Assembly: GCA_021163295.1 (NCBI GenBank)
Contig: JAGGXD010000120.1
Coordinates: 1 to 48,783, forward strand
Length of the DNA stretch: 48,783 nt
Reading direction: 5' to 3'
Source of the DNA: Bacteroidales bacterium
Lineage (GTDB): Bacteria > Bacteroidota > Bacteroidia > Bacteroidales > VadinHA17
Under the pieces are notes generated by a model. The model saw nothing but the letters and a program-made list of their open reading frames with translations, was not told where the DNA came from and did not search any database. Below are positions 1 through 48,783 of the stretch, one piece after another (position 1 is the first letter of the stretch; the number at the start of each line of letters is the position of its first letter). Both the position numbers and the translations under genes were made by a program.

Positions 1-31
1 ACTTTATATTATATAACTAATCATGGGTTTA

Positions 32-3000
32 TCAGGAGCATTTTACAAATATTTCAGCTAACTCCGGAAAATCAAACAATGATTTATGTAATTCCTTACT
101 GCTTATTTTGTAATAAAACGTATCTTCCATAGCTTTTATGGATGTTAATTCAGTACCCTCTCCATTTATTCGGCAATTATGGAACATTCCTAAGGGAGTA
201 TAATCTTCAACCTCCCCTTCAGGCATTGTTATACGCATTTTCCCTTTGATAATCCAGTAAAATCCTTCGGTGTCATTAATATCGTCATTTGATATAACAC
301 TGTCTTTAATAATAAATGAGCCTTTGATTTTTTTTGCAAACCGGCAAACCTGTACTCCTTCTCTGGCAGCGAACTGTTCCGTTTTTTTCAGGAAAAGAAT
401 TTTCTTCTCCAGAAGCTGATAAATCTCATTATTATCATAATCAAGAACCTGTGAAAGTTGGGTTTTATAATCTCCCGGTAATCGGATTGCATATTCACTA
501 AACTTCCCGGGATCAATTCCTTTAACTGTAAGAACTGCCACTTCCCTTAATAAAGGGTCGGGATTAAAAAGCTGGGCTACCAGGTCATTCGGGATCTCCT
601 GCATTTTAAGAAGTCTTAAGCTCATCAGGGCACAAGCCTTTGTCCAATTATTCAGTTTATTATAATCCCGGTTAATAATTGACAATAATAATTCATCAGA
701 ATCCATCTTTGCCACCGGGTAAAAATCCTGTAATTGCTTGATTTTTTCCTCTCGTGAAATATCATCCAGCAGTGGGAAAAGCTTCGGCTTAAGTTCTTCA
801 GGGATTATCAGATCCAGCAGTTCCAGTGCAAAACTAACGCTCTCTGAGGTTCCCAGGTCAAGATTTTCCCTGATATGATAAACAGATTGTGGTTCATATA
901 ACAGAGAAAGCAGGTCAAACAAGAGATTGTGGTTAGCTAAAAGTTCCTCCTCAAGAGCAGCTGACAAATCGGTTCCGACAACATTCTCATCAACACTAAT
1001 AATAGCTGAAATATTCCATGCAGTAACATCAATAATCTTTTCAATAACCTGCTGAAGCATAGAAATTTCACTTTCACCCGCCTGATAACCGCATAATCTG
1101 AGTGATTGCACAGCCTCAACCATTACAAAGTAGTTATGGTGAGTTAACTTTAATAAAATGTATTTTATGGCTTCTTCATTTCCGATCAGTCCATAGATAC
1201 GGATAATTCTGATAAGTGTATTGGTTTCCACTCCTGATTTATAGAAATACTGTTCTAATGGGACCAGACTTTTTTCTCCAAATTTCACAAGAGCTTGAAA
1301 TACATCACTATAAAAATCGTCTGATGGTAATAAATCAACCAGAGTTGAAACAAGTTCCGGATCATTCAGGATTGACACCAGGTCAATAGCTTCCTTCTTT
1401 ACTGCCGGGTTTATATCACGCAAAAGAGCTAAAACCAATGTATTATCAGGTTTCTTATCTGTCAGTTTTAACAATCTTACCCCTTTAATTCTTTCCCCGG
1501 GTTCATTCGACCTGATCAGTTTTTCAATTTGTTCATAGTTTTTAATCCCGGTTCTTTTCTCCAGATATTTATTAACCTCCGGCAGTTCTTTTTTAATAAA
1601 ATCAGATTCTTTACTAAATATATTACCACGAATTTCTTCCGGCAGACCAGATGAATCACCCGTAAGTAATTTAATTACATATTCTCTGACAATTAACGAG
1701 TTATGTTTTAGTCCTTTTAATAATAACGATTCATATAAACCGGGACTAAACAATCGTGCAATTTTAATTAGAAAAATTGCTTTTGACCCTGTAGCTTCTT
1801 TAAACTTATTTTTTGTTAATGAATTGAGATCCATACTTTTCGCAACACTTTTATCTGACTCCTGGAATCCGGTAAGTGCTTTCTTAAGAGAACCCCTGTA
1901 GTCCTTATATAGTATCAAAGAAACAAACACCCAGGCAACTACTATAATACCAAGAATGTATGAAAAATGAATTAGTTTAAAAAACTCAATGCTCCCAAAA
2001 AGAGCAAGTATTAAGCCTGAAAAAAGAGCTGCGATTTCATTTATCGTTCCATCAATGCTAGCCTGAACATCATGCCTGATATCTGCATTAACTGATTGGT
2101 AAAGAATTTTAAATGATGGCGCCTCGATGGAATCCTTAAGGGATTTTGAGAATAATTTTGACAGCATAATAATCAGAAAAAACAAAAGAAAATTTGCTGC
2201 TGTTGTTGTATATCCAAAAACTGTTCCTGCCAGAATAGCAGCTAAAGTAAAGAACCCTATAAGAAAAGGGGATATTGCAAGACTTATTTTTAATCCGTAG
2301 GTTTTCATCAAACGACCGTAGACAAATGTTTTGAATAATATAGTAAACACCATTAAAGTACCCATAAAAACACCAAAAAATTGTCCCAATTCCGTTGCTA
2401 CCGGATATTGATCATTTAAAACAGTAAGGAAGGAGTAATGGACAAAAAAAGCTGTAACAACAGATAATCCAACAAATACAGCCATCATAGTAATATACCT
2501 GTTTCGAAGTGCTTCTGATATCCTTTTTTTCCATGTAATAGATTTGCTCTTTTCAGCCTTCCCTTCTTTGAATTTAAATTGCCGGATAATAATAAACTGG
2601 AAAAACAATGCAAACAGAATACCCCCCGAGCTGATCAACAGAAGATTTTTTGTTTCAAACTTGAAAGACAACAGAACAGGAACGGCATAACTGACAAGTA
2701 TAATCCCGAGGATCTGACCGGTATCTACTAATCCAAATAGCCTTTTCCCCTGTCGTAAAGTAAACATCCGTCCAACTGTACCCCAGAAACCAAGTAAGGC
2801 AAGAATGTTCAGCGGACCCATCATAACAAAAAGAAAGAATATCAGCCATTTTGAGTCATATACTTCAAACCCGAATCTCAGTAAAATTGTAAAAACAGCA
2901 ACAGTAACAAGATTTATCACAGAAAGTGTACTGAAAGATACCTTAGTTTGAATTTTCGAATAAAGCGTTGTTAAAATAATACCTGCAAACCCTGAAACAG

Positions 3001-3172
3001 TAAAAGCTTTAGGTATCATTTCCTCATCAAAAGTCCCCAGGAAAAGAGTATGGGCTCCAATATCAAAAGCACCATAAAATATACCGAGAAAAATTGATTG
3101 AGAGAGTAAAATCAGAACCAGCTTTCTCTCCTCTTTTTCAACATTTAATGCTTTATAAAAACCATCAATCAT
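32..3172 (-). CDS. Membrane transporter-like / HEAT-repeat / cNMP-fold fusion protein
   Basis: A 1046-residue three-part protein. Residues about 15-430 hold around twelve hydrophobic segments resembling the ATP/ADP translocase or MFS fold. Residues about 470-880 are soluble helical repeats of HEAT type, with recurring leucine-rich pairs such as VLALLRDINPAVKKEAIDLV. Residues about 900-1046 look like a cyclic-nucleotide-binding beta-roll (IIKGKMRITMPEGE, then a C-terminal helix). The usual phosphate-binding cassette (G-E-x-A with a following Arg) is not evident, so ligand binding is doubtful. The ATG is followed by a hydrophilic leader and the first membrane helix, and a TATATTTG promoter element lies just upstream. 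The stop is inside the window, so the gene is complete. Transport substrate unknown. Inferred role: a membrane sensor or transporter whose large cytosolic part reports or controls transport. Confidence 0.75.
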   Translation of the reverse strand: MIDGFYKALNVEKEERKLVLILLSQSIFLGIFYGAFDIGAHTLFLGTFDEEMIPKAFTVSGFAGIILTTLYSKIQTKVSFSTLSVINLVTVAVFTILLRFGFEVYDSKWLIFFLFVMMGPLNILALLGFWGTVGRMFTLRQGKRLFGLVDTGQILGIILVSYAVPVLLSFKFETKNLLLISSGGILFALFFQFIIIRQFKFKEGKAEKSKSITWKKRISEALRNRYITMMAVFVGLSVVTAFFVHYSFLTVLNDQYPVATELGQFFGVFMGTLMVFTILFKTFVYGRLMKTYGLKISLAISPFLIGFFTLAAILAGTVFGYTTTAANFLLFFLIIMLSKLFSKSLKDSIEAPSFKILYQSVNADIRHDVQASIDGTINEIAALFSGLILALFGSIEFFKLIHFSYILGIIVVAWVFVSLILYKDYRGSLKKALTGFQESDKSVAKSMDLNSLTKNKFKEATGSKAIFLIKIARLFSPGLYESLLLKGLKHNSLIVREYVIKLLTGDSSGLPEEIRGNIFSKESDFIKKELPEVNKYLEKRTGIKNYEQIEKLIRSNEPGERIKGVRLLKLTDKKPDNTLVLALLRDINPAVKKEAIDLVSILNDPELVSTLVDLLPSDDFYSDVFQALVKFGEKSLVPLEQYFYKSGVETNTLIRIIRIYGLIGNEEAIKYILLKLTHHNYFVMVEAVQSLRLCGYQAGESEISMLQQVIEKIIDVTAWNISAIISVDENVVGTDLSAALEEELLANHNLLFDLLSLLYEPQSVYHIRENLDLGTSESVSFALELLDLIIPEELKPKLFPLLDDISREEKIKQLQDFYPVAKMDSDELLLSIINRDYNKLNNWTKACALMSLRLLKMQEIPNDLVAQLFNPDPLLREVAVLTVKGIDPGKFSEYAIRLPGDYKTQLSQVLDYDNNEIYQLLEKKILFLKKTEQFAAREGVQVCRFAKKIKGSFIIKDSVISNDDINDTEGFYWIIKGKMRITMPEGEVEDYTPLGMFHNCRINGEGTELTSIKAMEDTFYYKISSKELHKSLFDFPELAEIFVKCS

Positions 3173-3202
3173 CCTTGCATTTTGAAAAAAACATTAGTCA
3201 AT

Positions 3203-3210
3203 CAAATATA
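3203..3210 (-). promoter_or_regulatory. Bacteroidota -7 element for the fusion transporter gene
   Basis: On the minus strand this reads TATATTTG, an exact match to the Bacteroidota -7 consensus TAnnTTTG, about 30 bases before the ATG at 3172. A TTTG lies further upstream at 3239-3236 but at a longer spacing (25) than the usual about 19, so the -33 box is uncertain. Confidence 0.5.
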
Positions 3211-3396
3211 AGTGAATAAATATAGCATTTAATTTCAAATTGTTCCAAAAATTTATCTCAATTTATATGGTTGTATAAAGGAATTTATCATGTTATATAT
3301 GAAATTCACATGATTTTATGTAATATCTATCAAGTTCTTTCTTTTTTTATTTATCAATTCTTGGAAATATTTTAATTAATCTATTATATTTATCAA

Positions 3397-4185
3397 ATGT
3401 TTGACTTTGGAGATAAGGTTGATAAAAAAACCGGCAGGAGACGGGAAATGGTTTTTATTATCCTCTCAGGTTTGTTTTTAGGCACACTTGCCGTTTTGAA
3501 TATCCTGGGAATATCCAGGCAAATCGATTTTTCATTTACAATTTTCGGCAGAACCGTTCCCTTTATTGTCTTCGTCGGAGTATTGCCATATCCATTAACT
3601 TTCCTTTGCACCGATTTTATTAGCGAATTATACGGAAAGAAACGTGCTACCATGGTTGTATGGGTTGGATTACTTTTAAATATATGGGTTCTTTTTATTA
3701 TGTGGCTCGGGGGTGTTCTACCACCACATCCTGAATTAACGGATGGGATTTTACCTGCTATTGGTGATCCTAACCGGACTTTTTTTCAATTAAGAAAATG
3801 GACCTTTGGAGCTACAATAGCTTCAATGATCGCCTATCTAACAGCCCAGTTTGTTGATGTGCATATTTTTCATGCTCTCAGAAAACTTACCAAAGGAAAA
3901 ATGTTATGGTTAAGGAACAACGGATCAACCCTTACCAGTCAGATGGTTGATTCAGTTGCAGTAATTACTGTTACCTATCTGTGGGCCAGTGATGCCATAA
4001 TGATCAAAATGGGCGAAACTGTTATGCACGGGTTAATAATACTCATCCTTTCCAACTATGTCTATAAAATGATTTCGGCCCTGCTTGATACAATCCCATT
4101 TTATATCGGGGTTAAGTACCTGTCAAAATATTTAAAGCTTGATCCTACAAAAGAATTCAAGGAAAGGGAAAAACTAACCCAGTAG
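3397..4185 (+). CDS. Queuosine precursor transporter (VUT/YhhQ family)
   Basis: A 262-residue inner-membrane protein of the VUT/YhhQ family, which imports queuosine precursors such as preQ0/preQ1 for tRNA modification. Family signatures visible: YPLTFLCTDFISELYG after the second helix, AQFVDVHIFHALR in the middle, and NNGSTLTSQMVDS before the late helices. About six membrane segments are seen. The ATG is preceded by an AT-rich promoter-like stretch with TTG at 3361-3363 and TATATTTA at 3385-3392, a near match to the Bacteroidota promoter. The 3' end overlaps the convergent shikimate kinase gene by 12 bases. No other queuosine genes are in the window, so the substrate is inferred from the family alone. 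Confidence 0.85.
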   Translation: MFDFGDKVDKKTGRRREMVFIILSGLFLGTLAVLNILGISRQIDFSFTIFGRTVPFIVFVGVLPYPLTFLCTDFISELYGKKRATMVVWVGLLLNIWVLFIMWLGGVLPPHPELTDGILPAIGDPNRTFFQLRKWTFGATIASMIAYLTAQFVDVHIFHALRKLTKGKMLWLRNNGSTLTSQMVDSVAVITVTYLWASDAIMIKMGETVMHGLIILILSNYVYKMISALLDTIPFYIGVKYLSKYLKLDPTKEFKEREKLTQ

Positions 4186-4671
4186 TTTAACAACAAATGA
4201 GGTTTTAAGGTTTATTGCTTCAACGGTATGCTTTGCCATTTTATAGTATTTCTCTCTCTCTTTCAACGTGTTTTCAATATAGCTTCTTAGTTTATTCACG
4301 GGAATTTTTTTTAAAAGAGGTCTGTTGTCAGGGGAATTGAGAAGTCGTGAATATATTGCATCAACGGTCATTTTCAGATAAATAGTAATTCCGTTTTTAT
4401 TCATCAGGGACATATTATCAAAAAAACATGGTGTGCCGCCGCCACAACTTAAAATAAAACTATCGTTCTCAATAATCTCCTTTAACAAACGGCTTTCTGT
4501 TTGGCGAAAATAATCTTCTCCCTCTTCATCAAATATTTCATTAATTGTTTTGTCCTCTTTTTTTCTAATATAGTTATCCAGATCGATAAAATTCAATCCT
4601 GTTGCTGAAGAGAGTTTTCTCCCAACAGTAGATTTTCCACTTCCCATAAAACCAATTAAAAAAACTCTCAA
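4174..4671 (-). CDS. aroK: Shikimate kinase
   Basis: A 165-residue cytosolic kinase that phosphorylates shikimate at the 3-hydroxyl in the chorismate pathway. Visible: Walker A GFMGSGKST at residues 8-16, the D-x-D region LDNYIRKKED, the substrate arginine in EDYFRQTESRLL, the CGGGTP loop, and the LID with NRPLL. Length is normal for the family. The start is a TTG 11 bases after the parC stop; the first ATG would begin inside the P-loop, so TTG is well supported. It is the last gene of a parE-parC-aroK string and overlaps the convergent VUT transporter by 12 bases. Confidence 0.93.
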   Translation of the reverse strand: MRVFLIGFMGSGKSTVGRKLSSATGLNFIDLDNYIRKKEDKTINEIFDEEGEDYFRQTESRLLKEIIENDSFILSCGGGTPCFFDNMSLMNKNGITIYLKMTVDAIYSRLLNSPDNRPLLKKIPVNKLRSYIENTLKEREKYYKMAKHTVEAINLKTSFVVKLLG

Positions 4672-4682
4672 ATCAAACAGAA

Positions 4683-7325
4683 TTACATTTCAAGTCGCAT
4701 TTGTCCTGAATCATTATTTTTGTTACCGGCAAAAGGTGTAGATTTGTCTTCTTCATCAATTTGCTCCCCTGAATCTATTTCACTTTCGCTTTTAACAACA
4801 GGCTCAATTTCATTGATGTTTTCAACAAAATAGCTGGACAATCTTTTCCCCTTGGCTTTATAACTTTTCACACCAATAAATTCAGCTACTTCGATAATTT
4901 CATTGTTCTTGTTCTTATTCTTTCCACCGAATTCAATTTCAAAACGGGGATATTCAACCTCGGTAATACTTAATAATTTAGTTTCACGATTCTCATTTAA
5001 AAAATCAACCAACTTTGTAACAGGCTCAATATTAAACCTTTTAACATAGTAAAATTCTTGCTCGACATCCCAATAAATAACAGAGAATACTTTTCGGGGG
5101 TTAAATTTCTCTAGCAATAAAATATCATCCTCAAAATGATTATTCAGATCAAAAGTAGCTAAACGATACATCCCACCCCTGGTCATTACTAAAATCTTGT
5201 CATCGCCGCTGAATTCTCCCAAAAACCTGCCATAGCCTTCAGCATTCAACCGGTTAACCTCCTCATCATACCAAATTTTACGACCGCCCAGGGTTGATTC
5301 TCCTTTTTCTTTCATTGAAATCTTGAGAACCGGATGTTTTGTAAGGATATTACCTATTGATCCCGACCCTTTTATTGCTAATTCGCTAAAATCAAATTCA
5401 ATAACAGTTTTTTTCAGACGCGGTTTCGGCTTAAGCAATACTTTAACAATCTCTGCTTCTCCATTAGGATTTGAACTGAAGTAAAGTATTTTTGAGTTAG
5501 GGGACCCTTTGGTAATATGATATTCCTTATCACGTGTAATGGCTGTTATGGCACATCGTTTCATCAAAGTATTCCCCATCCTTCCATCTCTGTAAACTAC
5601 ATTAAATATCCTGCGTTTGTCATTCTTTTTAAAAATTGTGATATAAATAATATCTTTCCCTACAAATTTTTTATCCTCAACCTTTGAAACAATATAAGTT
5701 CCATCCCTTCGAAAAACAATGATATCGTCAATATCTGAACAATCACAAACAAATTCATCTTTTTTCAATCCCGTACCAATAAACCCTTCTTTACGGTTAA
5801 CAAATAATTTGGCATTAGAGGCTGCAACTTTTGCAGCAACAATGGTATCAAAATTCCTTATCTCTGTCTTTCTCTCTTTCCCCTTGCCATACTTTTTCTT
5901 TATCTGTTTAAAATAATTAATGGTAAAGGGGATAATATTTGCAAGATGATTTTTTACTTCATCAATTTCTGCTTCAAGTCCTTTTATATATTCATCTGCC
6001 TTTTTTGAATCGTATTTTGAGATTCTTTTAATTTTGATCTCTGTCAGATGAATAATATCATCCCTTGTAACTTCTCTGACAAGGTACTTCTTAAAAGGGT
6101 CCAGTCCTTTGTCAATTGTCTTGATAATAGATTCCCATGTTTCACAATCCTCAATATCAATATATATCCTGTTTTCAATAAAAATTTTTTCGAGTGAAGA
6201 TAAATGCCAGGCATCTTCAAGCTCCTGTTTCCTTATTTCAAGTTCTTTTGTCAGCAGGTTAACAGTATTATTTGCAGAATATTTCAGCATTTCACTGACC
6301 CCGGGGAAAATCGGCTTATCATCCTTAATCACACAGGAGTTTGGTGAGATTGAAATTTCACAATCGGTAAAAGCATACAGGGCATCGATTGTTTTATCTA
6401 TTGATGTGCCGGTCGCCAGGTAAATAATTATTTCTACTTTATCTGCTGTATTATCATCTATCCTTCTAATCTTAATTTTTCCCTTATCATTTGCTTTAAG
6501 AATAGAATCAATCAGTGCCGTTGTGGTTTTTCCATATGGCAGGTCTGTAATAACCAAACTTTTATTGTCCCGTTTTATTATTCTTGTTCTCAATCGTACT
6601 ACTCCACCCCGTAAACCATCGTTATATTTAGAAAAATCAGCCCATCCACCTGTTAAGAAGTCAGGAAATATTTCAAAAGGTTTCCTCTGAAGATAGTTAA
6701 CACAAGCATCAATCAGTTCATTAAAATTGTGGGGGAGTATTTTTGATGCTAAACCAACTGCAATTCCTTCAACACCCTGAGTAAGTAGCAGGGGAAACTT
6801 CACAGGAAGCATTTTAGGCTCTTTGTTCCTGCCATCATATGAATCTTTCCAATCTGTAATTTTTGGATTAAAAACCACATCCAGTGCAAATTTAGATAAC
6901 CTTGCTTCGATATATCTCGGAGCAGCAGCACTGTCACCTGTTAATACATTACCCCAGTTTCCCTGGGCATCAATAAGAAGATCTTTCTGCCCCAGTTGAA
7001 CGAGAGCATCTCCAATGGATGCATCTCCATGGGGATGGAATTGCATGGTATGTCCGATAATATTTGCCACCTTATTGTATCTTCCATCATCCATCCGTTT
7101 CATTGAATGCAGGATTCGCCTCTGAACAGGCTTTAATCCATCGGAGATATAAGGCACAGCCCTTTCAAGAATAACATAAGAAGCATAGTCAAGGAACCAG
7201 TCCTGGTACATCCCTGACAGGTTTGCCATTTTGTGAAGGTCTCCATTGGTTTGTATCCAATCGGGGAGTTCTCCGTTTGACCTGCTCTTTTCACTCACAT
7301 TATTATTCTTATCAATTTCTTTCAT
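4683..7325 (-). CDS. parC: DNA topoisomerase IV subunit A
   Basis: The DNA-cleaving subunit of a type IIA topoisomerase, partner of the ParE encoded just upstream. Counting from a possible TTG at 7346, the breakage-reunion domain runs from about residue 45 to 500. The catalytic tyrosine lies in AAPRYIEARLSKF (Tyr145), and the winged-helix block is HPHGDASIGDALVQLGQKDLL. A beta-pinwheel C-terminal domain follows, without the GyrA box (QRRGGRG), ending in an acidic tail. Lack of the box and pairing with a 613-residue B subunit favour ParC over GyrA. I prefer the ATG at 7325 (880 residues); the in-frame TTG at 7346 would add seven residues. The position matching E. coli GyrA Ser83 is alanine. 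Confidence 0.92.
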   Translation of the reverse strand: MKEIDKNNNVSEKSRSNGELPDWIQTNGDLHKMANLSGMYQDWFLDYASYVILERAVPYISDGLKPVQRRILHSMKRMDDGRYNKVANIIGHTMQFHPHGDASIGDALVQLGQKDLLIDAQGNWGNVLTGDSAAAPRYIEARLSKFALDVVFNPKITDWKDSYDGRNKEPKMLPVKFPLLLTQGVEGIAVGLASKILPHNFNELIDACVNYLQRKPFEIFPDFLTGGWADFSKYNDGLRGGVVRLRTRIIKRDNKSLVITDLPYGKTTTALIDSILKANDKGKIKIRRIDDNTADKVEIIIYLATGTSIDKTIDALYAFTDCEISISPNSCVIKDDKPIFPGVSEMLKYSANNTVNLLTKELEIRKQELEDAWHLSSLEKIFIENRIYIDIEDCETWESIIKTIDKGLDPFKKYLVREVTRDDIIHLTEIKIKRISKYDSKKADEYIKGLEAEIDEVKNHLANIIPFTINYFKQIKKKYGKGKERKTEIRNFDTIVAAKVAASNAKLFVNRKEGFIGTGLKKDEFVCDCSDIDDIIVFRRDGTYIVSKVEDKKFVGKDIIYITIFKKNDKRRIFNVVYRDGRMGNTLMKRCAITAITRDKEYHITKGSPNSKILYFSSNPNGEAEIVKVLLKPKPRLKKTVIEFDFSELAIKGSGSIGNILTKHPVLKISMKEKGESTLGGRKIWYDEEVNRLNAEGYGRFLGEFSGDDKILVMTRGGMYRLATFDLNNHFEDDILLLEKFNPRKVFSVIYWDVEQEFYYVKRFNIEPVTKLVDFLNENRETKLLSITEVEYPRFEIEFGGKNKNKNNEIIEVAEFIGVKSYKAKGKRLSSYFVENINEIEPVVKSESEIDSGEQIDEEDKSTPFAGNKNNDSGQMRLEM

Positions 7326-7361
7326 ACGATTATAAAACAGAGCCAAAACTATTTATCATAT

Positions 7362-9203
7362 CTATAAGCTCTCTTCCAGTACTTCCTCTACTCTTAGGTT
7401 TTCGATGATAAAATCCTGTCTTTCCGGAGTATTTTTTCCCATATAAAATGAAAGGAATTCCGGAACAATATCTTCCTTCTTTAACCGGACAGGATCGAGG
7501 CGTATACTTTTCCCTATAAAATATTTAAACTCATCAGGTGAAATTTCTCCTAAACCTTTAAACCTGGTTATTTCAATTTTCCCACCAAGCTTTTTCAATG
7601 CTATTTCCTTTTCATCATTGCTGTAGGCATAAATAGTCTCTTTTTTATTTCTTACCCTGAACAGGGGAGTTTGCAAAATATAAAGATGCCCCCGTTTCAC
7701 AAGGTCGGGGAAAAACTGCAGAAAGAATGTTATAAGTAACAACCTGATGTGCATACCGTCAACATCTGCATCAGTGGCAATTACAACATTATTGTATCGA
7801 AGGTTTTCAAGACCATCTTCAATATTAAGCGCTGCCTGCAAAAGGTTAAATTCTTCATTCTCGTATACAATCTTTTTAGATAACCCAAATGTATTGAGAG
7901 GCTTCCCCTTAAGACTGAAAACAGCTTGTGTTTCAACATTCCTCGATTTTGTAATAGATCCGCTTGCTGAGTCTCCTTCAGTAATAAAAATTGTTGTATT
8001 CAGCCTGCGGTCATCTTTCGAGTTATAATGGATCCTGCAATCTCTGAGTTTTTTATTATGAAGGTTAGCTTTTTTTGCACGTTCGCGGGCAAGTTTTTTC
8101 ACGCTCGAGATCGCTTTACGTTCTTTTTCCGAATCCAGTATTTTTTTCAGAAGAAGGTCTGCTATCTCAGGATGTTTATGAAGATAATTATCAAGATGGG
8201 TTTTATTAAAGTCATTAATATAATTCCTGACAGTAGGTCCATCAGGAGACATGTTTTTTGATCCCAGTTTGGTTTTGGTTTGCGATTCAAAAACCGGTTC
8301 TTCAATTTTTACACTGAATGCTGCAATTATACTGGCACGAATATCTGACGGTTCGAAATCTTTCTTGTAAAATTCCCTGATGGTTTTTACAAATGTCTCC
8401 TTGAAAGCTGAAAGGTGCGTTCCTCCTTGTGTTGTATGCTGTCCGTTTACAAAAGCATAATATTCCTCACCATATTGATTCCCATGAGTAAATGCAACTT
8501 CTATATCGCTGTTTTTCAAATGAATAACAGGATATATGCCGGAAGAACTCATGCTATTATTCAATAAATCGAGCAAGCCATTCTTTGAACGGATTTTTTC
8601 ACCATTGAAATTTATTGTAAGCCCTGTGTTCAGGTAAACATAATTCCACATCATATTCTCAACATATTCCGAAGTATAATGATACTTCCCAAACATGCTG
8701 CTATCGGGGATGAATGTGACAATAACACCGTTATCTTCATTAGTAGGTTTAAGCTCTTCGTCCCTTACCAGTTCACCTTTTGCAAACTCCGCCTCTTTAA
8801 GTTTTCCCTCTCTTATCGATTGAATAACAAATTTATCTGATAATGCATTAACGGCTTTTATTCCAACGCCATTCAGACCAACCGTTTTTTTAAATACTTT
8901 TGAATCATATTTAGCGCCGGTATTCATTTTTGAAGCAACGTCAACCAGTTTACCTAACGGGATACCTCTACCGAAATCACGAATTTTAACAGATTTTTCC
9001 TTTATGGTTATATCTATCGATTTCCCATACCCCATCATGAACTCATCAATCGAGTTGTCAAATACCTCTTTCAGGAGAACATATATTCCATCATCCTGGG
9101 ATGCACCATCACCCAATTTCCCGATATACATACCCGGTCTGCGGCGTATGTGCTCCTTCCAATCCAGCGTTTTTATTGTATCTTCCGAATATCTCGTCTC
9201 CAT
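7362..9203 (-). CDS. parE: DNA topoisomerase IV subunit B
   Basis: The ATPase subunit of topoisomerase IV. GHKL ATPase motifs are in order: [10 protein letters not shown] (Glu46, Asn50), DFGRGIP from residue 76, and [14 protein letters not shown]. The transducer domain follows, then the TOPRIM domain with EGDSASGS and [10 protein letters not shown], and finally [12 protein letters not shown]. Length from the chosen ATG is 613 residues, normal for Bacteroidota ParE. The frame is open upstream to a TTG at 9290, but those 29 residues do not resemble the family; [15 protein letters not shown] is the usual kind of N-terminus and GGAG precedes it. A TATATTTGC promoter element lies 16 bases upstream. 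The parC start follows within 36 bases, so the two subunits are co-transcribed. Confidence 0.94.
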
Positions 9204-9218
9204 TTTCTCCAAATTTCT

Positions 9219-9227
9219 GCAAATATA
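9219..9227 (-). promoter_or_regulatory. -7 promoter element of the parE-parC-aroK operon
   Basis: The minus strand reads TATATTTGC, an exact TAnnTTTG match, ending 15 bases before the parE ATG at 9203. This places the likely transcription start about 10 bases before the ATG and supports that ATG over the upstream TTG at 9290, which lies outside the predicted transcript. No clear -33 box at normal spacing is seen. Confidence 0.55.
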
Positions 9228-9383
9228 AACAAAAGGAACACCGCATATGAAGCAATTTATTAACAATAGCGGAAAAGATATTTCGAACAAATGATTGGTA
9301 AGACGTCAGGGGCTTCAGTCTAATCTCCTGTTATTCTGACTGTTAAGCTAAAACAGGAAGGGCTTTGCAGAGTGTTGAAAAAA

Positions 9384-10364
9384 TTAAAACAATGCATGTA
9401 CAAAATCAATTATACTAAAACTCTGAATAAAGGATGACTTATGAAACCCGGACAATTTCTTTATCAGAGAGGTTTCTTCATGCTGCAAACCGGTGACTGC
9501 TGCACAAATTTTTTCCGTCACCTCACCAAACTGCCCAGAATCATCAATTTTAAATTTTTCAATTATCCCTTTCGTAACGGTAAGTTCAACAGTGATTCTA
9601 TGGTCTCCGGCGGTTATCACTTTCTTCATCATATACCGTGGCGAGCAACCATAGTTCCACTCCCACCCTGAATATTTTTCCTTAACCAGGTTGTTGATTT
9701 TTGTAATCTCTTCATTTGTAAAATGATAAAATACAGTACCGGGGAAATAATTAAACATAAACGACTGCATTAACTCCCTGAATTCTGATATTGAGATATT
9801 ATTTCTAAGGTGTGAGGAAATATTAGTTACCTGGCTCCGGATCGATTTCACTGCCCTGTCAGAATAGTGATCCTTCTCCTTTTTAATGGCATTCTCCAGG
9901 TTATCAAGATTTGAATCAAAAAGAAGTGTTCCGTGATGCAAAACTTTATTCCTGAAAACATGTTCAGAATTTCCTGAAATCTTTAACCCATCTACTCTTA
10001 AGTCATTTTTTCCTTCAAATTTCGCTATAACAGACATTTTAGCGAGTGCTTTTATCACCGGATCAGTAAACTTTTTAAAATCCATCAGTTTCCTATTCCG
10101 CCCATGTTTTATAAAAGTGAAATTCAAATTCCCGGGATCGTGGTAAACAGCTCCTCCTCCGGACAGACGGCGAACAACTTTTATATCGTGCTTTTTTATA
10201 AAATCCCAATTTATCTCAGCCAGTGTGTTTTGATGTTTCCCAATAATCACAGAAGGTTCGCTCCTCCAAAGCATAAAACAATCCTCTCTAAAATTCCTGA
10301 AGATATACTCCTCGGAAGCAATGTTGAAAAACGGATCCGTATTTTCATTAACAATACAAAGCAT
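9384..10364 (-). CDS. lplA: Lipoate-protein ligase A
   Basis: A 326-residue ligase that activates free lipoate with ATP and transfers it to lipoyl domains of 2-oxoacid dehydrogenases or the glycine cleavage H protein. Visible LplA signatures: VVRRLSGGGAVYHDPGNLNFTF (RRxxGGGxVxHD, residues about 63-73), KNDLRVDGLKISGNSEH with the lysine that contacts lipoyl-AMP, and the C-terminal accessory domain with WNYGCSPRYMMKK. The ATG overlaps the PAP2 stop by one base (TAATG), so translation is probably coupled. The window also carries lipA and lipB, so the organism can apparently both scavenge and make lipoate. Confidence 0.9.
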   Translation of the reverse strand: MLCIVNENTDPFFNIASEEYIFRNFREDCFMLWRSEPSVIIGKHQNTLAEINWDFIKKHDIKVVRRLSGGGAVYHDPGNLNFTFIKHGRNRKLMDFKKFTDPVIKALAKMSVIAKFEGKNDLRVDGLKISGNSEHVFRNKVLHHGTLLFDSNLDNLENAIKKEKDHYSDRAVKSIRSQVTNISSHLRNNISISEFRELMQSFMFNYFPGTVFYHFTNEEITKINNLVKEKYSGWEWNYGCSPRYMMKKVITAGDHRITVELTVTKGIIEKFKIDDSGQFGEVTEKICAAVTGLQHEETSLIKKLSGFHKSSFIQSFSIIDFVHALF

Positions 10365-10924
10365 TATTTCTTTCTTTCCCTTAGCCTTCCATAAAAATCA
10401 TAAACAATCCTTCCAAGAATCATCCCAAGAATTATTCCTCCCAAAATATCACCCGGGTAATGCACTCCCAGGTATATACGGCTGTAAGACACAATAAGTG
10501 CCCAGAAAACTATAAGATATGAATAGGTGCGGTTTTTAAAAAGCATTAAAGTGAAAGTTGCTATTGCGAAAGAGTTCGCAGCATGCGAAGAAATAAAACC
10601 ATATTGACCACCACATTTGTCATTTACAATATGCACCAAACCAGCCAGGTCAGGATTATGGCATGGTCTGAGTCTTTCTGTCACCTCTTTAAAAAACCGG
10701 ACAGATATCTGATCGCTTAATGTGATCAGCAAGGCAATTATTACAAGCAGAATCAGAGTTTCCCACTTCTTTTTTACTATCATCCAGCCAAGAATAAAAA
10801 GATACAATGGTATCCATGTATATTTAGCACTTATCCACCACATTACCTGATCCCAGAAAGGAGAATGGAGATCATTAAGAAAAAGGAAAAAACGAATGTC
10901 CCATTTATCAAGAAGTTCAAACAT
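10364..10924 (-). CDS. PAP2-family membrane phosphatase
   Basis: An integral membrane phosphatase of the PAP2/acid phosphatase superfamily, about 186 residues with some six helices. The three catalytic motifs are present: KEVTERLRP, then SSHAAN in place of PSGH, and SRIYLGVHYPGD with the catalytic His and Asp. Likely substrates are undecaprenyl pyrophosphate or other lipid phosphates on the periplasmic face, which cannot be told apart here. I chose the ATG at 10924 (MFELLDKWDIRFF), four bases after the obgE stop, because family members begin a few residues before this helix; an alternative ATG at 10939 overlaps obgE by 11 bases. It is coupled to lplA through a one-base overlap. Confidence 0.85.
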   Translation of the reverse strand: MFELLDKWDIRFFLFLNDLHSPFWDQVMWWISAKYTWIPLYLFILGWMIVKKKWETLILLVIIALLITLSDQISVRFFKEVTERLRPCHNPDLAGLVHIVNDKCGGQYGFISSHAANSFAIATFTLMLFKNRTYSYLIVFWALIVSYSRIYLGVHYPGDILGGIILGMILGRIVYDFYGRLRERKK

Positions 10925-10928
10925 GACT

Positions 10929-11921
10929 TTAATATTCATTCAAAGTTGCCCACATCAGATCTTTCAATTCAGTAATCCCTCGATTCTGAATAGCCGAAAT
11001 AAAAACATGTGGAATATCCGGAAGATCTTTTTCAAGTTCCTGCTTTAATTCATCATCCAGAAGATCAGATTTAGATATTGCCAGTATCCGCTTCTTATCC
11101 AACAATTCAGGATTAAAATGTTGTAGTTCATTAAGCAGAATTTTATATTCACCAGAAATATCCAGATTATCAGCAGGCACCATAAATAACAATACAGGAT
11201 TTCTTTCGATATGCTTTAAAAACCTTATTCCCAACCCCTTACCTTCATGTGCATTTTTAATAATCCCAGGGATATCTGCCATTACAAACGATCTGTTATC
11301 CCTGTATTGCACCATACCAAGATTTGGAACAAGGGTAGTAAAAGGATAGTTGGCAATCTTCGGCTTCGCGGCGGATACAACTGAAAGAAGGGTTGATTTA
11401 CCGGCATTGGGAAATCCAACCAGACCAATATCTGCAAGTATTTTCAGCTCAAGGATATACCAATTCTCTTCTCCTGATTCCCCCGGCTGGGCATATCTGG
11501 GTGTCCGGTTTGTAGATGATTTGAACCTGTTATTTCCTAATCCTCCTCTACCTCCAGGTATAAGAACTTTTTGATCATCGTGTCCGGTAATTTCGAAAAG
11601 GACCTCACCTGTTTCTGAGTTTTTTGCTACAGTACCAAGAGGCACCTCAAGAAAAACATCCTTACCCTCAGCACCTGTTCTTAATGATTTTGATCCATTG
11701 GTTCCATTTTCTGCGAAAACATGTTTTCGGTACTTAATATGTAACAATGTCCATAATTGCTTGTTCCCCCGCAGAATTACATGACCTCCTCTTCCTCCAT
11801 CTCCTCCATCCGGACCGCCTTTACGTGTTAGTTTATCCCGGTGAAGATGCGCCGATCCTGCACCCCCATTTCCTGAGCGGCAAAAAATCTTAACATAATC
11901 AACAAAATTCGAATCAGCCAT
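10929..11921 (-). CDS. obgE: Obg family GTPase
   Basis: Ribosome-associated GTPase needed for 50S assembly. The N-terminal glycine-rich Obg fold covers residues 1-158 ([28 protein letters not shown]). The G domain has G1 GFPNAGKS at 169-176, switch region NYPFTTL, G3 DIPG at 216-219 and an SKSD in place of the usual NKxD. There is no OCT domain, as is common outside Firmicutes and Actinobacteria. The ATG at 11921 is preceded by AGGA at a good distance; another ATG four codons earlier (11933) is less likely. It sits between adk and the PAP2 gene. Confidence 0.95.
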
Positions 11922-11962
11922 ATTATTCCTCATTTCTTAGCTTGAAAATAACACTATTGAAT

Positions 11963-12002
11963 GACCCAACCACTCAACTACTTAACTACTCAACTACTTA
12001 AC
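11963..12002 (-). repeat. Octamer tandem array across the adk stop codon
   Basis: Read in the adk direction, five 8-bp units follow one another: GTTAAGTA, GTTGAGTA, GTTAAGTA, GTTGAGTG, GTTGGGTC. The A/G alternation gives a second 16-bp period. The adk stop TAG (11996-11994) spans the first and second units, so the array begins in the last codons and continues into the spacer before obgE. It is one of several 7- or 8-bp arrays at gene ends in this window. Confidence 0.9.
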
Positions 12003-12566
12003 CTCTTCAATCACCCCACACAGCCGGTCAAATATCTCATCAATAGTACCCATACCAGCTACAGGATAGTACTTATCCAATTTTTGATAAAACTCAATGA
12101 CAGGTGCAGTTTGATCATGGTAAACATTTATCCTGTTTTCGATCACTGAAAGTTTATCATCCGAACGTCCGGATTGTTTACCACGGTCAATCAGGCGTTT
12201 TATTAACTCTTCCCTTTTCACTTCAAGCGTAAGCAAAGCATGTATCATAGTATCCCTTTTCTCAAGGTTCTTCTTAAGAAACAAAGCCTGCTTCTCTGTT
12301 CTTGGAAATCCATCAAAAATAAAGCCGTTAGAATCCATGTTTTCATCAAGCACTCCCATCAACATACCAATAACATCCTCATCAGGTACAAGTTCCCCCT
12401 TTCCCATATACTCCTGTGCTTTTACACCCAGAGGGGTTTTCTTTGCCATGGCATCCCTTAGAATATCACCTGTTGATAAATGAACCAGTCTGTATTTTTC
12501 TTTCAATTTTACAGATTGGGTTCCCTTCCCTGATCCGGGAGGTCCGAATATTACAATATTAAACAT
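11994..12566 (-). CDS. adk: Adenylate kinase
   Basis: Interconverts ATP + AMP and 2 ADP in the cytosol. The P-loop GPPGSGKGTQ is at residues 8-17, followed by the AMP-binding segment HLSTGDILRDAM, FIFDGFPRTEKQA, and a short LID (RLIDRGKQSGRSDD) without zinc ligands. The 190-residue length matches short-form Bacteroidota Adk. The frame is open to 12608, but the extra 14 residues do not fit the family, so the ATG at 12566 is chosen. The last codons (Val-Lys-stop) are built from an octamer tandem array. A hairpin lies in the leader. The order hpt-adk-obgE fits a purine/GTP housekeeping string. Confidence 0.95.
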   Translation of the reverse strand: MFNIVIFGPPGSGKGTQSVKLKEKYRLVHLSTGDILRDAMAKKTPLGVKAQEYMGKGELVPDEDVIGMLMGVLDENMDSNGFIFDGFPRTEKQALFLKKNLEKRDTMIHALLTLEVKREELIKRLIDRGKQSGRSDDKLSVIENRINVYHDQTAPVIEFYQKLDKYYPVAGMGTIDEIFDRLCGVIEEVK

Positions 12567-12582
12567 AAGTAAAAATTTAACT

Positions 12583-12605
12583 CCACTTTGTTTTTTACAA
12601 AGCGG
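12583..12605 (-). promoter_or_regulatory. Hairpin in the adk leader
   Basis: An inverted repeat with 9-base arms, CCACTTTGT (12583-12591) and ACAAAGCGG (12597-12605), separated by TTTTT, with one mismatch. On the minus strand it lies 17 bases before the adk ATG and is not followed by a T-run, so it is not an intrinsic terminator. It may be an operator or a leader structure; function unknown. Confidence 0.45.
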
Positions 12606-12645
12606 CATTTATAAAAAATAAAGATTATTAGAACTATCCATTATG

Positions 12646-12670
12646 AAAAAATAACAATTTGAATTGTTAT
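12646..12670 (-). terminator. Putative intrinsic terminator after hpt
   Basis: A perfect inverted repeat ATAACAATT / AATTGTTAT (12651-12659 and 12662-12670, two-base centre). On the minus strand it is followed at once by TTTTT. It lies about 50 bases after the hpt stop and before the adk leader. The stem is AT-rich, so it could instead be an operator for adk. Confidence 0.45.
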
Positions 12671-12707
12671 CATGTTTATCTTGTGAGAATTTACACTATT
12701 TCCAATC

Positions 12708-12731
12708 TTCCATTATTCCATTATTCTATTA
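12708..12731 (-). repeat. Octamer tandem array across the hpt stop codon
   Basis: In the hpt direction three 8-bp units follow one another: TAATAGAA, TAATGGAA, TAATGGAA, with a degenerate fourth (GATTGGAA) beyond. The hpt stop TAA (12723-12721) lies inside the array. Same arrangement as at adk, with a different word. Confidence 0.8.
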
Positions 12732-13257
12732 CAGTGTATATCTGTCTGAGATTCCTGCCATAACCATTATAATCGAGTCCATATCCAACAACAAAATCAT
12801 CCGGAATTTCGATTCCGACATAGTCAAGGGAAACATCCTGCCGGCAGGCTTCCGGTTTGTATAACAAGGTTGCTAATTTGATCTCCGCGGGTTCATATCC
12901 TCTTAACTGTTTTTGTATGAAATCAAGTGTAATACCCGTATCTACAATATCTTCAAGCACCACAACTACCTGGTCCTTAATATCTTCGTTCAATCCAATA
13001 AGCCGTTTTACTTTCCCGGTTGATGAGGTTCCCTGGTATGAAGCCAGTTTTAAAAATGTTATTGTACAATCCAGATCAAGATTCCTTATAAGATCGGCAG
13101 CAAACATAAAACAGCCATTCAATATCCCGATTAGAAATATCTTTTGCCCTTTAAGCTCTTTGTTCATCCTGCTTGCCATCCTTTCCACTGCTTCCTGAAT
13201 CTGTTTTTCAGAAATAAATAATTTAAACTCTTTATCAAGTATTCTTACATTGTCCAT
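12721..13257 (-). CDS. hpt: Hypoxanthine phosphoribosyltransferase
   Basis: Purine salvage enzyme joining hypoxanthine (and usually guanine) to PRPP to give IMP/GMP. The 178-residue protein has the PRPP-binding motif VVVLEDIVDTGITLD (Glu102-Asp103, Asp107) after the flexible loop (ASYQGTSSTGKV) and the purine-contacting segment PDDFVVGYGLDYNGYGRNL. ATG start; no strong ribosome-binding site. Divergent from purE across a 119-base spacer holding a perfect 8-bp palindrome. The stop codon lies in an octamer array and a putative terminator follows. Confidence 0.95.
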   Translation of the reverse strand: MDNVRILDKEFKLFISEKQIQEAVERMASRMNKELKGQKIFLIGILNGCFMFAADLIRNLDLDCTITFLKLASYQGTSSTGKVKRLIGLNEDIKDQVVVVLEDIVDTGITLDFIQKQLRGYEPAEIKLATLLYKPEACRQDVSLDYVGIEIPDDFVVGYGLDYNGYGRNLRQIYTVIE

Positions 13258-13285
13258 CTAAAAAAATTATTTTTATATTAATTTT

Positions 13286-13307
13286 ACCCTGACGTTTTAG
13301 TCAGGGT
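13286..13307. promoter_or_regulatory. Palindrome between hpt and purE
   Basis: A perfect inverted repeat ACCCTGAC (13286-13293) and GTCAGGGT (13300-13307) around a six-base centre. A second pairing, TGACG (13290-13294) with CGTCA (13318-13322), encloses it. It sits between two divergent purine genes, so a shared operator is plausible. A dispersed palindromic repeat is the main alternative. Confidence 0.45.
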
Positions 13308-13376
13308 GTGACCGAAGCGTCATCACAAAAATACTAATTATCTAAATATACAAATGTTTAACTTAATCATATTCCA

Positions 13377-13883
13377 GTGAAACCACAAGTAAGTATTATA
13401 ATGGGCAGCACCTCCGATCTGCCGGTAATGGAAGAAGCGGCAAAGATACTGAATAGTCTTGAGATTCCTTTTGAAATGAATGCTTTATCAGCTCATCGCA
13501 CTCCTGATGAGGTTGAAAAATTTGCAAAATCAGCTGAGGTTAATGGGATTAAAGTAATCATTGCTGGCGCGGGTATGGCTGCTCATTTGCCAGGCGTTAT
13601 TGCAGCCAAAACACCTGTTCCCGTAATTGGAGTACCTATTAAAGCATCGCTCGATGGTTGGGATTCCATTCTTTCGATCCTGCAAATGCCACCTGGCATT
13701 CCTGTTGCCACAGTTGGTATTAATGCCGCAAAAAATGCCGGTCTTCTGGCTGCCCAAATATTATCTGTTGGTGATCCTGAATTACGAAGCAGGTTTAAGA
13801 TCAATAAAATTGAACTGAAACAGAAAATTGTAGAAGCAAATAAGGAGTTGGCAAAAGTTGAGTATAAATATAAGACTAATTGA
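13377..13883 (+). CDS. purE: N5-carboxyaminoimidazole ribonucleotide mutase
   Basis: Converts N5-CAIR to CAIR in de novo purine synthesis. The 168-residue protein shows the class I PurE signatures: [10 protein letters not shown] at residues 9-18, [28 protein letters not shown], and [29 protein letters not shown]. The start is GTG at 13377: the first ATG is codon 9, inside the GSTSD motif, so the GTG is needed. It is divergent from hpt and followed three bases after its stop by an outer-membrane gene, an unusual operon partner. Confidence 0.95.
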
Positions 13884-13886
13884 TCA

Positions 13887-14717
13887 GTGCTTAAAGTAAA
13901 GAAAATAATTTTCTTACTCATTTTCCTTTTCTCTTTAGGGAAGTTATCATTTAGCACAAACGACAATTATCCACTTGGTGCCCGTTCGGCCGGTATGTCA
14001 AATGCCACTGTAATGATGCCACATCTGTGGTCTGTTTTTCACAACCAGGCAGGACTTGCCTGGCTTGATCAGTTTGCAGTAGGGTTTCATCATGAGAACA
14101 AATTTGTTATCCCGCAATACGGACTTCAGGCAGTAGCAATCGTCATCCCCACTGCCCCGGGAACAATAGGGGTTACATATTCATATTTTGGGTATTCAAA
14201 ATACCACGAAAACAAGATTGGAGTCGGTTTTGGCAAGAAGCTTGGAGAAAATATTTCAGCAGGTGTTCAACTTAATTACCTCAATGTATTTATTGCTGAC
14301 CAATACGGGAACCAGGGAAATTTGACTGTTGAAGCAGGGATAATGGCTGAACCGGTAAAAAATTTATTTCTGGGTGCTCACATATTTAACCCAACCAGGG
14401 CGCAGGTTTCATCTGATACTGAAGAAAATATCCCGACAATAATCCGGTTTGGCATTGGATATCATTTTGCAAATACTGTTTTTATTGCTGCTGAAACCGA
14501 AAAAGATATTGATAACCCTGCAGTTTTTAAAACAGGCATTGAATTTGAACTGGCAGATAATCTTACCCTACGAACAGGATTATCAACAAAACCAACATTA
14601 TATACATTCGGACTTGGATATCATTACAAAGGAATTGAAGCCAGCCTGGCATTCACACGTCATCAGCAACTTGGTTTTACACCACATTTTTCAATTTTGT
14701 ACACTTTCAATCTATGA
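13887..14717 (+). CDS. Outer-membrane beta-barrel protein, PorV/PorQ-like
   Basis: A 276-residue exported protein. A signal peptide covers about residues 1-24 (IIFLLIFLFSLGKLSFS). The mature start YPLGARSAGMSNATVMM...NQAGLAW is the hallmark opening of the Bacteroidota PorV/PorQ (FadL-related) barrels, and the rest is alternating amphipathic strands ending in an aromatic tail (ILYTFNL). The start is GTG three bases after the purE stop; there is no earlier ATG that keeps the signal peptide. The last four bases overlap the next gene (ATGA), so the two are translationally coupled. A link to type IX secretion is possible but not shown by the sequence. Confidence 0.75.
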   Translation: MLKVKKIIFLLIFLFSLGKLSFSTNDNYPLGARSAGMSNATVMMPHLWSVFHNQAGLAWLDQFAVGFHHENKFVIPQYGLQAVAIVIPTAPGTIGVTYSYFGYSKYHENKIGVGFGKKLGENISAGVQLNYLNVFIADQYGNQGNLTVEAGIMAEPVKNLFLGAHIFNPTRAQVSSDTEENIPTIIRFGIGYHFANTVFIAAETEKDIDNPAVFKTGIEFELADNLTLRTGLSTKPTLYTFGLGYHYKGIEASLAFTRHQQLGFTPHFSILYTFNL

Positions 14718-16807
14718 TGTTCAATAATCTCCTTCTACGATCCTTTTCATTTGTTACATATCTGGCTATTCCCCTCGTTATCCTGATAAATCAACCAGTC
14801 TCAGGACAAGAGTCTTTGCTTTTTTCAGATGAACATTTAATGCTTTTAGTCGAGGAACTGGGTGCACAACATGACGGGAATATTGATCTTACTATCCTGC
14901 AGGAAGAATTTACACAGCTTGCAGCTAACCCGGTAAAAATTAATTATGCTTCTTTTGAAGAACTCGCCAGGATCAGACTATTGTCTGATTTTCAGATACA
15001 AAGTCTTATTAATTATATTCAAAAAAATGGCCCTTTACTTTCCACTTATGAATTACAATTTGTGTATGGGTTTGATGAAGAGCTTGTCAGGCTGATACTC
15101 CCTTTCATTGATCTGCAAAATACAGAACGTGCTATTCCTGCTGAATTAAATAAAAAACTGGCATCAGGCAAACACCAGATTTTTATGCGTTCAATCAGAA
15201 AATTTGATAAAGAGTCAGATAACTCGCCGGATGAAGGCACAGATCAAATTCTTGGTAACCCTACAAAACTTTACCTCAGATATGATTACCGGTATAAAAG
15301 AAAAATAAGATGGGGATTTACTGCTGAAAAGGATGCGGGGGAGGAATTTTTCAAAGGTATCAATAAGAATGGATTCGATTTTTATTCAGCACATCTGCAA
15401 TTAAATAACTTCGGATTTGTGAAAAATCTTTCTATTGGAGATTACCACCTGCGATTCGGTCAGGGTCTTGTGCTTTGGTCAGGCTTTTCATATGGAAAAA
15501 CTTCAATGCCTCTTGATGTAAAAAAGCGTGCAGCCGGAATCACCGGGTACCGTTCAACAGACGAAAATCGTTTCTTCAGGGGTTTAGCTACAACCCTGAC
15601 ACACAAAAATATTGATTTATCGTTTTTTTATTCCGGGAAAAAAATTGATGGAAATATTACTGAATATGATTCAACCCTGAATAAGGTAATAACTGTTTCG
15701 AGCCTGCAAACCTCGGGAGATCATTCTCTGGCAGGACTTGCCTCAGATAAAGATGCTGTAGTTGAACAGGTATTTGGCAGTAATTTAACTATGAATTTCA
15801 ATAAATTAAAAACCGGATTAACCTTTGCACACACCTGGTTTGACACTGAATTAAATCCACCAGACAGGTATTACAACCAATTCTATTTCAGGGGGAAACA
15901 ATTAACACATCTCTCCGGAGATTACCAGTTACTTATAAACCGGATAAATTTGTATGGAGAGGCGGCATATTGTTTTGGAAGGGGCTGGGCTATTCTGAAT
16001 GGAGCACTTTTTAATCTAAGTTCAGAATTCAGCCTTGCAATGTTATACAGGAATTTCGAAAAGGAGTATTTTTCCTTTTACGGAAATGCCTTTGCTGAAA
16101 ATTCCGGTGGCAGAAACGAAGAGGGATTTTACCTCGGGACAGAAATAAGCCCCCTGGCTAACTGGAAAGTATCAGCATATTTCGATGCATATAAATTCCC
16201 ATGGCTCAGATACCTGGTTACTTCCCCATCATCAGGCACAGATTACATGATAAAAATTGACTATCATCCATCATCACAAATTGAAATGTACTGGAAAATA
16301 AAAGGGGAATCGGATGTTACAGATATTAATGAAGATCTGCCCGGCATTACAGATCAGGAAGCAGTTAACCGTCTCAATATACGCTATCACCTGTCGTACA
16401 CACCAGGTCCCAAACTAAGTTTCAGGAACAGGATTGAAGTTGCCAGATACAAAACCGGCGATTTTTCACCTGATTGGGGATACATATTATACCAGGATAT
16501 ATTATTTACATTCCGGCAATTACCTGTTGACATCAGAGCCAGATATGCCATCTTTGATACCGATTCGTATAATACGCGAATTTACACATATGAAAATGAT
16601 GTATTATACAGCTTTTCAATTCCTGCACTTTATTCAAAAGGGACACGCAGTTATCTGTTGCTTAAGTATTCGCCCGGCAACGCCTTGAGTTTCTGGTTAA
16701 AATTATCACGTACCCGTTACTCGAAAAAAATCCCTAACGGTTTTAATAGCGTTACACCTGGCAATGTGCTGAGTGAAATAAAATTCCAGATCAGATACAG
16801 ATTCTAA
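14714..16807 (+). CDS. Helix-hairpin-helix (ComEA-like) outer-membrane barrel protein
   Basis: A 697-residue exported protein. A signal peptide occupies about residues 1-31. Residues about 70-135 hold tandem helix-hairpin-helix-like repeats of ComEA type (KINYASFEELARIRLLSD, then NGPLLSTYELQFVYGFDEE). The remaining 550 residues are strand-rich, with aromatic, alternating patterns typical of an outer-membrane barrel, ending in QIRYRF. The start overlaps the preceding barrel gene by four bases. HHH domains usually bind DNA, but in this Bacteroidota family the role is unknown; surface binding or a barrel plug is possible. An octamer array begins eight bases after the stop. Confidence 0.7.
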   Translation: MMFNNLLLRSFSFVTYLAIPLVILINQPVSGQESLLFSDEHLMLLVEELGAQHDGNIDLTILQEEFTQLAANPVKINYASFEELARIRLLSDFQIQSLINYIQKNGPLLSTYELQFVYGFDEELVRLILPFIDLQNTERAIPAELNKKLASGKHQIFMRSIRKFDKESDNSPDEGTDQILGNPTKLYLRYDYRYKRKIRWGFTAEKDAGEEFFKGINKNGFDFYSAHLQLNNFGFVKNLSIGDYHLRFGQGLVLWSGFSYGKTSMPLDVKKRAAGITGYRSTDENRFFRGLATTLTHKNIDLSFFYSGKKIDGNITEYDSTLNKVITVSSLQTSGDHSLAGLASDKDAVVEQVFGSNLTMNFNKLKTGLTFAHTWFDTELNPPDRYYNQFYFRGKQLTHLSGDYQLLINRINLYGEAAYCFGRGWAILNGALFNLSSEFSLAMLYRNFEKEYFSFYGNAFAENSGGRNEEGFYLGTEISPLANWKVSAYFDAYKFPWLRYLVTSPSSGTDYMIKIDYHPSSQIEMYWKIKGESDVTDINEDLPGITDQEAVNRLNIRYHLSYTPGPKLSFRNRIEVARYKTGDFSPDWGYILYQDILFTFRQLPVDIRARYAIFDTDSYNTRIYTYENDVLYSFSIPALYSKGTRSYLLLKYSPGNALSFWLKLSRTRYSKKIPNGFNSVTPGNVLSEIKFQIRYRF

Positions 16808-16814
16808 GAAAAAG

Positions 16815-16846
16815 GTGAGTAGGTAAGTGGGTGAGTAAGTTGAGTA
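16815..16846 (+). repeat. Octamer tandem array after the HHH-barrel gene
   Basis: Four 8-bp units: GTGAGTAG, GTAAGTGG, GTGAGTAA, GTTGAGTA, starting eight bases after the stop. The last unit equals a unit of the adk array (GTTGAGTA), read in the gene direction in both cases. Confidence 0.8.
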
Positions 16847-16901
16847 AGGAAGAACACTGGTTTACAATGTTGAATATAGAAAACAATTAACCGGTAAAAG
16901 A

Positions 16902-16909
16902 TATCTTTG
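16902..16909 (+). promoter_or_regulatory. -7 promoter element of the BaiN-like gene
   Basis: TATCTTTG, followed by C, is an exact Bacteroidota -7 element only six bases before the ATG at 16916. If used, transcription would begin at or within a few bases of the ATG, giving a leaderless or nearly leaderless mRNA. Confidence 0.55.
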
Positions 16910-16915
16910 CACCAT

Positions 16916-18154
16916 ATGAGTATTTTTGATGTTATAGTTGTAGGTGCCGGTCCGGCAGGATTATTAGCAGCAGGCAGGGCTGCAGAGTTGGGCAGGAAAG
17001 TGCTGGTACTGGAAAAAATGCGGCAGGAAGGACGTAAGCTGTTGATAACGGGAAAAGGTCGTTGCAATATTACCAACAATGCAAATATCAGCGATTTTAT
17101 TACACACGTAAATCCAAATGGCCGCTTTCTGCGAAATGCCTTTTCACAATTCTTTTCGACAGACATCATTGACCTGCTTCATAAACAGGGTGTAAAAATA
17201 ACACTGGAACGTGGCGGACGTTATTTCCCCACCAGCAACAACTCAGCAGATGTGTTACAAGGACTATTAAAATGGGTCAATAAGCTAAATATAGAGATAC
17301 GCTGCGGCCATCGGGTTGAGAAACTGATTGTTGAAAACAATATTATGTGCGGCATTCAGGCAAACGGACAAAAATTCATGACCAGACATATCATCCTTGC
17401 AACAGGAGGAAACTCTTATCCCGCTACAGGATCCAATGGAGAAGGTTATGAACTTGCCAAGCAAGTGGGACATTCTATAGTAAAGGTCAGGCCCGCACTT
17501 GTGCCCCTGGAGACTGAAGGCAACGTGGCACAAAAACTTCAGGGACTTACTTTGAAAAATGTAAAGGCTGTTATATGGGTAAATGGTAAAAAGACCTGTG
17601 AGAACTTTGGCGAGATGATCTTCACACACTTCGGCTTGTCCGGCCCTATTATCCTGACTCTAAGCAGGACAGTTGTTGATGAATTACATAAAAACAACAA
17701 AGTGGAAATCACTATTGATCTGAAACCTGCTCTTGATGAGCAAAAACTTGACAGACGTTTGCTTCGCGACCTGAATGAACATGGCAAGAAAAAAATCAGT
17801 AATGTTTTCCGCTATTGGTTGCCGAAAACAATGATCCCTGTTTTTTTTGATCTCTTAGGACTTGATCAGGAAAAAGAATGCCACCAGATTTCATCAAAAG
17901 AGCGTAAGCAAATCCGGTATCTCCTCAAAAACTTACGTTTCACTATCACCAATCACCGCTCCTTTAAAGAAGCTATCATTACAGCTGGCGGTGTATCTAC
18001 AAATGAAATATCCTCCAAAACAATGGAATCGAAATTGGTAAAAGGACTTTATTTTGCCGGAGAGATGATAAACCTGGATGCTGAAACAGGTGGTTATAAT
18101 CTGCAGATCGCATACTCAACCGGGTGGTTAGCCGGTAACTCGTGTATGATATAA
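16916..18154 (+). CDS. FAD-dependent oxidoreductase, HI0933/BaiN family
   Basis: A 412-residue cytosolic flavoprotein. The N-terminal dinucleotide-binding motif VIVVGAGPAGLLAAGRAAELG binds FAD. The family motif GRKLLITGKGRCNITN follows, then ATGGNSYPATGSNGEGY, FTHFGLSGPIIL, and the C-terminal ITAGGVSTNEIS and YFAGEMINLDAETGGYNLQIAYSTG. BaiN in gut clostridia reduces bile-acid intermediates, but most homologues have no known substrate, so that name should not be taken as function. The frame is open to a TTG at 16907, which overlaps the promoter element TATCTTTG; the ATG at 16916 is therefore preferred. Confidence 0.88.
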   Translation: MSIFDVIVVGAGPAGLLAAGRAAELGRKVLVLEKMRQEGRKLLITGKGRCNITNNANISDFITHVNPNGRFLRNAFSQFFSTDIIDLLHKQGVKITLERGGRYFPTSNNSADVLQGLLKWVNKLNIEIRCGHRVEKLIVENNIMCGIQANGQKFMTRHIILATGGNSYPATGSNGEGYELAKQVGHSIVKVRPALVPLETEGNVAQKLQGLTLKNVKAVIWVNGKKTCENFGEMIFTHFGLSGPIILTLSRTVVDELHKNNKVEITIDLKPALDEQKLDRRLLRDLNEHGKKKISNVFRYWLPKTMIPVFFDLLGLDQEKECHQISSKERKQIRYLLKNLRFTITNHRSFKEAIITAGGVSTNEISSKTMESKLVKGLYFAGEMINLDAETGGYNLQIAYSTGWLAGNSCMI

Positions 18155-18298
18155 TCGTGCTCAACTGTATATTGAAGTATTGTCAAGTGTAAACATTAAT
18201 TATTTAAGAATAAGGATAGGGTAAATTGCTGTTGGCAGGTCTTAAATATGAAACGAAATCAAATGTTTTTATATTTATAAACTTAAAATATTTATGTC

Positions 18299-19600
18299 AT
18301 GAAAAATTTAGCAAAACTTTCTGCCGGATTAATCTTCCTGCTGGCTTTAACAATCCAGGTAACAGGATATCCATCATTGCAGAGCCGAAAAACCCAGGAG
18401 CCACAATCCGTTATTACAATTAAAGGTAAGGTGGTAGATTCCGAAACAAAAGCCCCTTTGGTCTTTGCAACTGTTACGGTTCAGGGAACAAATGTTGCTA
18501 CAGTTACCAACCTTGATGGTGAATTCTTACTGAAAATTGCCTCTACTCTTCCGAACCCGGAGATTGAGATACTCTATATCGGGTATGAAAACAGGATTAT
18601 ACATATAAGTGATCTCAGGGATGGTGGAAGAAATAATACTATAGAACTGAAGCAGACAATAATTCCGATCAAAGAAGTTGTGATTAAAGCAATTACACCA
18701 GAAGAGATAATTCAGCAAGTTATTGCAAGAGTGCCTGAGAACTATGCGGGGATCCCAAACCTGATGACCTCGTTTTATCGTGAAACAATCAAAAAGAACA
18801 AAAGTTATGTTTCCATAGCCGAAGCTGTTATTGAGATATTTAAAGCGCCTTACAACAATGTATTCAGGAGTGATATGGCCAGGGTTTATAAGGGACGTAA
18901 GAATGTTGAAGTGACAAGGTTCGATACAGTACTCTTCAGGTTACAGGGTGGCCCAACTTCAACGCTTCAACTTGATATGATAAAAAATCCCTATTCAATT
19001 CTTTCTATGGAAGCGATGAGCTCATACGATTATAAACTGGCAAATATTGTTGTGATAGACGAAATGCCTCATTATGTAATCGAGTTCCATCAAAGGCCCG
19101 ATATTGATATGCCTCTTTTTTATGGGCGCCTGTTTATTGAAATGGAAACATTTGCACTTACTGAAGCAGCATTCAGCATGAATATTGAGGACAAAAATGA
19201 AGCTGCACAGATGTTTATCAAGAAAAAACCTCTTGGGATGAAAATTACTCCCGTTATGACCAGCTACAGGGTTAAGTTCAGGGAGCAAGAAGGAAAATGG
19301 TATTTCGCCTATGCCCGTGCAGAGGTAAAACTCAAGGTTAAATGGAAAAAGAAACTTTTCAATCCCAATTATACAACAATGTCAGAGATTGCTGTAACTG
19401 ACCGTACCAAAGAAGAGGTTATTAAGTTCAATTCACGTGAAAGACTCAAAATGAGTGATATCTTTACACAACAGCTAAGTGCGTTTTCTGATCCCGATTT
19501 CTGGGGCGATTATAACGTAATTGAGCCTGACCAGAGCATTGAATCAGCTATACGCAGGCTTAACAGGAAACTAAAATTCAGCGACCGCAAAAAAGAATAA
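18299..19600 (+). CDS. Exported CarboxypepD_reg protein, first paralogue
   Basis: A 433-residue exported protein. A signal peptide covers about residues 1-23. A carboxypeptidase-regulatory-like beta-sandwich follows at about 39-118 (IKGKVVDSETKAPLVFATVTV, TVTNLDGEFLLKI). The C-terminal part (about 130-433) contains NYAGIPNLMTSFYRETI, SIAEAVIEIFKAPY and near the end SDPDFWGDYNV. This C-terminal part is clearly related to that of the protein encoded at 21158-22726, which has an added STN domain. The sigma factor starts 16 bases after its stop, so it is probably the first gene of a four-gene operon. The biochemical role of the C-terminal domain is unknown. Confidence 0.72.
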   Translation: MKNLAKLSAGLIFLLALTIQVTGYPSLQSRKTQEPQSVITIKGKVVDSETKAPLVFATVTVQGTNVATVTNLDGEFLLKIASTLPNPEIEILYIGYENRIIHISDLRDGGRNNTIELKQTIIPIKEVVIKAITPEEIIQQVIARVPENYAGIPNLMTSFYRETIKKNKSYVSIAEAVIEIFKAPYNNVFRSDMARVYKGRKNVEVTRFDTVLFRLQGGPTSTLQLDMIKNPYSILSMEAMSSYDYKLANIVVIDEMPHYVIEFHQRPDIDMPLFYGRLFIEMETFALTEAAFSMNIEDKNEAAQMFIKKKPLGMKITPVMTSYRVKFREQEGKWYFAYARAEVKLKVKWKKKLFNPNYTTMSEIAVTDRTKEEVIKFNSRERLKMSDIFTQQLSAFSDPDFWGDYNVIEPDQSIESAIRRLNRKLKFSDRKKE

Positions 19601-19616
19601 TACCTTTTTTATTTGT

Positions 19617-20147
19617 ATGATAACTGACAGAGATATTATCAGGAGGATCAGGAAAGGGGACATAGAACAATTTGAGTTCCTTTTCAGATCCTCATATTCG
19701 TCTCTGGTCAATTATACAAAAACAATTTTAAAAGATACCGACACAGCTGAAGAGATAGTCCAGGACCTTTTTTATGTTCTTTGGAGAGACAGGAAAAAAA
19801 TAAAAATAACAACATCCATTAAAGGATATCTTTTTAGGGCAGTGTACAACAAAAGCATGCATTATATTGAACACAGGAAAGTTGTACAAGAACATGCAAA
19901 AAAAACCAGAACCAGCACCAGCATAAATACGAATGACCCAGCAGAGATATTAAAATATAAAGAGCTACATGAAAAAATAGCTGTTATTATAGCAAAGTTG
20001 CCTGACCGGTGTGCAAGAATTTTTTGCATGAACCGCTTTGAAGGCCTTAAATATGCCGAAATAGCTAACGTATTATCAATCTCAATAAAAACGGTAGAAG
20101 CCAATATGGGTAAAGCGTTAAAGAAATTTCGTAACGAATTATTGTGA
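19617..20147 (+). CDS. ECF-type RNA polymerase sigma factor (FecI-like)
   Basis: A 176-residue sigma-70 family factor of ECF type. Region 2 is at about residues 20-85 (FLFRSSYSSLVNYTKTILKD, AEEIVQDLFYVLWRDR) and region 4 at about 115-175 (LPDRCARIFCMNRFEGLKYAEIANVLSISIKTVEANMGKAL). It lies directly upstream of a FecR anti-sigma gene; the GTG of the longest fecR frame overlaps its stop. By analogy with FecIR it should be held by FecR and released on an envelope signal, driving its own operon. Target promoters cannot be read from the window. Confidence 0.9.
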   Translation: MITDRDIIRRIRKGDIEQFEFLFRSSYSSLVNYTKTILKDTDTAEEIVQDLFYVLWRDRKKIKITTSIKGYLFRAVYNKSMHYIEHRKVVQEHAKKTRTSTSINTNDPAEILKYKELHEKIAVIIAKLPDRCARIFCMNRFEGLKYAEIANVLSISIKTVEANMGKALKKFRNELL

Positions 20148-20152
20148 TAACT

Positions 20153-21142
20153 ATGAAAAAAAAGAAAACATATAAAAACAGTGAATGGCAGCAAATTGCT
20201 TCACACTTTTCTGGCGAGAATGATAATAAAAGTGAAACTATAACGAGTTTCCTGGATAATAAAGGTCTGAAAATAAAAAAATATTGGAAAAACATGAAAA
20301 ATTCACGAGGTGAAGAAAAAGCTAATGTTGACAAAGCCTGGGGGCATTTAATAAACCGGCTTGAAGAAGATAAACTTATTATAAGTAAAAAAGAGATTAA
20401 ATTTAAGTCCCCTTATTTGTTGAGAATTGCTGCTGCAGTTATTATACTAACCACTCTTACATTTACAGGGAAGTACATAATATCCAATCATTTCCTTTCA
20501 CCAAAGAGTGTTATTGCCACTTCATCAGTTGAAAAGAACAAAATTGTTGAACTTTCTGATGGCAGTTTTATCACTCTTAACAGAGATAGTAAGGTTAGCT
20601 TCCCTGATAAATTTAACAACAGGAGAAGAAAGGTTAAACTCACAGGAGAGGCTTTCTTTGAAATCAACCCTTATGTAAACAGACCGTTTATTATTGATGC
20701 CGGGAACGGAAAAGTAACCGTGCTGGGAACATCATTTAATATTATCACCAACAATAGTAAAAATGAAGTGGAAGTACTGGTTGCATCAGGCAAAGTATTG
20801 GTGGAGAGCAAAGACGGGACCAGGTCCCTCACTCTTGAACCAGGCAAACTTGGAGTAATTAACAATAACACTTCCTCAAGTATGATTAATACCGATATTA
20901 ACTATCTTGCCTGGAATACAGAAATATTAACTTACGAAGGAACCAGGCTGGAGGATGTTTTCAGTGATCTTCAAAGAGCATACAATATCTCTGTTGAGGT
21001 TTACAATAACGATATCCTCAACCGGCAACTTACATCAAAATTTGATAACGAATCAGCCGAAACAATTATCAGGGCAATCTGCCTGAGTTTTAACCTGGAG
21101 TTTGAGAAGAAAAATGGTATTTACTATCTTTCTAATTTGTAA
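20153..21142 (+). CDS. FecR-family anti-sigma factor
   Basis: An inner-membrane anti-sigma protein. From the ATG at 20153 it has 330 residues: a cytosolic part of about 87 residues, one membrane helix (LLRIAAAVIILTTLTF), then a periplasmic FecR domain (VELSDGSFITLNRDSKVSFP, VKLTGEAFFEI, VTVLGTSFNI, VLVASGKVLVES) and a C-terminal DUF4974/STN-like domain (LTYEGTRLEDVFSDLQRAYNISV). The frame is open to a GTG at 20144 that would overlap the sigma stop by four bases; the ATG followed by four lysines is the more usual start. Next to it is a gene for an STN-domain protein, its likely signalling partner. Confidence 0.9.
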   Translation: MKKKKTYKNSEWQQIASHFSGENDNKSETITSFLDNKGLKIKKYWKNMKNSRGEEKANVDKAWGHLINRLEEDKLIISKKEIKFKSPYLLRIAAAVIILTTLTFTGKYIISNHFLSPKSVIATSSVEKNKIVELSDGSFITLNRDSKVSFPDKFNNRRRKVKLTGEAFFEINPYVNRPFIIDAGNGKVTVLGTSFNIITNNSKNEVEVLVASGKVLVESKDGTRSLTLEPGKLGVINNNTSSSMINTDINYLAWNTEILTYEGTRLEDVFSDLQRAYNISVEVYNNDILNRQLTSKFDNESAETIIRAICLSFNLEFEKKNGIYYLSNL

Positions 21143-21157
21143 TCTTTTATTCCTGAA

Positions 21158-22726
21158 ATGGATGTAGGAAAAAGAATACTGTCAAAAAAAACTTTCCAAT
21201 TACTGGCAGCCATAACAATTTTACTGGCAGCAGCTAATTCATTTTTATGGGGACAGGACAATGTCTTCGGGCAATATATTTCAATTGAGATGAATGGAGT
21301 TAAAATCTCAACTGCCCTGAAAGCCATCTCGCAGAAAACAGGATATGTTTTTACATACGATTCTGATCTAATAAAACCGGAAACAATAATATCTGTTGAT
21401 GCAAAAGAAAAGCCGGTTAGAGAACTTCTTGATGAGATTTTCCGCGATCGTGACTTTAGTTATTCAGTAATAGAGAACCACCTGGTAATTTATAAAGAGG
21501 TTGATGAAACAACTCCCATGATCAGTGAGGAAGGTAAAACTCCTGTTTATATGGTCACCGGTTCAATCATAGAATCGGGAAATAGCGACCCGCTTCCTTT
21601 TGCAACAATCGGGATATATAATAAAGGTGTGGGAACAATTTCAAATTATGACGGTAACTATAGCCTTAAGATTACCCCTGCCTGCCTTAATGACTCAATT
21701 ACTATTTCATGTCTTGGATTTAAAAACAGGATAATCCCTATTAATCAGGCTGTTAACAATTATTACATAATCAAACTTGAACGCGATTATATTTCAATTC
21801 CCGAAGTTATCATTCGCACTCGTGAACCAGTTGAATTGATACTTGGAATAAGTCGTCACATATCAGAGAACTACGGAGCCACACCTGTAATTCTTACAGC
21901 TTTTTACAGAGAATCTATTAGCAAAAGGAATAAACTACAGCTATACTCAGAGGCTGTAGTTGATATATATAAAAGTGCGTATGTAAGAACATTACAAACT
22001 GACCAGGTATCTGTATTTAAAAGCCGTAAGATGGAGAATATCAATAACAGCGACACCCTCTTAATTAAATTGCAGGACGGACTTGATGCCTGTCTCAGCC
22101 TCGACGGGATCAAAAACAGGTTCGATTTTATCAACAAGGCAAATATTAACAACTACAATTACCGTATGACAGATGTTATAAATATCGATAATGAAACTGC
22201 GTATGTTATTGATTTCGAGCAAGCAGATGAGATAGTTAATTTACCACTTTTTAAAGGGTCAATTTTTATTAATACAGATAATTACGGCGTACACTCAGCG
22301 GAATTTGAGGTAAACCCCGATTATATAGATAAGCTTGCCAGTACCTATATACAAAAGAATGCAAGAGGATTCACCGTAAAACCCCGGCGAATAAAATATA
22401 AAGTTGATTACCGTTATATAAACAACAGGTTTTATCTGAATCATGTAAGGGGAGATCTTGAATTCAATGCCCGAAAAAAGAGGAAGTTATTTAGTAGTAC
22501 TTATTATATCTTTTTTGAAATGGTAATTACTAAAATCGATTCGGTTAATGTGACCCGTTTCAAAAAAGATAAGATATCTCCTTCGCACCTGATATTATCG
22601 GAGACAACAAACAATTATGATCCTGATTTTTGGGGTACAGATAACTATATGAAACCTGAAGACGACATTATGGAATCGCTGAACAGGATCTCGACCCGCA
22701 TTGGCAGTTATATTAAGGAGAAATGA
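21158..22726 (+). CDS. STN + CarboxypepD_reg exported protein lacking a TonB barrel
   Basis: A 522-residue exported protein. A hydrophobic signal segment lies at about 13-32. An STN (secretin/TonB short N-terminal) domain spans 38-112 (EMNGVKISTALKAISQKTGY, VREELL-type helix, HLVIYK). A CarboxypepD_reg domain follows at 130-210 (PFATIGIYNKGVGTISNYDG). The remainder is homologous to the C-terminal part of the 18299-19600 product: FYRES, EAVVDIYKSAY, YVIDFEQ, YDPDFWGTDNY. In FecIR systems the STN domain belongs to a TonB-dependent receptor; here no plug or barrel is present. Its last codons (Ile-Lys-Glu-Lys-stop) form one arm of a 24-bp inverted repeat whose other arm ends recJ. Confidence 0.75.
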   Translation: MDVGKRILSKKTFQLLAAITILLAAANSFLWGQDNVFGQYISIEMNGVKISTALKAISQKTGYVFTYDSDLIKPETIISVDAKEKPVRELLDEIFRDRDFSYSVIENHLVIYKEVDETTPMISEEGKTPVYMVTGSIIESGNSDPLPFATIGIYNKGVGTISNYDGNYSLKITPACLNDSITISCLGFKNRIIPINQAVNNYYIIKLERDYISIPEVIIRTREPVELILGISRHISENYGATPVILTAFYRESISKRNKLQLYSEAVVDIYKSAYVRTLQTDQVSVFKSRKMENINNSDTLLIKLQDGLDACLSLDGIKNRFDFINKANINNYNYRMTDVINIDNETAYVIDFEQADEIVNLPLFKGSIFINTDNYGVHSAEFEVNPDYIDKLASTYIQKNARGFTVKPRRIKYKVDYRYINNRFYLNHVRGDLEFNARKKRKLFSSTYYIFFEMVITKIDSVNVTRFKKDKISPSHLILSETTNNYDPDFWGTDNYMKPEDDIMESLNRISTRIGSYIKEK

Positions 22727-22773
22727 GGATCCGTGGTTGGAGGAGAAGGCGGATCTTCATTTCTCCTTAATAT
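22710..22773. repeat. 24-bp inverted repeat joining two convergent gene ends
   Basis: Arms 22710-22733 and 22750-22773 are reverse complements with a single mismatch (23 of 24). The loop is 16 bases. The core of each arm, ATTAAGGAGAAATGA, is the last four codons and stop (Ile-Lys-Glu-Lys-TGA) of the STN protein on the plus strand and of recJ on the minus strand. No T-run follows on either strand, so it is not a classical intrinsic terminator, although the RNA would fold strongly in both directions. An inverted duplication is the likely origin. Confidence 0.9.
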
Positions 22774-24472
22774 CCTTAACATTCAACTGCAGGTTTGATT
22801 CACCTCTGAATTCATTCATTTCAATTGAATAACAAACATCAAAAGGCTTGCCTTCTTTAATATGACCAAGATGATTTGACATATTGAAAGCAATTGCAGA
22901 AACAGCTTTTACTGACTTGTCCTTTTCTATTAATTCCAGTTTAAGATGTTCGCCTGTTGAACCAACTGCTCTCCCGTTTCCTGAATCACATATATTGCGG
23001 GATACAAACAAGGGTGACATATTTCCGGGACCGAATGGTTGGAATTTATCCAGAATATTGTAAAAATCTTCACTTATATCTTCCAGATTAAATTCCATAT
23101 CCATTTCAATACGTGGAATAAGCTGATCATCCAGTATTGTTTTGCTTACAACTTCTTCAAATCTTTGTCTGAATAGAGGAATGTTCTCTTTCTTCATGGT
23201 TAGTCCTGCAGCATACATATGTCCGCCAAAATTCTCAAGCAGGTCGCTGCATGCGTTAATTGCTTTATACAGATCAAAACCTAATACAGAACGGGCAGAT
23301 CCTGTAGCCAGGCCATCCGATTCTGTAAGCACAACTGTTGGCCTGTAATAAGTCTCTGTTAGTCGTGAGGCAACTATTCCAATGACCCCTTTATGCCAAC
23401 CGGGATCATAAACAACTGTGGATTTAGTGTTTTCAAGTTTAGGATCAGATGAGATCATTTGAAGAGCTTCCCTGGTAATGTTCTGATCAATTTTTCTTCG
23501 TTCAACATTGAAATCATTTATTTTCTTGCTCATCTTATATGCTAAATCACTATCCTTAGCCGTAAGTAATTCGACCGCTTTCTTCCCTGATTCAATTCTG
23601 CCGGCTGCATTGATCCTGGGTCCGATTTTAAAAATTATATCTCCGATTCGTATTTCCCTTTTACCCATATTTGCCTCACTAATAATAGCCTTTAGCCCGG
23701 TCCCCGGGTTTTCATTTAATTGCCTAAGTCCATAGTAAGCAAGCATCCTGTTTTCCCCTGTAACAGGGACAATATCTGAAGCAATACTTACAGCTACAAG
23801 ATCAAGGTACGGAACAAGTACACTAAACGGAATTTCGTTTATTATCGAATATGCCTGAAGTAACTTGAACCCTACACCACACCCTGAAAGTTCTTTAAAT
23901 GGATAATTACAATCAACCCTTTTAGGATCAAGGATCGCGGTTGCATCAGGAATTTTTTCATCCGGCAGGTGATGATCACAAATAATAAATTCGACTCCTT
24001 TCCCGGTAGCATAGTCAATTTGTTCAACTGCTTTTATACCACAATCCAATGCGATGATAAGTGAAAAATTATTTTCAGCAGCCCAATCAATACCCTTGTA
24101 CGATATTCCATATCCCTCCTCATACCGATCGGGAATATAGAAATCGAGATTTGAATATATCGTTTTAAAAAATGAATAAACCAAAGCCACAGAAGTTGTT
24201 CCATCTACATCATAATCACCATAAATCAGGATCTTTTCATTTCTGCCGATAGCTGAAGAGATCCTGTCAACAGCTTTATTCATATCCTTCATCAGAAAAG
24301 GGTCATGTAAACCGGATAGGTCTGGTGTAAAAAATGAACGAGCCTCATCAGGGGCATGTATCCCCCTCTGTACCAAAAGATTTGCCAATTTGCTATCTAT
24401 CTCAAGACTTTTGGCAAGTTGCTCTGTTATCACAATATCGCCTTTTTCCTTTATTACCCATTTTTTATCCAT
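22757..24472 (-). CDS. recJ: Single-stranded-DNA-specific exonuclease RecJ
   Basis: A 571-residue 5'-3' exonuclease for recombination and mismatch repair. The DHH phosphoesterase motifs are in order: YGDYDVDGTTS, ALDCGIKA, CDHHLPDE, and SGCGVGFKLLQA. The DHHA1 domain has ARSVLGFDLYKAI and ENFGGHMYAAGLTM. The C-terminal OB fold ends in QLNVKDIKEK. ATG start. It is the third gene of lipA-lipB-recJ, 30 bases after lipB. Its final five codons are an arm of an inverted repeat shared with the convergent STN gene. Confidence 0.94.
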   Translation of the reverse strand: MDKKWVIKEKGDIVITEQLAKSLEIDSKLANLLVQRGIHAPDEARSFFTPDLSGLHDPFLMKDMNKAVDRISSAIGRNEKILIYGDYDVDGTTSVALVYSFFKTIYSNLDFYIPDRYEEGYGISYKGIDWAAENNFSLIIALDCGIKAVEQIDYATGKGVEFIICDHHLPDEKIPDATAILDPKRVDCNYPFKELSGCGVGFKLLQAYSIINEIPFSVLVPYLDLVAVSIASDIVPVTGENRMLAYYGLRQLNENPGTGLKAIISEANMGKREIRIGDIIFKIGPRINAAGRIESGKKAVELLTAKDSDLAYKMSKKINDFNVERRKIDQNITREALQMISSDPKLENTKSTVVYDPGWHKGVIGIVASRLTETYYRPTVVLTESDGLATGSARSVLGFDLYKAINACSDLLENFGGHMYAAGLTMKKENIPLFRQRFEEVVSKTILDDQLIPRIEMDMEFNLEDISEDFYNILDKFQPFGPGNMSPLFVSRNICDSGNGRAVGSTGEHLKLELIEKDKSVKAVSAIAFNMSNHLGHIKEGKPFDVCYSIEMNEFRGESNLQLNVKDIKEK

Positions 24473-24502
24473 ATCATTTAATTAAATCCTCTTATTAAAA
24501 TT

Positions 24503-25207
24503 TTATGTTTCATCAAACTCAAAAACCTCACTCATTTTCTCCCTTACAACCAATTTTACCTTGTTTATGTCAATTTTTGTATCCACCTCCTTTTCCAGCG
24601 AAGTAATTCCTTTATCAACAAACCCACAAGGATTTATATAATTAAAATATTCCAGGTTGGTATTTACATTAAATGCAAACCCATGCATAGTTACAAACCT
24701 GCTTACACGTACTCCAATAGCACAAATTTTTCTTGCTTTTCCGGGAACTTCGGGATTTAACCAGACACCGGTTCCGTTTTTCAAGCGTTCTCCTTCAAGA
24801 TTATATATACTTAGAGTTTTTATTATAGACTCTTCAAGTTTATTAATATACTGTTTTATACGCACATTGAATAATTCAAGATCGAAAATAGGGTACCCGA
24901 CAATTTGCCCCGGACCATGATACGTAATATCTCCTCCACGGTTGATCTTAAAAAATGAAGCGTTTTTTGCCTTTAATTGCAATTGATCGATAAGCAGATT
25001 ATTTTCAGACCCGCTTTTCCCAAGCGTATAAACATGAGGATGCTCACAAAACAAAAGATGATTTTTGATGTTTTTTTGTTTCCCTTTTTCTGAATCCCTA
25101 TTCTGCTTTTTTAAGGTAACGATTTCATCAAACAGTTTTTCCTGGTAATCCCATGCTTCCTTATAATCAATTTTCCCAAGGTCCCGGAATATTACTTCAT
25201 TTCTCAT
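24503..25207 (-). CDS. lipB: Octanoyl-[acyl-carrier-protein]:protein N-octanoyltransferase
   Basis: Moves the octanoyl group from ACP to lipoyl domains, the first step of lipoate synthesis. The 234-residue protein has FCEHPHVYTLGKSG, the family motif RGGDITYHGPGQIVGYPI, the catalytic lysine in ARKICAIGVRVSRFVTMHGFAFNV, and the catalytic cysteine in NPCGF. ATG start nine bases after the lipA stop. Together with lipA it gives complete endogenous lipoylation; lplA for salvage is 14 kb away. Confidence 0.95.
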   Translation of the reverse strand: MRNEVIFRDLGKIDYKEAWDYQEKLFDEIVTLKKQNRDSEKGKQKNIKNHLLFCEHPHVYTLGKSGSENNLLIDQLQLKAKNASFFKINRGGDITYHGPGQIVGYPIFDLELFNVRIKQYINKLEESIIKTLSIYNLEGERLKNGTGVWLNPEVPGKARKICAIGVRVSRFVTMHGFAFNVNTNLEYFNYINPCGFVDKGITSLEKEVDTKIDINKVKLVVREKMSEVFEFDET

Positions 25208-25216
25208 ACTATTAAA

Positions 25217-26104
25217 TTACTCCACTTTTACTTCTGTTTCTACATGTTTTTCTGCATGATAAGATGATCTTACAAGCGGACTGCTCTCAACAAATTTAAA
25301 CCCTTTCTCCAGTCCGGTTATACGATATTGTTCAAACCGGTCTGGAGTTATATAATCGATAACGGGATAATGTTCAAGTGTTGGTTGAAGATATTGTCCG
25401 ATTGTCATCACTTTGCAACCTGCCATTAACAGATCATCCATAGTTTCGAGCACCTCCTTATCACTTTCACCCAGACCAACCATTATCCCCGACTTCGATG
25501 TCACACCTGTTGAAGCAATAAATTTCAATACCCCAAGGCTCCTGTCATATTTTGCCCTGCTTCTTATCCCGGGGGTTAAACGCCTAACTGTTTCAAGGTT
25601 ATGCGAAATAACTTCAGGACCGGCATTTATAACCCGCGTAATATCTTCTTCCCTTCCGTCAAAGTCAGGTATCAGTGCTTCAATTGTAACATCCGGATTA
25701 AGCCTTTTAACTGCCATGATAGTTTCTGCCCAGAATCCCGAGCCGCTATCGTTCAGATCGTCCCTGTCAACCGAAGTGATCACTGCATGTTTCAACTTCA
25801 TTGTTTTGATAGAGGCGGCAAGTCTTATCGGTTCATTCGGGTCAACAGGCAGTGGTTTCCCTGTTTTTACTCCGCAAAATTTACACGATCTTGTACATAT
25901 ATCACCAAGTATCATAAAGGTTGCTGTTCCTGCATTCCAGCATTCACCAATATTGGGGCAGTTACCACTCGTACAGATAGTATGCAGGTTATTAATACCA
26001 ACCAGGTTCTTTACCCTCGAATAATTTTCCCCCTTTGCCCTTTGCATTTTCAGCCAGCGTGGTAAACGTCGTCTTCCGGTTTTTTTTATCGGTTGATTGC
26101 TCAT
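25217..26104 (-). CDS. lipA: Lipoyl synthase
   Basis: A radical-SAM enzyme that inserts two sulfurs into octanoyl groups. The 295-residue protein carries the auxiliary-cluster motif CTSGNCPNIGEC, the radical-SAM motif CTRSCKFC, and the C-terminal RSSYHA whose serine ligates the auxiliary cluster. Length is normal. ATG start, with a TACCTTTGC promoter element about 25 bases upstream. It leads the lipA-lipB-recJ operon and is divergent from lysS. Confidence 0.97.
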   Translation of the reverse strand: MSNQPIKKTGRRRLPRWLKMQRAKGENYSRVKNLVGINNLHTICTSGNCPNIGECWNAGTATFMILGDICTRSCKFCGVKTGKPLPVDPNEPIRLAASIKTMKLKHAVITSVDRDDLNDSGSGFWAETIMAVKRLNPDVTIEALIPDFDGREEDITRVINAGPEVISHNLETVRRLTPGIRSRAKYDRSLGVLKFIASTGVTSKSGIMVGLGESDKEVLETMDDLLMAGCKVMTIGQYLQPTLEHYPVIDYITPDRFEQYRITGLEKGFKFVESSPLVRSSYHAEKHVETEVKVE

Positions 26105-26128
26105 TTTTTGCGTAAGTCTTATCGGTTT

Positions 26129-26137
26129 GCAAAGGTA
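26129..26137 (-). promoter_or_regulatory. -7 promoter element of lipA-lipB-recJ
   Basis: The minus strand reads TACCTTTGC, an exact TAnnTTTG match, 24 bases before the lipA ATG. It is paired with the divergent lysS promoter 57 bases away. Confidence 0.55.
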
Positions 26138-26193
26138 AATAATCTGGTGGATTATTTTAAAACTTAATTGCTATCGAGATTTTACAGAAATAG

Positions 26194-26202
26194 TATCTTT
26201 GC
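26194..26202 (+). promoter_or_regulatory. -7 promoter element of lysS
   Basis: TATCTTTGC, an exact TAnnTTTG match, 26 bases before the ATG at 26229. It overlaps the TTG (26199) that would begin the longest open frame, which argues against that start. A TTG at 26168-26170 lies 23 bases upstream, slightly wider than normal -33 spacing. Confidence 0.6.
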
Positions 26203-26228
26203 AAAAAAAATATACAAAACTGAAATTC

Positions 26229-27971
26229 ATGAGTTTAAATCACCTCTCCGAACAGGAACAGATAAGAAGAAATTCGCTGGAAGAGATCAGGAAACTGGGA
26301 ATAAATCCATATCCGGCTGAAAAATACGAGATAAATACAAGCTCAAAAGAGATTCTTAATAATTATGATCCGGATAAAGAAAATTTCCAGGATGTCAGTC
26401 TTGCAGGCCGTATAATGAGCCGCAGGATTATGGGCAATGCATCGTTTATTGAAATCCAGGACTCCGCCGGAAAGATCCAGGCCTATTTCCGGAGAGATAA
26501 TATTTGTCCTGATGAAGATAAAACCCAATACAATACCCTGTTTAAGAAGTTGCTTGATATAGGTGATATTATCGGAGTAAAAGGAAATGTTTTTAAAACG
26601 CAGGTTGGCGAAACATCTGTTAACGTCAAGGAATTCACACTTCTTAGTAAATCAATCCGCCCGTTACCCATTGTTAAAGAAAAGGGCGACAAAACGTATG
26701 ATGCATTTACCGATCCTGAACAACGGTACCGGAACCGTTCAATGGACCTTATTGTAAATCCGCATATCAAAGATGTTTTCATAAAGAGGTCAAAGATCAT
26801 ACAAACGATCCGCACGTTTCTGAACAACAAGGAATATCTTGAAGTTGAAACCCCGGTTTTACAACCAATTTACGGTGGTGCAGCAGCCCGTCCGTTTAAA
26901 ACCCACCACAATACACTTGACCAGACCCTGTACTTAAGGATTGCCGATGAGCTTTACCTGAAACGTATTATCATCGGAGGTTTTGATGGTGTTTATGAAT
27001 TTGCCAAAGATTTTCGCAATGAAGGAATGGACAGGTTTCATAACCCGGAATTTACAATGATGGAGATTTATGTAGCCTACAAAGATTATAACTGGATGAT
27101 GAAGCTGTTTGAACAGATGATCGAGAAGGTTGCTTTAGATGTACACGGTACTACTAAAGTTCAGGTGGGAGAAAACATGATTGATTTCAAAACACCATGG
27201 AAAAGGGTAACAATGTTCGAAGCAATAAAAAAATTTACCGGGGTTGACATTTCGGAAATGGATGAGAAAGAACTGGTAAAGACTGCCAAAAACCTGGGAG
27301 TTGAGATTGATGAAACAATGGGAAAAGGGAAGTTGATTGATGAGATTTTTGGAGAAACCACAGAACCTAAACTTATCCAGCCAACCTATATTATCGATTA
27401 CCCGGTTGAAATGTCACCTCTATCTAAAAAACACCGAAGTAAGGAAGGATTGGTTGAACGATTCGAAGCAATTGTAAACGGCAAAGAATTATGCAATGCT
27501 TTTTCTGAGCTTAACGATCCCATTGACCAGCGTGAGCGGTTTGAGCACCAGCTACAACTTGGGAAAAAAGGTGACGAAGAAGCAATGATAATGGACGAAG
27601 CTTTTCTGAATGCTGTTGAACTTGGGATGCCTCCGATGGCAGGACTGGGAGTTGGTATTGACAGGTTAGCCATGCTTATGACAGATTCCAACTCTATCCA
27701 GGATGTGATCTTTTTCCCGCAGATGCGACAGGAAAGTTCAAAGTTCAAAGTTCAAAGTTCAAAGGAAGATTATACCGTACTTGGTATCCCTGAGGAATGG
27801 GTAGAAGTGTTGCAGGAGTTGGGATATACCACAATTGAAAAGCTAAAAGAGGTTGAAAAGCCGGGTAAGCTGGCAAATGATTTGAATGGTTATAACAAAA
27901 AGAATAAGTTGGGGCTGAAGGGATTGAGTCCTGAGGAAGTTAAGGGGTATCTGGAGAAAATCAGGTATTAG
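26229..27971 (+). CDS. lysS: Lysyl-tRNA synthetase, class II
   Basis: Charges tRNA-Lys. From the ATG at 26229 ([14 protein letters not shown]) it has 580 residues: an N-terminal OB-fold anticodon-binding domain ([23 protein letters not shown]), then the class II core with motif 2 [20 protein letters not shown] and motif 3 [13 protein letters not shown]. The Bacteroidota-type C-terminal extension (about 65 residues) contains [18 protein letters not shown]. The linker between core and extension, [10 protein letters not shown], is encoded by a 7-bp tandem repeat. The longer frame from TTG at 26199 overlaps the promoter and is rejected. The 3' end overlaps the convergent LytTR gene by 11 bases. 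Confidence 0.95.
27733..27764 (+). repeat. Heptamer tandem array inside lysS
   Basis: AAAGTTC is repeated four times plus AAAG, within the coding region of lysS. Because 7 is not a multiple of 3, it is read in all three frames and gives [10 protein letters not shown]. It lies exactly between the conserved catalytic core and the C-terminal extension. The same word, once varied, occurs at 38387-38403. Confidence 0.95.
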
Positions 27972-28719
27972 ACAGCATAGCTTCGGAAGTCTTCTTTTTG
28001 TAGGTCCTGCTTACCGGAAGATTCATGCCCGGAACTGAAATCTGATCACGGGTAAATGATACAACCTTTTCAAGATTCACGATGAATGACCTATGAATCC
28101 TGATAAATTGTGGAGGCAACTTCCCTTCTATCCTGCTTATCCTTTCGCGTGTAATTATCTTTTGGTTATCAGTTGTTCTTATTATAATGTAATCAGACAT
28201 ACTCTCAATACAATTAATTGTGCCATAAGATATTTTCCTTGTCTGCCGGTTTGATCTAACAATAAGATGCCCGTTTGAATTCTCATTCTTCTTTGTGCTG
28301 AGGGCTTTCATCTCCTCTGCAATTTCAAGGTACTCATATACCATGTTAAAAAAGGCATTTACTATTACGGTTAAGTACAGGATTGAAGGAAAAGAATGAT
28401 ATTGTGTAATAAGGCTTTTTAGCTGATCAGGGCGATACTTTGCTAAAAGAATAAAGGCTATGAATACAATTATCATAATTATATCCAGTGAAATAATCAC
28501 AGTAAAAACTGTAAGGATTATAAAGCGACCGTATCTCTTTTTTAACAGGTAATATGGAATAAGATAATTATTGAAATACCATGAAGTAACAAGAATTACC
28601 GGAACAAGGAATGAGACAAAATAAAAAGCATTTACAAAACTGCCTGATCTGGCACCAAAAACCAGGATAAGAATAACCGAAACAAGGAGCCAGTAAATTA
28701 TATTAAATCGTCTTTTCAC
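27961..28719 (-). CDS. Membrane-bound LytTR-domain transcriptional regulator
   Basis: A regulator with four predicted membrane helices (about the first 130 residues) and a C-terminal LytTR DNA-binding domain ([21 protein letters not shown], then [17 protein letters not shown] and PVSRTYKKK). There is no receiver domain, so it may sense a membrane or small-molecule signal directly. The start is uncertain. The GTG at 28719 gives [12 protein letters not shown], a natural beginning before helix 1; a TTG at 28803 would add 28 residues of no evident family likeness. It is divergent from the ExbB-like gene at 28869 and overlaps lysS by 11 bases at its 3' end. Confidence 0.8.
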
Positions 28720-28828
28720 TCCGTAAAATTGACACCAAATTTTGTAAGATACAAGAGATGTGGTTGTTTTATCGACGAATAACCTGTTTTCAGTGGGTTT
28801 CAACCTTGCAATAAGCGATATCCTCCAC

Positions 28829-28836
28829 TAACTTTG
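28829..28836 (+). promoter_or_regulatory. Promoter of the mini ExbB/MotA-like gene
   Basis: TAACTTTG matches the TAnnTTTG -7 element, with TTG at 28806-28808 twenty bases upstream, close to the normal -33 spacing. It is the best two-part promoter in the window. The ATG follows 32 bases later. The spacer is shared with the divergent LytTR gene. Confidence 0.65.
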
Positions 28837-28868
28837 AAACATTAATTATTAACTAAAATTTAAAAGCT

Positions 28869-29243
28869 ATGTTTGATTTATTTTACCAGGGCGGTCCGCT
28901 CTTTATGGGAATTTTAACAATTTTCCTTTTTATAGTTGTTTTATTGTCAGTTTACTTTCTCTATCTGATTATCAGAAAAGAGTACAAAAGTCTTGACCTG
29001 ACATTAAAAAAGTTGAATTTCATTAAAACTACGGGTATCTATGCACTTGTAACAGGAATATTGGGTCAGTTGATCGGTCTCTATTCTGCTTTTACACATA
29101 TTGAAGCAGCCAGGGAGATATCCCCGGTAATTCTTGCCGGAGGTCTGAGGATATCATTGATAACAACAATTTATGGAATGATAATTTTCCTGATCTCTTA
29201 TTTGTTCTGGGCTGCACTTTATTATTCAGCCACAAAGAAGTAG
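28869..29243 (+). CDS. Small MotA/TolQ/ExbB-like proton-channel family protein
   Basis: A 124-residue membrane protein with three hydrophobic segments (about 14-36, 55-72, 88-118). Between the last two, the stretch GILGQLIGLYSAFTHIEAAR followed by GGLRISLITTIYGMIIFLIS matches the conserved TolQ/ExbB/MotA pattern (G-L-x-G-T-V-x-G ... GL-x-x-A-L-x-x-T-x-x-G-L). The large cytosolic loop of true ExbB is missing and no ExbD or TolR gene is adjacent. ATG start, good promoter upstream. Its divergent pairing with a LytTR regulator suggests the two are functionally linked; the role is unknown. Confidence 0.7.
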   Translation: MFDLFYQGGPLFMGILTIFLFIVVLLSVYFLYLIIRKEYKSLDLTLKKLNFIKTTGIYALVTGILGQLIGLYSAFTHIEAAREISPVILAGGLRISLITTIYGMIIFLISYLFWAALYYSATKK

Positions 29244-29321
29244 ATTCTAAAATAACCGGGCAAACGGGGTTGAGTCCGTAAAGTCGTGTTCCGACCCGTC
29301 AAGAAAGCCCTTTCAAAAAAA

Positions 29322-29329
29322 TATCTTTG
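29322..29329 (+). promoter_or_regulatory. Orphan -7-like element facing a convergent gene
   Basis: TATCTTTG, identical to the lysS and BaiN-like elements, but the only gene downstream (29352-29897) is on the opposite strand. No clear -33 box. If active, the transcript would be antisense to that gene. It may be a relic of a lost gene. Confidence 0.3.
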
Positions 29330-29351
29330 TACCCGGAGTTTATCAGGTTAC

Positions 29352-29897
29352 TTATTTCTTTTCATATACTAATGTGTTTTCTAAATCTCCATAGTCAGTG
29401 GAAGCATTCTGACTGATTGACAGAAAATTCCCATCCTCTGTAAATTTAAAAATCTCAACTAATGCAACTTCCAATTCATTTCCATCAAACTCAAACCATA
29501 TTGTAGAAGTAATCGTAAGACTTTGCTTGTCATCTGACCAGTTTACAGTCGATTTCTTTTTCGTAGTTTCGAGCATTATGTTTTCACATTCCTTACCATC
29601 CAGCGTATACATTTCTGAATAATTATAGTCTTCTCCTTCCTGTGAAGTCCCAAATCTTTCAATTGTCAATTTTTTCCCCTTTTGTTTTATTATCATTTTC
29701 GTGGCAGCCATTGTCTCTCCATATTCCGCAACATAACTTTTCCCTTCATTCAGGGTCCATTCACCTGAGAATTTCGCCTTTTTAGGTGCTGCATCCGTAA
29801 CAAGTGAGGTCATAAGGAAAACAATTAAAAATAAAATTGAGGTAACTCTCAGGCTAACTCTTTTTTCTTTGGGACAGCAATTACTTTTAATTTTCAT
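29352..29897 (-). CDS. Secreted protein of unknown function, first of a paralogous pair
   Basis: A 181-residue exported protein with a basic N-terminus and signal segment at about 17-36 (SILFLIVFLMTSLVTDA). The mature part is strand-rich, with FSGEWTLNEGKS, KKLTIERFG, YTLDGKEC, KKKSTVNWSDDKQSLTIT and a last strand TLVYEKK. The product of 32351-32887 has the same blocks in the same order (FSGEWFFNESKS, NNLTIERLQ, LTLDGKES, KSTATWSDNGKTLTIK, MVYDKK), so the two are paralogues. They flank an ECF sigma operon on the other strand. The fold may be lipocalin-like; function unknown. Confidence 0.7.
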   Translation of the reverse strand: MKIKSNCCPKEKRVSLRVTSILFLIVFLMTSLVTDAAPKKAKFSGEWTLNEGKSYVAEYGETMAATKMIIKQKGKKLTIERFGTSQEGEDYNYSEMYTLDGKECENIMLETTKKKSTVNWSDDKQSLTITSTIWFEFDGNELEVALVEIFKFTEDGNFLSISQNASTDYGDLENTLVYEKK

Positions 29898-30027
29898 TTT
29901 CTAATTTCTTTAGTTTAACAATAAGATAAAAGTAATTTAATTCGATGTAAAAAATAGCAAAAACCACTAAATTGTTTTTTACCTTGCCTAAAAATAATCG
30001 TATTATTAATAACTGAAAAGATTTAAT

Positions 30028-30573
30028 TTGGACACAAAAGATATAATCAAATCCAGTATCATCAGGGATGATGCCGCTTTCAGAAAACTTATTGACAGAT
30101 ATTCTGACTTTGCATTCAGTGTTGCTTTCAGAATAATGAATGATGAGGAAGAGTCGAAAGATATTATACAGGAATCGTTTATCACAGTCTGGAATAAAAT
30201 TGGGGGTTTCAATACCGAAAAGAATTTCAGCAACTGGCTTTACAGGATCATTGTAAATAAATGCTATGATTCACTTAGAAAGAGGAAAAGAATGCAACTG
30301 ATCTATCCCGATGCAAACAGTTGGAATCTCCCGGGTATATTTAGTGATAGTAATCCGGACAAAAAAATGGATAATGAAGAGATTGGTAAGATTATACGCC
30401 TGTTAACAAACAGGTTAAGCACAAAACAAAGGGTTGTATTTGTTTTGAGTGAACTTGAAGAACTCTCGCATGAGGATATTTCTGAAATAACAGGGATGGC
30501 AAAGACATCAATAAAAAGCAACCTTAACCATGCCCGGCGAAAGATTGGTGAAATGATAAAAAAATATATCTGA
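30028..30573 (+). CDS. ECF-type RNA polymerase sigma factor
   Basis: A 181-residue sigma-70 family factor. Region 2: LIDRYSDFAFSVAFRIMNDEEESKDIIQESFITVWNKI at about residues 22-59, with NWLYRIIVNKCYDSLRKRK after it. Region 4: LSTKQRVVFVLSELEELSHEDISEITGMAKTSIKSNLNHARRKI at about 130-173. The start is TTG at 30028, since the next ATG is codon 37, inside region 2. A gene for a single-pass protein starts three bases after the stop, the usual position of an anti-sigma factor. It is not of the FecI type of the 19617 gene. Confidence 0.9.
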   Translation: MDTKDIIKSSIIRDDAAFRKLIDRYSDFAFSVAFRIMNDEEESKDIIQESFITVWNKIGGFNTEKNFSNWLYRIIVNKCYDSLRKRKRMQLIYPDANSWNLPGIFSDSNPDKKMDNEEIGKIIRLLTNRLSTKQRVVFVLSELEELSHEDISEITGMAKTSIKSNLNHARRKIGEMIKKYI

Positions 30574-30575
30574 CA

Positions 30576-31130
30576 ATGAATAATATCAATAAATATTCCA
30601 AATTAATTGAGGTGCTTAAGGGGAACAAACCTGTTTTAGCCAACAAAGAAAAATTGACTGATAATATCATGAAAAGGATTCAGCAGCCGGTTGAAAAATC
30701 TACTTTTCAGGAAAAGCTGGGTAATTACCTTTTTGGCTGGGCGGAAATTGGCTGGATACGAGGAACAATGGCAATTGCCGCTACGGTTTTTATCGGATTC
30801 TTTATTGTTCAACAGGTTATAATAAATGATCGGATCAATACTCTTGAGAAACAATTAATAAGGACAGTAAATTCAATTAATACTCATGAACCGGATCTGG
30901 GAATAATACAGAAAGTCCTCCTCAATATGGTTGCTAAAGATCAAATAGCAGGAGATAGTATTACTATTTCAAGATCTGACCTGGAAGAGCTGCTGAACTC
31001 TTACCTTGAATTGAAGAAAGACTACGATAAAATGGATAAAAACAGGGATGTTGAATCATATATACAGAATAAGATCAGAAAAAACCTTAAGAAAGGTGAT
31101 AGTGAAAATGAATCAGAACTAAAACTTTAA
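30576..31130 (+). CDS. Putative single-pass anti-sigma factor
   Basis: A 184-residue protein with a cytosolic part of about 62 residues, one membrane helix at about 63-83 (GTMAIAATVFIGFFIVQQVII), and a periplasmic part rich in charged helices. No zinc-binding ZAS motif (HxxxCxxC) is seen. The assignment as anti-sigma factor rests on position, topology and tight spacing (three bases after the sigma gene, four before the next). ATG start. Confidence 0.65.
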   Translation: MNNINKYSKLIEVLKGNKPVLANKEKLTDNIMKRIQQPVEKSTFQEKLGNYLFGWAEIGWIRGTMAIAATVFIGFFIVQQVIINDRINTLEKQLIRTVNSINTHEPDLGIIQKVLLNMVAKDQIAGDSITISRSDLEELLNSYLELKKDYDKMDKNRDVESYIQNKIRKNLKKGDSENESELKL

Positions 31131-31134
31131 AGCT

Positions 31135-32301
31135 ATGAAACGGAAAATTAAAATAACACTCACATTTCTCTCCATGGTAATACTCTTCTCATGCGGTTAT
31201 GAAACCCGCGTAATTAATACAGTTCATAAAGACGGGTCAGTTACCAGAAAAGTTACTATGAAAACCAGCGACGAAAAATTTAAACCCAAAAAATACAGGG
31301 TCCCGGTTGACAGTACATGGCAAATCCAAATTGATACAGAGGTAAATGAAGCAGGCGACACATCAAGGATACTAACAGCGGAAAAACATTTCGCAAATGT
31401 GGATGAGATAAACGAAGAGTATTTAATCGATAAAGGCAGTAACAAGCATCTGAAAAGAAAAGCCAGTTTTTCAAAAAGCTTCAAATGGTTTACTACCGTT
31501 TTCAGGTATAGTGAAACAGTTGGAAAGGTCATGACTGTTACCTGTCCGGCATCAGATTTTTTAACTAATGAAGAGCTTAAATTTTTCTATTTGCCCGGTA
31601 ATGTTAAGACAGAAATAAAAAACGGGACTGATAGTCTTAAATATAAAGCATTATCAGATACTGTTGATATGAAATCTGAGATCTGGTTATGGACAGGTTT
31701 TGTAAGGCAATGGATTGAAATTTTCTATGATAGGTTTGGCAACCATCCTGATCTGACTATTAACAAGGAAGAGATGTTATCAAAAGAACCGGATTTTGTC
31801 AATCAAATTATTGAATTTGAACAAGCTGATGAAGAATATGAAGAAGAATTCCTTCAAGATCTTGAAGAAGAAGGCTTTGATGAAGAGACTTTACAAAGTC
31901 TTGAAAAAGAAGGAAAAAAGGACGATGTAGATGATATTGAAATTTTAGTCACCTCTGTACTGGGCAGTAATTTTTATTCCTCCTTCACCACTGAAATTGA
32001 CAGTGCCATGTCGGTACTGGAAAATATGACTGAACCTTACTTTTCTACAGACAATTACGACATAGAGATCAGAATGCCGGGCAATATCATCGCATCGAGT
32101 GGATATGTTAATACAGTCCCGGATTCTGAAAACAGTACAGGTATCCTCTGGACAGTACAAGGGGATTATTTTCTGACCCAACAATATGAAATGTGGGCTG
32201 AATCACAAGTTAACAATTACTGGGCCTGGATTATTACCGCTCTTTTTATTCTTTTCGTTGTTACCGGATTTGTGATTCGTTCTAAAAAAGAAAAGGATTG
32301 A
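31135..32301 (+). CDS. Lipoprotein with an additional C-terminal membrane anchor
   Basis: A 388-residue exported protein. The signal peptide ends in a lipobox (LFSC, Cys20). The N-terminal part GYETRVINTVHKDGSVTRKVTMKT recalls the LppM/DUF3153 pattern, as does MPGNIIASSGYV followed by GILWTVQGDYFL near the C-terminus. Residues about 233-268 are strongly acidic. The protein ends in a membrane helix (WAWIITALFILFVVTGFVI) and a basic tail (RSKKEKD). It is the third gene of the sigma/anti-sigma operon, starting four bases after the second, so it may be the signal receiver. The LppM comparison is from pattern only. Confidence 0.65.
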   Translation: MKRKIKITLTFLSMVILFSCGYETRVINTVHKDGSVTRKVTMKTSDEKFKPKKYRVPVDSTWQIQIDTEVNEAGDTSRILTAEKHFANVDEINEEYLIDKGSNKHLKRKASFSKSFKWFTTVFRYSETVGKVMTVTCPASDFLTNEELKFFYLPGNVKTEIKNGTDSLKYKALSDTVDMKSEIWLWTGFVRQWIEIFYDRFGNHPDLTINKEEMLSKEPDFVNQIIEFEQADEEYEEEFLQDLEEEGFDEETLQSLEKEGKKDDVDDIEILVTSVLGSNFYSSFTTEIDSAMSVLENMTEPYFSTDNYDIEIRMPGNIIASSGYVNTVPDSENSTGILWTVQGDYFLTQQYEMWAESQVNNYWAWIITALFILFVVTGFVIRSKKEKD

Positions 32302-32350
32302 ATCAGGATAGTGGTGCTCCGACATGAGTTCAGAGTACGACTTAACAGGA

Positions 32351-32887
32351 TTATTTCTTATCATAAACCATAGTGGCTTTTCGTTCACCCCTTGGTGTAG
32401 AAGAAGAAGATTCAATAGAAAGAATTTTACCTCCGCCGGAAAGTTTCCATTGATCAACACTTTTCATCTCCATAGTTTCACCACCTCTGTCAAAAGCCAT
32501 TGTTGATTTAATTGTCAGGGTCTTTCCATTATCAGACCAGGTTGCAGTTGATTTTCTTGTTCCTCTGCGGGCAGTATTTTTACTTTCCTTACCATCCAGT
32601 GTCAGCTTCTGTGTTATTTTCATTTCCTGTCCGTCGCGTCCTGTTTGAAGCCTTTCAATAGTAAGATTATTCCCTTCCTGCTTTACAGTTAATTTTAATG
32701 AAGTTTGAAATCTTCCTTCACCCATATCACTCTTTGATTCATTAAAAAACCACTCACCTGAAAAATCAACTTTTCCTTCCTGAGCAAATGAATTCATATT
32801 TACTAAAAAAGAAACTAAAAAGGCAATTGTAAATAATTGTACAGAATTTCTTAAGAAATTTGGATAGAGACTTTGTTTTTGCTTCAT
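32351..32887 (-). CDS. Secreted protein of unknown function, second of a paralogous pair
   Basis: A 178-residue exported protein with a signal peptide ending near residue 35 (VNMNSFAQ). The mature part has FSGEWFFNESKSD, LKLTVKQEGNNLTIERL, LTLDGKESKN, KSTATWSDNGKTLTIKSTMAF and a final MVYDKK. These blocks match the 29352-29897 product in order and spacing. It is convergent with the sigma/anti-sigma/lipoprotein operon, 49 bases from its end. ATG start. No known function; a periplasmic binding or stress protein controlled by the neighbouring sigma factor is a guess. Confidence 0.7.
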   Translation of the reverse strand: MKQKQSLYPNFLRNSVQLFTIAFLVSFLVNMNSFAQEGKVDFSGEWFFNESKSDMGEGRFQTSLKLTVKQEGNNLTIERLQTGRDGQEMKITQKLTLDGKESKNTARRGTRKSTATWSDNGKTLTIKSTMAFDRGGETMEMKSVDQWKLSGGGKILSIESSSSTPRGERKATMVYDKK

Positions 32888-33091
32888 GGCATTAATTTTT
32901 ATTGAGGTTAAATATATTAGACAAAAATAGCAGTTTATTTATTCCATCATACTACTTTTTTTTTAGTCCTTCAGGCTAATACGTAGTTATTTTGGAATTA
33001 TTCCCTTTATTCCTTCTTTTAAAAATACTGCTTTAATGCAACAAAACATAATTTTAACCGTCTTTAGTAAAAGAACCAAAAATTAATAATT

Positions 33092-33808
33092 ATGAAAACG
33101 TCAAAATTCATCTCATTAATTCTTGTAATTGTATTTACAACAAGTGCATTCGGACAAATCAGGCCCAGAGTTACCGGCTCAGGAAAAGTTGTATCTGAAG
33201 ATCGAAAGGCCGGATACTTTAATGCTGTTAAGGTAAGTTCGGGTATAGATGTTTACCTGACCCAGGGACAAAAGGAAAGTATTAGGGTGGAAGCTGATGA
33301 CAATCTTCATGAGTATATTGCAACAGAAATCAAGGACAATACACTTAAAGTTTATAGCAAAGCGAATATTCGGAAAGCAGAAGCAAAAAAAGTGTACGTT
33401 ACCATAAAAGATGTGGAAAAGTTATCTGCTTCGAGTGCAGGTGATCTGTTTGGAGAAACATTGATAAAAACGGATGAATTGTATCTTTCAGTAAGCAGTG
33501 CCGGAGATATTAAGTTAAATGTTAAAGTTAACAAACTCAGATGCAAAATAAGCAGTTCGGGAGATATCAAGATTGATGGTGTCGCTGATGAACTGGAAGC
33601 TGACCTTAGCAGTGCAGGCGATCTTAAGGCTTTTGGACTTGAAACCCGTATTGCTGATGTTTCCGTTTCAAGTGCCGGGGATGCAATGATCACTGTAACG
33701 GAAGAACTTCGTGCCCGCGCCAGTAGCGCCGGTGATGTTTATTACAAGGGTAATCCAAAACAGGTAAATGCACATTCTTCAAGCGCAGGTGGTATTCATA
33801 AAAAGTAA
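33092..33808 (+). CDS. Head-GIN domain (DUF2807) secreted protein
   Basis: A 238-residue exported protein with a signal peptide to about residue 21. The head opens with FNAVKVSSGIDVYLTQGQ, typical of DUF2807. A repetitive beta-helix follows, with seven copies of SS[A/S]G[D/G] spaced about 15-26 residues apart (SSAGDLFG, SSAGDIKL, SSSGDIKI, SSAGDLKA, SSAGDAMI, SSAGDVYY, SSAGGIHK). Such proteins are common in Bacteroidota, often beside regulators, with no defined biochemical role. ATG start. An intrinsic terminator follows at 33880-33904. Confidence 0.85.
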   Translation: MKTSKFISLILVIVFTTSAFGQIRPRVTGSGKVVSEDRKAGYFNAVKVSSGIDVYLTQGQKESIRVEADDNLHEYIATEIKDNTLKVYSKANIRKAEAKKVYVTIKDVEKLSASSAGDLFGETLIKTDELYLSVSSAGDIKLNVKVNKLRCKISSSGDIKIDGVADELEADLSSAGDLKAFGLETRIADVSVSSAGDAMITVTEELRARASSAGDVYYKGNPKQVNAHSSSAGGIHKK

Positions 33809-33879
33809 AAACGTGACGAATTTATCCGGTAAAGAAAAACCGGAGAAATTTTCTTGAACTCATATATAAACTTATTGTA

Positions 33880-33904
33880 AAAGCCGGTAATACCGGCTTT
33901 TTTT
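33880..33904 (+). terminator. Intrinsic terminator after the head-GIN gene
   Basis: A perfect 8-bp stem AAAGCCGG / CCGGCTTT (33880-33887, 33893-33900) with a five-base loop TAATA, followed by a T-run. It lies about 70 bases after the stop. This is the clearest Rho-independent terminator in the window. Confidence 0.9.
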
Positions 33905-34001
33905 ATGATGTTTGTGATTTCTTACATATTATTTGTAATTTTATCATTCATATCAAATAAAAATCAGATTCATCAAATTATTCTAACAAAAACTTATAAT
34001 A

Positions 34002-36359
34002 ATGAAGAAGCTATTAAACCCTGATAACAGGACATCTTCCGTTGTATTGTTAATTTTTGGTTTTTTATTATTCACATCACAAGTTTATTCACAAAAGCCA
34101 AAACCTCTTACCAATGGGAATGAAAGACTGGCTCAGTTTGAGTTATATAAACAAATGGCTGAATCTTCCCAATATAAAGATCTTAAATGGCAATTTGTCG
34201 GACCATTAAATGTAAGCGGTCGCTGTACCGACATTGAGGTTGTTACACCAAAAGGGGAAAGCTATACTATTTATGTTGCTTCTGCATCAGGCGGAGTATG
34301 GAAAACAGAAAATGAGGGCACATCCTGGGAACCGATTTTTGATCAGGCAGCTTCTGCATCAATCGGGGATATTGCACTTGACCCTTCCAATCCGGATGTT
34401 TTGTGGGTAGGAACCGGTGAGGCAAATATTTTTCGGAGTTCACAATCAGGTTCAGGCATTTATAAAACTTCAGACAAAGGGAAAACCTGGAGTCACATGG
34501 GTCTGGAAAATTCTCTGACAATTTCCCGTATTATAGTACATCCGCAAAACAGTAATGTTGTTTGGGTGGCGGTGTCGGGTAATGAATGGACACCCAATAA
34601 AGAAAGAGGTATATATAAAACCACTGACGGAGGTGTAACCTGGAAAAAAATCCTGTATGTCAATGAGTTAACAGGAGCCAATGATCTGGTAATACATCCG
34701 GCAAATCCTGATATCCTCTATGCCACCACCTGGCAGCGTATCCGGAAAAAATGGAATGATCCCCGTAATGAGACCGGTTATGACGGTAGTGGAATTTGGA
34801 AAACTACAAATGGCGGGGAAGATTGGAATCCTGTAAATAATGGCTTACCCGAAGCTCGTTACAGAGGCAGGATCGGGATCGATATCGCACGGTCAAACCC
34901 TGATGTTTTATATGCTTTTGTAGATAATTATGAGATTATTAGAAAAAGTGAAGATGACGAATCTGATTCATATGGTAGACCAAAAGGGGGTGTAATCAAA
35001 GGTGCTACAATTTACAAGACAGATAATAGTGGTGAAAAATGGACAAAAGTAAGTGGACAGACAGAGAAAATGGAAAAATATATGGAACGGCATTCTGCTA
35101 CATATGGCTGGGTATTCGGTCAGATGCGTGTTGATCCGAATGATGAAAATACTATTTACACCATGGGACTGGCTTTGAATGTTTCCAATGACGGTGGGAA
35201 AACCTTTAAACGATTGCGAGGTATGCACGGTGATCATCACGGACTTTGGATTGATCCGGATAATTCAAATTATCTTGTAAATACAAACGATGGAGGCATT
35301 TGTGTTTCTTATGACAAAGGAGCTAACTGGCGATGTTTTATCAGCGAACTTCCTCTGTCACAATTTTTCAATATTGCAGTAGACACTGAAGAACCATTCC
35401 ATGTATATGGATCAATCCAGGATCATGGCAGTCGCCGCGGCGTAGTTGACCTGAGCCGGGGAAGAAATAATATCCCGGCAATGGATTTTGAATATGCCCC
35501 TGGTGGTGAAGGCAGCAATCATGTTATTGACCCAAGAAATCCTGATCTTGTTTACTCAGCCGGATTTTACGGTACTCTTAACAAATCAGATCTTTCCAAA
35601 AAGGAAAGACGTGGGCGAAGCAAGACGATCATGCCAAAAACGTATAAAAACGAACCTAAACTTCGCGGGCAATGGCTTGCTCCCTTTATTCTCTCACCAC
35701 ATAACCCTGATATTGTTTATCATGGAATGCAATATCTTTTCCGCTCTCTGGATAAGGGAAGCACCTGGGATCGGATTAGCCCTGATCTGACCTATAATGA
35801 TCCTGAGAAATTGGGGGATATACCTTACCAGACAATCTTTTCTATCTCCGAATCCCCTATTAAATCCGGTTTAATATATGCAGGTACAGATGACGGACGT
35901 ATTCATATTACAAAAAACGGCGGAAAAAACTGGAATGAAATTACTTTAGGTCTAGTGAAAAACAGATGGATATCAAGGGTTGTTGCTTCAGAAAATAAAA
36001 TGAGCAGAGTTTATCTTACCCAGAATGGGAAGAGGAATGATGATTTTGCTCCTTATGTGTGGAAATCAGAAGATTACGGCAAAACATGGGAAAACATTAC
36101 TGCAAACATACCATTGGGACCAGTGAATGTTATACGAGAAGATCCATCAAATGAAAAAATACTTTATCTAGGTACCGATACCGGAGTTTATACATCTACC
36201 GACCGGGGTAAAAGCTGGAATGTACTTGGTGATCTTCCCACCGTTTATGTTCAGGATCTGGTAATCCAGGCAAGAGATAACATCCTTGTTATTGCAACTC
36301 ACGGCAGAGGTATTTGGGCAATTGATGTTACGCCTGTAAATAATCAGGGAAAAAAATAA
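34002..36359 (+). CDS. Exported sortilin/VPS10-like beta-propeller protein with Asp-box repeats
   Basis: A 785-residue exported protein. A signal peptide ends near residue 30. The mature protein is made of BNR/Asp-box repeats (S/T-x-D-x-G-x-x-W); I count eleven: ENEGTSW, SDKGKTW, TDGGVTW, TNGGEDW, DNSGEKW, NDGGKTF, YDKGANW, LDKGSTW, KNGGKNW, EDYGKTW, TDRGKSW. This suggests one or two propellers, as in VPS10/sortilin or xyloglucanase-like folds. No catalytic pair is evident and there is no type IX secretion sorting domain at the C-terminus (ends VNNQGKK), so it is probably periplasmic. A PIG-L deacetylase gene follows after 52 bases. Ligand unknown. Confidence 0.82.
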   Translation: MKKLLNPDNRTSSVVLLIFGFLLFTSQVYSQKPKPLTNGNERLAQFELYKQMAESSQYKDLKWQFVGPLNVSGRCTDIEVVTPKGESYTIYVASASGGVWKTENEGTSWEPIFDQAASASIGDIALDPSNPDVLWVGTGEANIFRSSQSGSGIYKTSDKGKTWSHMGLENSLTISRIIVHPQNSNVVWVAVSGNEWTPNKERGIYKTTDGGVTWKKILYVNELTGANDLVIHPANPDILYATTWQRIRKKWNDPRNETGYDGSGIWKTTNGGEDWNPVNNGLPEARYRGRIGIDIARSNPDVLYAFVDNYEIIRKSEDDESDSYGRPKGGVIKGATIYKTDNSGEKWTKVSGQTEKMEKYMERHSATYGWVFGQMRVDPNDENTIYTMGLALNVSNDGGKTFKRLRGMHGDHHGLWIDPDNSNYLVNTNDGGICVSYDKGANWRCFISELPLSQFFNIAVDTEEPFHVYGSIQDHGSRRGVVDLSRGRNNIPAMDFEYAPGGEGSNHVIDPRNPDLVYSAGFYGTLNKSDLSKKERRGRSKTIMPKTYKNEPKLRGQWLAPFILSPHNPDIVYHGMQYLFRSLDKGSTWDRISPDLTYNDPEKLGDIPYQTIFSISESPIKSGLIYAGTDDGRIHITKNGGKNWNEITLGLVKNRWISRVVASENKMSRVYLTQNGKRNDDFAPYVWKSEDYGKTWENITANIPLGPVNVIREDPSNEKILYLGTDTGVYTSTDRGKSWNVLGDLPTVYVQDLVIQARDNILVIATHGRGIWAIDVTPVNNQGKK

Positions 36360-36411
36360 AGCAGACAGTTATAGTAATACTCTAAATAATAAATTTTTTA
36401 AACTTTAAGTC

Positions 36412-37251
36412 ATGCGTAAAATACTGTTTTTATTCGCTCTTTCGCTAATTTTTCAATTTTCACTCAATGGACAACCAAAAGTTCCTATTGAAGAATGGAC
36501 CGGAAAAACTATTTTATTTATCGGTGCACATCCTGATGATGATGCCATGTCGTTTGGCACAATGGCTATGTTGCAGGATCACGGAAACCAGATTTATATT
36601 GTTATTTTAACCTCGGGGAATGTGGGAACCCTGGATCCGAAAATTTCAAAAACAGATCTTGCCAGAATTCGCAAAAAGGAAGAAATTGATGCACTGGCAG
36701 AACTTGGAATCCCTGCTGATCATTATGTAAATATGGGATATACCGATGGAATGCTGGAATTGCAGAACAAAGAAGAGATAATGAGGCTACTGGTCAGGCA
36801 AATAAGAAAATATAAACCGGATGTTTTAGTTGCTTTTGACCCGGGAAAGGGGAAAATGCGATGGCATAAAGCCGATCACAGATCCGCCTGCTGGCTTGCT
36901 GCCGATGCATGCCGGGCAGCAATGTGGCCTTTACTTTACGAGGGACAAATAATTCAGGAAAACCTTAAAGCTCATGAAGTACGTGAATACCTCTTGTTTG
37001 ATGGTTTTCCGGAAGATTTTAATACTGAAGTTGATATTACTCAATACCAGGACATTAAAATTAATGCAGTATTAAAATATGTCAGTCAGTTTACTGCATC
37101 AGGCTGGTCAAAATATGAAGGTCCTGAAATGTCTGCAGATGAAGAAAAACAATTCAGGGAACGGTTAAGAAAAAGATTGATTTTTAAAAATGACAAAGTA
37201 ATAGAACAATTCAGATATTATTCAGGTTCACCTGAGGAGATTGGAAGATAA
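36412..37251 (+). CDS. Exported PIG-L family deacetylase
   Basis: A 279-residue exported zinc-dependent N-deacetylase of the PIG-L/LmbE family. A signal peptide ends near residue 20 (FSLNGQ). The metal motif AHPDDD is at residues 39-44 and the second metal/catalytic block HKADH at 152-156. R-x-K-K-E-E at about 86-91 is the usual conserved helix. Substrates in the family are N-acetylglucosamine-containing compounds; the one here is unknown. ATG start, 52 bases after the propeller gene. Confidence 0.88.
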   Translation: MRKILFLFALSLIFQFSLNGQPKVPIEEWTGKTILFIGAHPDDDAMSFGTMAMLQDHGNQIYIVILTSGNVGTLDPKISKTDLARIRKKEEIDALAELGIPADHYVNMGYTDGMLELQNKEEIMRLLVRQIRKYKPDVLVAFDPGKGKMRWHKADHRSACWLAADACRAAMWPLLYEGQIIQENLKAHEVREYLLFDGFPEDFNTEVDITQYQDIKINAVLKYVSQFTASGWSKYEGPEMSADEEKQFRERLRKRLIFKNDKVIEQFRYYSGSPEEIGR

Positions 37252-37327
37252 TCAAAAAAAATAAAAACTATTTTGTCAGAATAAAAGAAAGAACTATACT
37301 GCGTCTTTTTTATAAAGCTTTTACTGA

Positions 37328-38167
37328 ATGAATTTAATCACAAGAGCATTTACAATGATCCGTTCAGGTCTCTCAACGGATCATTATTATGAAGTTATGA
37401 ATTACGCTCTTAAGAGGGTCAATAATGATGACTTCACAATGTTACACTATCCTTTATACATAAATAAATCTGACACTTTTTTGCAGGCTCAGGAAAACCT
37501 TACTGACCACTGCATCTCAAGGATCGACTCTCTAAATAATAAAACCATTCTTGAAATTGGCTGCGGAAACGGGGTGCAAACAAAATATATACTTAACAAA
37601 TATAAACCAAAAAGCATAACCGGCATTGACCTGAATAAGGAGAATATCAAAATTGCCAACCGTGAAAAAGAACGCAGAGGAATAAAAAATGCATATTTCC
37701 GAGTTGATGATGCCCAACAATTATCAAAATTCAAAGATGATTCAATTGATGTAATAATCAATATAGAAAGTGCATTTCATTATCCTGACAAACCTTTATT
37801 CCTGAAGCAGCTTTTTCGTGTACTTAAACCCGGGGGGCATTTCCTTATTGCAGATATTCTAACTTCTCACAAGAAAAAAAAGTGGTTTAAAAAGAGCTGG
37901 AAGAAAAAAATGGTTTTTCACCACTGGGATCAAAAAAAGTATGAAACAGAATTCGTCAAAGCAAAACTTAAAATCACCCGGTTTGAAGATATTACATCAG
38001 GAGTAACAGATGGATTCAGAAATTACAGGACATGGCTGAAAGATATGAAAAAGGGAAGTTTTCTTGAAAACCAGTTTTTTAAACTTTTCTATATAATCAA
38101 TGTTAGATTAAACATTTATTTGCTACGTACAAAGCGTCAGTATTGCATTTTCTCAGGGATAAAATAA
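37328..38167 (+). CDS. SAM-dependent methyltransferase, class I
   Basis: A 279-residue cytosolic methyltransferase. SAM-binding motif I ILEIGCGNG is at residues 74-82, the acidic residue closing strand 2 is in ITGIDLNKENI, motif II-like FKDDSIDVIINIESAFHY follows, and LKPGGHFLIADI is the post-motif strand. The C-terminal part is basic (HKKKKWFKKSWKKKM), which may hold it to the membrane or to nucleic acid. The pattern resembles sterol/phospholipid or small-molecule methyltransferases. Substrate unknown. ATG start. Confidence 0.82.
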   Translation: MNLITRAFTMIRSGLSTDHYYEVMNYALKRVNNDDFTMLHYPLYINKSDTFLQAQENLTDHCISRIDSLNNKTILEIGCGNGVQTKYILNKYKPKSITGIDLNKENIKIANREKERRGIKNAYFRVDDAQQLSKFKDDSIDVIINIESAFHYPDKPLFLKQLFRVLKPGGHFLIADILTSHKKKKWFKKSWKKKMVFHHWDQKKYETEFVKAKLKITRFEDITSGVTDGFRNYRTWLKDMKKGSFLENQFFKLFYIINVRLNIYLLRTKRQYCIFSGIK

Positions 38168-38469
38168 GTTTCCTGCTTTCCTGGTTTTACAATTAATGCT
38201 TTTTAATAGCTTTTTTTTATAATCAATAAAGATTTCTTTATTTTGTCTGAAAATTAAGCGGATTAGAAAAAAAATCCTGGCTGAATAGTAATAAACAGTG
38301 TTGCAGTGAAAAAGAACGAATCAAAGAGATGCAGAGATACAAAGAAGAGAGAAAAAGTGAAGAAAGAAGAAAAGTGAGAAGAATTAAAAGTTCAAAGTTA
38401 AAGATAGGTTCCGGGCGCCAGGTGTCGACTCATTTTGAATTTTAGTCTATATAATACAAACTAATAACA
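38168..38469. other. 302-base intergenic region before pgi
   Basis: It begins with a weak hairpin and a T8 run near 38211-38218, a possible terminator for the methyltransferase gene. A purine-rich stretch at 38305-38386 follows, containing two octamers (GAGATGCA, GAGATACA at 38326-38341) that decay into A/G-rich sequence. Next are two heptamers AAAGTTC, AAAGTTA at 38387-38400, then a GC-rich patch (38410-38428). An open frame at 38329-38445 (38 residues) crosses this but has no independent support. No exact TAnnTTTG promoter is seen for pgi. Confidence 0.5.
38326..38403 (+). repeat. Octamer and heptamer words upstream of pgi
   Basis: GAGATGCA and GAGATACA form one pair of 8-bp units (38326-38341). 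AAAGTTC and AAAGTTA plus AAG form 7-bp units (38387-38403). The heptamer is the same word as in lysS at 27733-27764, ten kilobases away. Between them is purine-rich degenerate sequence. Confidence 0.6.
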
Positions 38470-39822
38470 ATGGAATCAATAAGAATTAATTTTGACCAGA
38501 CATTCAATTTTTTTCCGGAACAGGAATATACAAAGCAGCTGAAGCCTGCAAGCAAAAAATTAAAATCGCTGCATGATAAAACAGGTGCCGGTAACGATTT
38601 CCTGGGCTGGTTGAATCTCCCCTCGGCTATTAACGATAACCAGACTAATGAGATAATTGCTGCTGCTAACGAATTACGCAATGAGGTTGATGTTATTGTA
38701 GTTATTGGTATTGGGGGTTCATATCTGGGAGCAAAAGCTGTTATCGAAGCGTGTAATCACAGTTTTGATCAATTACTTTCAGAAAGGGAAGCGCCACTTA
38801 TTTTGTTCGCCGGTCAGAACCTTAGTCAGGATTATCTTTCCGATCTGCTCGAAGTAATTGATGATAAGAACTATGGAATTGTTGTTATCTCAAAATCCGG
38901 CACAACCACCGAGCCGGCTCTGGCATTCAGAATACTGAAGAATCACCTGGAATCAAAGATTGGTAAAAAACTTGCTTGTAAAAGGATAGTAGCCATTACC
39001 GACAAAAAAAAAGGAGCACTAAAACAACTTGCTAACAAAGAAGGCTATAAAACTTTTGTAATTCCTGACGATGTTGGTGGAAGGTTTTCAGTACTTACTC
39101 CTGTTGGATTGTTTCCTATTGCATTGGCAGGTATCTCAATTATTAACCTGATTGAGGGAGCCCGATTCATGGAGAAAATCACAGGGTTGGATATTGCACC
39201 TGAAAAAAATCCGGCTATTCAATATTCTATCATACGTAATTTGTTATACCGGCATGGCAGAAAAATCGAGATTTTCGTTAATTATAATCCAAAACTCCGG
39301 TTCCTTGCTAAATGGTGGAAGCAATTGTATGGCGAAAGTGAGGGAAAAGAAGGCAAAGGCATCTACCCTTCAGCAGTTGATTTTACAACCGATCTGCATT
39401 CAATGGGACAATATATACAGGAAGGTGAGAGAACAATGTTTGAGACTGTTATTTCTGTTAACAAATCCAATAAGCAATTAAGTATCCCACATGATAAAAC
39501 TAATCTTGATAAGTTGAATTACCTTGCCGGTAAATCAATGGATGAAGTAAACAAGATGGCTGAAATTGGAACTATGCTTGCCCACGTTGACGGAGGAGTC
39601 CCCAACATACATATTGAAATACCTTCTCTGAACGAATTCTATCTCGGACAACTTATCTACTTATTTGAAAAAGCGTGTCCTGTAAGCGGGTATCTGATTG
39701 GAATAAACCCTTTTAATCAGCCCGGGGTGGAAGCATATAAAAAGAACATGTTTGCTCTTCTGGGTAAACCAGGTTTTGAAGAAGAATCGGTTAGACTCAG
39801 GAATAAAATTAAATTATCGTAA
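38470..39822 (+). CDS. pgi: Glucose-6-phosphate isomerase
   Basis: Interconverts glucose-6-phosphate and fructose-6-phosphate in glycolysis and gluconeogenesis. The 450-residue protein is of the short bacterial type. Visible: IGIGGSYLGAKA, the phosphate-binding VISKSGTTTEPA, DDVGGRFSVLTPVG, YGESEGKEGKGIYP with the catalytic glutamate, the histidine region DGGVPNIHIEIP, and the PGI signature GINPFNQPGVEAYK. ATG start. An EamA transporter follows five bases after the stop. Confidence 0.97.
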   Translation: MESIRINFDQTFNFFPEQEYTKQLKPASKKLKSLHDKTGAGNDFLGWLNLPSAINDNQTNEIIAAANELRNEVDVIVVIGIGGSYLGAKAVIEACNHSFDQLLSEREAPLILFAGQNLSQDYLSDLLEVIDDKNYGIVVISKSGTTTEPALAFRILKNHLESKIGKKLACKRIVAITDKKKGALKQLANKEGYKTFVIPDDVGGRFSVLTPVGLFPIALAGISIINLIEGARFMEKITGLDIAPEKNPAIQYSIIRNLLYRHGRKIEIFVNYNPKLRFLAKWWKQLYGESEGKEGKGIYPSAVDFTTDLHSMGQYIQEGERTMFETVISVNKSNKQLSIPHDKTNLDKLNYLAGKSMDEVNKMAEIGTMLAHVDGGVPNIHIEIPSLNEFYLGQLIYLFEKACPVSGYLIGINPFNQPGVEAYKKNMFALLGKPGFEEESVRLRNKIKLS

Positions 39823-39827
39823 GTCAC

Positions 39828-40739
39828 ATGTCAATAAATCCAAGAAATAAGGGGTATCTTTTTGCATTAGGAGCATCATTTGCCCTGGCAAATTCATTTG
39901 TATTCAGCAAAGCTGCTCTAATGGAAATCCAAATGGTTCAGTTTGGTGTAGTCTGGTTCGGCATGGGATTAGTCTGGAACTCAATTTATATCATATACCG
40001 TAAAAGGAAACTAACAACAATACGCGGAAAAGGCTTATGGGTAAATATTGTTATTGCAATACTTGAGGCATTGGCAACAGGACTATTCTACATTGCCATC
40101 AATAAAATGGAAAATCCTGCAATTGTTTCCTTTATTGGTAATATTGGACCGGTTTTTGTCACGATTCTTGGAATCACCCTTCTGAAAGAAAGATTTAACC
40201 GGGTTGAAATAGCAGGAATACTTATTGCTATTGGTGGCCTTTTTCTTATAAACTATAATCCTTCCTTCACCTGGAAAAATATGTTTCTTGAAGGGACTGT
40301 ATATGTTGTCCTTGCTTCATTTTTCTTTTCCATTGCAGCCATTATTGCCAGAAAATATAATAACTATATCGAAGGGTCGGAGTTATCATTCGTCCGTGTA
40401 TTACTGTTATTCGTTTCATTTGTAATTCTTTTTCTTTTCTCATCCTCTGATTTAGAAATCTCATCCCGCGCCTTAATTAATATGTCAATAGGCTCAGTAC
40501 TGGAAACACTTATTACAATTGTTCTTGCATACGAAGCATTCAAGTATATTGAAGCAACAAGAAACTCACTTGTACTCAGCACAAGAAGTTTGTTTGTGTT
40601 ATTAAGCGCCTATTTGTATTTTCATCTTTTTCCCGACACATTCCAGGTAATGGGAGGATTGCTTACAATTGTTGGGGTAGTTGCTATAACTTCAGGGCAA
40701 ATGCTTTTAAAGAAAAAAGTAACCAAAAATAAAGCATAA
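39828..40739 (+). CDS. EamA/DMT-family transporter
   Basis: A 303-residue inner-membrane protein with about ten helices arranged as two EamA repeats (first half with ENPAIVSFIGNIGPVFVTIL and LKERF; second half with YIEATRNSLVLSTRSLFVLLSAY). The family exports or imports metabolites such as amino acids or nucleotide sugars; the substrate cannot be told. ATG start five bases after the pgi stop, so probably co-transcribed. A degenerate heptamer array begins 12 bases after the stop. Confidence 0.85.
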   Translation: MSINPRNKGYLFALGASFALANSFVFSKAALMEIQMVQFGVVWFGMGLVWNSIYIIYRKRKLTTIRGKGLWVNIVIAILEALATGLFYIAINKMENPAIVSFIGNIGPVFVTILGITLLKERFNRVEIAGILIAIGGLFLINYNPSFTWKNMFLEGTVYVVLASFFFSIAAIIARKYNNYIEGSELSFVRVLLLFVSFVILFLFSSSDLEISSRALINMSIGSVLETLITIVLAYEAFKYIEATRNSLVLSTRSLFVLLSAYLYFHLFPDTFQVMGGLLTIVGVVAITSGQMLLKKKVTKNKA

Positions 40740-40750
40740 TTAGAAGTTGC

Positions 40751-40785
40751 TTGGTTCTTGGTACTGGGTGCTGGTTACCGGAACC
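40751..40785 (+). repeat. Degenerate heptamer array after the EamA gene
   Basis: Five 7-bp units in register: TTGGTTC, TTGGTAC, TGGGTGC, TGGTTAC, CGGAACC. It begins 12 bases after the EamA stop in the same direction. The first and last units can also pair (GGTTC/GAACC), so a hairpin is an alternative reading. Confidence 0.6.
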
Positions 40786-40794
40786 CTATGCATA

Positions 40795-40829
40795 TAACTC
40801 TTAGCTCTTAGCTCTTTGCACTTTGCTCT
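40795..40829 (-). repeat. Heptamer tandem array across the stop of the cDPG-synthase-like gene
   Basis: Read in the gene direction, five 7-bp units: AGAGCAA, AGTGCAA, AGAGCTA, AGAGCTA, AGAGTTA. The stop TAA (40803-40801) lies between the fourth and fifth units, so the last residues (KSKVQRAKS) are encoded by the array. It faces the array that follows the convergent EamA gene, only nine bases away. Confidence 0.9.
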
Positions 40830-42150
40830 TCACAAATTTATCAATTACTTCTTCAAGATTAGGATCACCAATTACCTGTAGATCATAATACACCCTGGTA
40901 TTGGGTTTCTGGATATTAATAATCCTGTTCAGATCAATCGGTGTTCCAATAACCACCGAGTCACACTCGGTATTATTTATAGTTTTCTCAAGGTCTTTCA
41001 ACTGTTGATCACCATATCCCATTGCCGGCAACAGAGTTCCGATATTCGGATATATTTTAAAAGTCTCCGAAAGTTTCCCGACAGTATAAGGACGTGGATC
41101 AATTATTTCGGCAGCACCAAATTTCCTGGCAGCTACAGTACCGGCACCAATTTTCATTCCCCCGTGAGTAAGAGTTGGACCGTCTTCAATAATAAGCACT
41201 TTTTTCCCTTTAATAACCGAAGGATCATCTACTTTAATTGGAGAAGCGGCATCAATAACTATTGCATCAGGAGCTGCTTTTTCAATACTCTCCCTGACAG
41301 TTTGAATATCTTCAGGTGCAGCGGTATCCATCTTGTTAATAACAACTACATCAGCCAGGCGCAATGTAACTTCTCCCGGGTAATATTTTAATTCATGACC
41401 GGCACGATGCGGATCAACAACAGTAATAGAAAGATCTGATTTGTAAAATGAAAAATCATTATTACCACCATCCCACAGAATAACATCACATCCATTTGGA
41501 TCCACCTCAGCTTCACGCAAAATCGCCTCATAATCCACACCGGCATAAATAACATTTCCCCTTATAACATGCGGTTCGTATTCTTCCATTTCTTCGACTG
41601 TACAATTATGTTTTGCCAGGTCTTTAACATCAGCAAACCTCTGCACTTTTTGCGCAACAAGATCGCCATATGGCATTGGGTGTCTTACTGCAACCACTTT
41701 AAGTCCTTTTTCCAATAAAATTTCGATAACCCGTCTTGATGTCTGACTTTTTCCACATCCGGTGCGTACTGCACACACAGAAATAACCGGTTTGTTACTT
41801 TTAATCATTGTATCGCCCGGTCCGAGTAATACAAAATTAGCTCCTGCAGCATTAACAATTGCGCTTACCGACATTGCTTTTTGATAAGTAACATCACTAT
41901 ATGAAAACACACAATCACTTACATTAAGATCAATGATGAGTTTTGTCAATTCCTCTTCACCGTATATAGGAATACCATCCGGATAAAGGATGCCTGCTAA
42001 ACCTGCAGGATATTTTCTGCCATCAATATCAGGTATCTGGGCAGCTGTAAAAGCAACAACATTATAATCCTGATTGCCGCGAAAGTATGTATTAAAATTA
42101 TGAAAATCCCTTCCGGCGGCACCAATTATTATGACATTTTTTTTTGCCAT
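40801..42150 (-). CDS. Cyclic 2,3-diphosphoglycerate synthase-like GTPase
   Basis: A 449-residue cytosolic P-loop protein resembling archaeal cyclic 2,3-diphosphoglycerate synthetase. N-terminal Rossmann-like part (NVIIIGAAGRDFHNFN), then a P-loop RTGCGKSQTS at 129-138, RHPMPYGDL, ILWDGGNNDFSFYKSDL, VVDPHRAGHELKYYPGE and VVINKMD. ATG start with a strong AGGAGG four bases upstream. The last nine or so residues come from a heptamer repeat. In methanogens the product is an osmolyte and phosphate store; bacterial homologues are uncharacterised, so activity is inferred from family likeness only. A TACATTTG promoter element lies at 42206-42213. Confidence 0.8.
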   Translation of the reverse strand: MAKKNVIIIGAAGRDFHNFNTYFRGNQDYNVVAFTAAQIPDIDGRKYPAGLAGILYPDGIPIYGEEELTKLIIDLNVSDCVFSYSDVTYQKAMSVSAIVNAAGANFVLLGPGDTMIKSNKPVISVCAVRTGCGKSQTSRRVIEILLEKGLKVVAVRHPMPYGDLVAQKVQRFADVKDLAKHNCTVEEMEEYEPHVIRGNVIYAGVDYEAILREAEVDPNGCDVILWDGGNNDFSFYKSDLSITVVDPHRAGHELKYYPGEVTLRLADVVVINKMDTAAPEDIQTVRESIEKAAPDAIVIDAASPIKVDDPSVIKGKKVLIIEDGPTLTHGGMKIGAGTVAARKFGAAEIIDPRPYTVGKLSETFKIYPNIGTLLPAMGYGDQQLKDLEKTINNTECDSVVIGTPIDLNRIINIQKPNTRVYYDLQVIGDPNLEEVIDKFVKSKVQRAKS

Positions 42151-42154
42151 TTTT

Positions 42155-42160
42155 CCTCCT
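42155..42160 (-). promoter_or_regulatory. Strong Shine-Dalgarno before the cDPG-synthase-like gene
   Basis: AGGAGG four bases before the ATG. A full match is unusual here, since most genes of this window have weak or no Shine-Dalgarno sequence. Confidence 0.75.
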
Positions 42161-42205
42161 TTTTTTATGTTTTAGTATAAATTTTTAATTTTCCCAAAAG
42201 TAACA

Positions 42206-42213
42206 CAAATGTA
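42206..42213 (-). promoter_or_regulatory. -7 element for the cDPG-synthase-like gene
   Basis: Minus strand TACATTTG, an exact TAnnTTTG match, about 55 bases before the ATG at 42150. A TTTG at 42231-42228 is present but only 14 bases away, closer than usual. Confidence 0.45.
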
Positions 42214-42376
42214 ATCTATTGCATTTACAAATATCTGATTGAGGCATATGTTAAAAATCATGAATTGCATTTCTCTACATAATTATCACACAATCAGTTT
42301 TTTTCTGTAAAAAAAATCATTTTGGAGCAACCTTTTAACCATTTTGTACATCTTATTAATAGAAGACAGCAAAACC

Positions 42377-43000
42377 ATGAACTTTCTAGCACATGCACAT
42401 CTTTCCGGAAACTCTGATGAAATCGGCATTGGGAATTTTATTGGTGATTATGTCAAAGGGAGCAACTATAACAACTATCCTGACATGATAAAAAAAGGCA
42501 TTCTTCTTCACCGGAGCATCGACGATTTCACCGACCATCATCCTATTGTTCACCATAGTAAGGCTATTTTATATAAAAAATACCGTAGATATTCCGGTGT
42601 TATCGTGGATATTTTTTACGACCATTTCCTAACCCTTGAATGGAATAATTTCTCACAGCAACCACTACCGGATTTTATCTCTAATTTTTACGACAATCTT
42701 TTCATTCATTATGCTTTCTTGCCAAATGAAATAAAAGATTTCCTCCCAACATGCCTGAATGAAAATTGGATTAACACATATGGCACTATCAAAGGGATAA
42801 AGAGAACTTTTAAGAAAATGAGCAGAAGGACATCGCTACCTAAAAAATCGTGGCAGTCTGTAAGGGAATTGAAAAAGAACTATTCCGTTTTCCGTGAAGA
42901 TTTTGTAGAGTTTTATCCTCTTCTGATCAATTTTGTTGAAGAGAAATATAATATTGATATAGAATATCCACAAACCGGTCTTCTCAAAGAATCAGTTTAA
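42377..43000 (+). CDS. acpH: Acyl carrier protein phosphodiesterase (AcpH family)
   Basis: A 207-residue HD-like metal enzyme of the ACP phosphodiesterase family, which removes 4'-phosphopantetheine from holo-ACP. Visible: NFLAHAHLSGNSDEIGIGNFIGDYVKG at the N-terminus, GILLHRSIDDFTDHHP with the metal-binding His/Asp residues, and VDIFYDHFLTLEW. The frame is open to a TTG at 42344, but the ATG at 42377 gives the family's usual MNFLAHA start. The stop overlaps that of rodA by four bases at a GTTTAAAC palindrome, so both genes end in Val-stop. Confidence 0.88.
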   Translation: MNFLAHAHLSGNSDEIGIGNFIGDYVKGSNYNNYPDMIKKGILLHRSIDDFTDHHPIVHHSKAILYKKYRRYSGVIVDIFYDHFLTLEWNNFSQQPLPDFISNFYDNLFIHYAFLPNEIKDFLPTCLNENWINTYGTIKGIKRTFKKMSRRTSLPKKSWQSVRELKKNYSVFREDFVEFYPLLINFVEEKYNIDIEYPQTGLLKESV

Positions 43001-44421
43001 ACCAAATACTCCAGCCTGCTGATATCAAGCCGCAGAAATATAAACAACAAAATAGTAAATGCCCAAAGTGAAGAGCCTCCATAGCTCATAAAAGGTAGTG
43101 GAATCCCAATAACCGGCAATAATCCAATAGTCATTCCTATATTAACCACAAAATGAAACAGGAGAATAACAAAAACAGAATACCCGAATATTCTGCAAAA
43201 TCCATTTCTCTGTCTCTCAGCAAGAAAAAGTATCCTTAAAAGAAGTGTTGTAAACAGGATTATTATTAAGCTTGTTCCCCGAAAGCCCCATTCTTCACCT
43301 ACAGTACAAAAAATAAAATCGGTGCTTTGTTCAGGGACAAATTCAAATTTCGTTTGCGTTCCTTTCAAAAAACCTTTTCCGGAAAAACCACCCGAGCCGA
43401 TAGCAATAATCGATTGATTAACATTATAACCGCTGCCATAAGGGTCAGAGTCAATACCAAACAGTATATTAATTCTTTTCTGCTGATGGGGTTTTAATAC
43501 ATTATTAAAGGCATAATCAACTGAAAAAGTAAAAATAATACTTCCAAGCATCAGCATGTATATCAATACAGCTTTACGGATTCTATAAAAATAAATGAAG
43601 AAACTATAAATAAATCCGGAAATAATTAAAGAGAGAATAAGAATAAAATAAACTGACAATCCTAACCCGGCAAATTTTTTAAGTCCGAAAAGCGTTCCGG
43701 ACAAACCGATATATATCAATACTGCTATCAGAAATCTCTTTATTTTCCTGTCAATAATTAAAAAAATCATGAATCCGACTACCATAAGGGCAATTATTAT
43801 TGCCATTTTATTAATCATCAAAGTCAGTACAAACAGTACCATCATCAAAATACCAATAAGCAAAATGCCTCCTGGTAATCCTTCACGGTAAAGAACAAGT
43901 ATTAAAGCAAAATATACAAGTGCTGACCCTGTATCCGGTTGAAAATATATAAGTACTGCAGGGATAAGAATAATAACTACCGCATTGAAAACATTATTAG
44001 AATTTTTGATATTGAAACTCTTTGAACTTACATACCTTGCCAGTGCCATTGCTGTCCCAATCTTAGCAAACTCAGCAGGCTGTAACCTGAAGAAGCCAAA
44101 TTCAAACCATGATTTTGCACCATGTATCTCTTTCCCTATTAACAGAACAACAATCAGTAACAGTATTACAATAGCATAAATTATATATGCAAATAATGAA
44201 TAAAAGCGGCTATCAGTAACAACAACTAACAAGGCAATTATCAACGCACCACAAATAAGGATCATCTGTTTGCCATACCGTTGTGACAAATCAAATATTT
44301 TATTATGCTCTTCATTGTAACCCGCTGAATAGATGCTGACCCAACCCAGAACTACAATAAGCAGATACAGGATAATTGTTATCCAATCAATCTCAGACCA
44401 TGTATTAATTCTCCTTTTCAT
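42997..44421 (-). CDS. rodA: Rod-shape-determining SEDS glycosyltransferase RodA
   Basis: The peptidoglycan polymerase of the elongasome, partner of PBP2. The 474-residue protein has about twelve membrane helices. Family blocks: ARFIGK-type loop is GAKSWFEFGFFRLQPAEFAKIG, LIYFQPDTGSALVYF, the periplasmic loop YNVNQSIIAIGSGGFSGKGFLKGTQTKFEFVPEQSTDFIF, and the end GIPLPFMSYGGSSLW. Its ATG lies inside the end of mrdA (17-base overlap). It is longer than E. coli RodA, owing to extra hydrophobic segments around residues 200-290. Convergent with acpH. Confidence 0.95.
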   Translation of the reverse strand: MKRRINTWSEIDWITIILYLLIVVLGWVSIYSAGYNEEHNKIFDLSQRYGKQMILICGALIIALLVVVTDSRFYSLFAYIIYAIVILLLIVVLLIGKEIHGAKSWFEFGFFRLQPAEFAKIGTAMALARYVSSKSFNIKNSNNVFNAVVIILIPAVLIYFQPDTGSALVYFALILVLYREGLPGGILLIGILMMVLFVLTLMINKMAIIIALMVVGFMIFLIIDRKIKRFLIAVLIYIGLSGTLFGLKKFAGLGLSVYFILILSLIISGFIYSFFIYFYRIRKAVLIYMLMLGSIIFTFSVDYAFNNVLKPHQQKRINILFGIDSDPYGSGYNVNQSIIAIGSGGFSGKGFLKGTQTKFEFVPEQSTDFIFCTVGEEWGFRGTSLIIILFTTLLLRILFLAERQRNGFCRIFGYSVFVILLFHFVVNIGMTIGLLPVIGIPLPFMSYGGSSLWAFTILLFIFLRLDISRLEYLV

Positions 44422-46246
44422 TATGAATCAAGTCTGTTTCAAGAATATAATTCTCATGCCATTGCCGTGTAATTTCCCTTTTCAAATATTTTTCAATCAT
44501 TAAGCTGGCAATAGGAGCTGCATAAGTTGCTCCAAATCCACCATTTTCAATGTAAACCGATAGTACAATTTTCGGGTTATCCTTCGGAGCAAATGCAACA
44601 AATATCGAATGATCCTCCCCATGCGGGTTTTCAGCGGTTCCTGTTTTTCCGCATACAATTATATCATCTATTCTGGCAATGCGCGCAGTACTTCCACTAC
44701 CTGGAGGACCATTAACTGCCATATCCATACCATCAATTATTATTGGAAAATAAACAGAATCAATAGTTGTAAAATGTTTACTGAAAAATCGTTCATCAAT
44801 TTTTTCTTCTCCCTCTATTTCCTTAACAATATGTGGCGTAAAGTAATAACCATGATTAGCTATTGTAGCTGTCATATTTGCCATTTGCAGTGGTGTTATT
44901 AATAATTCTCCTTGCCCTATTGCAAGTGAAAGAACTGTAAGGGAACTCCACCCGGTTTTTCCATAATACCGGTCGTAATAAGAATCCATTGGAACAAATC
45001 CTTTTAGTTCAAAAGGAAAATCGGTTTCAAGTTTTTGACCAAATCCAAAAGACAAAACATGACCTCTCCATGAATTATACCCTTCTCTTACAGAAGGAAA
45101 AACAGGATTATCAAGTATCCTCCTGAAAACATTGCAAAAATAGGCATTACAGGAATTCTGAATTGCTTCAGGCAAATTCAGCGGAGAGTCATGGCTATGA
45201 CAACTTACATGGATCCTTCCGGAATAATAACCTCCGTCACAATAAAATTCCGTTTGTTTGTATATTACTTTTTCCTGCAAACCTATTAATCCGTTTATCA
45301 CTTTAAAAGTTGACCCGGGAGGATATGTGGCCATCAGCGGACGATTAAACAATGGTTCAAGTGTATCGCTGCTTAGTGTTTCAAAAACCTTTGAGCGACC
45401 GCGCCCCAATAAACTCGACGGATTGTATGTTGGTGATGAAACAAAAGCAAGTATTTCTCCTGTTGATGGTTCAATTGCCACAATACTGCCAACTTTATTC
45501 ATCATAAGTTTCTCCCCATATTCCTGGAGATCAGCATCAAGTGTTGAAACAATATTTGTTCCAACAATAGCAGGTTTGTCATTTTTCCCGTTCTGGTATG
45601 ATCCTTTTATCCTGTTATGAACATCCACCATATATACATTAACCCCTTTTTCACCTCTTAATACCTCCTCATAGGCTTTTTCAATACCACTAATGCCAAT
45701 ATAATCACCCATTTTATAAAATGGATCGTTCTCAATTACATGCTCATCTACCTCCCCGACATATCCCAATGCATGTCCCGCAATTTTTTTACTGTATTTT
45801 CTAATGGGCCGGGGTTGCACAAAAAAACCAGGGAACTGGTATAATTTTTCCTGCAGCACCGCATAGGTTTCAGAAGAAACCTGTTTAAGAAACGGGGATG
45901 ATGTATAATAAGAGTACTTCCTGGCATTTTCTAACTTTTTCTCAACATCTTCATGAGTAATTTTAAGAATATCACAAAAAACTGATGTGTCAAATTCTTC
46001 TACAAGATTTGGGGAAATCATTAGATCATAAATAGCTTCATTATAGACTAACAGCTCACCTGTACGGTCGTAAATCAAACCACGGGCAGGATACCGGATA
46101 ATGTATCTCAGAACATTACGATTGGCTGTTGTTTGGTATGATTTATCCAGCACCTGAAGGCTAAACAGCTTGCCGATAAAAACAAAAACTACCAGGAACA
46201 GCAAAGCTCCAAAAACATATTTCCGGTTCTCATAAATATTTTTCAT
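44405..46246 (-). CDS. mrdA: Penicillin-binding protein 2
   Basis: The elongasome transpeptidase. The 613-residue protein has a short cytosolic start, one membrane helix at about 10-28, a pedestal/dimerisation domain (PARGLIYDRTGELL), and the transpeptidase domain. Catalytic motifs: STFK with Ser312 and Lys315 (YPPGSTFK), SCN at 365-367, and KTGT at 534-537. Length is normal for PBP2. ATG start 15 bases after the mreD stop. It overlaps rodA by 17 bases. Confidence 0.96.
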   Translation of the reverse strand: MKNIYENRKYVFGALLFLVVFVFIGKLFSLQVLDKSYQTTANRNVLRYIIRYPARGLIYDRTGELLVYNEAIYDLMISPNLVEEFDTSVFCDILKITHEDVEKKLENARKYSYYTSSPFLKQVSSETYAVLQEKLYQFPGFFVQPRPIRKYSKKIAGHALGYVGEVDEHVIENDPFYKMGDYIGISGIEKAYEEVLRGEKGVNVYMVDVHNRIKGSYQNGKNDKPAIVGTNIVSTLDADLQEYGEKLMMNKVGSIVAIEPSTGEILAFVSSPTYNPSSLLGRGRSKVFETLSSDTLEPLFNRPLMATYPPGSTFKVINGLIGLQEKVIYKQTEFYCDGGYYSGRIHVSCHSHDSPLNLPEAIQNSCNAYFCNVFRRILDNPVFPSVREGYNSWRGHVLSFGFGQKLETDFPFELKGFVPMDSYYDRYYGKTGWSSLTVLSLAIGQGELLITPLQMANMTATIANHGYYFTPHIVKEIEGEEKIDERFFSKHFTTIDSVYFPIIIDGMDMAVNGPPGSGSTARIARIDDIIVCGKTGTAENPHGEDHSIFVAFAPKDNPKIVLSVYIENGGFGATYAAPIASLMIEKYLKREITRQWHENYILETDLIHNEKEN

Positions 46247-46261
46247 AATGCAGTTTATATG

Positions 46262-46774
46262 CTATTTCTGTTTCCGGAATATAAAAAACTGGCTTAAAAT
46301 TATCAGAAAAACTGAAAACAGGGTGCTTAACAGAACCCTTAGCATAGTATGGAAAAAAAATGTCATTCTGAATGTTTCCACATAAAACAGAAATGTATGA
46401 TGAAGAAATACCAGAACCAGGGAATATTTAAGAAACCAGGTAAACCCATAATAATAAAGCCTTGGATAGGAACCCGGTTCATATTCATCATGTGGCATAA
46501 ATAATTTCAGAACATATGGTCGCAAAAATGCCATAAATACAGTCGCAGATGCATGCATTCCCGGTGTATTTGCAAAAAGGTCAATGGATATACCAATGGC
46601 GAATCCTGAAATTAGCAAAAGCCAACGAGGTGTTTCAAATGGTAAAAGAAGAATGAAAAGCACATACATATACGGATTAATATATCCGCTTACCTGGATA
46701 TTATTCAATACTAAAACCTGGAAAAGTATCAGGATAAACATCCTGAGTATATTTCTTGATACCGGGTTAATCAT
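46262..46774 (-). CDS. mreD: Rod-shape-determining protein MreD
   Basis: A 170-residue inner-membrane protein with about five helices. The sequence is weakly conserved, as is normal for MreD, but position between mreC and mrdA, length and topology are decisive. NNIQVSGYINPYMYVLFILLLPF is the usual Bacteroidota opening. The ATG lies inside the end of mreC (eight-base overlap) and is preceded by GGAGGAG, so translation is coupled. Confidence 0.92.
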   Translation of the reverse strand: MINPVSRNILRMFILILFQVLVLNNIQVSGYINPYMYVLFILLLPFETPRWLLLISGFAIGISIDLFANTPGMHASATVFMAFLRPYVLKLFMPHDEYEPGSYPRLYYYGFTWFLKYSLVLVFLHHTFLFYVETFRMTFFFHTMLRVLLSTLFSVFLIILSQFFIFRKQK

Positions 46775-47591
46775 TGCTTAACTCCTCCAGTTTTATTTGT
46801 TCTTTACGTTGCAGATTACCTATCAATTCAACATAAACCAGACTTTTAAAATCAACTGACAGATCAACCTCAATATCATAAAAATTCCCCCCTTTTACTT
46901 CCGAATTACTCACTGTTCCAATAATAATACCTTCAGGAAAGATAGAAGAATAACCACTTGTAATTACAGTATCTCCTACATTAACGTCAATATGATACGG
47001 AATTTCGTCTAACTTAACTTTCCTGTAATCCTTTCCATCCCAGTGCAATGATCCGAAATAATTATTTTTTGCAAGTTTAGCACTGACTCTAAAATCCAGG
47101 TTAAGTAATGATATCACTGTGGAAAACTGCTTTGATACACCCACGACGATCCCGATCACGCCATTCGGGGAAACAACACCCATTTCCGGTCTAATCCCAA
47201 CATCACTACCCTTATTCAGTGTTAAAAAATTATGCTGCTTGTTTACTGTTTGATTAATCACCATCGCCGATGTATAGAAATAATGTTGGTGATGTATAGA
47301 ATCAGATTCACCAAAAAAGAATATTTCATCAGACCTGTAAGTTCTCTCAAGGATATTTTTTAATTTAGTATTCTCTTCAGAAAGTCTGTAATTGGTCTTC
47401 TTCAGGGAAAGATATGCAGTTGTATTATTAATTTTATCATATATCCTTCCTGTAATACTCTGTGTAATATTCAGGAATCTGGCTTTTTGGAAATTGTTGT
47501 GATTAAGAAGCAAGGAAATAGAGATCACCTCAAGAATTACAAAAAGAATCTGGAAATGATATATAATAATTATCCTTAGTAAACTCCTCAT
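46767..47591 (-). CDS. mreC: Rod-shape-determining protein MreC
   Basis: A 274-residue bitopic protein linking MreB to the periplasmic cell-wall machinery. A membrane helix lies at about 8-28, then a coiled coil (about 58-85, KKTNYRLSEENTKLKNILE), then the two beta-barrels (GSDVGIRPEMGVVSPNGVIG, VGDTVITSGYSSIFPEGIIIGTV). ATG start, 26 bases after mreB. Overlaps mreD by eight bases. Confidence 0.95.
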   Translation of the reverse strand: MRSLLRIIIIYHFQILFVILEVISISLLLNHNNFQKARFLNITQSITGRIYDKINNTTAYLSLKKTNYRLSEENTKLKNILERTYRSDEIFFFGESDSIHHQHYFYTSAMVINQTVNKQHNFLTLNKGSDVGIRPEMGVVSPNGVIGIVVGVSKQFSTVISLLNLDFRVSAKLAKNNYFGSLHWDGKDYRKVKLDEIPYHIDVNVGDTVITSGYSSIFPEGIIIGTVSNSEVKGGNFYDIEVDLSVDFKSLVYVELIGNLQRKEQIKLEELSND

Positions 47592-47617
47592 TCGCCATCT
47601 TATTTAACTAATTCTAC

Positions 47618-48640
47618 TTATCTCATAAGGAATGTGAATTTATCAACATTTTTCAGAGCAATGCCCGTACCTCTGGCAACTGCATGCATTGGATTCTCAG
47701 CCAAATGGAAAGGAATACCAATTTTGTCATATAATCGTTTGCTAATTCCCCTTAACAGGGCCCCGCCACCGGCAATATAAATACCTCTACTCACTATATC
47801 AGCATATAGTTCAGGAGGTGTTTGTTCAAGAACACCAAGGATCGCAGTTTCAATCTTTGAAATGGATTTGTCAAGACAGTGAGATATTTCCTGATATGAA
47901 ACAGGTATCTCAATCGGCATAGCTGTCATTAAATTTGGACCACGGACAACAAAATCTGCGGGTGGTTCATCAATATCAGGAAGAGCTGAGCCAACGTTTA
48001 TTTTAATTCTTTCAGCCATTCTTTCACCAATTTTAATATTATGCTGATGCCGCATATATGCCTGAACATCATTTGTAAATCCATCACCGGCAATCCTTAT
48101 TGATTTATTACATACTATTCCTCCTAAAGCAATCACAGCAATTTCTGTTGTACCCCCTCCCACATCAACCACCATACTTCCAACAGGTTCTTCCACATCA
48201 ATACCAATACCTATTGCTGCAGCCATTGGTTCGTAAATCATATAAACATCCCTTCCACCGGCATGTTCCGATGAATCCCTCACAGCTCGCACCTCCACTT
48301 CAGTGCTTCCCGAAGGGATACATACAACCATTTTTAAAGACGGAGCAAAAAACCGGGGTTTTTGATTGATCATCTTTATCATCCCACGGATCATTTGCTC
48401 AGCCGCGTTAAAATCAGCAATAACGCCATCCCTTAACGGGCGTATAGTTTTGATATTATCATGTGTTTTCCCATGCATCTGTTGTGCCTTCTTACCTATA
48501 GCAATTAAATTACCTGTGCTTTTGTCAATAGCTACTATAGAAGGCTCATCTACAACAATCTTATCGTTATGAATAATAATAGTATTTGCAGTCCCCAAAT
48601 CAATAGCAATCTCCTGCGTTAAAAAAGAAAATATTCCCAT
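47618..48640 (-). CDS. mreB: Rod-shape-determining actin homologue MreB
   Basis: The bacterial actin that positions the elongasome. The 340-residue protein has phosphate 1 IDLGTANTIIIH, the connect region, phosphate 2 VVDVGGGTTEIAVIAL, and the adenosine motif YIAGGGALLRGISKRL. Complete: ATG at 48640, first gene of mreB-mreC-mreD-mrdA-rodA. The upstream region holds heptamer arrays; no clear promoter is visible in the 143 bases left in the window. Confidence 0.97.
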   Translation of the reverse strand: MGIFSFLTQEIAIDLGTANTIIIHNDKIVVDEPSIVAIDKSTGNLIAIGKKAQQMHGKTHDNIKTIRPLRDGVIADFNAAEQMIRGMIKMINQKPRFFAPSLKMVVCIPSGSTEVEVRAVRDSSEHAGGRDVYMIYEPMAAAIGIGIDVEEPVGSMVVDVGGGTTEIAVIALGGIVCNKSIRIAGDGFTNDVQAYMRHQHNIKIGERMAERIKINVGSALPDIDEPPADFVVRGPNLMTAMPIEIPVSYQEISHCLDKSISKIETAILGVLEQTPPELYADIVSRGIYIAGGGALLRGISKRLYDKIGIPFHLAENPMHAVARGTGIALKNVDKFTFLMR

Positions 48641-48653
48641 TGGTAGTAAATAT

Positions 48654-48670
48654 GTTAAAAGTTAAAAGTT
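48654..48670. repeat. Heptamer repeat upstream of mreB
   Basis: GTTAAAA repeated twice plus GTT, 13 bases before the mreB start. Short, but in the same 7-bp period as the array at 48706-48734. Confidence 0.6.
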
Positions 48671-48705
48671 GTTACTAAGCTATTTGTATTTTTCTATATC
48701 AAGCT

Positions 48706-48734
48706 GTTACGAGTTACGGGTTACGAGTTACGGG
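48706..48734. repeat. Four-copy heptamer array upstream of mreB
   Basis: GTTACGA, GTTACGG, GTTACGA, GTTACGG, then G: four 7-bp units with A/G alternation that also gives a perfect 14-bp repeat. Confidence 0.95.
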
Positions 48735-48755
48735 TAAACGCATGTTTCTTTACTC

Positions 48756-48783
48756 TCTCCTCTTCTCATTTTCTCCTCTTCTC
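48756..48783. repeat. Polypyrimidine direct repeat at the window edge
   Basis: TCTCCTCTTCTC occurs at 48756-48767 and again at 48772-48783, a 16-bp period. The array may go on beyond the window. Confidence 0.7.

Follow-up and report, generated by a model that had tools for sequence, protein, structure and literature searches.

Does the ECF sigma factor operon of this Bacteroidales genome control the two related secreted proteins that bracket it, or does it serve mainly itself? The window (the whole stretch of DNA analysed, 48,783 nucleotides) comes from a draft assembly of 272 contigs that is 96.6% complete. All five genes are present as first described, with a minus-strand secreted pair around a tight plus-strand operon for a sigma factor, a single-pass protein and a lipoprotein (the triad), whose internal gaps are 2 nt and 4 nt. 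The labels given earlier to the operon genes likewise stand, for the sigma factor by Pfam regions 2/4, for the putative anti-sigma factor by profile homology and for the lipoprotein by its lipobox. The features of the locus are as follows.

29352..29897, minus strand: SECa, left flanking secreted protein, 181 aa, a paralogue of SECb with no operon-type promoter
29975..30005, plus strand: predicted ECF self-promoter, TTTTTTACC-N15-CGTATTA, separated by 22 nt from the sigma start codon
30028..30573, plus strand: ECF sigma factor of 181 aa with a TTG start; both of its Pfam regions (2 and 4) exceed the cut-off
30576..31130, plus strand: putative single-pass membrane anti-sigma factor, 184 aa, from profile alignment to zinc-type anti-sigmas
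31135..32301, plus strand: predicted doubly anchored lipoprotein, 388 aa, lipobox Cys20, with an LppM-like structural match of its AlphaFold2 model
32351..32887, minus strand: SECb, right flanking secreted protein, 178 aa, predicted fatty-acid-binding-protein-like barrel

The product of the gene at 30028 matches Pfam Sigma70_r2 (PF04542, 67.0 bits versus a cut-off of 24) and Sigma70_r4_2 (PF08281, 51.2 bits versus 25.7) and carries no larger domains, the composition of an ECF member of the sigma-70 family; of 40 close relatives, 35 likewise have TTG as the first start codon of the gene. The promoter of the operon follows the consensus TTTTTTACC-N15-CGTmTTA and is kept upstream of the sigma gene in 33 of the 34 close triad loci examined, a set drawn from 40 after dropping L101, which starts at a contig edge, and L114, L121, L122, L135 and L140, in which the called start looked wrong. 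A looser pattern is found in 38 of 39 close triads (from the same 40) and 17 of 22 distant ones, against means of 0.24 and 0.30 in mononucleotide-shuffled sequences. From this conservation, the promoter at 29975–30005 appears to be where the ECF sigma factor initiates transcription of its operon; the conserved motif might instead be bound by another sigma.

Within its own genome, the copy in the window is the only sequence that fits the 31-base pattern with no mismatch. Across 59 family genomes, own genome included, the exact pattern gave 16 matches, 12 of which (that of the window among them) lie directly before the sigma gene of a triad, and a reversed control pattern gave 15; strict patterns found no second site above background in either the own genome or the 59 family genomes. 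The exact form is present in only 8 of 17 triads of relatives (the contig of G004 has only 13 nt ahead of the sigma start, and the other non-exact triads differ by at least one base), so that weaker true sites elsewhere would also escape the strict pattern. A relaxed scan of the own genome, allowing 3 mismatches, gave 31 matches versus 73 for the reversed control and, because control matches exceed real ones, is uninformative beyond the operon. A housekeeping promoter scan of 29200–33200 returned 24 sites versus 14.6 in shuffles and was not used.

The product of the gene at 30576 has one membrane segment at residues ~65–83. Its profile aligns with those of the zinc-type anti-sigmas of distant triads at an hhalign probability of 99.1, with residue 2 placed on residue 41 of the distant homologue (L154). 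As the alignment begins past the zinc motif, the first part of the three-helix bundle is absent. The protein thus shares with class I (ASDI) anti-sigmas their homology, membrane helix and adjacency to the sigma gene (2-nt gap), and by the profile alignment lacks their complete N-terminal arrangement of three-helix bundle plus helix 4. The HxxxCxxC zinc motif is present in 14 of 22 distant triads, and a zf-HC2 match was obtained in 2 of 18 anti-sigma rows of relatives. By homology, we infer a class I anti-sigma factor cut down to the end of helix 3 and helix 4. Cell-surface signalling of the FecI/FecR type was considered and rejected: FecR matched neither the window protein nor any of the families listed for 18 relatives, and the four flanking genes scanned include no TonB-dependent receptor of that type.

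The lipoprotein has LFSC20 as its lipobox and, towards the C-terminus, a membrane segment at residues ~363–381, and both the lipobox Cys, as expected of the LppM family, and the C-terminal segment are present in 76/76 aligned members (the window protein and 75 of 78 long ORFs; L109, L166 and L173 were left out for odd starts). LppM has a C-terminal membrane helix. In the AlphaFold2 model (pLDDT 91.7), an LppM-like beta domain (residues 22–144 and 305–360) is interrupted by a helical insertion of ~160 residues (145–304) and followed by a C-terminal membrane helix (362–387). The top Foldseek match is LppM (2nc8) at E 2.2e-3 and probability 1.00, with TM-scores of only 0.24 and 0.44, and no match reached E <= 1e-3. 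VIA aligned 140 of 171 residues at Z 9.5, rmsd 4.0 and 9% identity, with the next row at 7.1 on a scale where unrelated models often reach Z 7 to 8. As LppM is the best match in both searches, the model modestly points to an LppM beta fold. At the sequence level, Pfam LppM (PF21946) matched 7 of the 76 members weakly at E up to 1 (best 0.01), below its cut-off and with the window lipoprotein not among the seven; no Pfam or NCBIfam model matched the lipoprotein above a curated cut-off, and LppM is not among the 15 matches of its profile to PDB sequences at E up to 10 (best 0.13). By analogy with this one mycobacterial protein, the domain probably binds lipid. Searches of the open-access literature returned no report of an LppM-type gene next to a sigma factor gene and, going by titles and abstract openings, none of this module, a negative that is weak evidence.

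The triad is conserved well beyond this genome. It is tight at the 17 best sigma loci of relatives (the anti-sigmas of L076 and L077 were added in a separate step). One peptide pattern, which favours members with that motif, retrieved 251 relatives of the lipoprotein, and among the best 80 of these (L101–L180) a sigma gene lies upstream in 67 (63 plus L104, L105, L145 and L172), at loci that span Bacteroidota, Ignavibacteriota and KSB1. At four loci (L130, L153, L174 and L180) the sequence stops too close to the lipoprotein gene to show whether a sigma gene is there, and nine loci have no adjacent sigma gene. Retention of the lipoprotein at these nine suits an effector role; they could also be decaying modules, L116 retaining an anti-sigma fragment.

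The reading we favour, at a probability of about 0.55, is that the operon at 30028–32301 constitutes a self-contained, self-controlling envelope module with the lipoprotein as its output, the flanking barrels lying outside it and belonging to a family of their own, of which some relatives have several members. The lipoprotein is the most likely output because no other good promoter for the sigma was found in the genome. In such a module, homology suggests that the reduced anti-sigma (helix 4 as the sigma-2-binding helix, the membrane helix and a periplasmic arm) would hold the sigma factor at the inner membrane, whereas the lipoprotein, tethered by its N-terminal lipid and C-terminal helix, would show its LppM-like domain in the periplasm. 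An envelope or lipid signal may then loosen the anti-sigma and raise the supply of lipoprotein, which perhaps feeds back on the anti-sigma. The fuller version, a multi-phylum ECF module that governs essentially only itself and uses an LppM-like lipid-binding lipoprotein as both output and feedback sensor, is put forward tentatively.

An alternative that we regard as possible, though distinctly less probable than the self-contained module, makes the lipoprotein a sensor or co-anti-sigma, which would bind a periplasmic lipid and hold or release the anti-sigma, the true targets of the sigma lying behind weak or divergent promoters. Its co-operonic position over several phyla and its anchoring at both ends in the membrane beside a single-pass partner fit such a role, and a third partner could be needed because the anti-sigma has lost its N-terminal part; however, the nine loci at which the lipoprotein persists with no sigma gene beside it, and the lack of a second site above background in scans with strict patterns, speak against it. 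We consider it improbable that the second gene encodes a structural partner of the lipoprotein, with the sigma controlled otherwise: the window protein matches no anti-sigma Pfam or NCBIfam model and the zinc motif is missing in 40/40 close relatives, but distant triads hold, at the same gene position, zinc-type anti-sigmas with profile homology to it.

According to the preliminary description, the secreted proteins on either side may form the regulon of the sigma operon or serve as its ligands. A full-length alignment of SECa with SECb shows 39% identity (E 4e-39, single comparison), and each begins with a hydrophobic N-terminus. The genome encodes a third, less similar member of the family on a different contig (G000:C84; 28% identity, E 3e-16), and the 9 kb examined around that gene contain no ECF sigma ORF. 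A SECb model built from two sequences (pLDDT 77) has ten strands, predicting the antiparallel barrel of the FABP/calycin type, and matches a bile-acid-binding protein in Foldseek (E 1.1e-4, TM-scores 0.48 and 0.63); the VIA search gave Z 15.1 (rmsd 2.5, 115 residues aligned). No Pfam or NCBIfam model matched the secreted proteins above a curated cut-off, and of their weak profile matches 9 of 10 are to FABP/CRABP (best E 0.077). From the model, the flankers look like fatty-acid-binding-protein barrels.

When the bracket was sought in relatives, a secreted-family gene was present at 0 of 19 sigma-side loci (17 triads) and, as an ORF, at 0 of the 80 best named lipoprotein loci, and an ECF sigma ORF at 0 of 21 secreted-family loci; the family genome sets searched include the own genome. 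Secreted genes occur without the operon in G005, G003, G019, G028 and others, the outcome set in advance as counting against the link, and the operon is found without secreted genes. SECa has a 77% identical copy in G019 within a 20-kb stretch devoid of a sigma ORF, SECb is kept in G005 without the triad, and in the single-contig genome G009 triad and secreted gene are 188 kb apart. Among 35 family relatives, triad and secreted family show no positive association (odds ratio 0.35, Fisher p 0.18, with G023 scored as triad-bearing on the lipoprotein alone). Nor does the operon promoter occur in the 200 nt that precede SECa or SECb. By PWM, the operon has a best upstream score of 26.1, the left gene 2.8 and the right gene -3.1, against a median best of -4.3 and 90% and 99% quantiles of 2.2 and 8.9 in 400 random 200-mers of the window. 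A regulon or ligand role is thus rejected as very unlikely on gene neighbourhoods, promoter scan and co-occurrence, even though the pair does bracket the operon here, the right gene seems an old genus-level neighbour (from joining contigs of two species), and the left gene scores just above the 90% quantile and is preceded by a conserved block, TTTTTTACA..CGAATTA..ATTACTTTTAT, the first half of which is similar to the operon -35. SECa and SECb are probably chance neighbours and not demonstrably part of the sigma module; even a conspicuous bracket of genes can arise by accident at the species level.

The self-contained module resembles several known systems in part. As in the class I zf-HC2 pairs described in excerpts of PMC7406223, a membrane anti-sigma gene directly follows the ECF sigma gene; unlike in those pairs, the window lineage lacks the zinc motif and the first ~40 residues, which would leave just the sigma-2-binding end, and its operon continues with a lipoprotein gene as third member. 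EcfO-Reo and Dma/Das of Bacteroides (passages of PMC13088901, PMC13114119) are likewise envelope-tied ECF pairs of Bacteroidota, and dma2 lies in a three-gene operon, among the most induced upon dma2 deletion. The Dma/Reo anti-sigmas are there given a long tether and an outer-membrane beta-barrel, whereas the window anti-sigma totals 184 aa and, judged by length, its ~100 residues after the membrane segment do not accommodate these. CirY/CirZ of Phocaeicola vulgatus is also an ECF pair with a co-transcribed envelope protein, in that case a Spy chaperone (a passage of PMC13114119) rather than an LppM-like lipoprotein. LppM itself (Rv2171 of Mycobacterium tuberculosis; excerpts of PMC6151718) is a lipoprotein of similar beta fold, although the window protein differs by its helical insertion, low identity and operon with sigma and anti-sigma genes.

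In Bacteroidetes, 6% of ECF sigmas are reported with a class I anti-sigma domain versus an average of 32% (excerpts of PMC7406223). The module suggests one route to this figure, in which the anti-sigma is present but its recognisable N-terminal part is lost; if true, an anti-sigma whittled down to its sigma-2-binding helix would partly explain the low class I count. The analysis also gives a hitherto unassigned lipoprotein family of wide distribution (251 relatives retrieved with one pattern) a link to an LppM-like fold and to a sigma circuit, and as the promoter is very clear, that circuit is directly testable.

The preliminary description had placed a plus-strand operon of ECF sigma factor, putative single-pass anti-sigma factor and lipoprotein (the triad) between two related secreted proteins, SECa and SECb, and all five genes were confirmed in position and strand.

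Genes of the window locus
29352-29897, minus strand: SECa, secreted protein, as in the preliminary description
30028-30573, plus strand: ECF sigma factor, with Pfam regions 2 and 4
30576-31130, plus strand: anti-sigma factor, homologous to the zinc forms of distant triads
31135-32301, plus strand: LppM-like lipoprotein, from its lipobox cysteine and model
32351-32887, minus strand: SECb, secreted paralogue of SECa

Regions 2 and 4 of the sigma factor score above Pfam cut-offs; Pfam and NCBIfam scans return no above-cut-off (curated) match for the window's secreted, anti-sigma or lipoprotein sequences. The sigma factor, anti-sigma factor and lipoprotein remain together at the 17 loci where the sigma match is strongest (L061–L077), with an incomplete lipoprotein match in L061 and L064 and an anti-sigma factor detected as an ORF, not by tblastn, in L076 and L077. 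Named genomes were also scanned with the lipoprotein alignment, giving 251 relatives by one pattern, the best 80 of which were kept. A sigma gene lies at most three genes upstream of the lipoprotein in 63 of these 80 as judged from called ORFs, and tblastn adds L104, L105, L145 and L172 (67/80); four loci end too close to the lipoprotein for the sigma factor to be judged, and nine (L112, L116, L124, L132, L141, L147, L148, L150 and L173) lack it beside the lipoprotein, L116 retaining an anti-sigma fragment. The records are mostly titled Bacteroidales, Bacteroidia or Bacteroidetes, together with Cytophagales, Ignavibacteriota, KSB1 and one labelled Chlorobiota; within the order, the lipoprotein is present at E 1e-6 in 25 of 295 genomes drawn (own included). 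One triad (L144) stands in a record titled Actinomycetota and its lipoprotein nests within a Bacteroidales group, the title probably reflecting a binning error. In 39 of the 80 loci, between L110 and L152, the lipoprotein gene is closely followed by another ECF sigma gene, encoded on the opposite strand. In L067–L075, nine loci with this arrangement, two conserved genes come after the second sigma gene, of abhydrolase and GSCFA type in L067.

A lipobox cysteine is found in all 76 aligned lipoproteins, as is a C-terminal membrane segment. The model of the window copy (pLDDT 91.7) comprises a beta domain, into which a helical segment is inserted, followed by a membrane helix, and its top solved-structure match is the Mycobacterium tuberculosis lipoprotein LppM (Rv2171; Foldseek E 2.2e-3, probability 1.00, TM-scores 0.24 and 0.44). 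By VIA the LppM match has Z 9.5 (rmsd 4.0 over 140 residues), the next row scoring 7.1 and models without clear relatives typically 7 to 8. Pfam LppM is the family touched by the largest number of members, weakly (7/76, best E 0.01). As the fold match is modest and the Pfam match weak, we name the protein LppM-like rather than a member of LppM. LppM itself binds phosphatidyl-myo-inositol mannoside, according to a review (PMC6151718).

The second protein of the triad appears as a shortened anti-sigma factor. The HxxxCxxC motif is absent from this protein in all 40 close triads and present in 14 of 22 distant ones; Pfam zf-HC2 was found in 2 of 18 rows of the initial relative set. Short-form and zinc-form profiles align with probability 99.1 over 168 columns, the alignment starting at window residue 2 and residue 41 of the distant protein L154, beyond the zinc motif of the latter. 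The short form starts 1–6 nt after the sigma gene in 25/40 close triads and overlaps it in 14/40, with a median of only 5 additional open in-frame codons upstream (range 0–33), so that a hidden N-terminus is unlikely. On the lipoprotein tree the short form falls in two groups, equivalent to two changes; a single change is compatible with the starred branches, yet occurs in just 4% of 200 bootstrap trees. In known pairs, as described in PMC7406223, the anti-sigma factor binds region 4 of sigma through helix 1 and region 2 through helix 4; from sequence, the window protein would retain just helix 4 and the last part of helix 3. Under the first-start rule of the ORF caller, the sigma gene starts with TTG in 35/40 close and 5/23 distant triads, a weak start codon that could limit sigma supply.

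Upstream of the sigma gene, nearly all close triads carry a predicted promoter, TTTTTTACC-N15-CGTmTTA, with 33 of 34 loci scoring 13 to 16 of 16 and the −10 end 12–25 nt ahead of the called start codon. A looser pattern occurs in 38/39 close and 17/22 distant triads (mononucleotide-shuffle means 0.24 and 0.30); the operon promoter pattern was not found within 1.5 kb in the nine loci whose lipoprotein gene has no adjacent sigma gene. On a matrix built from relatives, the window copy (29975-30005) scores 26.1, compared with 12.4 for the second-best site in the window. The short exact form TTTACC-N15-CGTmTT has two matches in the own genome, as does a reversed control: the operon and 40019-40045 (minus strand), inside an EamA-type gene (39828-40739). 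The 31-base form with zero mismatches matches only the operon copy. Across 59 family genomes (own included), a 29-base form gives 16 exact matches, at most one per genome, of which 12 lie directly 5′ of this sigma gene (the whole triad is in view at 11 of them, and the sigma and anti-sigma factors at L223); the other four are taken as background, since the reversed pattern gives 15. The exact form is present in just 8 of 17 relatives' triads, the others deviating or, in genome G004, meeting the contig end.

The flanking pair had been proposed as regulon or ligands of the sigma factor, a reading that the following evidence does not support. SECa and SECb are paralogues over their full length (39% identity), and a third, more distant member (28%) lies on a different contig of the own genome. 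The SECb model (built from two sequences, pLDDT 77) is similar in fold to proteins that bind fatty acids and bile acids (Foldseek E 1.1e-4, VIA Z 15.1), and nine of ten weak matches of the family profile to the PDB are to the same fold type (best E 0.077), suggesting that the pair are probably secreted small-ligand carriers. The operon promoter was not found within 200 nt upstream of either SEC gene: on the same matrix the best SECa site scores 2.8 (17-nt spacer) and SECb −3.1, where the median for random 200-mers is −4.3 and their 90% and 99% quantiles are 2.2 and 8.9. The SECa site lies in a block, TTTTTTACA-(T/A)-CGAATTA... (window 29922-29954, minus strand), that is conserved in another genus (G019; L082 counterpart upstream of 12793), and thus may be a separate promoter, belonging to a different regulator. 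The block upstream of SECb is likewise conserved and unlike that of SECa.

Nor is the bracket conserved in relatives. The sigma factor and SECb were each searched in 60 genomes (own plus 59 relatives), and 40 neighbourhoods were fetched and compared with the window genes. No SEC-family gene was found at 19 sigma-side loci (209 kb; 17 triads and two paralogous-sigma loci, one from the own genome), no ECF sigma gene at 21 SEC-side loci (248 kb, where ORF calling picked up the SEC gene itself in 20 of the 21), and no SEC-family ORF in the best 80 of 251 named lipoprotein loci (each up to 13 kb). The SEC genes therefore stand without the sigma operon in relatives, the finding that the preliminary description had named as refuting its reading. 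In G009 (68% complete), which alone among the 60 genomes is a single contig, sigma factor (648,518) and SEC gene (836,980) are 188 kb apart. In G005 (same genus, 98% complete) SECb retains its DUF2807 and VPS10-type neighbours; the triad is absent from the adjoining stretch and the genome's top sigma match is just E 2.2e-22. In G019 (74% complete) one contig carries a SECb fragment, full SECb and SECa inside 13 kb, and its DUF2807 gene follows 4 kb later; the fetched 20 kb contain no sigma ORF. Among 35 family relatives, 6 have both triad and SEC family, 12 the triad only, 10 SEC only and 7 neither, a distribution that is blurred by incomplete genomes and exhibits no positive association (odds ratio 0.35, p 0.18). 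Within the genus, SECb nevertheless seems to be a neighbour of long standing: in G004 a 3-keto-disaccharide hydrolase-type gene comes after the triad, and the relative of that gene in G005 adjoins SECb.

The genus interval from the LysS-type gene to the DUF2807 gene (L061, L062, L063, L083) holds HipBA-like, AbiEii-like, DUF4382 and LVIVD/LRR-repeat genes that differ by species, and is regarded as variable because relatives carry the HipBA-like and AbiEii-like genes there. The window's lysyl-tRNA synthetase-type ORF (26199-27971, named from sequence) has a C-terminal extension after a 10-residue stretch, and a 31-residue piece of this tail stands alone in two relatives (L062:1644-1736, L083:2100-2192). 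Left of SECa lie a LytTR-domain membrane protein (27961-28803, minus strand) and a short MotA/ExbB-type protein (28869-29243, plus strand), neither detected by tblastn in triad loci L061–L077.

The operon, its conserved promoter, the membrane topology signals and the homology of the parts are established at the level of sequence. We propose that the sigma factor would read its own operon promoter, that the reduced anti-sigma factor would keep it at the membrane and that an envelope or lipid signal would release it. The lipoprotein would then be the main product of the module, as suggested by the lack of other good promoters and by loci retaining the lipoprotein without the sigma factor; it may also be the sensor, which could hold alongside its role as main product. 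The triad is a variant of the ECF sigma/anti-sigma system with two notable features, namely a shortened anti-sigma factor and a conserved LppM-like third gene.
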